Assembly (NCBI RefSeq): GCF_033568475.1
Contig: NC_133121.1
Location: 79,876,589 to 79,940,588, forward strand
Length of the DNA stretch: 64,000 bases
Source of the DNA: Henckelia pumila
Lineage: Eukaryota; Streptophyta; Magnoliopsida; Lamiales; Gesneriaceae
Direction: 5' to 3'
The stretch's first letter is position 1. Each line of letters begins with the position of its first letter. Shown one piece after another: positions 1 to 64,000 of this stretch. The notes below the pieces were generated by a model. The model did no database searches. It was not told the DNA's origin and worked only from the letters and a program-made list of their open reading frames with translations. Position numbers and translations under genes: made by a program.

Positions 1-149
1 TATGATCTAATCTGCAAAGTCTCACTTTAAATGGTTAGTAACAATTAACCGAGTTTTGTAATCATCAAAACATAATAATATGAGATTTGTTAATGCATTA
101 AAAACATTAATCTCATAACACGAGATTTGTATGCGTTTAAGGCGTAACA
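1..149 (-). repeat. 3' LTR of copia element 1 (partial, runs off the window)
   Basis: These 149 bases appear identical to 6830-6978, the outer end of the other LTR. The repeat ends in TAACA next to a polypurine tract, so this is the start of the 3' LTR of a minus-strand element. The rest, about 1450 bases, lies left of the window. No difference between the copies in this stretch suggests a recent insertion. Confidence 0.9.
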
Positions 150-166
150 ATCTCCCCCTTTTTGAT
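150..166 (-). other. Polypurine tract of copia element 1
   Basis: On the minus strand this reads as a run of A then G (AAAAAGGGGGAGA) directly before the LTR. It is the usual primer site for plus-strand DNA synthesis. Two similar tracts lie at about 341-350 and 377-390. Confidence 0.8.
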
Positions 167-597
167 GATCACAAAACTTGGTTAAATAGGAGAAATAAAT
201 GTACAATATTAAATAAATAATTTAAATTTGCACAATATAATTGCATGAATAAAACTCCTCCTAAATTAAACAATTAGTTAAGAAGAGTTTGTTTATCAAA
301 TAACCAATTTTTTTATTCTCTATGCATTTAAGCAAACTAACTCTCCCCCTTAGTTAAAGTATTTAACCAAACTAATTCTCCCCCTTTTTGTGATAATCAA
401 AAAGACTGGAAAAGTAAATGCAAAACATGATAATTGAATATGATTTCTAAAAAGCAACACATAAATTTCACATAAAATGTGAGCTTTATAACTTTGAATA
501 AATACAATTAATTTGTATTATCCAAAATTAAGTTGCTCAAATTTTATATTAAGCTCACCCTTAATATGACATTAAATTTATTTATGTCCACAAGTGA
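167..597. other. Copia element 1 spacer between pol and 3' LTR
   Basis: AT-rich DNA without a convincing ORF. It contains two extra polypurine-like tracts (CTCCCCCTT and CTCCCCCTTTTTG in plus orientation) similar to the one bordering the LTR. Confidence 0.7.
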
Positions 598-3500
598 TTA
601 CAACTCAATCATGCCAAGTTCACCACGCAAACGAATAAAAGTATTTTCATCTAGTGGTTTTGTAAAAATATCGGCAATTTGATTTTTAGTGTCAACATAT
701 TGAAGTTCAACTTCATTTCGTTCGATGTGGTCATGAATAAAATGATGACGAATGTCAATATGTTTGGTGCGCGAATGTTGAATCGGATTCTTTGTAAGAC
801 ATATGGCGCTAGTGTTGTCACAGAAAATAGGGATTTTTGAAAAAGAGACGCCATAGTCGAGCAATTGATGCTTCATCCAAAGAATTTGCGCACAACAACT
901 ACCGGCAGCCATATATTCGGCTTCGGTCGTTGATAACGCAACACAGTTTTGCTTTTTGGAAAACCAAGAAACCAAACAGTTTCCTAAAAAGAAACAGGTT
1001 CCACTAGTGCTTTTCCGGTCCACCTTATATCCACCAAAGTCGGCATCGCAATAAGCTTTTAAATCAAAGAAAGAATTTTTCGAATACCACAAGCCGAGAT
1101 TTGGAGTATTTGAAAGATATTTGAAAATGCGTTTTAAGGCGAACAAATGTGATTCCTTTTGAAATCGTGCACACAAGAAAACACTAAACATAATGTCCGG
1201 TCTACTAGCAGTAGCATATAATAAGGAGCCAATCATACTACGAAAGGAAGATTGATCTACAGTTTTACCATTTTCATCCTTGTCGAGTCTGATTGCTGTG
1301 CTCATCGGTGTGGATGATGATTTTGTGTTCTCCATTCCAAACTTCTTTAGAATCTCCTTGATGTATTTGCTTTGGTTCACAAAGAACCCATCCTTGCACT
1401 GTTTGATTTGTAATCCGAGGAAATAGTTAAGTTCCCCCATCATACTCATCTCGAAGTGTTCCTGCATCAACTTAGAGAATTCTTGACAAAGAGTTTCATT
1501 AGTAGAACCAAAAATTATGTCATCAACATAAATTTGCACAATTAATAAATCATCTTTGTCATGTTTGGTAAACAAAGTAATATCAACAATTCCTCTAGTA
1601 AAGCCATTGGTAATAAGGAAAGAAGAGAGTTTTTCATACCAAGCTCGAGGAGCTTGTTTCAATCCATACAAAGCTTTGTTGAGTCTATATACGTGATCAG
1701 ATAACAAATTATCAACAAAGCCATCAGGTTGTTCAATATAGACCTCTTCTTTCAAATCACCATTCAAGAAAGCACTTTTAACATCCATCTGAAATAATTT
1801 AAAATTTCTAGAGCATGCAAAAGCAAGTAACATACGAATGGATTCAAGACGGGCAACAGGAGCATAAGTCTCATCATAATCAATGCCTTCTTCTTGACTA
1901 TATCCTTTAGCTACGAGCCTAGCCTTGTTTCTAGTGATGGTGCCATGCTCATCAAGTTTATTTCTAAACACCCATTTAGTACCTATCACAGGTCTATCAT
2001 GCGGCCTAGAAACAAGATCCCAAACATTATTGCGTTTAAATTCATTTAACTCATCTTGCATAGCAATAATCCAGGAATCATCAAGTAAAGCATCATCAAC
2101 ACATTTTGGCTCAACATGAGAAACAAAAGCAAGATGATTACAAATATTATTGAGAGAAGAGCGAGTAGATACTCCCTTTGATGGACTTCCAATTATCAGA
2201 TCTTTAGGATGATCTTTGTGATGTGTCCATTCCTTAGGAAGTGGTGTTTCCTCAACTGTAGCATCTATATCATTTAAGCTTGAGGAAACCATCTCTTCTT
2301 CAAGTATTTCTATATCATCATTGTTAGTGCGAGAAATATTTAACAAAGATTCATCAAATATAACATGCATTGATTCTTCAACAAGTAAGGTGCGCTTATT
2401 GAATACTCTATAAGCCTTACTTGTAGTAGAATACCCAAGAAAAATACCTTTATCGGATTTGGCATCAAATTTGCCAAGGTTGTCCTTACCATTGTTGTGA
2501 ATGAAGCACTTAGAACCAAAAGCCCGAAAGAATGAAATGTTAGGCTTTCTCTCCCTCCATAACTCGTATGGAGTTTTCTTGAGAATTGGCCTTATTGATA
2601 CACGATTGATGATGTAACAGGCAGTGTTCATTGCTTCAGCCCAAAAATATTTTGGTAGAGAATGCTCACATAACATGGTCCTTGCAATCTCTACTAGTGT
2701 CCTATTTTTCCTCTCAACGACCCCGTTTTGTTGAGGAGTCCTAGGACAAGAAAAATTGTGACCGATGCCTTTTTCTATACAAAAGTTTGAAAAATTCTCA
2801 TTTTGAAATTCAGTTCCGTGGTCACTACGGATCTGTTTTATTGAAAGATTTTTCTCATTCTCAACTCGTTTAGCAAAAGTTTTAAAATACTCAAAGGCAT
2901 CATTTTTGTGAGCTAAAAACAATGTCCACGTGTAACGTGAAAAATCATCTACAATGACAAACGCATAAAGCTTTCCTCCTAAACTAGCGTTCCTCGAGGG
3001 ACCACATAGATCTAGGTGGAGAAGTTCAAGGGGCATAGAAGTGGATACAAAATTTTTGCTTTTAAAAGATTCCCTTGTATGTTTGCCAAATTGACACGCA
3101 TCACAAACAGAATCAAGTTTCAAATCAAGTTTTGGCATACCAACGACTAAGTCAAGTTTTAAAAGTTTTTCGATGGTACTAGGACCAACATGACCCAATC
3201 GTCTATGCCAAAGAATGTTGTCATCAACATTCACGGATACAAGGCTTTTTATATTTGATAAAGATAAATTATTTAAAGAGACCTTGTAAACGTTCTCACT
3301 TCTATATCCTTTGAAATTTATGGATTTGTCACTAATAAATGATACAGTGCAGTGTTGGGGAGTGAATTTGACTTCATAACCTCTATCGCACAATTGACTT
3401 ATGCTTAGTAGATTATGCTTAAGTCCTTTCACTACGAGTACATCATCAATTAGACAAGAATTAGATATACCTATTGAGCCGATGCCTTCAATTACTCCTT

Positions 3501-3681
3501 TGTTGTTGTCTCCAAAGGTGACAGTCCCCTTCTCCTTTGGTTTGATTGATTGAAGAAGATCCTTGTTCCCCGTCATATGTCTAGAACATCCACTGTCTAG
3601 ATACCATATGCTAGGGAGAGCATTTTTCTTGTTTCCCTGAAAATAATTGATTTTGGTACCCTTTAGTTCTTTTGGGTCCAC
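598..3681 (-). CDS. pol: Ty1/copia pol polyprotein (protease, integrase, reverse transcriptase, RNase H)
   Basis: An open frame of up to 1027 codons with the full copia domain order. The protease motif [13 protein letters not shown] is at residues 26-38 (catalytic Asp29). The gag-pre-integrase zinc region is at about 158-197 (HRRLGH then CDACQ). The integrase triad is Asp224, Asp287 and Glu323, a DD36E spacing. Reverse transcriptase covers about 553-795 with [11 protein letters not shown] at 631 and YVDD at 718-721. RNase H covers about 875-1010 (Asp881, Glu920, Asp955) and ends with ADIFTKPL. The start used is only the first ATG of the open frame. The protease begins near it, so the true N-terminus may come from fusion with gag or from splicing. 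There is no stop or frameshift inside, so this is the most intact element in the window. It replicates the element through an RNA intermediate in cytoplasmic particles. Confidence 0.93.
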
Positions 3682-3920
3682 AATGTTAGAAAAGAGAGAT
3701 ACAAAATAGACTTCTAAGAGTTCAGTCTCTCATAGCAACATCATCGCCACTTTCCAAGAGTGCTCCCAGTAGTAGGTAGGGCATATGGCCACTTTAAAAA
3801 CCTATTTCCTTGGACAGAGCAACGTTCAACAGGGAGACCAGCCGCAAGTCAAGGCATTTTTAAGCCGGTCTATATTGAACTCCCTTAGATTGTGATCTCA
3901 TAATGCCGACTAATGAGTTG
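3682..3920 (-). other. Non-coding spacer between gag and pol of copia element 1
   Basis: About 239 bases with stops in the reading direction separate the gag stop from the protease frame. Related elements usually read straight through. On the minus strand there is a TTCTAAC branch-point-like sequence shortly before an AG upstream of the protease, so a removed intron is possible, but no clear donor is visible. An old insertion is the alternative. Confidence 0.5.
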
Positions 3921-5336
3921 TTAAGTACTCTTAGGCCTCCATTTCATATAGCTCTTTTGAACATATTGATATTTCAATGATCTGCATTTATGTCTAACAT
4001 GACCAGATTTGCAACAATAAGAACAAGTAGGGGGTGATCTAATTTTAGCTTTAGCTATTAGACTAGCAAAGTCTATAGACTTTTTACCATAGCCTATTCC
4101 TCCCTTATCAAAGCTACATTTCTGCATGCTAAGTAGGTTGTTCAATTTATTGCTACTCACATTGAATTTATCGAAAGATTTTTCTAAGTGATCTAAGTCA
4201 TCCTTAAGTCTAAGGTTATCATGCTCCTTAGTTTCTAATTCCTTTTTAAGATTTCTATTCTCTTTTCTAAGAACCTTAACCATATCAAACATATCTTTAT
4301 AAGCATGTAAGAGTTCATCGTAAGTAGGTACCTCGTCATCGTCGTCAGAGACGATGTCATCACTTTTAGCCATTAAGCAGAGGTTTGCTTCCTCGTCGTC
4401 GTCGTCGCTATCACTCCAGGTAGCTAGTAGGGCTTTCTTCTTTCCTTTGTCCACTTTCTTCTTGAGTGGGCATTCATTGGCGTAGTGACCTTGTTGTTGA
4501 CAGTTGTAGCAGGTCACTTCTTTCTCAGGTTTCTTGTCCTTTTTGAATTTGTTTCCTCGCATGAATTTCTTGAATTTTCTTGCGAAGAGAGCCATGTCAT
4601 CATCGTCATCTTCTTCGACTTGTGTAGTCAAGGCTATCCCTTTGTGCTTGACATCTTCTTTCTTTGATTCTTTTCTTGTGGACACTTCTAACTCATGGGT
4701 TTTTAGGGTCCCATGTAGTTGATCAAGATCATAGGCGGCAGTGTCCCCTTTGTTGGATTCGATGATGGCGGTTCTCTTTGCATCCCATTCTTTTGGTAGG
4801 GCACGAAGAGCTCTCCTCCAAACTTGCTTGGTAGGATATTGTTCTCCCAATTGTGCTAACTCATTGATGATTTGAGTAAGCCTTCGGAACATGGTGTCAA
4901 CATCTTCGTTGGATTCCATCTCAAATGTTTCGTATTTGAGTTGGAGTAAGTCGATCTTTGTTTCTTTCACTTGGTTGGTGCCTTCGTGACATATCTCTAG
5001 CTTGTCCCATATCTCTTTAGCAGATGAGCACATCGATATCCGGTTGTACTCGTTCATATCTAAGGAACAATGCAAGATATTCATAGCTTTAGCATTTTGC
5101 GAAATTAATTTCATGTCCTCTTTTGAAAAGTCATCCATTCCCTTAGGAATTTCAACCCCATCAACTATTTTCATAGGTGTATAGGGACCTTTCACCGTCA
5201 CTTTCCATAGGTCATAGTCTACGGATTGGATATATAGGGAAATACGATTTTTCCAATACCCGTAGTTTATGCCATTAAAAAGAGGAGGACGATTAGTAGA
5301 TTGCCCTTGAGCATAATCACTCGCTAGGTTTGCCAT
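3921..5336 (-). CDS. gag: Ty1/copia gag (capsid-nucleocapsid) protein
   Basis: 471 codons if started at the ATG at 5336 (MANLASDYAQG), 29 bases inside the primer binding site. The open frame extends upstream to 5378, but that stretch includes the primer binding site. The N-terminal half is a UBN2/retrotran_gag-type domain (PPLFNGINYGYWKNRI, later LQLKYETFEM and a long helical region). A CCHC zinc knuckle reads CYNCQQQGHYANEC. An acidic stretch and a coiled-coil-like segment (KVLRKENRNLKKELE) follow, then a second knuckle CSYCCKSGHVRHKC near the C-terminus. Two knuckles plus a coiled coil are typical of the large-gag copia lineages (SIRE/Maximus type). It forms the particle and binds genomic RNA. 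Confidence 0.9.
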   Translation of the reverse strand: MANLASDYAQGQSTNRPPLFNGINYGYWKNRISLYIQSVDYDLWKVTVKGPYTPMKIVDGVEIPKGMDDFSKEDMKLISQNAKAMNILHCSLDMNEYNRISMCSSAKEIWDKLEICHEGTNQVKETKIDLLQLKYETFEMESNEDVDTMFRRLTQIINELAQLGEQYPTKQVWRRALRALPKEWDAKRTAIIESNKGDTAAYDLDQLHGTLKTHELEVSTRKESKKEDVKHKGIALTTQVEEDDDDDMALFARKFKKFMRGNKFKKDKKPEKEVTCYNCQQQGHYANECPLKKKVDKGKKKALLATWSDSDDDDEEANLCLMAKSDDIVSDDDDEVPTYDELLHAYKDMFDMVKVLRKENRNLKKELETKEHDNLRLKDDLDHLEKSFDKFNVSSNKLNNLLSMQKCSFDKGGIGYGKKSIDFASLIAKAKIRSPPTCSYCCKSGHVRHKCRSLKYQYVQKSYMKWRPKST

Positions 5337-5365
5337 AAAAAGGATTTGAAAAGTATTTTCAAATG

Positions 5366-5377
5366 GCTCTGATACCA
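5366..5377 (-). other. Primer binding site (tRNA-iMet) of copia element 1
   Basis: GCTCTGATACCA on plus is TGGTATCAGAGC on minus, complementary to the 3' end of plant initiator tRNA-Met, two bases inside the 5' LTR. Confidence 0.9.
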
Positions 5378-5379
5378 CT

Positions 5380-6978
5380 TGTTAGAACCTAAGGGGGGGT
5401 GATTAGGTTCTTTGGCAACTTTAGCAATTTAAAGCGATTATACTAAACGCAAGCGGAAGACTAGTAAAGCAATCAAATATAAAGCGGTAAATAAATGCGT
5501 AAAGTAAATAAAGCAGTAAAAGAGAGATAGGAATTGTTTATGGAAGTTCGACGATAAATCGTCTACGTCTCCCCTTCTTGGTTAAGTACGATTAACCAAG
5601 GATCCACTAGCACTCGAACACTTGGCCTTGATGGCTCCAAGGATAGCCTTTACAACTCAACACGATCACCGCGCCGATACAACTCGAACACTTGGCCTTA
5701 ATGGCTCCAAGGATAGCCTCAACAAAAACACTTGGCTTCACACTCAAGTGTTTACAACAATCTCACAATACACTTGGCTTCACACTAAGTGTTTACAACA
5801 ATAGCACAACCAACTCACAAACTATTTTCACAAATAACTCTCAAATATTGATTGAGCACTTTGGTAGAGAGAATATTGCTTGCAAATGAGAGAAGAAATG
5901 AGTTGGGATGTCTCTAAATGGTCTTGGCAAGCCTCTATTTATAGTTGGCAAAGATTTGAATTTGAATTTGTGTGCTTGGAGCGTTTATTGGGAAGCCAAG
6001 GAGTAGAGACAAAGTGTAGGCGCCGCTGCCTTCTTTTTCCAGCACTGAGCAGCTTTTGTGGAAAAATCATATCTTCTAATCTAACCGTTGGATTGATCTG
6101 AAATTTAAACGGAAGCTTTAAAACATCTGGATCTTCAATCTGAACGGTGGAGATTTGATTCTAACGAGTTTAACATTTCCAGTAAATCTCGGAAGTCGCA
6201 AAATCACGTTCTCGCTTTTGTTCTGAGCATTACTTTTCAAAAATTCGAATCTCACAATCCATCCGTTGGATTGGCCTGAAATTAACACACAATCTTTGTA
6301 CCATCCTGATATTGATCGTGATTGGTGGAGATTGGATTTGGATGCCTCCATCGATTCCAGTAGTCTTCTGAATCCGATACTTCAGCAGTTAGCTCCTTGC
6401 AGAAATAGCTACTGTTCAACATATTTGCAAAAATCATAACTCCATATCCAGCCGTTGGATTGATTTGAAATTTGGATACAAACTTTAAAACATCATAGAA
6501 ATCCATGTGATCGGTGGAGATCGGATTTTAATAACCGAAGCATTCCCAGTTATTTTCTGAAGTTGAGTCTTCATAGTTCATTCCTTGCAAAAGTAAGTAC
6601 TGTGCAGCTTTGTTAAAAAACTCATATCTCCATATCCAGCCGTTGGATTGCTATGAAATTTGGAGAGAAGCTTGAGAACATCCTGATCTTGATTTTCATT
6701 GTTGGAGATCTGATTTGGATGACCGGAAAGTTCCCGGTGAATTTTGCAAGTTTTTGCTTTATAATATTGGCTTGTCCTTGTCCATTTCTTTTACAACTTC
6801 AAAGTAACTTCCAAGAATTTGATTGTTAATATGATCTAATCTGCAAAGTCTCACTTTAAATGGTTAGTAACAATTAACCGAGTTTTGTAATCATCAAAAC
6901 ATAATAATATGAGATTTGTTAATGCATTAAAAACATTAATCTCATAACACGAGATTTGTATGCGTTTAAGGCGTAACA
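5380..6978 (-). repeat. 5' LTR of copia element 1
   Basis: 1599 bases bounded by TGTTA and TAACA. The inner edge abuts the primer binding site. The outer edge is followed by CATAC (6979-6983), which is also the native sequence of the interrupted gypsy RNase H gene and so is the expected target duplication. The LTR contains four diverged tandem copies of a unit of about 180-190 bases, each with CCGTTGGATT (6085, 6263, 6452, 6640). Confidence 0.9.
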
Positions 6979-8382
6979 CATACGGATCATGAGTCTTTGA
7001 AGCATCTCAAAGGACAGCAAAAGATGAATAAGAGACATGCCAAGTGGATGGCGTTTGTAGAAACTTTTCCCTACATTATCAAGTATAAGCAAGGGAAAGA
7101 AAACGTGATAGCAGATGCTCTATCACGAAGGTATGTGCTTCTATCTACTTTAGATTCTAAGTTTTTGGGATTTGAATATGTGAAGGAGTTGTATGCCAAT
7201 GATCATGATTTTGGTGAGATTTATGTGTCATGTTTGCATGGTCCGAAGGATAAATTTTTCATGCATAATGGATATTTGTTTAAGGAAGATAAGTTGTGTG
7301 TGCCTAAATCGTCCACTCGTGAGTTACTTGTTAGGTAATCACATGGGGGTGGTTTGATGGGACATTTTGGTGTGGCTAAAACTTATGATACTTTGCATGA
7401 ACATTTTTATTGGCCACATATGAAGCATGATGTTGAGAATATTTGTGAGAGGTGTGTAACTTGTAGGAAAGCTAAGTCTAAGACACAACCACATAGATTG
7501 TATACTCCACTTCCTGTTCCTAGTGAACCGTGGGTAGATATTTCTATGGATTTTGTTTTAGGATTACCAAGGTCTAAGAAGGGGAGGGATTCTGTATTTG
7601 TGGTGGTTGATAGATTTTCTAAGATGGCTCATTTTATTGTTTGTCATAAATCTGATGATGCATCTCATGTTGCGGACTTGTTCTTTAATAAAATTGTTAG
7701 ATTGCATGGCATGCCTAGGAGTATTGTTTCAGATAGAGATACTCATTTCTTGAGCTAATTTTGGAAAACATTATGGTGCAAGCTTGGTACTAAATTACTG
7801 TTTTCGACTACATGTCATCCTCAAACGGATGGTCAAACTGAGGTTGTTAATAGGACGTTAGGAACTTTGTTACGTGCTATAATTAAAAAGAATTTGAAAA
7901 GTTGGGAGGAATGTTTACCATTTGTTGAGTTTGCATATAATCGTAATGTGCATTCTACTACAAATTTTTCACCATTTGAAATTGTGTATGGTTTTAATCC
8001 TTTAACCCCGTTGGATTTGATGTCTTTGCCTATGAGTGAAAGGGTTAGTATGGATGGAAAGAAAAAGGCTGAGTTTGTAAGAAATTTGCATGAGAAGGTG
8101 AAAGCGAACATCGAGAAAAAGAACTTGCAATACACAAAGAAAGCGAATAAAAGTAAAAAGAAGGTTGTATTTGAACCGGGTGATTGGGTTTGGTTACACT
8201 TGAGGAAGGAGCGTTTTCCGGAGAAGAGGCGTTCTAAGTTGTTACCTAGAGGCGATGGACCTTTCCAAGTCTTGAAGCGGATCAATGACAATGCCTACAC
8301 ATTAGACTTGCCAGGTGAGTATAATGTAAGTACTACTTTTAATGTTTCTGATTTGTCCCCGTTTGATGTAGGTGATGATTAA
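6979..8382 (+). pseudogene. pol: Ty3/gypsy pol fragment (RNase H tail, integrase, C-terminus), interrupted by stops
   Basis: One reading frame is broken by stops at 7336-7338, 7756-7758 and 8380-8382. The N-terminal end is cut by copia element 1, and the sequence starts in the RNase H motif [13 protein letters not shown]. It continues through the linker DALSRR, the integrase H2C2 zinc domain ([19 protein letters not shown], then [11 protein letters not shown]), and the integrase core with Asp in SMDFV, Asp in SDRDTHF and Glu in [10 protein letters not shown]. It ends with the basic C-terminal domain ([23 protein letters not shown]). No chromodomain is visible. The remainder (gag, protease, reverse transcriptase) lies off the window to the left, beyond copia element 1. 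Confidence 0.9.
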
Positions 8383-8404
8383 GATTTGAGGGCAAATCCT
8401 TTTC

Positions 8405-8417
8405 AAGAAGGGAAGGA
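8405..8417 (+). other. Polypurine tract of plus-strand gypsy element
   Basis: AAGAAGGGAAGGA directly precedes the TGATGC start of the 3' LTR. The same arrangement is seen in the minus-strand gypsy at 9627-9637. Confidence 0.75.
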
Positions 8418-9362
8418 TGATGCGATCATGGATAGCTGGCATGTTGATCACGTGGCTAAGGATCCGTTGGAGATGCCTAAAAGACCAATGACGAGAGGTC
8501 GAGCTAAGAGATTCAAGGATGCGCTTCAATCACTGTTGATGAAATGTCAAGAAGGCATTGGAATGCTTGAAGATTACTTTGAAGGATGTTACAATCTTAT
8601 TGAAGTCCAAGGAAGTCAAGAAAGTGGAGGAAATATCAAAGAAAACACCAAAACAAGTGTCATGGACAGTCAAGCATGCGCGCCCGCGCCTGGATCCACG
8701 AGCGGCCGCGCGTCGTTGCATTTTTGAAGATTGCCGGATAGACTCTTATGCGTACCCGTGCCTCCCTGACATGCGCCCACGCCTGGCGGACAGAACTTCA
8801 TGCGCGCCCGCGCCTGCACTTGTTTTCATACAGTTTGGCGTGTTTGTGTGTGTGCGAGACTTTTTGATATTTTGGCATTATTGTCCTATTTTTGAGTCTT
8901 TTATTCCTACTAGGAAACTTTAGGAGATATCTTTGATATCTTTTTTATTTATTTTGCGTTATCTTTCAATATTTTGGGTTGTAATATAAATAATACAACA
9001 TTCATTATTTTAATAATAACTAAGAATTCAGATTTTTGATATTGATCAATTAAAATTCTCTCTAGAATTTTATCAAGCTTTTTCTTACCCAAAAATCAAA
9101 CTTATCAAAGTTTTTCAACTTTGTGGCGTTTGTCGATTGATTATCCTCGTGGGTTGTCAAAAACAGGTTTTCTGAAGGTCCCGTTGTGATCAATTGTTTT
9201 CTTTGTGTTTAACTGTTGCTAGTTTCGTTGTAAGCTAGGGGTGGTTAATCCAAAAACTTTTTACTTGTTTTCAAGATTGGGCAATTTCTTGATTTCTTTT
9301 GTTATTGGATTGAGGGTACGATTTTAATATAGTCGTGTTTGCCTTCCATACATTAAGAATTC
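8418..9362 (+). repeat. 3' LTR of plus-strand gypsy element
   Basis: 945 bases from TGATGC to AATTCA. It is homologous, in opposite orientation, to 13100-14015, including the terminal GTCGTGTT...CCATACAT region and the GC-rich GCGCGCCCGCGCC block (about 8687-8815). The first 100 codons continue the pol frame (8386-8727, with PMTRGRAKRFKDALQSL), so the pol C-terminus reads into the LTR. Confidence 0.8.
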
Positions 9363-9626
9363 ATATCAATCTCCAGGCGCGGGCGCGCTGTGCTTCGACC
9401 TTGGTCTTCAATTTTTTCACTTTCTTGAACTCCTTTGACCTCCACAAAATTAAAACATCCCCCAAACGGAATATCAAGAAATCCAACACCCCCTTGTGAC
9501 TTTAACATCAAAGATCGAAGTGCTTCCTTGAACTTCTGAGTTTGGCCTCTTGTAACTGGTCCTCTTGGTAACTCCAACAGATCCTTGACCACTTGAACAT
9601 TATGTGAGCCATCCATGTTTGCATCA
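9363..9626 (-). repeat. 3' LTR of minus-strand gypsy element, cut by the plus-strand gypsy
   Basis: This matches the 5' portion of the LTR at 13100-14015 and begins (minus) with TGATGC after a polypurine tract. It stops abruptly where the plus-strand LTR ends, so the plus element appears to have inserted here. It holds an ORF of 87 codons (9353-9616) with RGPVTRGQTQKFKEALRSL, the same LTR-embedded frame as in the other copies. Confidence 0.8.
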
Positions 9627-9668
9627 TCCTCCCCTTATTGAAAAGGATTTGTCCTCAAATCTTGATCA

Positions 9669-10307
9669 TCACCTATCAAACGGAGATAAATCAGAAACAT
9701 TAAAAGTAGCACTGACATTATACTCACCTGGCAAATCTAATTTGTAGGCGTTGTCGTTGATGCTCTCCAATACTTGAAACGGCCCATCGCCTCTAGGTAA
9801 AAGCTTTGAGCGTTGTTTTTCAGGAAACCGCTCTTTCCTCAAATGCAACCATACCCAATCACCCGGCTCAAACACAACTCTCTTCTTTCCCTTATTTGCT
9901 TGCTTTGTATATTGCAAATTCTTTTTCTCAATGTTCGCCTTTACCCTTTCATGCAAATTTCTCACAAATTCCGCCTTTTTCTTACCATCCATGTTAACCC
10001 TTCGTGATAGAGCATCCGGTACCACATTTTCCTTCCCTTGCTTGTATTTGATAACGTAGGGAAAAGTTTCCACAAATGCCACCCACTTAGCATGTCTCTT
10101 GTTTAGTTTTTGTTGTCCTTTGAGATGCTTCAATGATTCATGATCCGTATGAATCACAAATTCCTTTGGCCTCAAATAGTGTTGCCATGTCTCAAGTACC
10201 CTTACCAACGCATAAAACTCCTTGTCGTAGGTAGGATAATTCAAGGATGCCCCACTAAGCTTTTCACTGAAGTATGCAATCAGTCGCCCCCCTTGCATCA
10301 AGACACC
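9669..10307 (-). pseudogene. pol: Ty3/gypsy RNase H fused to integrase C-terminus (integrase core deleted)
   Basis: The frame starts in RNase H (LIAYFSEKLSGASLNYPTYDKEFYALVR, then [15 protein letters not shown]) and runs to PDALSRR. It then goes straight into [15 protein letters not shown], which in the plus-strand copy lies 304 codons further on. The zinc domain and catalytic core of integrase are therefore gone, in frame. The frame ends early after NVSDLSPFD. It continues the reverse transcriptase frame of 10308-11371 and is separated from it by one stop codon. Confidence 0.88.
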
Positions 10308-11371
10308 TCAAATTCCTACACCTGACGCATCACATTCAATTTCAAAAGTGTTAGTAAAATCAGGTAATACAAGTAAAGGAGCATTAATTAATTTATGCTT
10401 GACAATATTAAAAGACTTCTCTTGCTCCTCGCCCCAATGGAATGGAACGTTCTTCTTGATCACTGCAGTCATAGGTGCCGCCAAAGTACTGAAATCTTTC
10501 ACAAATCTCCTATAGAAACTTGCAAGACCATGAAAACTTCGAACTTGACCAATAGAAGTAGGCGTTGGCCAATCTCGAATTGCACTTACCTTGTCCTCGT
10601 CAACTCTGACACCTTGGGAACTCACAACAAAACCAAGAAACACAAGTTCTTTTGTACAAAACACACACTTCTTCAAGTTAGCATACAATTGTTCAGCTTT
10701 TAGTGTGATTAGCACAATTCTCAAATGTTCGACATGCTCATCCAAATTTTTGCTATATACCAAGATATCATCAAAATATACCACAACAAATTTTCTAATA
10801 TAAGCACGCAACACATGATTCATCAATCTCATAAAAGTGCTAGGTGCATTAGTTAATCCAAAGGGCATAACCAACCACTCATACAAGCCGTATTTGGTTT
10901 TAAAAGCAGTTTTCCACTCATCACCTTCTCTCATCCTAATTTGATGGTAACCACTTTTTAAATCAATTTTACTAAAGACGCTAGAACCATGCAACTCATC
11001 CAACATATCATCTAGTCTAGGAATAGGATTCCTATACTTAATGGTAATGTTATTAATGGCTCTACAATCCACACACATTCTCCATGAACCGTCTTTCTTA
11101 GGAACTAACAAAACAGGCACAGCACACGGTGACATGGACTCACGCACAAAACCTTTATCTAAAAGTTCACTTACCTGTCTTTGCATCTCTTTTGTTTCCT
11201 CCGGGTTGCTCCTATACGCTGGACGGTTTGGCAACGCACTTCCGGGCACAAAATCAATTTGATGTTCAATCCTCCTCAAAGGTGGTAAGCCTTGAAGCAA
11301 ATCCTCCGAAAATAAATCTTCAAATTTCTGCAAAAGAGAAACCTCCTCTATCGACTTGGAATCGATTAACA
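10308..11371 (-). pseudogene. pol: Ty3/gypsy reverse transcriptase
   Basis: About 354 codons with an intact Ty3-type reverse transcriptase. It has [63 protein letters not shown], the GYx[16 protein letters not shown] region, the catalytic [11 protein letters not shown], and the connection region [14 protein letters not shown]. It ends at the RNase H start ([10 protein letters not shown]) with a TGA stop at 10308-10310. The upstream end at 11371 is where foreign LTR-like DNA begins. Protease and most of gag are missing. Confidence 0.9.
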
Positions 11372-12339
11372 TGCAAGCAAACAGTTGATCAGACTATTCA
11401 CAAGACAAATATAAATCTGACAATCAATAAAATAAAATCAACTCTAAAAAATCCCAAACAAACATACAAGTTTTCTACATAAATTTGTTCGGCCTAATCA
11501 CGCCGTCTTGGTTGAAAAATAACTACTCAATAATTGAAACTAGAATTAAACAAAAATAAAATAAAAATAAAGAACAGAAGAAAGAAATAGCGAAGAAATC
11601 TTCTCTGCTCCCAGCCGCCTCCTTGCGTCTGCGTTATGCGTGTTGGAACTGGAACCCTTATTCTGATGCTAAAAAATATATTTATAGGTCCCAAATATTA
11701 AAAAGATAAAATCCTTCCCGAGCAAGAATTTTCCAAAAATAAAACTCTGGTCCAGCGGCTCGCTCGAGCGAGCATAGGGTCTCGCTCGAGCGAGCACTCT
11801 TCTGTCCCGAAAAATTAAAATCACGTCTCGCTCGCTCGAGCGAGCACCACCTCTCGCTCGAGCGAGCATGTTTCTGCCCAAAGAAAAACACAGCGCAGAC
11901 TTCCTTGCGCGATTGCCCTTGCTCTTGCGCGTTAGCGCTTCTCCCATGCTTGTTTGCGTCTCTTGTTGTGCAAACGCGCTACAACTCTCACCATCAGCGC
12001 AACATTCAACCAGCTCCGAGCGACAATTTTGAAAAATTCATTTTTTGAGTTTTAGCCGTCGGATCGAGCTGAAATTTGGACATCAGCTTCAAAACATCTT
12101 GAATTTCATTCTGATTGGTGGGGATCGGATTTGGATCTTTCTAAAATTAAATATGATTTTTAGATCAAGGCTGCTCCATAATTAACTCTTCAAAAACCCA
12201 TTTTCCTACAAAATTAACCCGAGGAGTGAAATACACACACATGAACTTAAAACACATAAAAATACATAAAAACAATATGAATGCACATAAAATAGACATA
12301 AAAATATCACAAACTAATGCATACAAAATGCACTTATCA
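11372..12339 (-). mobile_element. Probable solo LTR inserted in the minus-strand gypsy
   Basis: 968 bases with TG...CA-type ends; on minus it starts TGATAAGTGCATTTTG. It has a TATAAATATA promoter-like box (minus strand of about 11680-11692), no coding capacity, and sits exactly between a truncated gag and the reverse transcriptase. The flanking pentamers (TAACA at 11367, TACTA at 12340) do not match well, so the target duplication is unconfirmed. It holds four copies of CTCGCTCGAGCGAGC at about 11757-11867. Confidence 0.6.
11757..11867. repeat. Cluster of CTCGCTCGAGCGAGC palindromes
   Basis: Four near-perfect palindromes, centred on CTCGAG, begin at about 11757, 11781, 11827 and 11853, separated by 7-31 bases of unrelated sequence. 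Confidence 0.85.
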
Positions 12340-12658
12340 TACTACTAATATTTCCATCCTCCTTACTGCACTCCGTATGTTTTTCTCGTACTGCTTCTCG
12401 CCTATGTCTAACCCCATGTACTCTTCTCTCTCCATCCCAATTCTCATCAAAACTCTCCTCATCTCCTTCAAAATTATTCCCCTTCCTATCTTTATTTTTT
12501 TTTTCACTACCACTACTCTCCTCCAATCTACTCATCCGCTCATGAAGAGGTTCCAACTCCGACCTCATCACCCTAGTAAATTGCCCCATCAATGCCTCCA
12601 TTTGAACCTTGGAAATTCCTTGGTTCACACTTTCACTAGCATCTTTATTAGGATTCAT
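12340..12658 (-). pseudogene. gag: Ty3/gypsy gag N-terminal fragment
   Basis: About 106 codons from the ATG at 12658 match the start of plant gypsy gag: ALMGQFTRVMRSELEPLHERM, then a charged linker. The reading is cut where the LTR-like insertion begins. The capsid core, zinc knuckle and protease are absent. Confidence 0.75.
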
Positions 12659-13080
12659 GATACCTGCAAGAAAACAAAGTTAGTAGTAAAATTCCTCACA
12701 CAAGTTCTCACAGATCACTCCAAACGAATCACTCCAACACTCGTTTTCTTTCCACTCAAAATTTATGTAGGTTTTTTTTTTTGCTTTGTGTAAAATTGAA
12801 TCAAACTCTCAAGTTCACAACTTTTAGACGCTTGAAGATCGACTCTCAAAGATTAACAAAAACAAGAAGAAGAAATTTAGGGATGCTCGAATTTTGACTT
12901 GCACCCAAGGATGAACAAGAACGAAAATTGTCCACAAGTTATCTTGCTTCTTCTATTATTATTATTTTTTTTTTGAAGAATTTTTTTTTTTTGAATTTTT
13001 CGAGATAACTTGAAGAAGGACGAAAAACGCGAAGAACAGATAGTCACAAAGATGTGAAAACTTACTTGTTTCAAACCTTT
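12659..13080 (-). other. 5' leader of minus-strand gypsy element
   Basis: Non-coding leader between the primer binding site and the gag start codon. It includes long T/A runs at about 12955-12995. Confidence 0.6.
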
Positions 13081-13092
13081 GCTTTGATACCA
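13081..13092 (-). other. Primer binding site of minus-strand gypsy element
   Basis: TGGTATCAAAGC on minus matches the 3' end of tRNA-Met with one mismatch, just inside the LTR edge. Confidence 0.75.
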
Positions 13093-13099
13093 ACTCATG

Positions 13100-14015
13100 T
13101 GAATCTTATGTATGAAAGGCAACACGACTACAACGAATTGCACCTCAATTCTATAACAAAAGAATTCAAAGAGTTTGTCCCGACTTTGAAACAAGTAACA
13201 GATTTTGGAATCTCCACCTCTAGTTGAACCTGTAACTAGCAACAGAGAATTCACGATAGAAACAATCAAAGATTCAATTAGACTTTCTAAGAAACCTGTC
13301 TTTGACAACCCAATTGAAAATCGATTGACAAACGCCACAAAGCTATGAAACTTTGATAAGTTTGATTTTGGGTAAAGCAAAAGCTTTGATAAAATTCTAG
13401 AGAGAATTTTGTATTGAATAATCAATAATCAGAAATCTTAATTGTTTATTAATAATGAATATTGTAGTATTTATACAACCCAAAATATTGAAAGATAACG
13501 CACAATAAATCTAAAAGATATCAAAGATATCTCCTAAAGTTTACTAGTAGGAATAAAAGACTTTAAAAATAGCATAAAATATCAAAATATGCATAATATC
13601 TCGCACACACACGAACACCTTTGGTGTGTGTAAAATACGTCGGGGCGGGAGCGCTAGGATGTCGCGCGGGCGCGCGGGCGCGCCGATAGTTTACAAAATC
13701 CACAGGACACGGCGCGGGCGCGCGAAAATGCAGCGCGGGCGTGCCGTTGGTTCGAAAAAAACAGGCGCTGGCGTGCTGTAGCTTCGACCTTGGTCTTCAA
13801 TTTCTTCACTTTCTTGAACTCCTTTGACCTCCACAAAATTATAACATCCCCCAAACGGAATATCAAGAAATCCAACACCCCCTTGTGACTTCAACATCAA
13901 AGATCGAAGTGCTTCCTTGAACTTCTGAGTTCGGCCTCTTGTAACTGGTCCTCTTGGTAACTCCAACGGATCCTTAGCCACTTGAACATTATGTGAGCCA
14001 TCCATGTTCGCATCA
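13100..14015 (-). repeat. 5' LTR of minus-strand gypsy element
   Basis: 916 bases from TGAATC to GCATCA, homologous to 8418-9362 and 9363-9626. The outer part holds an ORF (13691-14005) with RGPVTRGRTQKFKEALRSL, and a very GC-rich block of GCGCGGGCGCGC repeats at about 13640-13775. The inner edge abuts the primer binding site. Confidence 0.82.
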
Positions 14016-15180
14016 ACTGTAGTTGAGTGGCATGGAATCTAGATTTACTTCCAGAGTCAGATGACTCATGGCACGGAATATAGATTTATTTCCAGAGCTA
14101 GAAGACTCACTATAGTTGCACCAAAGTCAGGGGAATTGAGATATTTAACACCACCTCGAGTGGGAGAGTCGGTGGTTGGTTAAAGATTTTATTTCCCCGG
14201 GATCCCAGAGCTACGATTTATTGAATCAGATTTGATAGCCTATTCCTTGGCACATGCATTGCATTTATGCATTAACCTAGAGATTTCTATGGTTTAGAAT
14301 ATGCGTTTATAAATGCTAGCATGTTAGTATTTGATATTCAATATTTGAATGAGTTTATATGCATAGATGAACGAATATACTATCATGTTTTGCCTGTTAT
14401 TACATGATTTGAGAGTTAAGATTCATTTGGCATATAGATTTAATATGTTTAAATGATGTATATGCATGTCGTTTATACTTAGATTTATTCTCACCGGAGT
14501 TATCCGGCTGTTGCTTTGTTTGTATGTGTGCATTGCATCGGGTTGGGGCATAAGCAAGTCAGACTTGACTTGGATTGCACGAAATTGAAAGGTTAGAAGT
14601 GGAGACTCGGGTTTTAAGCAGATGACATGTATTTTATGATTTGGTAATCATGTTAGAACAACACGCACTTTTGTATATGTTGTTGTTGAGTATTGATTCA
14701 TGTATTACCGATATGTAGATTGATGTTTAAATGCATGTCAAGTATGTAGAATCATATTGCATAGCTTATATGATAGATTATATCATTTTTCAGACTTGAT
14801 AGCATTAAGAAGATTGATTTTATGCACAGGGCACGGACCCCGTGCTTGCCATGGGCAAGGGTCCGGATGGACTCTGTCCCAAAATGTTTTGAGAAAAGGA
14901 GGCACGGACCCCGTGTAAGCCTCCGTGTAAGGGTCCGTGTGTCCTCTGTTCCACAACTCCTTTGAATTTCAGTTTCTGCATAGGCACGGACCCTTGTACA
15001 AAAGCTGCACGAACCCCGTGCAATGGTCCGTGCAAGGGTCCGGACCAAGGTTCGTGTGTGAGCAGAATTTTAAAAAAAAATTCAGTCTTTGATTTTATTC
15101 GTTCAAGTGTGATTCTTTTATGATTAAATGTTAATTTTTCCCCTTAAGATGATATTAGCACCCGAGGTCCCCACAACAAC
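14016..15180. other. Unassigned LTR-like sequence with GC-rich inverted repeats
   Basis: There is no credible gene. The sequence style (TCACCGGAGTTATCCGG, later a terminal GAGGTCCCCACAAC) resembles LTRs of plant gypsy elements, but no second copy is in the window. 14823-15050 holds several imperfect inverted copies of GCACGGACCC/GGGTCCGTG. Confidence 0.4.
14823..15050. repeat. Cluster of GCACGGACCC / GGGTCCGTGC inverted repeats
   Basis: At least four direct and three reverse copies of the decamer occur in about 230 bases, several arranged head to head so that short hairpins can form. Confidence 0.75.
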
Positions 15181-15952
15181 TGTAAGGGAATGGGGTTGCA
15201 CATAAACAATTTGAGGTACCTTGTGACAACACCTACAATAACACCTTGAGTAATTTGCAGCGGAATATAATTTAGGCGTGAATAAAATAAACAAGCAGCC
15301 AAATAAATAGACTCAAATGATTTAAGCAAGAGTATAAAATACTCTTGCAGCGCCTCAGGGCAAAACTTCATTAGAAAACTTTCAAAGAGTTTTACAAACC
15401 CTAAAACTAGTGATTATTGTAAAAATAAATTTCTCAAAACAAGTGAGAAAATAAAGAGTAAAAGTTCCCCTAAAAATTCTATATGAAATATAATAACAAA
15501 AGAACGAAGTAAGGAGAAAAATGTTGAAGCCAAAATCAAACGAGCAGCACACTTCTTGATCACCGATCTTCAAGTGTTCTTCAAGGCTTCAAGTTGTCAC
15601 GACCTCAACTAAGCTTCAGAAAAATCTTCAGCTTTCTCACAATATACGTACATAGGTTCTCACGATCGATTCTCTCTATATCTCGGTAGGTCTCCTTCCT
15701 CCAATATATATACTAGAATCCTTTCTTGTAGATGAAAACTTGTAGACATAGGATTCTCTAGATTTGTTCACATCAAATCTACACAATATGAAAACGATAT
15801 ATTAGATAAGATATTATAATGAGCTTATCAAAATCTCAAATCAAGTTATTCAAGGAAATAAATAATATTACTTCATGTCCAAGAAAGGCAAAAGATATTA
15901 AATAAAATATTTTCAAAATATGATGATTTTAAGGAATAAAATATTCCTTTCA
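15181..15952 (-). repeat. 3' LTR of copia element 2
   Basis: 772 bases, TGTAAGG to CTTTCA, matching 28740-29411. It is about 100 bases longer because the other LTR has a deletion near 29225. The preceding pentamer ACAAC (15176-15180) and the ATAAC that follows the other LTR differ at one base, consistent with an old target duplication. Confidence 0.88.
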
Positions 15953-15970
15953 ATCTCCCCCTTTTTGCCT
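15953..15970 (-). other. Polypurine tract of copia element 2
   Basis: On minus, AAAAAGGGGGAGAT lies directly before the LTR start. Confidence 0.75.
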
Positions 15971-16278
15971 TTCTGGACAAAACACATTTAATTTACAAAC
16001 AGATCAACGAAACTCCCCCTTAATCAAAACTTCCCCTGAATAGATTCTCCCCCTAAGTAGAAGCAGAGGTGTTGTCACGAGATGTTGGCAACATCTAGCT
16101 ACAACACTTCAAATTAGAAAACATAAGTGCAAGGAGAAATAGAAACAAGAATTCATATCAAAGCTGACATCACAAAAGAATAGTTTTAATTAGGATCAGA
16201 GCAAAGAGACACAAAACCTAAGACCAAAAGAAATTTAAACTATACTAGAAAAACCAAAATAAATAAACTATAAACAAA
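15971..16278. other. Spacer between extra ORF and 3' LTR of copia element 2
   Basis: Non-coding. It contains one copy of the GTGTTG palindromic module at 16068-16110 and two further CTCCCCC tracts. Confidence 0.6.
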
Positions 16279-17603
16279 CTAGAATTTATTGCTCTCAGAT
16301 GAGCCATCAACTTCTTCTTCTGCTTCACTTCCTTCTCCCCTTTTTTGTTCAGAAGGGCCAGCTTCACTTAATAAGGACTCATAGTGAGCCTTCATTCCTT
16401 CGTAATAGGCGAGGTCAGCCTTCGCTTGGGTAATATTCTGCTCAGCATGCAGCAGTTGAGCTTGGATAAAGTTAGGATCAATATCTTGAGCAGCAGATGG
16501 GGGTACAAAAACAACAGTGGTAGAGGAGGTGTTGGCAAAACCTGCCACAACACCTGATTCAGACCAAGGTAGGTCTATCTTTCGGTTGCCTCGTAGCAAT
16601 GCAGGTGAGATCTTTAGCAATCCCCAGGCTCAGTGAGTAGCTCATCATCATCCTTCTCAATCTCTTGAGATAGCAGCATAGCATAAATCAGAGAAGGATA
16701 TGGAAAATTCTGGGTTGGTTGAGCACAATTTGCAAAGGCCATGACTGTGTCAAACACAAGTCGACCAAAATTGAATTTGAATCCTGATCCAATTGCATAC
16801 AAGACTGGAGCCTAGTTCTTTGTAACAACGGTAGAATTCCCAGATGGAGTCCATGTCTTGACAGCGGTTTTGTGAAGAACAGAGTAGAAGGAGGTGAGTT
16901 TGGCGGCTGGTAGCTTTTTAGGATGAGCTGGAAACACTGTGACTTGACCACCTGTGATGACAGAGGTCATCTCATCCAAAGTAGGTAGAGCAGCATCATC
17001 ACCAGTAAGTGTATGGAGGAATCCATTGATCATAGCAGGGCTGAAGGCAAAAATCTGTCCTCGCACATACACTTTGTCATATTTAACATACCGAGGGTCC
17101 TTCACTGCTTCAGTCAAATTGCAATAAAACTCACGAACAAGTGTCCTGCAATACGCACCAGCAGTGGTAACAGTAGACATCATGTTCCTTACCTCAAAGA
17201 ACTTCACCATGTTCTGAGCTTGATAGCTTTCCACATTAATGTTGTGTTCCTCAAGGAACTCTCTATCAGCATACTTATCCCAGCAGTCAGCGATTTTCTT
17301 GGAATAAAAATTTGAGGAATAAGACTCATTTACCCGATAGTCTTCACCCAAGGTGTTGTCCAGGGTGTCGGCAACACCTTCCTCAACATCTTTTTCTTCT
17401 TCATCAGAGTCATTAGAACTAACTCTTCTTCCAATTTCTTCTCAGCATCTGAACCTTCACTCGAATCAGAGCTGGAGCTATCAGAAGGTTGTGGGTGGTT
17501 ATCAGCAAATTCCTTGAGCATCTCCTCATCTGGTTCATCATCAGATTCAGGAATAGGAGCTGTAGCAGCCGACGTAGGCTTTTTGCTTGAAGACTTCTTC
17601 ATT
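16279..17603 (-). pseudogene. Extra ORF of copia element 2, C-terminal part (frameshifted)
   Basis: Overlapping frames (17602-17330, 17351-16812, 16802-16614, 16620-16279) together read as one protein with frameshifts. It starts with a Ser/Asp/Glu-rich linker (SSSSDSSEGSDAEKK). A folded part follows with FYSKKIADCWDKYADREFL, VREFYCNLTEA and VYVRGQIFAFSPAMINGFL, and then a helical acidic tail (LLHAEQNITQAKADLAYYE). The FYCNL...VRG...FSPxxIN pattern matches what I recall as the 'putative plant transposon protein' domain found near plant retroelements; its function is unknown. The ORF lies after pol on the same strand, the place of the env-like or additional ORF in SIRE-type elements. I see no signal peptide or membrane segment, so an envelope role is not supported. 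The N-terminal part lies beyond the CACTA insertion, at 21974-22604. Confidence 0.7.
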
Positions 17604-17859
17604 CACTATAAAAAATATGATTTTTCGCAGTGCAACATCAACAGCATACATTAAAAGTAAGCTGTTGATATTATTTTTAGCAGCACGCACATTTTTGTAC
17701 GCTATTAATATATTGATATATTATAACAATAACAGCGTGCATTTAATAATATTTTCAATGACATTATTTTAAAGAACGCCATTAAAACATGTATCAGCAG
17801 CGTGTAATCGGCACGCTATTAATAGGTGAAGATAAATAATTTCTCTCTTTTATCTTCCG

Positions 17860-20800
17860 CCCCAAATCCATAAAAATAATTCATAATTTCCAGGCAGCGG
17901 CGCCTCTCGTCTCGTTTCTCTTCGTTGTGTTCTCAAATTTGGACGCCTCGATCCCATCTCAGCCTCGTAAGTTTGTTCTCCTTCTACCTCAATCCTTCCC
18001 TCTTCCTCGTAGAGGTGTGTTCATACCCATCCCTCGTAACTTTGGTATGTTTTTTCAAGTAATTTGTTGCATCTTGGCAGGGATCCTGCTTGTGGATGTG
18101 GTCGGTGGATTTAGGGCTGTGGGATACTTTAATTTCCTAAACCAAGAAAAAAAATTTCAACATCATCTTATCGTCTTGCGTCTGTCATTGTTCTGATTTC
18201 CCTTGCCGCGTAACTTTGGCACAAACGGACGAGAACTCGATTCAGGTAAATCTTTTTTATTTTGTTTCTCGTTTTTTTCTTTTGTTTATTTGCAAAAATG
18301 GATGTATAAACTGGTTGATTCACTTGGAGTTTCTGCTAATTATTTGGAAATTTTAATTTTTGAGTTTCTACTAAAATCAATATTGGGAAAGTTAGATGTG
18401 CTAGATTACTATTGTTGACCGAATTATGCCCTAGAAAGTTTGGTTTTGATTGGTCTGAAGAAAATCAGTTTATTTGGTTTTGTTAATTTTGGTTTTTCTG
18501 CTGATTGCTCACCCCTACATTGAATTGTAGGCTACTGGTTTATAAAAATCACTTGAAGATCCTCAACCCCTAAGCATTGCATATTTGACAATTGTAGTGG
18601 GATACACTGCAACCAAATTCAATCCTGTTGTCTCGATTGAATTTGGTTAATGTTCAGTTTGGAAACAAACTATGGCAAAATATAGTGAAATTGATATTGT
18701 TTGAAGCTTGTATGATATCCTAAAACTGAGCTTTTAAAGTTGTCGAATAAGATAAGTTCAGTTATAGTGAAATACAAACTAGAGGGTAGAGGAAAAAAAA
18801 AATTCATCTAAAGATTAAAAGAGAAAAGAGAAGAAAAATGGATTTGTAAATAACTTAGAATATAGGAATAGCATTGAGATTTTTTGAATTTAACTTGTGT
18901 GGACTTAAAAAATAAGTTGAATATTTCATAAGTTGTTTTAATTGGCTTAAAAACTTAGCTGAACAAGTTGTTCATGTCACTGCTTGGGCTAATTCTGTTC
19001 TAAAAATTGGCATCTATGGTGACAAAAAAAAAAGATGCAAACTAGGATCTGAATATGTTGGTTTTATTGGAAAATCTATGGTTGATAGTTGCATTTTGAA
19101 ATTTGAGTCTTAGGTATTTTATTTTTTCATTGTTGTTTGGTGTTCTGACCAACTCAATCTACCAAACCAAGATTTTGATCTTTTTTGTACAATTTTAATG
19201 ATCCTTTTGCATTAAATAACACTGTAGTTTTTAGTTGCAATGGTCAGTTGCTGGAGCAAACAAAATTACGCCTACTTGTTTGATGAATGAATCTATTCTA
19301 AAGCATTTACGAATCACAACCAGAAGGCATTGCGTAGAGCAAGTCTGGATCTTTTTTGTTAGCTTTTGGATAGTCAAATCTTTGAAATTCAAGAATAAAC
19401 ATCTGTTTGTTTTTATATGTAAGTTTATAAAGAAATATTTCTTCCTCAAATTCCTGTAGAACTGTTCTATTGCAGGTTATGTGCCGGATGGATACGCTCT
19501 TTTTGTTACAGTACCCTCAATCGCGACTAGTTATATAATTCGCGGTGTTCATGTTCAGGACAAGAAGTGGGATGAAGAATAGATTGTGGCTGGAAGAGAA
19601 GATGGTGCAGAAAGACAAGAATAAGGTTGAGTTTTCATTAATCATCTATGCATGTAAGAACATGTGAAACTTATTTCATACCCTTTTTTAACAAAATTGT
19701 TATATTTTATTTTGAATTTATTTTAAAGTAGTCATTGTTAACGATCTTTGTGAAAAGTTGAAAGATCACGATATATCTTATGTAAAATTAATAATCTTTT
19801 AATTAACACATTATGATATAACACAATATGATAATATATAACTCCTATAAAACTTTGTTCATGATATGATATATATATATATATAAGATTTCCAAAGAGT
19901 GTCGATTATACGTGGTGTGTTCGTGTTTTTTGACAGTTTGGTGTCCTTCAATAATTTCTTCATGTCGATTATATTATTTTTTCTTGAAGTTGTAGAGATT
20001 TGGTATTTTAATGTTGATAAACTAACAAAAACTTGAAGAATGCAAACTTTGATTTATTTTATTTTTTCTCGCTAGCTCGTTGAAATTTGAAAATGTGGGC
20101 AGAAGATTCAAAGTATATATATGTTGCATCTGAGAATAATTTTTTTCTGTTTTTGCCTCTATTTTAGTGCTTGCGTTTTTTATTTTGTTGATAATTTTCT
20201 TTATTCAGCTGCTTAGATAGTAGGCTGCAGTAACCATGTTCAGGATTTGGAAAGCACTTCTATTTTCATCCTTGAATTTTGACTAATCATTTTGGCTAAC
20301 TTAAAGCTTGAGTTTTTTTTTTTTTTTTACTTCAAGCATGATTTATTTATGGTCCAACTAGTTGAATCGGGGTGGTGGTTAGTTTATATTGCTTCCTTTT
20401 GCACTTTCATGTTTTCATGGTCATATTCCATTTGTTGTGTGATCTTTAGTATTTGATTAATTTTGGAATTTAATAATGTTGCTTGAGGTTGAAGTAGATG
20501 AGACTTATTTTAGAGGTACTTTATAGATAGATCCATTAATATCGTTAAGAAATAGATCTGTTTAAATTCATTCAATGATCACAATGGATCCTGCTAATGT
20601 GGCGGCAGATCTAAGTTATGCTATGTGTTATGATGTAAATAGCATTGAATCTTTGGAAACCACATGAAATTTATGGGGAAAAAATTACACTTATAGTTTA
20701 TATCTTGTTTTATGCTCGGTGTTATGATTTGTTAAGTTTTTTTTTCCCAAATGTGAAATGTTTTCCTGTTTAGAGTTGCTTCATGCTTCCGAATAATTTT

Positions 20801-21420
20801 TCTTGTCCGTATTTATTTGTTACGCGAGTGAATGCAGTAAACACGGTATTGGGCATGGCTCCAAGGAAGATTCTAGTGGTGCAAAACATAGCTGGAGTAC
20901 TGGTTCTGATGTTCGATAAGGAAAGTTTGTGCAAAATGATCTGCTATTAATGTTAAGTTCGAGGCTTTTACTAAGTTCGAGGTGTATGCCTTGCTAATTA
21001 AGCTATGCATCGTGGGTAGGAGTTGGTGGGTATGTAACCAAAGGTATGAGTTTTTCAAATGTGAAATTTATGTCGTACTAGATATGAACATCATATTTTG
21101 ACTTATCCTTTTTCCTCTCTTTTTAGCTTGCTCTCATACCCTTTGTAGATCTTATTCATTTGATTCTTTGATAGTTTTTAATCTGTAGAATATCATAGTT
21201 TTTAATCTGCAGAATAATTTTTTATATATATATCTTATTCATTTGATTCTTTGATAATTTTTTTATTCATTCCAGGTACGAGTTCTATTCATTTGATTCT
21301 TTGATACTTTTAATCTTTGATGTATACTCTTTTTTATATGCAGAAGGTCAAAAGAAAAAAAAGTAAGAAATCTAAATTTGTGAAAAATTTCAATGCAGAA
21401 TGCACGGAATGGGCTTTGGA
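17860..21420. other. Interior of the CACTA element, unassigned
   Basis: 3.5 kb of AT-rich DNA with a short GC-richer start (17890-18060, TCTCGTCTCGTTTCTCTTCG and similar) that looks like a 5' UTR with GT-containing exon ends. No protein motif is recognisable. A captured gene fragment is possible but unproven. Three copies of TTCATTTGATTCTTTGATA occur at about 21155-21305. Confidence 0.4.
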
Positions 21421-21699
21421 GTTGCGTGGATTGGAAGTTTGATAATTGTCATGTGTACAGTGTAGTTAGTTTATGAGAGTGTAGTTAGTTTATGAGAGAT
21501 TTCGTATATTGTTTTTGGTGTTGCGACTTTTGTGTTGGTACGATGAACGAAAAAGTGACTTTTATTATCTGTATATGATTAGAGTTAAAAACTTGCGATC
21601 AATCATTTTGTTGTAAATATCTTATTTTTCTGGTTTTCATGAATAAAATTGGAATATTTTTTTTTATTTTTCATTCATTTTCTTTTTTTTTTATTTGGT

Positions 21700-21960
21700 T
21701 GAATTCTTTCCGCAGCGTGCATTTTATGCTGTCAATAATATATCCACGGCGTATTTTGCACGCTGTCGATGTAACTTTCCGCAGCATGCAACGTCCGCTG
21801 TGGATGAAAATTTCCGCACAGCGCGCAATACACGCTGCGGATGTAAGTTTCTGCAGCACTCGTTGCATGCTGCGGATACCCCATAAGTTTCAACAGCTTA
21901 CTACTATGCAGAGCGCAATGTGCGCTGCGGATAGCTAATTTGAACGCTGCGAAAACTCAC
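21700..21960. repeat. CACTA subterminal repeats (GCAGCGTGCA type)
   Basis: About ten direct and inverted copies of a GCAGCGTGCA / TGCACGCTGCGGATG-like motif occur in 260 bases. In CACTA elements such arrays are transposase binding sites. Confidence 0.8.
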
Positions 21961-21973
21961 TTTTGTTGTAGTG

Positions 21974-22604
21974 ATTTTAGCCATGAACTGGGCTATTGAC
22001 ATCTCCTCATCATCAGACAGAACAGGAAGAGCAGTAGATGATGGTTCCTCAGTGACAGGAATGGATGCAGAAGCATCTTTCTCTTTAGCAGCAACAGATT
22101 GAGTTTCTGACTCTGTAGATTCATCCTCAGAAGACGAATCTTTCTTTGATGAATCAAACAGAACGGGAGTAGTTGGAATGGATGGTTCCATGGCACTGGC
22201 TTTTCCCCTTTTTTGATGCACCAATTTGAAATCCTCATCAGAGCTTGCATCACCAGAAGAGAATTCGGTGTCCACAAGAGAAGGTCTGGACCCTTCCCAC
22301 GGAATCTTTTCGAAGCAGTGTAATCTGGGTTGTAGCCAGCTTGTCTCTTGGATCTACGGGTCAAGGGTTTTGAAGGAAACACCTTGTTCAGTACGCTCAT
22401 GTCTGGAAAATTTTCCACATCAATGGCATTACCAGGCTCTCTTAGAGCGATGGAGTCCAGGGGTACAGGTTCTTCTGCAACAGAAACTATGGCTTGCTCA
22501 ATCACGGGGTGTGTTGATGAAGGTGCTGTAACACCTTCCGCAGCATCTTCCGTATATCCCATCTCAGAACGGATGTCGTGTGAATCATAACCCTTTCCTG
22601 CCAT
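21974..22604 (-). pseudogene. Extra ORF of copia element 2, N-terminal part
   Basis: The ATG at 22604 starts MAGKGYDSHDIRSEMGYTED. A frame change near 22280 shifts reading to the frame ending at the CACTA border (SIAQFMAK). This part is acidic and low in complexity, with a basic nuclear-signal-like patch (PLTRRSKRQAGY, then KRFRGKG). It contains one short GTGTTG-module at 22521-22547. The function is unknown. Confidence 0.65.
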
Positions 22605-23638
22605 TGGTATATGAGAGAGTGAAAAATTTTAGGGCAGATGAATGATCAAAAACAGGGGCAAAAGGAGATATAAGAAATTCGAAGGTTTAAGATGGTAAGA
22701 ATATATCCGAAAACAGATAATTACCAAATAAATACCACACACACAGCCCTTCCTATTTTTACTCGAATTACAGCCCCTCTGACGGTAATAAATTTCAACG
22801 GTAACAAATCCTAATCCTAACGGCACTCTAATTCGATTAGGAAACAAATCTCTTTAAATTTCACCGATAATCTAGGCCCATATATTTCACCAAATATTTT
22901 CAAGTTTAACTCTTCATCAGAATATAACCCACTGAAACAAAATCCAATACCATTCAAATTCAAAAATTTAGAGGATAGGGCAAAAATCTAAATTTTTGTC
23001 TGATCAGAGTTCATAACCTTTCGGCCAAAGATATTCACAAATGAAAATATGCATGTCCTAATTATGTCTAAAAATAGAGTGTGACATAAAAATACAATGC
23101 AATTATATGCACAAATATATGTTGACAAGTGAGGTGTTATCCATGATGTTGGCAACATCTCCCAGCAACACTTCAGGATTCAGAAAAAATTTGATATCCA
23201 ATTCATTATTTTTGCAGAAGTGGCAGCCTGCACACTAAAGGAACGATCTTCAAATGGACCCCTTTAGATAGCTTTTTCCATTTGCTTCTAATTATCAATC
23301 AAATTTGATGATTGATTCAATTCAAGCTTACTTGTTCTTTTGTTATTCTGATTTTGCAAAGTCACTTTTCATTTGGGACAAGATCATGGAATACACGAAC
23401 GTCCCTCCACTACTTTGTGACTTAGTCAAAACTCTTCTTCAATTAATACAAATTAAATAACAAATATTTTGCAAAGAATCCTGAGTGAAAACTAGTCAAT
23501 GGTTACAAAGTATCCAACACATCACAAAACAGAATGAATGCATGAATACAATATGCCTAAGATCCAAAACAATGCATATGCATGAAAAGGTGTTGTCACA
23601 GGGTGTTGGCAACACTCCTGACAACATCTCGGTTCTGT
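22605..23638. other. Spacer between pol and extra ORF of copia element 2
   Basis: No ORF of note. It holds two palindromic modules (23132-23173 and 23589-23629), the second starting about ten bases past the pol stop in the reading direction. Confidence 0.6.
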
Positions 23639-25574
23639 CTATAATGCACACATATTGAGAGACTTCCTTAGACTGAAAAATCCCTCAAAATCCAAAGCTT
23701 TTGTGAATATATCAGCTAATTGGTTATTAGTTCCAACAAACTCAATTAAGATCATGCTTTTCTCGACCAAATCTCGAATGAAGTGATGTCTAATGTCAAT
23801 GTGTTTGGTTCGAGAGTGTTGTACTGGATTTTTGGATATATCAATGACACTAGAATTATCACAGTACACAATAGGAGTATCACTCTTAACACCATAATCA
23901 TTTAGCATTTGAATCATCCAAAGGAGTTGTGAGCAACAACTACCAACAGCAACATACTCAGACTCGGCAGTAGACAGTGAGACAGTTTTGTTTCTTACTA
24001 TATCAAGACACTAGGTTATTCCCCAAGTAAAAACAACCTCCCGAAGTGCTCTTTCTCTCATCTAAATCTCAATCCCAATCAGAATCACTAAACCCTACCA
24101 AATTCGAATTGGTTTCTTTAGTGTACCACAAACCCAAATTCAAAGTTCCAGCCACATATTTCAGTATACGTTATACTGCCTTCAAGTGAGTAACCTTTGG
24201 GTTAGACTGGTATCTAGCACACAAACAAATAATATACATGATATCAGGTCTAGTAGCACTTAAATACAAAAGACTACCAATCATGCTTCTGTAGAGGGTG
24301 TTGTCAACACCTTCGACAACATCCTCCCTAGATAGTTTTTCATTAGACCCCATAGGTGTGCGCATGTGTTTAGTGTTGTCATTCAGAAACATCTTCACAA
24401 GATTTTTAGCATACTTGCTTTGACACAAAAATATACCATCATGCATTTGTTTCACTTGCAAGCCCAAGAAATATGTTAACTCACCAACCATGCTCATCTC
24501 AAATGTAGAAGACATGCACTTTACAAAATCATCAACAAGTTTATCATTTGAAGCACAAAAAATTATATCATCTACATAAATTTGGCAAATTAAGATATTA
24601 CATTGAGACTTTTGCACAAACAAAGTCTTATCAACTTCACATCTTTTGAAGCCAATATTGAGCAAGTACTCAGTTAGTCTTCCATACCATGCACGTGGTG
24701 CTTGCTTCAATCCATACAATGTCTTTTTTAACTTATACACATAATCAAGATGATTTGGATCCTCAAACCCTTTAGGTTGTTTTACAAAAACTTCTTCATT
24801 TAGGATCACATTCAAAAAGACACTTTTTACATCCATTTGAAAAAGTTTCATTCACATGTTACACGAAATAGCAAGCAAAAGTCGGAAAAACTCAATGCGG
24901 GCTACAGGAGCAAAGGTTTTATCAAAATCCAGCCCTTCAACCTGTATATACCCTCGAGCTACCAACTTAGCTTTATTTCTAATGATGTTTTCCGACTCAT
25001 CAGTTTTATTCTTGAAAATCCATTTAATTTTTATTACATTACCATGAGCAGTACACGGTACCAAGTACCAAACATCATTCCTAACAAATTGTTCTAACTC
25101 TTCATGCATAGCATTGACCCAAAATTCATCTTTTAAAGCCTCTTCAACCTTTTTGGGTTCAATGTTTGACACGAAACAAGAGAATCTTATCTGAGAATAC
25201 GTAGAACTCATGCACAACAAACCTGCCATCTTTCGATAATCCACTTTCTCTTTCCTTCGAGTTTGCAAGTCTCCATTGACCTGTGAGGTTGGGTGATTCT
25301 TCTGAATTCTGCTTGAAACATTCTTTCCAGCTTCGTTTACCTCACTGTTCAAATCAGTATTCTCATCAGTAGGCTTTTCAACTTTTGATTCTGTATTTTC
25401 TGTAGGACGTGTTGTCGGAGGTGTTGGCAACACTCCTTTGACAACATCTGAATTTTCAGAATTATCCAGCAGATCATTAACTTCATCCTCAGCTGTTTTC
25501 TTCTTTAGATCTGCAAAGTCATCAAAAAAAACTTTAATTGACTCAAAAATAGTCCTTGTTCTAAAGTTATACAT
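23639..25574 (-). pseudogene. pol: Copia element 2 reverse transcriptase and RNase H (broken)
   Basis: Frames 25574-24852, 24851-24171 and 23917-23639 cover the reverse transcriptase (VKIKWIFKN-type start, [53 protein letters not shown], YVDDIIF) and the C-terminal RNase H ([38 protein letters not shown]). A stop after LLLAISCNM (24852) and a damaged stretch at 23918-24170 that should hold the first RNase H motifs break the frame. A palindromic module sits inside the coding sequence at 24296-24325 and another at 25408-25449. Confidence 0.88.
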
Positions 25575-25601
25575 CCTATAGGCTCGTCTATTTGATGAAT
25601 A

Positions 25602-27127
25602 TCACAAGAACATACACTTATCACTTTTTGCATCAAATTTAGCAAGATGATCTCTATCATTCAAAACGTGACATACACATCCAAAAACATGAAAATATTT
25701 AAGGTTTGGCCTCTTTCCCATGAGGATTTCATAGGATGTCATAGTAGTACCATTCCTCAAATAAACTCTATTTGAAATATGACATGCAGTATTCAAGGCT
25801 TCAGTCCAAAAACGTTTTGAAATATTTTTCGAACTCAACATCACTCTTGCCATTTCTTGCAAAGTCCTATTTTTTCTTTCAGCAATTCCATTTTGTTGTG
25901 GAGTTTTAGGAGCAGAAAATTCATGAGAAATACCTTTCTTATCACACAAACTAGCAAAATAAGAATTTTCAAACTCCTTACCATGGTCAGTACAAATTCT
26001 GATTACCTTCAGATTGTATAGGTTCGAAATCTTAGTGAGTAGTTTCTTGAATGCATCAAATGTGTCCGATTTTTCTCTTAAAAAATTTACCCAAGTATAT
26101 CGTGAGAAATCATCCACACAAACAAAAGAATATTTCTTAACACCAAAGCTTTCAACATCCATTGGCCCATCAAGTCCATATGTATAAGCTCAAGGCAGTG
26201 TGTTGTCACAGATGTTGGCAACATCTCGTGTGACACCCTAGTCTGCTTCTCTTTCTGACATGCTTCACAAACAAATGGAGTACCAAATTTTAAGTTAGGC
26301 ATACCTCTCACAGCATCTAACTTACTTAAGTTCTTTAATGTCTTGAAATTTGCATGACCCAATTTTTGATGTCATATATCAAACTCATTAACTTTTGTGT
26401 GCCTACAAGCCATCTCTTCTCTGAGTTTATAGCAGTTGTCGGATGACCTAGTACCTGTCATGACACAGAGATTTGAATCATCAAAAACTTTGCATAATTT
26501 CTTATCAAATTGCACATGCAAATTATCATCACAAAGTTGGCTTATGCTTATTAGATTTGCGGTTAATCCTTCAACATGAAGCACATTGCGAAGCTTAGGC
26601 AAACCAGCAACATTCAGAGTTCCCTTTCCAACAATGTTTCCCCTTGAACCTCCACCATAGGTTACTTTTCCACTTTTTTGTTCAACATAGTCAGTGAGAA
26701 ACTTCTTGGAACCTATCATGTGACGTGAGCTCCCGCTATCAAAGTACCAAGCACCTGAAACATTAGTCCTCAAGGCAGTATAAATCATATGACATTGAAT
26801 ATCAACTTTTGGTACCCAAACCTTCCTTACATAAGATCTGTTTTCTGGAGATGTTGTGGGGAGGTGTTGGCAACACCTTCGATGCAGATCTATATATGTA
26901 GTCTTCCTGTAGCTTAAAACAGTATGGTTTGATGTGACCAGGTTTATGATAGTAGTGACAAATGTACTTACGTTTCCTTCTAGACATTGAAGGAGCAGCA
27001 GGTTGTGGTTTTGGTTTTGGAGGGATAATTGGTGAGGCCTTTTTATATGAGCTTTCAGTACTGCAACTTTCCTTGACAAACACAGGGTCTTTCGAACTTT
27101 CACCAACCTCAAATATGTTGTTTTCAA
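25602..27127 (-). pseudogene. pol: Copia element 2 protease and integrase (broken)
   Basis: The protease motif is WYFDSGSSRHMIG. The zinc region follows (LGHANFKTL, then CEACQKEKQTR). The integrase core has Asp in HMDLMG, Asp in CTDHGKEFENS and Glu in TPQQNGIAERKNRTL. A one-base loss just after HMDLMG shifts the frame, and another break lies at about 26365. The module at 26198-26238 covers the 12 residues between the zinc region and HMDL. Confidence 0.87.
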
Positions 27128-28666
27128 AACCTAAACCAGTCGTACCATCTCTTTCCATCATAAGTAGAGAATCAAGTTTGGAAGTACTTGAATTAAACTT
27201 GGCCAAAGTAGCATTTGTTGTTCTGAGTTCTTCCTTCACTTGACTTAATTCCATGTCTTTCTTACTCAGCATGACTTTCAGTCTTGACACATCAGCCTTT
27301 AGATCAGAATTTTCCTTTGAAAGAATAGTATTCATCTTATTCCTTTCAACCCAATCAGTATGTAACTCTTCAAACATCATCTGAGCTTCTTCCATGGACA
27401 TTGTCTCTTCACCTGTATCATTATCACACATATTATCAGTAATGGAAGAATTCAAACAAACTGACCTTTGGGAGATGTTGCAGCCAGGTGTGGCAACACC
27501 TGCGGCAACACCTAAAGGATTGAGTTGAAACTTTTTCTTGCTCTCCAGTAGTGCATATAAGGCAGTATGGCTTTCTTCATCTTCCTGTTCTTCTTATTCG
27601 GACTCTTCATCACTCAAAGACGTGTTCATCCCTTTCCTAAGCGTGTTGGCACACTCATTTTCATAGTGTCCAAAGCCTTGACAAACATGACATTGAACAG
27701 TGTCCAACTTTTTTGAGACAATTAAACTTCTTCTTCGCTTCCAACATCAGTCGAGGCTTAGGAGTATCAACAGGTTTCCTTGGTGATTGTTCTAGTCCAG
27801 TAATCCTTAAAGGCTTGTTAGATAACATTGGAGCCTTGAGTTTTTGATCCGTCTTTCTTGACTCTTTCATCTTCTTCGGATAATCATTGAATTTCCTAGT
27901 CATGAGAGAAATCGAATCATCTTCTAAATCAGATTGATGAACTTCTTGATGAAATTGAACATACTCCTCATATGAGGGTTTTGAGGCTTGAAGGGCTATT
28001 GATTTTCCTTTAACCTTCTCTTGTTCTGTATTGTTCATCTCAAAAACTTGAAGGATGCTAATCAGTTCAGTCATCTTCATCTTTAAGTGTCTTTTATTTC
28101 TTCAAGCGCCCAAATCTTCCCATTGAATCTTTTAGGCAAGGATCGAAGAACCTTGTTCACCATAGTTTCACTAGCAATAGGTCCTCCAAGAGCATGCGCC
28201 TCTGTAGTATCTCCCTAAGTTTCTTATCATAATCAACAATAGTCTCATTCTCATCCATCCTGATATTCTCAAATTTTGCGTTTAACAATCTCAATCTTGT
28301 TCTTCTCACGCTATCAGTTCCTTCACAGTGTTCTTGAAGAGCATCTCATGCATCCTTAGCAATAGTGCAGTCAGATATGATTCCATACATCCTCATATCC
28401 ACAGTTGCAAAAATTGCATTGAGTGCTTTAGCATTGTAGCTTGAACTTTGTGTTTCCTCGGCAGTCCAAGTTTCTTCTTGCTTGATGATATAGTCTCCAT
28501 CTTCATCTAGTGTCTTTGGAGGAGTCCAACCAGTCAGAATACTTTGCCAAACACGAACATCCATAGCTTTAATAGTATATCGCATCATATTCTTCCATAG
28601 TGTGTAATTCGTGTCATCAAGGACCAGAGGTTTCAAGAACGAGTTCGCAACAGACGATGAGTCCAT
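26802..28666 (-). pseudogene. gag: Copia element 2 gag (broken)
   Basis: The start at 28666 gives the copia gag N-terminus (LKPLVLDDTNYTLWKNMMRY, later NAKALNAIFATVD). A stop at about 28346 and further breaks separate it from 28080-27661 and 27455-26802, a coiled-coil region (LSKENSDLKADVSRLKVMLSKKDMELSQV). The zinc-knuckle-like sequence CHYYHKPGHIKPYC has lost its second cysteine to Tyr. A module interrupts the gag-protease linker at 26849-26885 and another lies at 27473-27513. Confidence 0.82.
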
Positions 28667-28725
28667 CTTATTCCCTATAATAAAATAAACAAACCAAGAT
28701 CAGTTCTTAGTGTATCAAGAATATG

Positions 28726-28737
28726 GCTCTGATACCA
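28726..28737 (-). other. Primer binding site (tRNA-iMet) of copia element 2
   Basis: TGGTATCAGAGC on minus, two bases inside the 5' LTR. Confidence 0.88.
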
Positions 28738-28739
28738 CT

Positions 28740-29411
28740 TGTAAGGGAATGGGGGTTGCACATAAACAGTTTGAGGTGTTGTCACAAGGTGTTGACAACA
28801 CCTACAATAACACCTTGAGTAATTTGCAGCGAAATATAATTTAGGCATGAATAAAATAAACAAGCAACCAAATAAATAGACTCGAATGATTTAAGCAAGA
28901 GTATAAAATACTCTTGCAGCGCCTCAGGGCAAAACTTCACTAGAAAACTTTCAAAGAGTTTTACAAACCCTAAAACTAGTGATTATTGTAAAAATCAATT
29001 TCTCAAAACAAGTGAGAAAATAAAGAGTAAAAGTTTCCCTAAAAATTCTATATGAAATAGAATAACAAAAGAACGAAGTAAGGAGAAAAATGTTGAAGCC
29101 AAAATCACACGAGCAGCACACTTCTTGATCACCTATCTTCAAGTATTCTTCAAGGCTTCAAGTTGTCACGACCTCAACTAAGCTTCAGAAAAATCTTCAG
29201 CTTTCTCACAATATACGTACATAGGTTCACATCAAATATACACAATATGAAAACGATATATTAGATAAGATATTATAATGAGCTTATCAAAATCTCAAAT
29301 CAAGTTATTCAAGAAAATAAATAATATTACTTCATGTCCAAGAAAGACAAAAGATATTAAATAAAATCTTTTCAAAATAGGATGATTTTAAGGAATAAAA
29401 TATTCCTTTCA
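28740..29411 (-). repeat. 5' LTR of copia element 2
   Basis: 672 bases matching 15181-15952, with a deletion of about 100 bases near 29225 flanked in the longer copy by short GTTC repeats. A complete palindromic module lies near its inner end at 28774-28815. Followed by ATAAC (29412-29416). Confidence 0.88.
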
Positions 29412-29815
29412 ATAACATACAATACGTACGTACACTTCATAAGGATCTACCGTTACGCGACTCATGTCGTTGCCCCGACAAGCTGTTACAAAACCATAAT
29501 CTACCATGTTGTTGGTCCGCGCCGCAACGCCAAGTCTCGTAAAAGGCATTGTACATGAATAAGATCCCTTGTACCAATAGAAAATCGGTATCCAGATCGT
29601 CATGTGTTAATCAATGGACTCCGATATCTCACATACACTTTGAGCACAAGCTTTCATAGTTTTGCTTTTGGAACCACCCAAAAAACCTCGTACCAATAGA
29701 GATCTCATTTCATATATTAACCCATGATCTTTGCACAGTACTAATGCTGAGCAACTAGGATTCATTTGCTTATTCATATTTGCTATTCACTTGTATACAA
29801 TATACTGACTACCAA
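29412..29815. other. Flank between copia element 2 and the oxidase gene
   Basis: Contains a 64-codon ORF on minus (29409-29603) whose stop is supplied by the first LTR bases. I do not recognise its protein. The rest is probably the 3' UTR and terminator region of the oxidase. Confidence 0.4.
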
Positions 29816-31444
29816 TTACTGAATTTTAACCCACACAGCGGAACTTGGTGTGTAAGCATGTACAACAAACAACATGTAGTAGCCTGGAGGTGCTATCTCA
29901 CGCGTGGATGGTCCTGATACAACACCACCATAGAAATTGGATCCGATTCCCCAAACTCGAACCACTTTTAGCACAACCATCCTTTGATTCATCGAAAACG
30001 AATGCGTGTTGAACGACGGGGCGATTATTCTAACCGAAAGAGAGCTCATTCCGATAAAAGTGGGTACTGTGAATACCAAGGAGAAGGAATTCTTGTACAT
30101 GACCGTCTCATCGGCTCGCAATATTCTTGGCCTCATGGTGTCGAATTCAGGTGACAAGTACGGGGGAGAGAATGATTCCAGGCTTAAATCTGTTGGAAAC
30201 TCAACGTTGGTGAAGTTGTAATATATGTGAGGGTTGCTGCCTCCCACCAGAATCCGGCCGTCCGCGAGTAGGACGGCTGTGGAGTGGTAAAGCCGCGGCT
30301 TAGGCGACGCTGCCATGGAGGCGAACCTGTTTTTGGATTTCCTGTTGTGTTTGTAGATCACAGGCCTGGTGACAGGATTTCGAGCGTTCTCCCACCCGGC
30401 CGTGCCTGATCCGGCACCGTTGATTATCATGATATCGCCATTGGGGAGAAGAAGCATGTCACTCATGACTCTGGCCATTGGCATGTTTTCCATTTTCCAG
30501 GCGGGGTTCGTCTCTGTGACTTTCAGGCGGCCACAGGTGGCTGTGGCACGGAGAAACGTCCCTCGTCTTGCCAGCCGGAAGGCGCTATGTTTAGCACCTC
30601 CACATATCATGACTTCAGCTTGGTTTGGAATATTTTCATCGATGGGGAGCAGAACAGAGGAGCCGGAGCTCGGATAGTTCCGGGGTTCGCCTCCAGTGAT
30701 GGCGGGGAATTCCCTTATTACCCTGTTTTGCTTGTAATCAAACAGGATTGATCGTGTATTGGCGAAAATGAAGAGGTTTCCATCAGGCAACAAGTGTAGG
30801 AAAGGGTACAAATTGTTTTCATTCTCATCACTGGTTTCTCTCAGAAAATTGAGCCAAAAAGCATTTGAACCAGCAGGGTAGAACTCAAAGTTGAACTGTC
30901 CTCTCCCGCCAACTATGATTATTCGCCCGTCTGGCAGTATCTGATTCGTCGCATACCATCTACGTCGCGAAAGAGCTCGAGGGAACTCAACCCAATCACA
31001 AATCTGGCCATTGCATGGTGCAAAAGTACGTATAACGTGGTCACCGTCGTTATATCCCCCGGTTTGGACTAGAGTCCCATTGGGGAGCACCGCACCAGAC
31101 GAGCACCATGTGTCGGTTTGAACGGTTAAGGGACGAAAATTATTCGTTACAACGTCATACAATATCGAGTGAGCTGTACAATCTTCTTTAAGGGCTGTAT
31201 CGTTCGGATCATTCCTGCAGCGACCCCATGGCAGCGAAAGGTTGGAAGGGCCAAAATCAGTTCTATCAAACATGACAACTTTGTTGTTTCTGAGTAGTTG
31301 CATGTGCATAGCCGAAATACCGATGTTTTCGTGCAGGAGCCTCCATTCGCCCTGTGTGGATTCGGGATAGGGAGAGACAACTTGTGATGTTGAAGGAGAA
31401 GAAAGGGTTGTAAATAAGAGTGACAGAAGGAAAAATGATAACAT
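29816..31444 (-). CDS. Glyoxal/galactose-oxidase-like copper-radical oxidase (aldehyde oxidase GLOX type)
   Basis: A single-exon gene of 542 codons, the usual length for plant GLOX proteins. An N-terminal signal peptide (MLSFFLLSLLFTTLSSPSTS) predicts secretion to the cell wall. A glyoxal-oxidase N-terminal beta-propeller (about residues 35-430, repeated LPNGxxVxxGG/LPDGRIIIVGG blades) is followed by the DUF1929 beta-sandwich (about 435-542). The copper-radical residues can all be placed by family pattern: Cys114 (DTWCSSG) and Tyr164 (RRRWYATN) for the thioether cofactor, Tyr386-His387 (RLYHS) and His481 (THSFSMNQR) as copper ligands. Such enzymes oxidise aldehydes or primary alcohols with O2 and give H2O2; Arabidopsis GLOX1 acts in pollen and wall development. 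The substrate here is unknown. There are no internal breaks. Confidence 0.93.
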   Translation of the reverse strand: MLSFFLLSLLFTTLSSPSTSQVVSPYPESTQGEWRLLHENIGISAMHMQLLRNNKVVMFDRTDFGPSNLSLPWGRCRNDPNDTALKEDCTAHSILYDVVTNNFRPLTVQTDTWCSSGAVLPNGTLVQTGGYNDGDHVIRTFAPCNGQICDWVEFPRALSRRRWYATNQILPDGRIIIVGGRGQFNFEFYPAGSNAFWLNFLRETSDENENNLYPFLHLLPDGNLFIFANTRSILFDYKQNRVIREFPAITGGEPRNYPSSGSSVLLPIDENIPNQAEVMICGGAKHSAFRLARRGTFLRATATCGRLKVTETNPAWKMENMPMARVMSDMLLLPNGDIMIINGAGSGTAGWENARNPVTRPVIYKHNRKSKNRFASMAASPKPRLYHSTAVLLADGRILVGGSNPHIYYNFTNVEFPTDLSLESFSPPYLSPEFDTMRPRILRADETVMYKNSFSLVFTVPTFIGMSSLSVRIIAPSFNTHSFSMNQRMVVLKVVRVWGIGSNFYGGVVSGPSTREIAPPGYYMLFVVHAYTPSSAVWVKIQ

Positions 31445-32160
31445 TTTGGTGGGATTTATTTGTCATAAAATTCTTGGTTGGATTTAGGAGAAATCCAGGG
31501 CATTTTTGTGTATTGTAAGTTGAAGTTGGGTGTGGATTAAAAGTGGAAATGGAAAGAATGGCTTAAAATACTTCATTGAATATGTTATATTTAGTGATTG
31601 TATGTTTGATCTTTTATAGATCAGAGCAGTGTAAAATTATCCTTTATGAATTCATGAAGTGTGTTTCTCCAGGAATTTCTCAGAACTTCAAAGAAAATGA
31701 CACTGCAGATCCCCTGAATCGTAGGATAATTACTTGTTCCAGGCAAGAAGCATGAGGGATTTTTTTTCTATAAAATATGACAATGACTTTGTTAATATAA
31801 AAATAATGAAAAAAAAAAAAAAGCAATGGAGATTAGTACTTATTGATCTCTTGGTATGGTAATTTATTATTTTATTTTTTGTAAAAACTTTTAGGAAAGT
31901 ATTATTTATGGTCCAATCTATCTTTTTATTCTACTATTTGACAAGATTACCTCTATATATGACTTTCTCTACATAAAATCTTGAATGACCTTCTGAACTT
32001 ATATTTTTGCATTTTTCATTAAAAGTACTATGTTTAAATCAATAATATTTTTTATTATATATAATTAAACAATAAAAATTTTACACTTCAGAGTGCATAA
32101 ATGTTAATATATTTTATCTCGAATTTTTCAAAAAAATATTATAAAACTTTGGTTAAGGCA
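31445..32160. other. Upstream region of the oxidase gene
   Basis: AT-rich, no gene seen apart from the proposed promoter. Includes a poly-A run at about 31808-31822. Confidence 0.5.
31611..31618 (-). promoter_or_regulatory. Possible TATA box of the oxidase gene
   Basis: TATAAAAG on the minus strand, about 167 bases before the start codon, which would leave a leader of roughly 135 bases. Confidence 0.45.
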
Positions 32161-32171
32161 ACTAGAGTCCT

Positions 32172-32286
32172 CTGTCGTCGATGACTTATAGCTCATCTGG
32201 CACCAAGGTTCCAAGTAAGTGTGGGACGAGGTCTCGGGTTCGAGACCCAATTGCAACAAAAATCCCCTCCCAAAAAAAAAAAAAAA
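32172..32286 (+). mobile_element. tRNA-derived SINE
   Basis: An internal RNA polymerase III promoter is visible: A box TAGCTCATCTGG (about 32189-32200) and B box GGTTCGAGACC (about 32237-32247). A poly-A tail of about 16 bases ends the element. It is flanked by an 11-base target duplication, ACTAGAGTCCT (32161-32171) and ACTAGAATCCT (32287-32297), one mismatch apart. Confidence 0.88.
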
Positions 32287-32297
32287 ACTAGAATCCT

Positions 32298-33431
32298 GGG
32301 AAAGGTTAAATCCTGCAAGTTGAGTGGCTTGAACAATACAGAAATTCTATGGTGCTTATTTTTGCATCATCCAATTCCGTGTCTGGTTTGCTTGTTTTTG
32401 TTTTTGGTGTTTTTTTTTTAATTTGCTTAATTTGTTTCAAGTACAGTTTTGATGTTCTCATTGATTTGTGGAAACTGGGAAATTGCGCTTGATCCCATAA
32501 TCCAGTGTTAAGTTCGAACACATTCATATTTCTTTACTTCAGTTCTATATTGCCATTGTTGTGTTCTATATGTTTTCTTACACCAGGCACAGTTTGCTCC
32601 AAAAGGGATGTACTGCTGTTAGGATAATACTATCTTTCCCTGATTAAGCATCATGTTTTCTTTAGAACATTCGAGTGACATATGTAGCGCCTGATAGCAC
32701 ATTTAAGGGGATTATTCGTGCAGTATTCATGAACCGGTTTTCATGGTTGTGAAACCATAAATATGATCGACTCCAGTTTCTGACTCTTATACAGACTTCT
32801 CTTTCTTCACTTGATATGTAAGTTATTCGTTTAAATTTTGTATTGCCAAGGATTTAGTAGTAAGATAAGATTTTATTTTGATGGTTGGAAAACTTGCAGC
32901 CATATGCTGGAACAGACATTACTAGCACTCACGGCAGCAAGTTCAGTTCTAGTGAATCTACCTGTCTAGCCAACTTCGCTTGACGTTGTATGTATGTGAG
33001 TCTCGTTGGCAGGAAACATCTACAGCCGGGAAGGTAGTCAAATACTTTTATATCTAACTTGTGGTTTAAGATGCATTTCAGACGACGTTTCTAATCTCGG
33101 TCGTGTTGCAACTGTTTGTAAGTGTGTTTGTAGATGCATTTAGCTTTTTGTCTGTGGCATTCACTCAATCATCATATAGTTTCGCCATTTCCTGAAATCT
33201 CGTTGTAAATAACTTTTATTATGGTTTGACATATGTGTATATGATCTATTTGCCCAAAGATAAACAGAAAAGGATAGGCACACTCGGATTTAAAAGATTT
33301 CAAAATCATATTCATTTGGAGAGTTTAAAAAATACTACCTTATACACACTCATTCGAGTCATTTTCACACATCAAGTGAAAGCACCTATTGGTTCGTTAG
33401 TCTTCTTTTCCTTCCATTTTTTCACTTTAGT
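32298..33431. other. Intergenic region between oxidase and acyltransferase genes
   Basis: No gene recognised. The right part (about 33150-33431) is likely the 3' UTR of the acyltransferase, which is read from the right. Confidence 0.45.
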
Positions 33432-36400
33432 TTACCTTCTATTGTCAATTCCAATACCATAATCTCTATCTCTATTCTCGCCCCAGATCGGTTTTTCTTG
33501 CTCCTCTCTTGCACTTGCCAGGTTTGTCCTCATAAAACTTGAACCCACTGGATAAGATTGCATCCCAGTATTTTTCGGCACCATCGCTCGTAAATCGTTC
33601 TTGGATGTAGGAATGCTACTGCAGAATACTTCCAAGAAGTTTCTAACTATCCCTCTGTTGTAGGGATTGGAGCGTCTGCTGTATTGATATCTAAAATTCT
33701 CATACGTAGACTGCAATGAAGGAAAAATTTCAAAAGTTGGAATCACGTTACGTTATTACTTTAAAAAATGATAAATTGTATTTAATTATGATTCCATAAT
33801 ATTTTCTTTGAAATAAAATATTTATTTTTTTAAAAAAAAAGTGCTGAAAGTTGGTACTCTTTTACAATCAATGGGAAAAGAGAGAATAATCAGGCACTAC
33901 ACACCAAATTTACAGAGATACACAGCACAAGGACGAAAGAATAAGGGGAAGAAATGACGAAAATATAAATGGGTTGTTTTTCTCCATAACACTCCATATA
34001 TCCCATTAGGTTTGTGTGTGTTTTCACACAGATTAAAAAAAACGTTTGGTAAAACAAAATGAATATTTTAATAAAATAAAATACTTGTATAAATAGCTAA
34101 TGATATTAAATTAATAGAGCCAAATTGGAAAAAAGATTAAGAAAGATAACTTTAAATATGTAAACTAGAATATATAATTGGAACAGATGGAAAATGAAAT
34201 CTTAAATGAGTGGGACGGAGGGAGTATATTAAATCAATTCAACCGGAATAAGCAGGCTTTGTTTCTTCTTGGTTAATGCAGTTCTAATGAAACCATACAA
34301 TTGAACGAAATGTCCAAAATTACGATTTATTTTTCAAGAAAGCAGGATTTTTGTAGTTCTAGACCATCACCATAGGATTCGACCGAAGGGATGATAAATG
34401 GATAATAATGAATAAAGTAGATTTGTTTATGTTAAGAGGTTTTTTGTTTTTCACTTTTTGTAGCATGAGAACCAGTATATTGATTGATTTTGAAAAACAA
34501 TAAATAGGAAACCATAATTATATTGTCCTCGAGTATGTCCAATTCCAGAACAAACAATGACCAGTGTGTTACCTGGTTGGTGCTGATAAGATAGAGATGG
34601 AAAACTGAGAGGCCTCCGACGAACCAAAGTGCTAGAAAGGTATAGATGATTAGTACAATGGAGGCAGGAGTCTTGCTCATTGCCTTCCATATTGAGCAAT
34701 TCTCACTATCCAATATCTTTTTAATATAGACCCAGCAAAACCCGTGAACGTATAAGCAAAGAAGGGTTGTTGAGAAGACAAACATGAAAAAGAAGCGATA
34801 GTTTCTCTGCGACAAAAATGAAAAGAAAGATTATTTAGATGCAAAAAGCAACCTCAATTTTCAGGTTCATCACAATTTTTAAAATGAAAAGGTGATAGAA
34901 AGACGAGTATAGAAATATAGATCAATGGACTAACAAGATGTGAACGATGTTCCTAGAAAAAGATAATAGCAACTCTATATAGGATAATTAAAGAGGAGAA
35001 AAGAAGATGCTCAAATCAACTTTAAATATTCTGAGATTCGATGCACAAGTCACACATACAGCAATTCAAAAATTTCTTACCAATCCAATACACTGTCCGA
35101 CCCAGGGACAGTGATGGTCAAATCTCTCCACACAGTTGTCGCAAATTGAACAGTGTGAGCAACGAGGAGGTCTATATAGCATACAAGTTTCACAGTATTT
35201 GACTTTTACAGTAACTCCATTGACGATTACATCCCTTGTCCGAGGCAAACGTTGCATTTGACCAGGCACAAGTTCCTCACTACCTTCAAAGTTTTCGTGC
35301 GCTGGAGGAACACTATTTCGAGGAATAATACCAGGATCTCTTCCAGAAGTTAGCAGAAGAAGGACTAAGACCTGTAGAAGTATTTTAGTATTTAGTTTCT
35401 TTATCAAAATACACTTCCACATGGTAAACAAGAGGTCTTTGCCTCATCGTTAACACTGAGAAAGCATGTCAGCCCTTAAAAATGATTCATCTTGTATTAC
35501 AGGTTCATTATCAACATATAAAGAGAAGTCACTTCAAATCATAATATACTATTTCTATTCTGGTTGAAGTACATCCTTTCTTCTCAAAACCAATATGCTT
35601 TGCTGTTATAAATGCATGAATATGAAAGTGTATGATATATCCGTGTTTGGCTTCAAAATTTAATATCTAAAAAAAAGCACATTCATGTAAGACGTGGTTG
35701 GACCACAGCAGCAAATAAACAACAAAAGCAGGGTCTCTAACAAAGAATCATTCATTATTTGGTAGAGCCTAGTAATAACCTCATATATATATAAGCTACC
35801 AACTGACAAATCAATATGATCCACTTACAGCCTTCTATCCAGCTCAACAGTAACAAATTCTTTCAGGAGGATAAATTTACACGAAGCTGAATCTCCAATA
35901 GAAACATCTGCAAAAGGGTTCATGGCTGTTCCAGGTTACTTAATGTTGTCTATCCAAATCTTTCAGCTTAGAAAGATAACTTATTTCTAGCCTATACACT
36001 GTCAGATATGGATAAGTTTCTTATTGCATTCTCTGACTAAAATTGTAACATCATGAAAACTATCTTTTCTTTTTCTGCCTCACATAATGGTTATCATACT
36101 ACATCCCCACCGTGATGCAACCCCAAGCTGTTTCATTTTAAGATGTAATTCCAGATTCTAAGCTAGTTATGGGCAATCATTTTTGTCTTTGTTTTTCATT
36201 AGATATTCCATTAATTTCAATGACAGTTATTCAGTAGATTTGTGCATCTTACGATGCATAATTGACTTCTACATGTATTTCATGCATCTGACAATATTTT
36301 AATTGACAAATCTTCTCTTATTGGCCAGGATAAATGTTCTGTTCACACAAGATTTTCTTAGTAATTAAAGTTACGGATAGATATTTGAGAACCAAAATAT

Positions 36401-38244
36401 CAAGCTTTTTACAAGGAATTCCGAGTCAAGATTTACATTCCATCCATTCATCTACAAAATGACATCGTTGTTGCTATAAACTATTAAGGACTCAAATACA
36501 TCCCAACTTAAGACTCCAAAATCACATGAGAAGCTCTATCCCACCCATCTTGTCATAGAATGAACTTTAATGAATAATGATGAAACATCCCAGGTGATAA
36601 AGGCAAAAAGGTAGCATAAATTTTTAACAACTTTCACAGTATTCATGGATGGTGTTTACTTCAAGGAAACTAATGTACCTACAAATGCTGCTTCTGCGCA
36701 TTGCATCCAAATGAAGAAAAGATAGCAAATTTAGAATCTCGACACAATTCAAATTAACAGAATGGAAGGTAGTAGTAAATGATGGGTCATTCATGAAGTC
36801 GTGAAACGGATTGTTAGAGTACAGGAAAGGAAGTGGTAGGGGGAAGCCGAGAAAGCGCTGAGAAGAGCATGCATCATGTTTCCAGAGCATAGAAATAAAC
36901 AGGGGAACATTGAGTCAAGATTGACAGTTACATCATCAGCATAAATGAACAAATTTTCACATGAGCCATTTCTGTAACAAATGACCTATTGAGAAGATTT
37001 CCAGGGGATGGATGGATATTCCCAAATTTTTTTCAAGGTTAATACGGATTAAAGATTTGGTGAACAGAAGTATCTGACATTCAGATGAACATCACATAGC
37101 TTTCAACAATCGAAACAAACAAAAAACTTTAAAGGAAACATGACTTACATATAACGTGAAAACAATACATACAACCATAATTGAGTCTCCCCAATTCCCT
37201 GAAAAATCATCCCTGAGTTTCCTAGCAACAAAGACACAAAAGATGGCAGCTGGAGCAACGATAAGTAATATCGTCAGAAAGATGGATCTTACATCAGGCC
37301 CGAAAATAAACCTTCCTCCAAGACAAAATTTCTGCAGAAGAAAAGGACCATCATCGAATGTGAGCTCCTAAAACAAGGTTTACTGGCATCATAATGTAGT
37401 TGGAAAGAGAGTTAAGACCTCATGAGTTTCCAGGAACAAGTTCTTCTAAAAAATTATACACATGGTTGATTAATAGTACACAAAAAATAAATCAGGTATC
37501 CAATAGGGTGTTAACTTTTACATTCAAAAGACGGGTAGAAGGATATCTCCTCCTCCATTTGTAAATTATAAATCTAGTAACGAATTCCATTCCTATCAAA
37601 GAAAAGAAGAAAGTTGATCCCAAAGGAATAAACTTTCATTAGACAATTCACTCTTGGCCAGAAGCATATTCAAACAAATGGGGAATTAACTTACTGCAAA
37701 TGCAACAAAAAAGAAAAAAAATTCAGAGAACAAAGAGAAAGGCTGATTTTCCACTCTTAACACGCAAAATTGATTCTTTCTCCATCTAAATGTAGATGAT
37801 GCCAGCTTAATTGATAGTAGCTGTTTGCGTATTCAAATTCCAAAAGCAGAAATATAAACAAATTTTTTTTGCAGTAATCTGGAATCTGATCCAATAAGCT
37901 TAAAACATATCCAAGAATAATTCAGAAGTGAATATATCATTTCCATATTATGAACTAGTAGTCATCATTAAGAATTCTGAATACGACTAAAAATATTAGA
38001 CTAAATTGTGCACTAAAAATCACAAATCTTGAACCAGAGAGAGATATAAGCCTTTCCCAAAAATGATTGGGATCCCATTAATTGTTTCCGGTAGAAACTC
38101 AGAATTTAAAACATAAAAATAAAAATAAAACAGCAAGATTGTAGAAATCACATTACTGCCTTCCCACGCCCGATATCGCCGGATCATCTCCCCCGCCCCA
38201 TCGTTCGCGTTTCGCCCGGACTCCGGCGGCACCACAGCATTCAT
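33432..38244 (-). CDS. DHHC-type protein S-acyltransferase (palmitoyltransferase)
   Basis: Five coding exons with GT-AG borders, all in phase 0: 38152-38244, 37149-37331, 35081-35371, 34573-34806 and 33432-33710, giving 359 residues. Exon 2 holds the first two membrane spans ([19 protein letters not shown] and [11 protein letters not shown] plus the exon 3 start [10 protein letters not shown]). Exon 3 has RDPGIIPRN and the cysteine-rich domain [35 protein letters not shown] spread over its second half, with the catalytic DHHC. Exon 4 gives spans 3 and 4 ([32 protein letters not shown]). Exon 5 starts STYENFRY, the TTxE motif with Ser in first place, then NPYNRG. The enzyme transfers palmitate to cysteines of membrane-associated proteins. 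The C-terminal tail is shorter than in the Arabidopsis relatives I know (about 400 or more), so a further exon after AGAAG|GTAAAC at 33435 is possible. Confidence 0.9.
33989..34227. mobile_element. Stowaway-like MITE in intron 4 of the acyltransferase gene
   Basis: The right end TGGGACGGAGGGAGTA is the complement of the classic Stowaway terminus. The left end CACTCCATATATCCCATT is a decayed copy in inverted orientation. About 239 bases, A/T-rich interior. Confidence 0.65.
35372..37148 (-). other. Intron 2 of the acyltransferase gene
   Basis: 1777 bases with GTAAGT donor (37148-37143) and CTACAG acceptor (35377-35372). No other gene is recognisable inside. Confidence 0.7.
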
Positions 38245-38435
38245 CTCTAATTTTAACTTTCTTCACCAACCAATTCCCTCTCTCTCTCTCTCTAAAAAAA
38301 CTGAAAACGTTAGGGGAAAAAATCAGAAGGGAAAAGTCAAAAAAGGAAGAAATCAACTGAAAACAATTAAATAGAATTGAATAATCAACCAGAAAAGGCG
38401 GCTGCTCTGGACATGTACTAGTTTGATGATTGGGG

Positions 38436-38480
38436 TTGACTTTGACCTCATGACGTCAGACGCCGGGGGAGATGACGTCA
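38436..38480. promoter_or_regulatory. Promoter of the acyltransferase gene: two TGACGTCA palindromes and W-box cores
   Basis: TGACGTCA occurs at 38451-38458 and 38473-38480, 22 bases start to start, a spacing of about two helical turns. TTGAC cores (W-box) are at 38436 and just after. TGACGTCA binds bZIP factors of the TGA/CRE type. The cluster lies about 190-235 bases upstream of the start codon. A (CT)n tract at 38278-38294 lies in the presumed 5' UTR. Confidence 0.55.
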
Positions 38481-38599
38481 AAACCCGGCGGCGGGAGGTT
38501 TACAGTTTGATGGGATACCCATAAAAGAGGAAGTATTTAGGCACCGAGCTGAGCCTTTGATTCGTCTGCCATGGAAGCTTTTTCATACTTGGTGTCCTT

Positions 38600-39950
38600 C
38601 TACTTCCTACCGACTCATATTTATCTTTTACTATTTACTAGTATTTAATTTAATGGTAAAAAATCAGCGAAGTGTTTGAATAAATAGTTAAAATGTAAAT
38701 AAATTATAATTGGATTTGGATGAAAGTATATGAAATTCATAGATTAAATGTATTTTGTTTAGATATCTTATACAAAAAAATTAAATTCATATTTATATTT
38801 TTTTACGGGATTTTATATTTAAACTCTATTTCCTATTATTTGCACTCTATTGTGAGTAAATTTGCACTACATTTTACAAATGAAGTGGGATATAGAAAAC
38901 ATAAATGGAGTGTAAATATAAACTCCTTTTATTTACACTATAATAGAGCTACTCACAATGTATTTCAGTATTAATCATTTGAAATAGTTGTGGTTATAAT
39001 GTGTTGAGAGTTTATAATCTTTTTAAATTTTTTTTGATAATTTTTTTAAAAATAATTATAAATCGTCAAAATAAATGATTTGACAACTTATAAGTTGTAT
39101 TTAAAAAAGTTGGTTCACCCTGAATTTTTTTAGAAAATTTCGTATTTTAATATTTTATTTCCTCATATCATCCTTGTATATTTTGAAATGTCCACCATGC
39201 CCCCATCCATTGTTTAAATTAACCTACAAATATAACAACCACCTATTTTTCATTTAACATAAAATATAAAATAATTTTATTTTTTAGAAAAATAAATATT
39301 TTCTTTAATTATAGGTGTAAAATTTATGATAAAATTTTAAAAATATTTTTGCACAAATTCTAAAACTATTTTTGGTAATTGTGAAAAACCGTTGTCTTTT
39401 AGGTGTTGTAGAAACCAAATTTTGTTGTAGTGTCTTTAAGTTGTTTAAATAAGTTTATCCAAATATTTTACGAGTTTATTTTTAAAATAAAAATCTGACA
39501 GCTTAAAAACTCATAAAAAAAACTTATATAAGCTTTTAAAACTTATAAATTGTCTTTAATAAGTTTATTCAAACACCGTACAGAGTAAAAGTAAGCAAGA
39601 AATTGATTTGAGTTTCAACTTTTTAAATAATTTAACAATGCAAATAAATTTGAAATCTATACATTTCCAATTACTCAATCCAAATGCAACCTAATTTGAT
39701 TATATATCGTACATTCGAAGAAAAATTTGAAATAATTTAGAAACGATGAAAACTTCACGATACAACACTTGTAGTTGAATTGTTTCTAGTTGTTATCACT
39801 ACCACATATAGAAATTTTAAGATTCCTGAAATTCATTATTTTCAGACATTGTGATTCGTAACTTTGCATACAATTTTGATCATAACAAAACATCGAACTC
39901 TTCAAAATAAATCTTTCATGAGACAATAATTGGCTTTGTCCTTAAAGAAT
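38600..39950. other. AT-rich intergenic DNA
   Basis: No gene, RNA or bounded repeat recognised. Confidence 0.5.
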
Positions 39951-40550
39951 AATGTTTTTGTTGAAATAAATAATTTGTACCACAGTCACCCTATTAAAAC
40001 CAAACACAAAATTTTGTTTGATCACGAAAGAGACTATTTTAAATTTTTTGTAAATTCAATCATATTTTTATCTTTATTTAATTAAATAGTTATCACTTGT
40101 TGTATCATTTTTTTTCAATCTTTACTGCACATATGTATATATGCATATAGGAAAAACAATCAATTTATTAAAAGCAACAATTAAATTGTTTTAAATTCAA
40201 TCGTATTTTATATTTATTTTAAACTTATTAGATAAAAGAGTCAATCACTCATAATATCAATTTTTTTTAATCTTCAACATTTTCGTCTTCTTCTTCTTCT
40301 TTTTCTTTTTTTTTTTTTTAAAAAAATATTTGTTGCGTATATGTATACGTGTAAAATACACAAAACAACCTTCTTATTAAAATTAAAAAGTAATTTTATT
40401 TTATCACGAAAAATGTTATCTTTAATTATGTTTAAATTCAATCATATTTTTATTTATATTATCAATTTTGATATTAAATAGTCTATCAATCATAATATCA
40501 TCTATTTTTTAAAATCTCGTCTATGTATATCTATATATGCATCAAAACAA
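39950..40550. repeat. AT-rich tandem repeat array, left part
   Basis: Diverged units of about 180-210 bases, marked by TATGTATATATGC at 40130, 40339 and 40522, each followed by AAAACAAYC, a TTTGATCACGAAA-like stretch and AATTCAATCRTATTTTTAT. The array resumes at 46182-47110, right of the MULE. Confidence 0.6.
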
Positions 40551-40789
40551 GGGAGACTTGGGGAAAAATCCCTACACACAAACACAACTTGAAGTTCAGT
40601 CCCTAAGTAAGAATTATTTGTTCTGCACTCCCTCATACATCTAAACTCTTTTTCCTCCCTCCCTATTTCATTATTTTAATAATTTTTCTATTTTAATTTA
40701 TTTTATATCTATTAATGATAATATAATATTATTTCCCTTAAATATTATTTTATTTTCTCTTTGTTTCTCTTTCCTCTCCCTTTCTCTTT

Positions 40790-41600
40790 CACGATTCCAT
40801 TCTCCTCCTCTTTCACGGCTGAAGACAGAAATCTCTACTCCAAATCATCCATCGGCCGACTTGACCAACGACCGGCTAAGTTGGCTCCACGTGATTGCCT
40901 TTGCGTCGCTTCAAACTCGGGATAGCTTCGGCCCCGTCTCTCCTCCTGCCTCCACTTCTCTCTGATCCCTAATTGCCACCGTAGCTCGTCACCGCCGCCT
41001 TAGTCACTCGCCATTAATCTATTTCAACCCGGTTTGCTCTATTTCTGAATTTTTATGTTGTTTATGTGCTTGTGTTCTTATTAATTTGTAAAGTAGGATT
41101 TGGATTGCAAGTTGTTGTAGAAAATTGGGATATAGGGTTATGATTGGTATTTGAGATATCGATTATTGAGACTAATCATTTTAGGGCGAGGAACATACTC
41201 TCATACTGTCTATTTTTTTATTTTTTTTTGGAATGGTGTGCAATGTGGTAACGAGTGAGGAATGATTATTCGGTTGATTGTAGAGCTTATCTGGCGTCTT
41301 GCGAATTTGGTGTTATTTAATGGTAGCTAATGTGATATCTATATGCATTCTATGCTTAAGCAGCATGCTTAGGCTGTGGGTTTTTTTTAATTGTAAATGT
41401 TTGTTGGCTCATTGCAATGTTTCAATAAAATTGCTAGGTTGGTTGCTAAGTAATGTGAAATTTTTTTAACAGTTCAAACTTGATTTATCAATGATTTGTT
41501 TGGAGAAAATTATGTATATACAGTTCAAACTAAAAAATATTCTCATTGGTTTAATTGTATTATTCTGCTTTGTTACCGTGAAAGTTGTTTATCATACTTA
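40790..41600. other. GC-richer stretch near the left end of the MULE
   Basis: 40800-41040 is markedly richer in GC than its surroundings (TTCACGGCTGAAG, CGACCGGCTAAGTTGG, GTCACCGCCGCC). It looks like a gene leader or captured exon but shows no recognisable protein. Confidence 0.35.
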
Positions 41601-41899
41601 TGGCATGTTGTTTTATTGTTTATCAGACTGATTGCAACATGACGGTACAACGGCACACATTGTTGCAACCATCCTAAATGACGAATATGGGTTGATGAAA
41701 ATGGATTCAGGGAAATGACAATGGAGTGGACAATTAGTTTTGGTGTATTTTGTACTGAATTTTGATCTGATGGATAACAGTTTTGATGAAGTTGGTATTG
41801 TATTTTGGTAAAATAAATGTGTAATTTCCATTTATTGAATCACTAATATTTTTCGGTTGACTAGATATGGTTGTTAACACTTATAATTGATTACGTAAT

Positions 41900-43110
41900 A
41901 CTTTTATACAAAATTTGACAAGAAATAATACTTACATAACCAATGTTATACTACATTTACCTGTTAATGTACCACAAGTCAATACAATTGGTACTAAGTT
42001 TCTGACCTAGCACCAAAATATTATACCAAGTAAAACTAATTTTATACTACACTTATCTACTAATGTACTACGAGTTAGTACAGCTAGTACTATATTTTTT
42101 AATACACACCAACACCACCATGGTAAAAATATGAAAGATATACCAAATTTAACATAACATTATACCACAATAAGTCTCTATCATACTTGCTTTTCCATCT
42201 ATTGTACTACTGGTCAATATAATCGGTACTGCGTTTCTGACCACAAACCAGCACCACCATGGTAAACATGTATAAAAGATGTACCAAATTTAACATAAAC
42301 TCATACCGTAAATTATCTCTATTATACTTCCTTTTTCCATCTATTGTACTACTGATTAATATAACTAGTACTATGTTTCTGACCACAAACCAACACCATT
42401 ATGGTAAACATGTTGGAAGATGTACCAAATTTAAAAACATATAATACCGTAAATAGCCTCTATTATACCTCATTTTTCATATATTGTACTACTATACTAT
42501 ATAACTAGTGATGCGTTTATGACCGCACACCAACACCACCATGGTAAATATGTATAAAAATTGTACAAAAATTAGCATAAACTCATAACGTAAATAGTCT
42601 ATATATTATACTTCATTTTCCATTTATTGTACTACTGAGCGATATAACTAGTACCACGTTTCTTACGACGAGCCAACACCACCATGGTAAACATGTATGG
42701 ATGATGTACCAAATTTAACAATACATAATACCTCAAATAGCCTTTATTATACCTCATTTTCCATATATTGTACTACCGAACAATATAACCAGTACTGCGT
42801 TTCTGACCACGCACCCACACCACCATGGTAAACATGTATAGAAGATGTACCAAATTTAACAACACACCATACCACAAATAGCCTCTATTATACCACATTT
42901 TCCATATATTATACTACTAGGATTTAAAACCAGTACTGCATTTCTGGTCGCGCACCAACACCACCATGGTAAACATGTATGGAAGATGTACCAAATGTAA
43001 CAAACCATCATACCGCAAATAGTCTCCATTATACTTCATTTTTGATCTATTGTACTACTGGTCAATATAACCGGTACTGCGTCTGACCACACACCTACAT
43101 CACCATTGAT
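41900..43110 (+). repeat. Tandem array of about 141-bp units, left arm
   Basis: Eight units, marked by ACACCACCATGGTAAA-like sequence at about 42113, 42252, 42393, 42533, 42676, 42818, 42959 and 43098 (spacing 139-143). Each unit also has ACCAAATTTAAC and TGTACTACTG. Confidence 0.88.
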
Positions 43111-43739
43111 GTTACAAAATTAGGTCATTAGATGCATACAAAGGTTGTTTTAACCATAGATGTTACAAACATATACAATGGATACATATACATATGTTTG
43201 TTAATCACCATACATGCTACCAAATTAGATATTAGAATGCATAAACATGTGATAATCATTATTGATGCTACAAAATTAGACATTTGATGTGTAAACATGT
43301 GTTATATATGCATCCAATGTCCTAATTTTGTAGAATCAATGATGATTAACACATGTTTACACATTAAATGTCTAATTTTTTAGAATCAATAATGATTATC
43401 ATATGTTTATGCATTATAATATCTAATTTGGTAGCATATATGGTAATTAACAAATAAATATATATGTATCTATTGTATATGTTTGTAACATCTATGGTTA
43501 AAAAAACATTATGTATGCATCCAATGTCATAATTTTGTAAATCAATGGTTATAAACATGTGCTTACACATCAAATGTCTAATTTTGTAGAATCGGTACTG
43601 ATTATCACATGTTTATGCATTATATTGTCTAATTTGGTAGCATATTTGGTGATTAATAAACACATGTATATGTATTCATTGTATATATTTGTAACATCTA
43701 TGGTTAAAAAAACCTTATGTATGCATCCATTGTCCTAAT

Positions 43740-44790
43740 TTTGTAACATCAATGGTGGCGTTGGTGCATAGTCATAAATGCAGTACTAGGTATATTAATA
43801 AGTAGTACCATGGATGGAATATTTGGTATAATAGATATTATTTGCGGTATGTTGTCCTATTAAATTTGGTAAATCTTTCATACATGTTTACCATAGTGGT
43901 GTTGGTGTGTGATCAGAAACGTGATACCGGTTATATTTTCCAGTAGTACAATAGATGAAACATATGGTATAATAAATACTATCTGTGGTATGATGTGTTG
44001 TTAAATTTGGTACAGCTTCCATGCATGTTTACCATGGTGGTATTGGTGCATGTCAGAAATGTAGTACCGGTTTTATTGATCCGTAGTACAATAAATGAAA
44101 AACAAAGTATAATAAACATTATTTGATTTATGATGTTTTGTTAAACTTAGTACATCTTCCATACATGTTTACCATGGTAGTGTTGGTGCATGATCATAAA
44201 TGCAGTATCGATTATATTAATAGGTAGTACAATAGATTGGAATATGAGGTATAATAGATGTTATTTGCGGTATGATGTACTGTTAAATTTGGTACGTCTT
44301 CCATACATTATCATGTGGTGTTGGTGCGTGGTGAGAAATGCAGTACCGGTTTGATTGAGAAGTAGTACAATAGATGGAAAGGTTAGTATAATCAAGACTA
44401 TTTGCGGGATAATGTTTTGTTGAATTTGGTACATCTTATATACATGTTTACCATGGTGGTATTGGTGCATGGGCAGAAACACAGTATCGGTTATATTAAT
44501 CGGCAGTACATTAGCCGACAAATGAAGTACAATACGGTCTTATTTTGGTATAATCTTATGTTAAATTTGGTATATCTTTCATACATTTTTACCACGGTGG
44601 TGTGAATTTAAAAAACTCAGTACGAACTGAATTTACTTATAGTACATTAGTAGACAAATGTAGTATAAAATTGATTTTACTTGGTATAATATTTTGGTGC
44701 TTGATCAGAAACTTAGTACCAATTGTATTGACTCGTGATACATTAACAGATAAATGTGGTTACAAATTGATTGTTTGTCAAATTTTGTAC
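43740..44790 (-). repeat. Tandem array of about 140-bp units, right arm (inverted)
   Basis: Seven units, the reverse complement of the left arm, marked by ACCATGGTGGTGTTGGTG-like sequence at about 43751, 43891, 44031, 44171, 44311, 44451 and 44591. Arms and centre form a palindrome of nearly 2.9 kb. Confidence 0.88.
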
Positions 44791-45657
44791 AATCAATAAT
44801 GATTATCACATTATATCATAATAATAATGTCCTTCTACGTCGTGGCTGCGATCGGACATCCGACGGTCTAATTATATCACCATTAGAATGTGGTAAATCT
44901 TTATCGATGTCAAATGTAGGGATTGGATCGACAACTTCCAAATAAGCTATCCGATTATTTTCAACTTTTTAGCAAGAGTCACAAAATTTATATATTGACA
45001 AATCCTTTGATTCAATCGCAGCATAAGCATGGTTCCAAGGGATCCCATTAATACCCCAATACCAAATTCTGCAGCCCTACCTCGTTCTCTCGCATTATAC
45101 AGGTAATATTTGTTTCTTTTTTTTTTAAAAAAAAAAACCCTAAAGCTAGATTTCTTCATATTGCCTTCTCCATCCGTGGGTTTTCGCGGGAAGGTATTGT
45201 TGAATTCACCGGTGGTTGTCTACGTCGGTGGCTTCTATGGTTATGGATTTATTTTTTCACGATTTGAGATTGAAGAAATGAGAGAAAATAGATCGGGATA
45301 AAATGTCAAAATAAAGCAATAATAAATTGCTTTTCCCACAATCGAAAGTTCTTGCTCATTTTGAAGTATAACCACTAACAAACAATATGATTTTAAAATC
45401 AATCAAAAATAAGTATCCCTTTACACAAATATAAATCAACAATTAAACTAAGATGATTTCACATATCAATCCGTGAATAATTTTGCGCGCGCACCCGATG
45501 ATTATGTGGAGAATGATTTTGAGCAGCATGGAGAAATTCAACGGCGGTAGCTAGGTCTCGTGATCTGTGTGATTTCATCGATAAAAAAAGTTAATTCATG
45601 GGATTAATGAATTAATACATGAGCAAAGTCAAATTAAGGGAGAAATCACTAGCTGAC

Positions 45658-45840
45658 CGGTGCGAGAAGAAGAGCGAAAAGAGGAGAACCAGAGCTGCGA
45701 CGGTGTAGTCGTAGACCACAAAGACGCGGCGGCTCATGCCGCGGCGTGTTGCGAGCTTGTAGAGTGTGTTGAGGCCGACATTGGTGCACTCCATGCCACA
45801 ATCGCCGTGATGGCAGCACTTTCCGGTAGCAAAAACAGCT
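45658..45840 (-). pseudogene. Fragment of a WAT1-related (UMAMIT/EamA-type) transporter, exon 1
   Basis: The minus strand reads [20 protein letters not shown] from 45794 and continues [16 protein letters not shown] to SHR. This matches the first exon of plant WAT1-related permeases (first and second membrane spans). It ends at a GT donor after SHR (45657-45656), with intron-like sequence beyond. Upstream bases fit the expected residues (AITAIVA) only after a one-base change, and no later exons are present. It is a captured exon piece inside the MULE, not a working gene. Confidence 0.75.
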
Positions 45841-46181
45841 GTCGGGATTCCTTGCTGCTGCTCAGCTTATCTTCATGTCCTCCGCTACTTTGTAGTGCTT
45901 GTGGTTATGGCTCTCTTCAGATGAATTCGTGGGTTCTCAAAGATGAGATGAGGAATTGCGTGAGTTTTGAGAGAAAGAAAAAGCATAAAGAAAATAAGGA
46001 ACACCGTTGATAATTTGAAGAAATAATAAAATAAAGGTAAAAATATTAAATATGTGAATAGAGAGTGAAAAATAAGTTTTCAGTGTAATAGGGAGTGCAG
46101 AATAACATTCTATGACATGGGGACTGAACTTAAAATTAGAGTTTATAAAGAGGATTTATCCCCAATTTCCCGTCAAAACAA

Positions 46182-47110
46182 CCCCATATTTATGTAAAAA
46201 AAACATATTGAAAGCAAAAATTAAATTTTGTTTGATAAAAAATATTATTTTAAATTTTGTTTAAATTCAATCGTATTTTTATCTATATTTTAAAATTTTT
46301 AGATTGAATATTCTATCACTCATAATATCTTTTTTTTATTTTTTTTTCAATATCACGGTAATATATATAATTTTCAATTAAATCATATCTTTATTTTTAT
46401 TTTAAAATTTAATGTTGATGTTTCCACTATGTTTAGAAATGAATTTTGAGCAGAAAAATGTTAGTTTATATTTTTATTAGACTTTCTGATTTTATATATT
46501 GATATATTTTAAAACGAAAATCGGGCAATTTGCTCAAAAATCCCCAAATGCAAATATGTTTTGTTTTGGGCTCCCTAGTCATAAAATGTGGTACAACATC
46601 ATACATCATGTGGTACAAAACCATATAAGATGTGGTACAAATTAAAAAAAATTGTGGTACAAAAAAGTGGTTAGGAAGTGCAGAGTAAAACATGTTTGCA
46701 TTGGTTTTTTCAGCAATTTACCGTTAAAAATTTTATATATTAAATATTTTATTAGAAATAATATCATCTTAATTTTTTAAATATTTATTGCGTATATGTA
46801 TATATGATAAAGTCAAAACAAACAACCTATTAAAAACAAAAATTAAATTTTATTTGTTCACGAAAAATAGTATTTTAATTTTTTTTAAAAAAATTTAATC
46901 GTATTTTTATCTGTATTTTAAAATTTCTAGATTCAATAAATCTGTTATTCATAATATTATTTTTTAAATATGTGACACGTATATGTATATATGCAAAACA
47001 ATCACTCTATTAACCAAAAAACTAATTTTTTTTTATCATGTGAAACATTATTTTTATTTTTTTTAAAACACAATCCGTATTTTTATATATATTTTAAATA
47101 AAAATTATTA
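46182..47110. repeat. AT-rich tandem repeat array, right part
   Basis: Continues the 39950-40550 array, with unit markers TATGTATATATGATAAAG at 46793 and TATGTATATATGCAAAAC at 46983. A small MITE-like element (46522-46723) lies inside. Confidence 0.55.
46522..46723. mobile_element. Small MITE-like inverted repeat element
   Basis: The ends CGGGCAATTTGCTCAAAAA and (other strand) CGGTAAATTGCTGAAAAAA form inverted repeats of about 50 bases. Inside, TGTGGTACAA recurs about four times within 70 bases. The target duplication is not clear. Confidence 0.55.
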
Positions 47111-48155
47111 TTTTTTCATTATAAAAACTTTGACCTTGATATATACTTTTATAATTTGTATAGTTTATGTGTGATGCGCATTTAATGTATAGATATTATT
47201 ATTATATATAACGAAATAGCTTTTATTTATTTATAAATTTGATTGAAAACTAGTTTTGTATGTGTTTCTACTTATTTCATTTAACAAAATTTATATAACA
47301 CCCTTCTTCTGCATTTAAATGGATATATGTTTGAAATATAAGGTTACAATGAACTCAAGCAGAATAGATTGACCATTTCTGCGTAACGAATAATAGATTC
47401 ATAATTAAAATAGATGATATATTATATATACAAGAGTGGTCTGTTTTCTCTTAAAAAAAAAAAAGAAAAAAGAGTGATCTGTTTTCCACTCTTACGTCCG
47501 TACATAAATTTATTGTGGTAGCTTATAGGGACCATTAATTTTATAGTTGAATGAACATATATATATATATATAAATAATATATATAGTTTTGTAAAAACA
47601 TATCGGTGGGCATCCCATTTAATTAGTGTAGATACAAGTTGATGCACAAAAAATGAGATGGAAAATCTTTTTTACACGTATACAAAAGTGGCTGGTGCAT
47701 GCCACATAAATTGTTTTACAAATTTTCTTCTAAATCACTTTCTTAATTTGTGTGAAAACACATACAAGTCTAAATGAATAAGACCAAAATAGTTTTTGAT
47801 GTATAATTTGGATGGTGTGGGGATATTAGCCGGCCCACATTTAGGTTATCGTGAATTTTACCAATAACCATATTTGATGAAGGGAATTAATTTATTGACG
47901 TAGAAGAAACCTCTTTTAAAAGTAACGTACATGGCATGATTTGCATGAAGATATTCTTATGTATTTGGTCATTCAACATGTTCAATTCATACCAGCCAAC
48001 GAAGCACAAGCGTTACGTGTACATGAAATTATATTTTTTTAAATTAAAATATATATTATTTTTAAAATCTTAATATGGTGAAATTTTTTGGACAATCATG
48101 CACTCTATTTTAAAGAACAAATATTATGAACCATAAAAAAACTAGAAGTTAGTTA
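47111..48155. other. AT-rich intergenic DNA
   Basis: No gene seen. There is a short direct repeat of AGAGTGRTCTGTTTTC around a poly-A stretch at about 47432-47485. Confidence 0.45.
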
Positions 48156-48166
48156 GTGGGTATGCA

Positions 48167-49574
48167 GGTTAGGATCCCTACTGTGGGGGATCCCACAGTA
48201 GGGGGTGCACACTTCCTTTTTCTTTTCTTTTGTTTTTTTTTTTATTTTTTTTTTGGTTTGTTTGTTTTTTTTCCCTTTCACGTTTTTGTATTTTTTGTAT
48301 GTTTAACTTAATTTATTCGACAGGTTTTTTCTTTCTTTCTTTTTTTCTTTTTTTTAAAACAAAATTAGTTTTTGTTATTTTCTAATTTACCCAATTTTAT
48401 TTATTTTTAAAAAAAATGTAGGGACGACAAAAATTCTTGAAATCCCGACTCTTTCCTGAATCGCATCTCATTTTCGTCCCGAAAAAATCACAACCCAAAA
48501 TTTTTTGAACCGAGTTTTTTGCAATATTTTCCGTCTAAATTAATATCGGGAGAGAGATCGATCGAGAATAAATCCTTATCCAGAGGGGATTCTCGACCCT
48601 CCTGAAATAATATTATAATATATTTTATTAATAATTTTAATAATATATTGAGCTAAAGATTATTGTGTTTCAACACATATAACAATTAATTATCGACTTA
48701 ATTCACGTAATTTTTTATTGTTGGAAAGATCATATAGTAGAATCACGAAATGATATTTTATTTTTGTGTTTTTTTTAAAAATTAAATTAATAATTAAATT
48801 AATTGATATTTATAATTATCTAATTAGAACAAATATTTAGAATAAAAGATGTAATTTGACAATATATTTACTAAAATTTATCCAATAATTTTTATCATAA
48901 TATTTTATTAATAATTATATGATATATCGTATGATGTTCTTCTTTTAACAAAAAAACTTGAAGAATTATCATAAATATTTTAATATTATATTCTTTAAGT
49001 CGAATATTTATTTTATATTTAAAAATATAAATTTCTAAATAGCATTTTTAAATAAATAATCACCTTTTTGTGTTTTTTGAACGAAATCTTGAAAACTAAA
49101 AAAAAATTCGGAATTTATTCTCACTACCCGAGAGATCCCGAATATTCGCGGTCCGAAATATTCAAGTTTTGAAATATGTCGGGTTCGTGTTCCCGAATAT
49201 TTAGGTCCCAAAATTTCGAAATTTCCTCTTATTTATTGTAAATTTTAAAAAAACTTGAACTGAAAAGAAAAAAAAAATAGACGAGTTGAACATGTAGAAA
49301 TTGGAGGCAAAAAATTATTTTTTAAAAAAGAAAATTGGATTAAAAAATTGAAAAGAAGATTGGATAAATTAGAAAATAAAAAATAAAGCCATTTTTTTTT
49401 TGTTTTTTAAAAAGGGAGAAAAACAAATTTGTTTAGTTAAAGAATTAAATTTTTTTTTACAAAACTTGGAAAAAAAAGAGAAAACAAACGAAAAAAAGAA
49501 AAGGAAGTGTGTTGTGCCGTTTCCTCCACAGCACCCCCTACTGTGGGATCCCCCACAGTAGGGGATCCTAATCC
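48167..49574. mobile_element. MULE-like non-autonomous element, 1408 bp
   Basis: Terminal inverted repeats start GGTTAGGATCC (left) and GGATTAGGATCC (right, other strand), and each contains a nested palindrome around CCTACTGTGGGG...CCCACAGTAGGGG. An 11-base direct duplication GTGGGTATGCA is at 48156-48166 and 49575-49585. The interior is A/T-rich with no ORF. Confidence 0.82.
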
Positions 49575-49585
49575 GTGGGTATGCA

Positions 49586-50366
49586 CATGTGTGTGAATTT
49601 AAAATTGGATGTGTAGAATTTTAGGACTAATTTAGGTACATGTATTAAATATTTTTACTCTTTTTTTAGTTAGCAATGCATGTAATTATAATTTTGAAAG
49701 AAAAACAATTTTGTCAGAACACTTAAAAATACCAAAAATAGTTAGTATAACATGCTTTTACTTTATTAATAGTAATAAATGTATATTTCGATTCCACATC
49801 AAAATTTCCAAGTCTCGAATGTTCGAAGCCAACCACATCCAAGTTCCCAAAAATATCGGCAATCTCTATGATGAGCCCGTTATTATCATCATTGAACCTT
49901 ATGCGCAAACATATATGGAAGTGTAATATATTTTTTTAACAAAATGTTGGAACTCAAAGTCGTTATTTTTTGGTGTACACACAGTAAATTTAAAGGTTAC
50001 GTAATAACTAGACTACAAATCCCGCTAGCCACAGATATCATACTAGGAAAATCTTATACGACAAGCTCAGATAATTCATATTGGAAAAAATCCAGATGAC
50101 AAGTTTGCTCGAGAAAATATTATTGATAAGAGAAATCAAATTATTCTTTCATTGATCAACCATTCACCTGCTTGACAAACCCAAACATCCGTCTGGGGCA
50201 TTGAAGTGTAGTAAGATTTGTGATATATGCATCCTAGAATATGCCAGTGATTTAAAACCATGTCACCGTCTCTTTGCTAGAATAAAATATATATATAATT
50301 ACACAAAACTAAAAGATCAAGGCAAAAAATTACATTTTTTTCACTTTAATTTGGTCTTGTTAATTA
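49586..50366. other. Intergenic DNA
   Basis: Two overlapping small ORFs at 49711-49926 on opposite strands are not recognised. Nothing else is supported. Confidence 0.4.
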
Positions 50367-50524
50367 TGAATTTGTAGGGATGATAATTTTCCCCGCGGGT
50401 CCGAACGGGGCGAGTTCAGAGGAGAATTTTTGGGTATGGGTTCGGGTTCGGGGATTTTTACAAATCCCCATAACATATTGAGGCGGGTATGGAGATGTTA
50501 TCCCCATCCCCGAACCTGTCCCGA

Positions 50525-50628
<104 letters not shown>

Positions 50629-50698
50629 TAGTAGATAAATATTTTGATTATCAAATTTTATTAAATCTAAAATATTATAAAAATTAAAATGAAAAGTA

Positions 50699-50990
50699 GA
50701 GAAAATTGTTTTTTTAGTCCTGTATGTTTGTCACTTTGTGATTTTGGTTCTCTATATTTTCAGATTTCAGTTTAGTCTGTTATCTTTATTTTTTGGCAAT
50801 TTCAATCCTTTTTCTGATGTGGCGCTGATGTGACACCAATACAGTGCTGATGTGGAGCTGACGTGTATAGTGTCACGTAAGCATTTTCGAATAAAAAGGA
50901 CTAAAATTGCCAAAAATTAAAACATATATGACTAAAACTGAAATATGAAAATATAGGACAAACATAAAGGACCAAAATTACAGTTTTTCC
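50699..50990. mobile_element. MITE with about 100-bp inverted repeats, nested in the hAT-like element
   Basis: The ends pair over about 100 bases (left TTAGTCCTGTATGTTTGTC, right on the other strand TTGGTCCTTTATGTTTGTC). The 9-base flanks TGAAAAGTA (50690-50698) and TTAAAAGTA (50991-50999) match at 8 of 9, suggesting a Mutator-type MITE. Confidence 0.75.
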
Positions 50991-51624
50991 TTAAAAGTAT
51001 TATTATTCTTTGGTTTATATATATTTTTTATGCATTATATATAATATATCCGCTTATGATAACGTACTTTTTTATAACATAAAAATATTATTTGAATCTC
51101 ATTCATGTTACATACACATATAACTATTAATCTATGTATATTTTGTTATTTATTTTGATAAATTTAGTAAAAATATATAATCTTAATAAAATTTTTATAC
51201 ATAGTATTTTATTTAAAATAATAAGTTTGATTGATAGAAATATTTGTTATTTAAAATATTTTTATTAATTTTAAAAAATAATATTATAATGAAAAATTTT
51301 ACCCAAAAATATTTGATGTATTTTATTATAAAATTGAATAATAATTTTTATAGTCTTCTATAATAAAATTTACTAATAATATATATTTAAATATTTTATA
51401 ATATAATGTATTAATAATATATATTTTCGGGTATAAAGACGGGGATAGAGACTTGGTTCCTGCGGGGATGATGATGGTGATGGGGATGGAGATGGAGATG
51501 GAGAATCCCCGATAAGAAATTATGGGGATCGGGGCGGGTATAGGGATGGAGTTCGAATTCGAGTACGGGGATGGGGAAGCCTTCCCCATCCCCGTCCCGC
51601 CCCATTGTCATCCCTATGAACTTC

Positions 51625-51937
51625 AATTTTCAATCCTGCAACTTTCATGTTTTTTTTTTTTTCAGTTTTGTTTCTGTTTTGGTGAATTTTAATTTTTAGT
51701 CTTGTAACTTGTAGGATTATTGTGTTTATTTTCTTAATTGTCATTGTAAATTTCACACAATGTCACTTATATGATACTCATCCTCCACTAATACCATGGG
51801 TGGAGAGGTATTTGTCATCAAACCTACATCTAATCTCATACCGGGCCATGAGATATCATTGGGTTAACAAAAAAATGAGAGAAACATGAGATGAGTAAAA
51901 ATTTGTGTCTCATTCCACTTTCATATCATGTACCAAA
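51625..51937. other. Intergenic DNA between hAT-like element and LINE
   Basis: No gene seen. The exact 5' truncation point of the LINE is uncertain and lies in the last part of this stretch. Confidence 0.4.
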
Positions 51938-52398
51938 CGGTACCTAAATGATCAGGGGAAGTTATCGGAATGGAACTCGACTTTGGTTACATTAATTCCA
52001 AAGACAAGAGAGCCAGTAACTTTGAAAGATTTTTGTCCTATCAGCCTATGTAACTTGAGCTACAAAATTATGTCGAGAGAAATAACTAATAGGTTGAGAC
52101 CTATTCTCCATCAGGTTATTGACTCGTATCAAAGTGCATTCATTCCTCGAAGGCTGATTTTGGACAATGTAATGATAGGATTTGAGTGCATGCACTGGAT
52201 CAGAAATAACAAGCATTCAAAATCTGGATTCGCAGCGCTCAAGCTGGACATGAGTAAAGCTTAAGATGGTGTGGAGTGGAGTTTTTTTGGAAGTTGTGTT
52301 GCTTAGACTGGGTTTTGCGGAATCTTGGGCAAATTTGATTATGAGATGTGTTTCTTCAGTTACGTATTCATTCAGAATTAACTGTCAATATTTGGGGT
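51938..52398 (+). pseudogene. LINE reverse transcriptase, N-terminal half
   Basis: Motifs: LVTLIPKTREPVTLKDFCPISLCN, RPILHQVIDSYQSAFIPRR and AALKLDMSKA, characteristic of plant L1 reverse transcriptases. A stop (TAA at 52262) replaces the residue after LDMSKA, where the family has Tyr in DMSKAYDxVEW. The reading then continues in a shifted frame to about 52398. Confidence 0.88.
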
Positions 52399-52403
52399 TC
52401 TTA

Positions 52404-55030
52404 CGTGAGAACCCAACCTTCATGCCTTCAAGCAAGCAATGAAGGGCATTTACAGAAGGAATGTGGGTAGATGTTTCAAATTCAAAACTAAAAACAATCA
52501 AGAGTTGTAACAGCTGAAATAATGAGGAATCATGGCTATTATTGGGGATTATTATCCATGAATAGGAGACCCTTCAGTTATCAACTTCACCCTATAAATA
52601 GTGGCCAATAATTTGAGTGAAGATCACACCCAAAAATCAAGCGAGAATCTGCCATTTTTTTTCGAGCACCAAGCTGTGCTACTTTCGGTTTTCTTGAGCT
52701 CCGCTTTGCTTCCATTTTGGCTGAGTAGAAGCTGCTGAATTCTGTCCATATATCAAGGTTCTTATATAGCTTGATTCCATCCTAAATTCGAAGCACACAG
52801 AAACCATTCAAAGCTCCGAAATCTGCTCGTTGTCAATCTTCAAAACTTCCCATAAAACTCGGAACGCGACATCAGTTCGAAGCAGAATTCTTGTCCATTT
52901 TCGAAGGAGTTTTCTGCTCAAAGATCGAGCAGGATTCTGTCCAATTCCGGTAAAACTTTCTGTCCTAGTTTGGAGTAATCACCTACCGCAAAATCATTTA
53001 AGAATTTTTATGTTAAGTTTAAAGGCATGATAAGAAAAATATTTTTTTTATGGAAGTTGAAGTGAAGGTGGAAAGTGATGTGGTTGGAGGCCGGGATACC
53101 TGAGCCCGGTGATCTTTCTGTTAATGTTTATGTTATGATGAGCTTATGGATCCAGCTGAGAGGGTTGGTGAAGTGGCATAAGAGGTGGATATCTCACCGC
53201 CACGTACATTGGTTTTTATGATTGATCAATCGTTAAGTATGAGGCCACCGATATGGATACGACATGTTGAAAACTAAGAAATTAAGACATGCCATTTTAT
53301 GAAACATATTACTTATAATGTTTATGATATAGTATGATGATGATGTTTATGATTAATTTATACATGTTTATATGCATATATTTTTAAGATCATGCACGTA
53401 TAAGTATATTCACGTATTTTATATGATGTGTGCTTATGTGTGGTTTCATGTTGTTAAATAAGGATAGAACGTGCTGAGTCTCTAGGCTCATTAGATTTAA
53501 ATGGTGCAAGTGAGTAAGAGAATAATGAAGAAAATGTGGTCCCGACTGGCGTCGAGGGCGTATGAGTATCCAGGCAGCTAGTACTCGTGACCATAGCTCA
53601 TTTATGATATTTATGTGTTGAATCATGGCTGTTATTGGGGATTACCCTATAAATAGTGGCCAATATCTGAGTGAAAATCACACCCAAAAATCAAGCGAGA
53701 ATCTGCCATTTTTTTTTCAGCACCAAGCTGTGCTACTTTCGGTTTTCTTGAGCTCCAGTTTGCTGCCATTTTGGCCGAGTAAAAGCTGCTGAATTCTACC
53801 CATATATCAAGGTTCTTATATAGATTTGTTCTTGCCTAAATTCAAAGCACACAGCAACCATTCAAAGCTCAGAAATTCTGCTCGGTGTCGATCTTCAAAG
53901 CTGCCCAGAAAACTCGGAAAAGTCGGCATCGTTTCGAAGTAAACTTTCTGTCCAAAGTTGAACAGTTTCTGTCCGATTCTTGAGCATAATTCTTGTCCAA
54001 AGTTCGAACAGATTCTGTCCAGCATTGAATCCGCTGAATCTGTCTACGTTTCAAAGCCAACACCTTCAGCAGCCATTGGAAATTTAGCAACAATCAAGGT
54101 CCAGAAATTCGTCCAAATTTGCACCAAAACGTGATCAAGGAACTACATTTTCCGTCCAATTTTGAAGAAGCATTCTGTCTATTTCACGTGCAGATTTCCT
54201 GTCCTATTTCCCTACACGATTTTCTTATAACTCGAATACTGTAAGTAGGCTTCTATCTTTCTTTTGTTTGATATAAGTTTCTACACTTATATTCATTTTT
54301 GTGTGTGAGTTAAGCTTCATAAAATAAATTACTTATACTTTTGAAAATTTGATCGGCATGATACGTATATTCGTTTCACTTTGATATGCTATTTGTTGGT
54401 TATTCGTGATTTGAAGCATGTTAGAGTTATTTGGAAATATTTGAGATGCACTGTTAAGAGTCGATTTAGAAATGATTAAGGAATTTCCGATTATTTGGTT
54501 TGATATGGCCCTGATACGGTGAGTTATAATAACCGTTCCTTTGGCCTCACTCCTTAGAGGAGTAACATATAGAGGACTGATCAGTAAAACCACGAAAAAT
54601 GAGATAATTAACAGTGCAATATTTACTTCGTATTTGTGTCAGATTCAGCATGCTTATTTCGAGATTATGAAATATACATGTGTACATGTAAATATATTTT
54701 TGGTGTTTATCGTGCTCGATCGGCCCCCACTTGTTGAGTGTTTCCCAAAACACTCACCCCATTCTTTTCCTGCTCGGATACTGAATAACAGTTAGAAGAT
54801 GATGAACAATATGCATTCTGGGGTTGGTGATCAAGTTTTTGAAGTTTTATTCGTAGTTATTTTCTGTTATTTTGTCGCTTCCGCTATTGTCGTATTTCCT
54901 GTTTTGTAAAGACATATTTGATTATGTAAAAGACTGGTTGAAGGCTATTTTCTATACTATGTGGCTTGTTGTTTTTCAATTCAAAATGTTAAGCAACGCC
55001 GATGACACGTCTCAGTCGCGAGACGTAACA
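52404..55030. mobile_element. 2.6-kb insertion in the LINE, probably LTR-derived
   Basis: Bounded by the pentamer TCTTA on both sides (52399-52403 and 55031-55035). LINE sequence continues directly across it (reverse transcriptase GIRQGDPLS motif to the right). It contains a direct duplication of about 300 bases (52540-52840 and 53625-53900), each copy with a CCCTATAAATAGTGGCC promoter-like core. No protein domain is recognised. A non-autonomous LTR element or a solo LTR with internal duplication are both possible. Confidence 0.6.
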
Positions 55031-55035
55031 TCTTA

Positions 55036-56119
55036 GGCCTCAAAGGGGTATTCGCCAAGGTGATCCACTGTCCCTGTAATTTTTTACAATATGTGCCCAA
55101 GGATTGTCCTCTTTATTTGTTAAATCAGTAGAAATAAAGGCTCTTGAGGTGGGTGAAGATTTCGAATAGCAGCCCAACCATTTCGCATCTATTCTTTGCA
55201 GACGATAGCTTGATATTTTTCAAGGCGACGAGGGATAATTGCTTGCAAGTGCGTAACTGTTTACAAATATATAAAAAAACTTCGGGGGAGCTGGTGAATT
55301 ACGAGAAATCAGCTCTTACATCCAGTCCTAACGCATCTGTTCGGTATATGGCGGATATTAAGAGCATTCTCATGATGGAAGTAGTGAAGGGGCATGACAT
55401 TTATTTGGGGCTGCCAACACTACCTTTGCATAGCAAACAACTTCAATTCTCATACTTACTTGAGAGGGTTAGCAACAGAGTGAAAGGGTGGAATTCAAAA
55501 TTGCTTTCCAATGGAGGGAAAGAAATCCTTATTAAATCGGTACTACAAGCTATCTCTTTATATGCTATGTCATGTTTCAAATTTCCAATTTCATTGTGTA
55601 GGAGAATTGAACAAGTATCCACAAATTTCTGGTGGAGCGACAAGAAGGATAAGAAAAGAATGCATTGGACGAGATGGGCTAGTCTTTGTACACCAAAATG
55701 CAATGGGGGATTGGGATTCATAGATCTGGTAGCTTTCAATAAAGCACTGTTGGCGAAACAAATCTGGCGTATTTTGAGGTATCCCAATTCCTTGATGGTT
55801 AGAGTATTTAAATCCAGATATTTTAGGAATTCGGATGTGATGGCAGCTAGTATTGGTTCGAATCCTTCATATGTTTGGCGCTCTTTATTATGGAGTAGGG
55901 AATTGCTTATCAAAGGATTATGTTGGCGAGTTTGGGAATGACAGTTCAATTGCAGTTTACTTGGATAATTGGTTACCAAGTGTTCCTTTGCAAAAATACA
56001 GTGTCGGTTCCTCGGTGGATATTAATTTGAGAGTGTCAAATCTGATCACTTTGGAGGGGACTTGGAATGAAGGGTTGGTGAATCAATTATTCTCAATGAT
56101 CGAAGCTTCAGCTATTTAA
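55036..56119 (+). pseudogene. LINE reverse transcriptase, C-terminal half
   Basis: It begins with the conserved GIRQGDPLS (in a frame that breaks soon after). ORF 55144-55941 has the catalytic HLFFADDSLIFF (FADD in place of YxDD), then WNSKLLSNGGKEILIKSVLQAISLY and NGGLGFIDLVAFNKALLAKQIWRI. A frameshift near 55930 moves reading to the frame of 55853-56119. Confidence 0.9.
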
Positions 56120-56122
56120 GAA

Positions 56123-56494
56123 TTGCCTTTGAACCGTGGAGGAGGTGAGGATTTAAGATATTGGAAGGCTAGTGAGAATGGAATATATTCGGTCAAATCT
56201 GGTTATCATTTGGAAATGAATAGTTGGATGCCTTCACCATTTCAATCTACTATCCCATTTGCTAGATGGTGGAAGTTCATTTGGGAACTCCGAATTCCTC
56301 CCAAATTTCGTGTTTTCCTCTGGAGAGCTTCTAGAGACTTTATCCTGACTGCCGCAAATCTACTAAGGAATCATATCCCTACTATTGGTATTTGTTTGCT
56401 GTGCAGAACACATCAAGAAACTACCCGCCATGGTCTTTATTCTGTGATGAGATTAGAGATATCTGGAAAAACTCTGCATTTTGGAACATTTTGA
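56123..56494 (+). pseudogene. LINE zf-RVT (zinc-binding in reverse transcriptase) domain
   Basis: WKASENGIYSVKSGYHLE, WKFIWELRIPPKFRVFLWRA, and the Cys/His motif CLLCRTHQETTRH match the zf-RVT region that follows plant LINE reverse transcriptases. The end is frameshifted. Confidence 0.85.
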
Positions 56495-56538
56495 AGCAGG
56501 TACAAATGGAGTTTTTTGTGTTTTGTGGGTGAGCCATC

Positions 56539-57240
56539 ATGGAAGGAATGAATAAGGACGATGTGGAACTCTTTGCTATGATGGCTTGGGAGATTTGGGT
56601 TGAGGAGTGTAATTGCATACATGAAGCTAATGTCCAGAGCAGGCCTATACAGATTGAATGGGTTACACCTTTTTTGGAAGCTTTTAGGACAGTGTGTGCT
56701 AGGGGGCATCCTTCGATCCCGTCTCCGGCTTTTAAGCCCGAGAGGAGTTGGCAACCACCTTTGTATGACCAAGTGCGGATGGATGTTGATGCTGCTTTCG
56801 ATGGTTGTAGGAATCTTTATAGCGTAGGGATTGTGGTGAGGGATTGTAATGGTGTGGTGCTTGGTGCTAAAGCCTCTGTAATAAGAAATGTTTATTCGGT
56901 GAAATCAACGGAATTGGTTGTTATTCGAGTTGGAATGGAATTCTGCGTTCACGATAACTTTTCTAAAGTCTGTATTTTATTGGATTCCTTAGTTTAGGTT
57001 CAAGCACTGAATGGGATTAATGTTGATAACCTGGGGCCGATTGGTAACATGTTTTTGGAAGTCCGTGGTTGGCTTAACTCTCCAAGATTTCTTTCCTTGC
57101 AGCACATGCAACGAACAGCAAATAGGGTGGCGCATTTGTTGGCGCGTAAAGCTTTTGATTATTCTTCTAGTTTAGAATGGTTTTCTGATGATGTTCCGAG
57201 TTGGTTATCTGTAATTGTTTCTCAGGACTGGAGAAATTAA
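56539..57240 (+). pseudogene. LINE RNase H (plant RVT_3 type)
   Basis: MDVDAAFDG, GIVVRDCNGVVLGAKA and STELVVIRVGMEF supply the first Asp and the Glu positions of the RNase H fold. A stop at about 56995 breaks the frame, and LQHMQRTANRVAHLLARKA completes the domain. Plant L1 elements often carry this C-terminal RNase H. Confidence 0.85.
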
Positions 57241-57274
57241 TATTATGAATGATTTTCCTCTCAAAAAAAAAAAA

Positions 57275-58201
57275 AATCATTACACACATTGGGGCCTTTT
57301 AGAAATTGTTCCATCTGATCGACTTGAAACCTGATCAATCGACACATCTAATTTTTTAGAAAAATGTATATACGTGAAGTAAAACATATTAGTGATATAT
57401 ATATATATATACCAGTTATTTACAATCAACTCAAAAAATACATGTAGAATAGAGATCGAATCCAAGTGTTACCAAGAAATTTGCCAAAATAAGGCCACAC
57501 CAAAAGTTGCATGCATAGCTAGGGAGCCAGAGCTTGGTAGAAATGCATGGAGCATTCGATTTTTGACGTTTTCTTTTTTTTTTTTTTTAAAAATAATAAT
57601 AATAAAATGTGGTGCATGCCAGTGCTTGTGCTCACTAATCAAGAAATGTTTGAATGACACCATTGTTGAGCAAACAGTTAATTAAAGAGACAATGTCATT
57701 TGGTCTTTACAACTTGACTCTCTTTACAACTTTGCTTACAATTGTCATCAAATAATTTGAGGAAAGAGCATTAATGTTGGTCTCACTTTTATCTATGGTC
57801 GAACTGTTCTATCGAGCCCACTAAAGACGACCGATTCTTTACATAAGGTCCGGGGACGTCAAGCACGCAGGAGTGCGGTTGACACCCCAATGAATGCAAA
57901 TTAGCTAACTTCGAAGGTCATTATATTTACATTATGAGTAAGTGTTAAGTGCCTGCCGACATAAATCCAAAAGATAAAGAGAGCTTGAATATATAGTTAA
58001 ATAACAACTTCTTTACATGAGGAATATCAACTTTTATTTACGGTCTTTTAAGAGAGTTATGTACTTAAAAATAAGCGATTTATTTTGGGCTCGAGATCTT
58101 AATTATAGACTCGTCCCATAACTAAATTAGATAATTACACGGGACAACCTTAATATAGTTAATTAAGCATACCCCATTATTAAAATAGCTCATTACTCAT
58201 C
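57275..58201. other. Intergenic DNA
   Basis: No gene recognised. Poly-T/AAT stretch at about 57572-57605. Confidence 0.45.
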
Positions 58202-58206
58202 ATATA

Positions 58207-59026
58207 TGATGCGATTATCATAAAATGGTTTTTCGGGTGGTGGGTATAAGACCCGGGTAAAATAACAGCAAGCTTTCTCGTTCCTCAGAAGACGAAGCCT
58301 ACGCATCAAGAAACAAGAAAACTCGTCAGTGGGGGCACCGGAGGGTTCTCCGGCGTCGCCACTCCGATACTTAAGTTAGATTAAGATGTATGGAGTGGGC
58401 TTACGATATTTAGAGAAATTGAGTGTGAATGTGAAGATATAGATGAACGTAAAAGAACACAAAAAAAACATACCATGACCAGGACAGGGAGCCTGGTATT
58501 TATAGGAATTCCGGAGAGATCCCAATAATTGTGCGTTATGGGTTTCTGACATCTATTAAATGTGATTAGATGTTTTTCGTGATTTTTGGACAATGCCCAT
58601 GCCTACTCATTATTATTCTCTGTCACTTTCAGATGGTGCCCATGCTGTGGGACCCGTGTTATGATTTGGCTTGGAAAGGGTCCTCTAGCCTGGATGACGG
58701 GGTGCTCAAGGCCAGGGTGCTCGAGGCCAGGGTGCTGGAAGCCAGGGTGCTGGACGCAAGAGTGCTGGGAGGCTAGGGTGCTCTGGGTGGCAAGGGTTCT
58801 CTGGCAGGCAAGGGAAGGGAGGACACCTCTTGGCAAGGGAAGACTCCTCCTGGTAAGGGAAGGGAGGACACCTCTTGGCAAGGCAAGGGACCTCTTTCAT
58901 ACTTCGTTTGGGTTCTACTTCCTCCCTGTCTTTCTTCTACCCACCAATCTAGAAACCACTCCGCATTCGGGCTCTCGACAATCACTCGGGTTTGGTGATA
59001 ACCCGGGATATTTCACCGGGGTATCA
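58207..59026 (-). mobile_element. Solo LTR, 820 bp
   Basis: On minus it runs from TGATACCCCGGTG to ATCGCATCA, TG...CA ends, flanked by the target duplication ATATA (58202-58206 and 59027-59031). A TATAAATA box lies on minus at 58497-58504. No internal region or second LTR is present. It includes two small tandem repeat clusters at 58690-58880. Confidence 0.85.
58700..58880. repeat. Two short tandem repeat clusters in the solo LTR
   Basis: 58700-58785 repeats GCCAGGGTGCTSGA-like units of about 14-15 bases five to six times. 58795-58880 repeats GGCAAGGGAAGGGAGGACA-like units. Confidence 0.8.
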
Positions 59027-59096
59027 ATATATATTAGCCACAACGTACACCAGTACATGTGAATATCATGTATGACTGGGTTATGTAATTCAGCAT

Positions 59097-60004
59097 CAGG
59101 GTCGTTCCTATTAGGAGGCTGAAGAATCGTCCAATTCGGGCCCATTTTTTTCGGGGCCCATAATTTTGAAAAAAAAAACTATTATATAAAAGTGTAAATT
59201 GATCCAATATAAATTAATTATTTTTGGGCTTTTTTCATTCATATCTCAGGAAATTATTTTTTCTTTGTCTGCTGCCTAATATAAACTTTTTTTTTTAATT
59301 TCTGAGCTTTTTGATAAATTTATTTATGAAGTTTATTATTCCTATGTCTCTTGATAATTTTTTTCAAATATAAATTGTTTTTCTCGTGCCCAATATAAAA
59401 AAAAAATTTATTCCCTAAATTTATTATATATTAGTTTAATTGAACCAATATAAAAACATATTTTCTGACTAATAAGGGTTGTTCTGATATTAATGAGCAC
59501 AATTTATTTTCAGAGTTGACATTCTTGAAGTTCTCATTACCAAGAGAAACAAAATCGACAATAGATGTAGTGAATTACTTGAAAAAAAAATTGATGGATA
59601 TTTCTCAAATACTCATATTACTTATAAAATCTTGTTGACTATACTTTTTACAGTTGTAAGTGCAAAACAAAATTTTTCAAATTTAAAGCTTTTCAGAACA
59701 TTTACTCAATAAACCATGTTATATGAAAAGATTGAATGAATTGGTTATACTATTAATTGAGAAAAAAATTTCTGAACAATTTGATCAATATTGCTAGCTC
59801 TAAACTGTTAAACGAGTTGTTTTATAGTAATCATTTTGTACATGTTTGATCTTATTACTCAATTAAAATAAAAATATTTTCACTATTGCACATTTTTTAA
59901 ATCGAAAAATTTGTTATTAGTCTAAGAATATGAACACACATTATGATTTAGGGACTTCTTTTAAAAGTTAGACCCAGACCAAAAAATTGTTAGGATCGGC
60001 CCTG
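59097..60004. mobile_element. hAT transposon remnant, 908 bp
   Basis: Inverted ends CAGGGTCGTTCCTA and (other strand) CAGGGCCGATCCTA. An exact 8-base target duplication TTCAGCAT is at 59089-59096 and 60005-60012. The interior (plus strand, about 59600-59800) reads as a decayed hAT C-terminal dimerisation region, with ILLTILFTVVSAKQNFSNLK then stops. Confidence 0.85.
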
Positions 60005-60013
60005 TTCAGCATC

Positions 60014-60309
60014 CTAGCAATCAATATATTGTAGTGTTTGGGAGAGCTTTTAGGAAGTATTTCTCAGTATTTTCTTCACAAAATTTCTTCCTATAAGCTT
60101 TCTCAAACACTACATGTGTTTTGCGCATGCATGTGTTAGATTATTATCGAACGTTATATTTAATTTGTATAAATTCTATAGTTTTGAGAATATTTTTGTT
60201 CCTAATTATTACAAGAAGTTTTGTCTAGTTAGTTATCAAATTCATTAGCTAGGTTGAATCAATCTCTGCCAAGAATTATGAGGTCAGTCATATATATATA
60301 TATATATAA
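60014..60309. other. AT-rich intergenic DNA
   Basis: No gene seen. Ends in a (TA)n tract at about 60289-60308. Confidence 0.45.
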
Positions 60310-60463
60310 TTTTGCTATCCTGTCCACTTATCGTGCCCATCTAATGTGCCCACCATGAGGTGGCACTCAACTATTGGATGTGATGAATTGTGCGTCCAAT
60401 AGTTGAGTGCCACCTCATGGTGGGCACATTATGTGGGCACGGTGGATGGACAGGATAGCAAAA
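60310..60463. mobile_element. Hairpin MITE, 154 bp
   Basis: Nearly the whole element is one inverted repeat. The left starts TTTTGCTATCCTGTCCA and the right ends with its exact complement, the arms meeting near GATGTGATGAATTGTGCG. Both flanks are TATATA-rich, so the target duplication cannot be defined. Confidence 0.88.
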
Positions 60464-61680
60464 CTCTATATATATATATACACGTATATGTTAATATGTG
60501 TATGTATTTATACACATATATATTATGCCTGTTGTATCCAGATGTAAGTTTTATAACTCCATAATAATAATTCATACACAAAGTAAATTCCACTAGACCT
60601 GAATAAATAAAATATTGAATAAAAAAGAGGGTATATTTAAATAAACCCCACAAACTACTAATTACACCCAGCCAAGTATACGTTCCATTAGAGAGAGCTC
60701 CACACATAAATGAATATTAATAGTTAATCAAGGTGTTAGAAAAATATATTAATTTGTTAAAGTTTATATATATATAAATATAATATATATATATAAGATT
60801 TATTTGTCCACAGATGATGGGAATGCAATTCATGAATCACTTGGGCACAACTCGATTCCATTTTAATTTGTTGCTTTTATCTTGGTTCTATATGAAATGA
60901 CTTGAACTGATGTTTATTTCTTTTGAAAATTTTTATTTTAAGAAAAATAATGTTGCATTTCGAAATATCATCAAATGAAATAATTAAATATTTATATTAT
61001 AATATAAGTATTTTTTCCATTAAAAAATAAAATAGGGTGTGAAAAATGATATCAAATTGTTTAAATTTTTTGCATGCATACATTTTGCTATCGGACTCAA
61101 ACAGTTGGTGTATTTCAAAAAAAAAAAAAAAATTCCAGAAAACCAAAAAACCTAAAAACCAAAAAAAAAAAAAAAGTGTTTCCAAACTTTAAATTCATAA
61201 ATTAGTTTTTTAATTTTATTTTAAAATGGACTTGATTTGTACTTGTTTCCTACCATTTTCATTCCTATAACGCTACTATATTACAAAGAGCAAGTACCTT
61301 AGAAAAACTACTTGTCAAAATCCAAATTCCACCAACTAATTAATAATAGCGTACATATAAAAAGTAATTATATAACCACACAACATATGTAAAATATCAC
61401 TCATATATAATGTTCTAAAAAACATGATTAAACTTCACTTAATCTCAATTAGTTTTGAAGCTTTCCTAAAACGCTTCGCTTCGACCAAAAGTAGTAAAAA
61501 AAAGAGGTCAAACATAAATTGATCATATTAAGTGTCATTAAATATGCTTAAATTTGACTTTTTTTTAAAAAAATCAAAATTGATTAATAAGACGAAGAAG
61601 GAAGTACAACTTATCGATTTTATTAGTAAGTGATGTTCAATGTTAGAAACGTGCAATCTTGGATGGTAAGGTATAGCGAT
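60464..61680. other. AT-rich intergenic DNA
   Basis: No gene recognised. Several long A/T runs, for example 61120-61175. Confidence 0.45.
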
Positions 61681-61682
61681 GA

Positions 61683-61860
61683 TGTCACGCCCCGGGCCTC
61701 GTCGCGACCTGAACTATCGCTCCACCAGCACCGAGAATCTAGAGGTGGCTTCCACGCACGTAGCACTTTGTCCCGCATAGCACTTATTTCTCGGGGTCTG
61801 CCGGCTGGTTACCGTATCTGATACCATTCCGTCACGCCCCGGGACCAGGCCTGCACTTGC
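61683..61860 (-). mobile_element. LTR-retrotransposon remnant (LTR edges and primer site)
   Basis: GTCACGCCCCGGG occurs twice, at about 61684 and 61832, the motif typical of the border of some plant gypsy LTRs. Between them, next to the second copy, the minus strand reads TGGTATCAGATAC, a partial tRNA-Met primer site. No coding part remains. Confidence 0.45.
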
Positions 61861-62620
61861 GCGACTGCACAATAAGCTCCTATAGCAACTACTTCGTATT
61901 CGTCCTCGCTTTACAAAAATGATTAATCCAAATTGCTATAGAAGTCCATTGTAACCCATATAAACTCATTTTAAATCCTTCATTTTTGCCATGTGGGACA
62001 GGAGTATCACAGATGATAAGAATGCAGTACATATTGAGATATATTAGCTAATGTTTTAAAATAGACCAATTAATTTAGTTCGTATTTGATGACATGATAG
62101 ATGAAATGAGTGATGAAATAAATTGAATTAGAATTTCACAAAAAATTAATACATTATACTTGAACTTATTATATTTATTCATTATTTACTTCGTTAATTT
62201 GTTTGAGATAACTAAAACATATTTTAAATTATTTTTACGCTTAAGTTCGTATTGCTTAATTAGCTTAAAAAACTTAAAGTTTCGCTCCACGTTTTGACAC
62301 ACTTCATACTTTTAGAACATTGCTCAGGTATATGGTGATGATCAATCACTTTCTTCCTCAAAATCAACATCTGTATACGAGGATAATAGCGCTTTAAGGT
62401 AGTGGATCATTTTAATGGCATACTCAATTTAATTATATATAAATTTTAGGAGTTTATAGTTTTCATGCAAAATAATTTTAGAACAAAGTATACTCTTTTT
62501 TGGGTGGCTAAGTGCCACCTATGTGATTTGTAAATGTGTCGCCATTGAAACCTTTTTTTGGTTATTCTAAGCCACGTACTACGGACCATTATGCACCAAA
62601 AGTACTTAGAAGGAAAACTA
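61861..62620. other. Intergenic DNA upstream of the SWEET gene
   Basis: No gene recognised. Confidence 0.45.
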
Positions 62621-62621
62621 G

Positions 62622-62629
62622 TATATATA
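62622..62629 (+). promoter_or_regulatory. Likely TATA box of the SWEET gene
   Basis: TATATATA, 133 bases before the start codon, implies a leader of roughly 100 bases. Confidence 0.5.
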
Positions 62630-62754
62630 CCAGTGGCCCAACTCTCAAATCTCCATAAGTCGAAAACAATATTAGCTAGCTAGCCTATTGTTTCTTTAAT
62701 ATATATTTTCATCTTCCCTTCTTGCTAGGTTTCAATACTTGAGAGACTTGGGAG

Positions 62755-63064
62755 ATGGGAGCGTTTGCCGTTCACGATCCACTTGTTTTTGCACTTGGAA
62801 TTTTAGGTAATCATATATATATAATATAATTTTTTAAAGTATATATAAACACTAGAAAACATATAATAATCATGCCTAGCTAATTAGTTCTAATTATTTA
62901 GCTTTATTAATTACCATTTTCTTTACAATGTATATATATTCTCTAAAGTCGTTTGGTAATCGCGCGTTTTGCAGGTAACTTGGTAGCTCTCATGGTGTAT
63001 CTTGCCCCTTTGTAAGTAATTGTAATCAAACTACGTGCTCTTTCAACACACACAGAGAGACAAA

Positions 63065-63102
<38 letters not shown>

Positions 63103-63310
63103 TTTTGATATCATGAGCAACTTACATAGGCAACAGTTGACATGACAATCACTGATTGAAGTTACAAGGTGTCACGTTAGCTGTTGCTCATGTAGGTGCC
63201 CATGATGGTTGCCCATGATACGATATTGTGACACTCATAAAATGCCTAACAAAAGAAACCCGGAATCTATATATGTACATGTGTGTGTGCGCGTGCTATC
63301 TATATACTAA

Positions 63311-63345
<35 letters not shown>

Positions 63346-64000
63346 TTTCATGCAATTGGTGTCAGGCCAACATTTTATCGGATCGTGAAGAAGAAATCGA
63401 CAGAAGGGTTTCACTCAGTACCATACGTGGTGTCTTTCCTTAGCTCCATTCTATGGATATATTACGGAATGACCAAATCAAACATAATTCTTCTCATTAC
63501 CATAAACTCCATTGGCTGTCTCATAGAAGCCACTTACATCGCCATTTTCATTACTTATTCTCCAAAGAAAGCAAAGGTACGTACATATTAGCTACTTAAT
63601 AATATCATACGTTAATATTCCCCAAAAGATCGATATTAAATCAATAACAATACACATTTAATTTTTATATATTAATTATTTGAACGTGCATGTTTTATTA
63701 ATATATATGCAGATCCTAACCATCAAACTTCTTGTGCTACTTAACCTCGTCGGATTTGGATCCGTCGTTATCCTGACCCAGTTTCTAGTGAAAGGATCGG
63801 AACGTGTTCACGTTCTCGGATGGGTGGCCGTCGCGTTATCTGCAAGCGTCTACATTGCACCCTTAAGCATCATGGTACAGATTGCTCATTTATATATATG
63901 AGTAGTCATGTTTTTTTACGATTTTATATATATATATAATATTTATATATTATTTAATTTATTACATTATGGGTTGCATGCGCACAGAAACAAGTAATTC
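62755..64000 (+). CDS. SWEET: SWEET sugar transporter (partial, 3' end off the window)
   Basis: Coding exons with GT-AG borders: 62755-62806, 62975-63011, 63366-63576, 63713-63874, and 63988 to beyond the window. The first four encode 154 residues. The protein starts MGAFAVHDPLVFALGILGN and shows the first MtN3/saliva triple-helix bundle: LVALMVYLAPLPTFYRI, KKKSTEGFHSVPYVV, ILWIYYGM, ILLITINSIGCLIEATYIAIF and the basic loop SPKKAK. Then come the linker helix (KLLVLLNLVGFGSVVIL) and the start of the second bundle (GWVAVALSASVYIAPLSIM, then KQVI). The pattern and exon structure fit clade III SWEETs, which export sucrose across the plasma membrane; the clade is an inference. Exon borders with split codons match the family. 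No breaks are seen. Confidence 0.93.
63065..63222. repeat. (CA)n/(TA)n microsatellite and small hairpin repeat in SWEET intron 2
   Basis: A CA run (63065-63090) and a TA run are followed by an imperfect hairpin (63108-63222, TATCATGAGCAAC against GTTGCCCATGATA), possibly a small MITE. Confidence 0.6.
63312..63343. repeat. (AAT)n microsatellite at the end of SWEET intron 2
   Basis: About ten copies, ending 22 bases before the exon 3 acceptor. Confidence 0.95.

Follow-up and report, generated by a model that had tools for sequence, protein, structure and literature searches.

The question raised by this locus is what a short palindromic module, recurring along one copia retrotransposon of Henckelia pumila, represents: a tiny mobile sequence, packaging or dimerisation hairpins of the element's RNA, or sites for a DNA-binding protein. 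All three had been suggested in a first-pass annotation of the window, that is, the whole stretch of 64,000 nucleotides analysed here. The retrotransposon (element 2) has wider limits than the 15213 to 28815 given there, and its protein domain matches are RVT_2, rve, SH3_retrovirus, Pol_BBD and gag_pre-integrs. Its parts are as follows.

15181..29411, minus strand: copia retrotransposon element 2, Sirevirus-like, delimited by the LTR pair, PBS and PPT junctions, flanks and domain matches
Flanks of element 2: near-match 5-bp TSD, ACAAC/ATAAC
15181..15952, minus strand: 3' LTR
15953..16060, minus strand: repeated PPT-like tracts and the PPT-AT/TG junction
16300..17603, minus strand: extra ORF, C-terminal part with PF20167 (Transposase_32), carrying stops and frame changes
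17604..21973, no strand assigned: CACTA insert, module-free, with a 3-bp TSD (ATT)
21993..22604, minus strand: extra ORF, N-terminal part, with frame changes
28726..28737, minus strand: primer-binding site TGGTATCAGAGC, which we take to be of the initiator-Met type
28740..29411, minus strand: 5' LTR, in which about 110 bases of the 3' LTR are absent

Element 2 shares the PPT and AT/TG features of Sireviruses. Upstream of the 3' LTR, between 15953 and 16060, there are three copies of GGGGGAG and one GGGGAAG variant, in line with the several PPTs of that group, and the sense strand reads AAAAAGGGGGAG-AT-TGAAAGG, in which the AT/TG attachment site comes after a PPT. The extra ORF with PF20167 lies after pol, and an env-like ORF is a trait of many, though not all, Sireviruses.

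The window was scanned for four half-sites RGRTGTTG, two forward and then two reverse, with a maximum score of 32. The scan returned 13 modules, the number first proposed, and every one lies inside element 2. All score at least 24, 12 of them between 27 and 31, and five reach 31, compared with a maximum of 25 (reached in 12 of 200) and a mean of 0.44 peaks of 24 or more in second-order Markov windows. The modules, none with an assigned strand, confirm the described spread over LTRs, spacers and coding regions.

Module 1, 15206..15246: 3' LTR remnant, score 24, recognised through LTR homology
Module 2, 16067..16109: spacer that separates the extra ORF from the PPT, score 31
Module 3, 16515..16555: extra ORF, in its C-terminal part, score 27, with three good half-sites starting at 16527
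Module 4, 17351..17391: extra ORF, ahead of the PF20167 match, score 31
Module 5, 22509..22548: extra ORF, in its N-terminal part, score 28
Module 6, 23132..23173: spacer that separates pol from the extra ORF, score 29
Module 7, 23588..23629: directly downstream of the pol reading frame, score 31
Module 8, 24284..24324: RT/RNase H junction, score 28
Module 9, 25407..25449: integrase-RT linker, score 30
Module 10, 26198..26238: flanked by the gag_pre-integrs and rve matches, score 29
Module 11, 26849..26891: upstream of Pol_BBD, score 29
Module 12, 27473..27513: gag, downstream of zinc-knuckle-like CHVCQGFGHYENEC, score 31
Module 13, 28774..28815: 5' LTR, score 31

Module 1 is not significant by itself and was accepted through its alignment with the 5' LTR module. 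The scan peaked at only 21 both in the CACTA insert and in the first 7 kb of the window, which include copia element 1, and the reported absence of modules from these two elements thus holds. The window contains 14 clusters of at least three half-sites (one mismatch or fewer each, starts 26 bases or fewer apart), and 12 of these coincide with modules; 40 first-order Markov windows averaged 0.73 such clusters and never exceeded 3. The clusters at 23922 and 52264 are probably due to chance.

Within the modules, 46 of 52 half-sites have at most one mismatch, and the bases of the core are matched in 46 (T4), 45 (G5), 44 (T6), 44 (T7) and 42 (G8) of these. Modules 3, 8 and 11 (16515, 24284 and 26849) have three good half-sites each instead of four; the one missing from module 8 coincides with the conserved LYRSMIG, and the fourth half-site of module 11, lost in the window, is retained in some genomic copies. 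The spacing between inner and outer half-sites is not fixed (12 to 14 bases). In each of the 12 window modules compared, the two inner half-sites agree at their third base, yet at 26198 this base is A/G in 13 of 17 copies, so that strict symmetry is not maintained. Along the element the modules are evenly spaced (CV 0.31, with 0 of 20,000 random placements equally even), which may stem from placement between protein domains. CG occurs only twice in the 52 half-sites; CpG avoidance was considered and found no overall support (9 CpG in 554 bases of modules, 128 in 9860 of the element).

The module is abundant beyond the window. Three-half-site matches with three mismatches or fewer number at least 4631 in the H. 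pumila genome (at least 2262 forward and at least 2369 reverse), compared with 8 (6 forward, 2 reverse) for the reversed pattern, and exact four-half-site sites number 216, with none in the control. Together with the Markov windows, these controls exclude the idea that the module is equally common by chance. Among 100 further genomic places listed, 20 were retrieved, and all 20 match the element 2 family outside the module. A sister subfamily has modules at the same sites as element 2, plus extra ones. Ordinary descent with no gain or loss does not describe the family, given these extra modules, the loss at 26849 and the slower change of half-sites presented below.

A set of 16 proteins (12 Gesneriaceae by name, and P0121-P0124) was separated from 229 others. 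Five of the 12 Gesneriaceae proteins score below 29 (P0001, P0241, P0242, P0244 and P0245), and P0121 (Rehmannia) and P0123 have REDVAESVDNTLYR and REDVAENVDNTLYR, yet their scores of 28 and 27 fall inside the shuffle range. Two entries, P0012 and P0018, carry isoform names. The Henckelia proteins of this set probably derive from the window's own genome, and therefore only Primulina P0003 (score 29) represents an independent species. A search for related loci in viral contigs confirmed none; the raw pattern scan of these contigs gave at least 120 matching stretches.

Were the modules inserted, or did they arise in place? A 43-bp unit repeated at many sites is what 13 insertions of a tiny mobile palindrome would produce. 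However, element 2 aligns without gaps to the module-free element 1 at both the integrase site (69 aa) and the RT site (225 aa), where the half-site scores are 29 versus 8 and 28 versus 13, respectively. The length of the RT site is also unchanged in 84 of 84 anchored homologues, after 36 of 120 were left out (25 without the YR motif and 11 without TP). Modules at these sites are thus not inserted mobile repeats, and the mobile origin, contradicted at both places where length can be tested, is highly improbable. Palindromic elements within bacterial genes, such as the RPE of Rickettsia, are insertions that lengthen proteins. The modules resemble them as short palindromic units in coding sequence, but differ in that neither testable site changes in length. 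In integrase and RT, at the least, modules would have formed in place through base substitution.

The coding modules occupy two different reading frames, and others lie in spacers and LTRs, which indicates that the signal is in the DNA and not in a peptide. A repeat peptide was rejected on the same ground, the use of two frames or more in coding sequence. A third frame at module 11 (26849) is uncertain, given the overlap of two open frames in that place.

If each half-site is kept by selection, half-sites should change more slowly than their flanks. In pooled aligned copies the half-site to flank divergence ratio was 0.51 (bootstrap 0.44-0.59), and 0.42 for the core TGTTG, these being copies of one genome that share descent and in which most changes may postdate insertion. 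The rate tests omit the module by which copies were picked. Half-site divergence was below that of the flank in 33 of 33 copies (4 of 37 were dropped for too few half-site columns), and the half-site rate was lower at 9 of 9 modules, although module 10 (26198) shows nearly no slowing (0.086 versus 0.094). Differences amounted to 103/1837 in half-sites and 1331/12128 in flanks for 20 copies, a contrast equalled by 9 of 2000 slid masks, and to 115/1388 and 1518/9395 for 17 copies. The counts between sister and window (96/985 half-site, 2094/7612 flank) are biased, the pairs having been picked for carrying the module, and hence are no evidence of rate. At the window's off-consensus columns, 205 cells over the copies comprise 132 with the window base, 43 with the consensus and 30 with another base.

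Spread of the module by neutral copying, in which template switching, gene conversion or tandem duplication would homogenise it without selection, draws on several observations. Left spacers start with TC in 7 of 12 modules and with TCAC in 4 of 12; the two LTR modules are consistent with two distinct deletions from one 43-bp palindrome; and a sister LTR contains two modules 150-160 bases apart that are similar over about 35 bases despite mostly dissimilar flanks, a pair that could reflect conversion. Within modules, however, orthologous sites retain half-sites rather than spacers (divergence 0.056 versus 0.126), which argues against conversion between modules, since conversion would carry the spacers too. 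We regard neutral copying as very unlikely.

Structures of the genomic RNA, as dispersed hairpins or as palindromic dimerisation or packaging signals bound by Gag, would fit the dispersed placement, which is compatible with multi-site packaging. The sense RNA folds with a z of -2 or lower against shuffles in 9 of 12 modules, and across the copies 904 of 1048 cells keep the inner pairs paired. However, the antisense strand folds more stably than the sense in 12 of 12 modules tested, and dyad mismatches appear as wobble pairs in 191 antisense versus 66 sense cells over the copies (16 versus 5 in the window). Double compensatory changes are nearly absent (2, versus 136 one-sided pair-breaking changes), which points to constraint on the sequence of each half-site and seemingly not on an RNA stem, even if dead copies require no compensation. 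Rfam gave 0 matches at gathering score in region 15100-29500. The hairpin option is weakened by these results, and we consider it unlikely.

Protein-binding sites are the best supported of the three options, judged from sequence. We propose that the modules are putative double-stranded DNA sites of a dimeric or oligomeric protein, that those in integrase and RT arose in place by substitution, and that each half-site is kept by selection; this is, in our opinion, probably correct. The variable inner-outer spacing, the imperfect symmetry at 26198, the stable folds of the sense RNA and the near lack of slowing at module 10 speak against it. Selection on each half-site would preserve modules along the lineage, and we infer that it would act through protein binding to DNA. 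The protein could belong to the host and be exploited by the element with no protein of its own involved. The DNA-level evidence supports this equally, and Sirevirus motifs have been matched to sites of stress-related factors in the available part of Bousios et al. (2010; PMC2829016). Enhancer sites, however, are needed only in the LTR, which leaves maintenance in gag, pol and the extra ORF unexplained, and a host protein alone seems to us rather unlikely.

Turning back to a binder encoded by the element, a more speculative candidate would be its own extra-ORF protein, with PF20167 and a predicted C-terminal helix. The model of the product (P0244, with five others) has a mean pLDDT of 37.8, and only the C-terminal helix (about 294-339) exceeds 50. 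Searches of solved structures reached no better than E 0.69 and revealed no convincing relative. A 3' extra ORF with Transposase_32 is also found in sunflower Athila 14, where nuclear localisation is predicted, but Athila 14 is a Ty3/gypsy element and is described without a dispersed motif in the text seen (PMC11728184).

It had been stated that no such plant repeat was described. Palindromic repeated motifs (RM) were in fact already known in Sireviruses: in the available part of that work they are 10-20 bp long with a CGG-CCG core (Tnd-1 excepted), cluster in LTRs and upstream of ENV with a few at the ENV start, and have linker copies only alongside an ENV gene (Bousios et al., 2010; PMC2829016). 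The modules share with these RMs, as presented there, the palindrome, the many copies per element and the placement in LTRs and close to the gene that follows pol. What stands is that sequence, architecture and coding spread differ: four half-sites with a TGTTG core, dispersed in gag, pol and the extra ORF. Rather than clustering in LTRs and upstream of ENV, modules in the window occur once per LTR and are otherwise dispersed, mostly in coding sequence. CGG-N(0-10)-CCG has no occurrence in element 2. A 2016 paper reportedly describes palindromes in the LTRs of maize Sireviruses. The module itself was not found in print in the open-licence literature, and it is a CGG-free, four-half-site version of the Sirevirus palindromic motifs, spread through coding DNA.

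A second precedent is the short motif targeted by VANC proteins and enriched in VANDAL elements of Arabidopsis (Hosaka et al., 2017; PMC5735166). As far as the accessible text of that paper goes, the likeness extends to enrichment in a single TE family bearing an extra protein gene and to gain through tandem duplication, likely also in the sister LTR here. In contrast, VANDALs are DNA transposons, and their motifs are non-coding tandem repeats of the same orientation, whereas the modules of element 2 are dispersed dyads and partly coding. In the VANC/VANDAL system the protein that recognises the motif and removes methylation is encoded by the element itself. More speculatively, the extra-ORF protein may, like the anti-silencing VANC proteins, influence the chromatin or the transcription of its element. 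That the family wrote the sites of its own anti-silencing DNA-binding protein near-regularly through its genome, polymerase genes included, as a retroelement counterpart of VANC/VANDAL, is a tentative idea that we hold to be possible rather than probable.

If true, this reading would also explain why the palindromic motifs of Sireviruses accompany an env-like gene; the literature consulted, in its available parts, shows no function for these motifs. A selected motif running through the coding DNA of integrase, RT and gag, at thousands of places in the genome, would point to a sequence-specific function that extends over the whole element.

The window contains 13 modules, 12 of which score 27-31 of 32 in a four-half-site scan whose top score across 200 second-order Markov windows was 25. 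Each reads RGRTGTTG, a spacer of 4-5 bases, RGRTGTTG, one base, CAACAYCY, a spacer of 4-6 bases and CAACAYCY, the central single base being absent in two modules. The left spacer begins with TC in 7 of 12 modules and with TCAC in 4 of 12. T4 never varies, and G5-G8 almost never do, in the 46 half-sites that have one mismatch or none. Element 2, the copia retrotransposon bearing the modules, has PPT repeats and an AT/TG junction, which support its placement in Sirevirus.

15181-29411, minus strand: LTR retrotransposon element 2, with RVT_2, rve, SH3_retrovirus, Pol_BBD and gag_pre-integrs matches
15181-15952 and 28740-29411, minus strand: LTR pair of element 2
17604-21973: CACTA within the extra ORF of element 2, TSD ATT

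No comparable module was found in the CACTA or in the first 7 kb, which holds the copia relative element 1 (best score 21 in each). The CACTA has an internal 34-base unit repeated three times (21146-21312) and CCGCAGCGTGCA-like subterminal repeats (21709-21950). Within the RNase H region, a weak cluster of three half-sites (23922-23957) fails the four-half-site scan and is probably due to chance. A glyoxal oxidase-like open frame of 542 aa (PF07250, PF09118; 29816-31444) adjoins the retrotransposon.

Each of the two LTR modules (15206-15246 and 28774-28815) differs by one deletion from a common 43-bp module whose arms match at 21 of 21 positions, and we infer that they derived by different deletions of one 43-bp palindrome. 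These differing deletions suggest that palindromes are unstable here. About 110 bases of the 3' LTR are missing from the 5' LTR, near 29225.

A search of the 885-Mb assembly containing the window gave at least 4631 matches to a three-half-site pattern vs 8 for its reversed control, and 216 sites vs 0 for the exact four-half-site pattern. Among 100 places listed, all 47 loci fetched by module type matched element 2 or its LTR, and 20 of 20 further places matched element 2 outside the module.

The first-pass annotation had considered a tiny mobile sequence. Insertion at the integrase and RT sites is contradicted: element 1 (598-5378) aligns gap-free across both, and the RT site spans 29 residues in all 84 homologues with both anchors, among 120 listed. 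Half-site scores there are 8 and 13 in element 1 and 29 and 28 in element 2. This length comparison is confined to these two sites, the remaining coding sites being too variable. Coding modules use at least two reading frames, V-x-N/D at 16515, 17351 and 24284 and L-P-T at 25407 and 26198; which frame is used at 26849 is uncertain.

Constraint was measured in two sets of copies, 20 chosen through module 11 and 17 through module 2, with that module excluded in each set, bases aligned to the window and flanks taken within 100 bases of modules. Half-sites differed at 103/1837 positions vs 1331/12128 in flanks (module-11 set) and at 115/1388 vs 1518/9395 (module-2 set). The pooled half-site/flank ratio was 0.51 (bootstrap over copies 0.44-0.59), and 0.42 (0.33-0.50) for the core TGTTG, in copies that are kin within one genome, some of them dead. 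Half-sites were slower in 33 of 33 copies having enough columns and at 9 of 9 modules, by a tiny margin at 26198. Module bases outside half-sites showed no slowing (82/652, module-11 set), and among 2000 trials of a half-site-shaped mask slid over the module-11-set region, 9 were as low.

Is the constraint on DNA or on an RNA hairpin? The third base of the inner pair is in step in 12 of 12 window modules (permutation 0.004), but in 13 of 17 copies this does not hold at 26198. The antisense strand gives the stabler fold in 12 of 12 modules, and wobble mismatches over copies number 191 antisense vs 66 sense. There are 2 double compensatory changes vs 136 one-sided, pair-breaking ones. The constraint therefore seems to act on half-sites singly, as protein on double-stranded DNA would predict.

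Sister-subfamily copies, whose LTRs are about 75-88% like the window LTR, have modules at the same sites. When modules were matched up by their protein position within pol and by their order in other regions, sites in range were shared at 8 of 8 in sister copy L165 and 9 of 9 in L167; L163 lacks the module at 17351. Sister LTRs carry a second module 150-160 bases off the first, likely from an old tandem duplication. The paired modules are far more alike than their flanks (L159:5001-5190, L161:5001-5190, L163:4821-5010, L165:4809-5010). Some sister copies have a second module near 16067, and the fourth half-site at 26849, lost in the window, is present in other copies with exact four-half-site sites. 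At the protein level, the best score allowed by any codons was 29 or more for 7 of the 12 Gesneriaceae proteins and for none of 229 others or 1470 shuffles; those seven are mostly from Henckelia, the sole other species being Primulina (protein P0003, 29). In the RT proteins P0121 (Rehmannia glutinosa) and P0123, the peptide at the RT site resembles the module at a level below significance, hinting at a possible broader Lamiales spread.

With the CACTA length subtracted, inter-module gaps are 447-1301 (CV 0.31), a degree of evenness that 20000 random placements never equalled. All six comparable coding modules lie outside matched Pfam stretches (16515 judged via relatives), and protein tolerance may thus account for part of the even spacing. 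The largest module-free gap, about 1.3 kb at 27514-28773, spans the N-terminal part of gag and is shorter in L165 and L167.

The nearest known kin of the modules are Sirevirus repeated motifs. In contrast to these, the modules have no CGG-CCG core, contain four half-sites and extend through coding DNA. The extra ORF after pol matches PF20167; the five relatives listed for it all come from Henckelia, and its structure model is poor save for a C-terminal helix. Its product is the leading candidate for a putative module binder because a nuclear signal is predicted for the PF20167-bearing extra ORF of a sunflower Athila element (PMC11728184), linker copies of the palindromic motif are restricted, among 13 Sireviruses, to ENV carriers (PMC2829016), and VANC proteins are a case of motif-specific anti-silencing factors encoded by plant transposons (PMC5735166).
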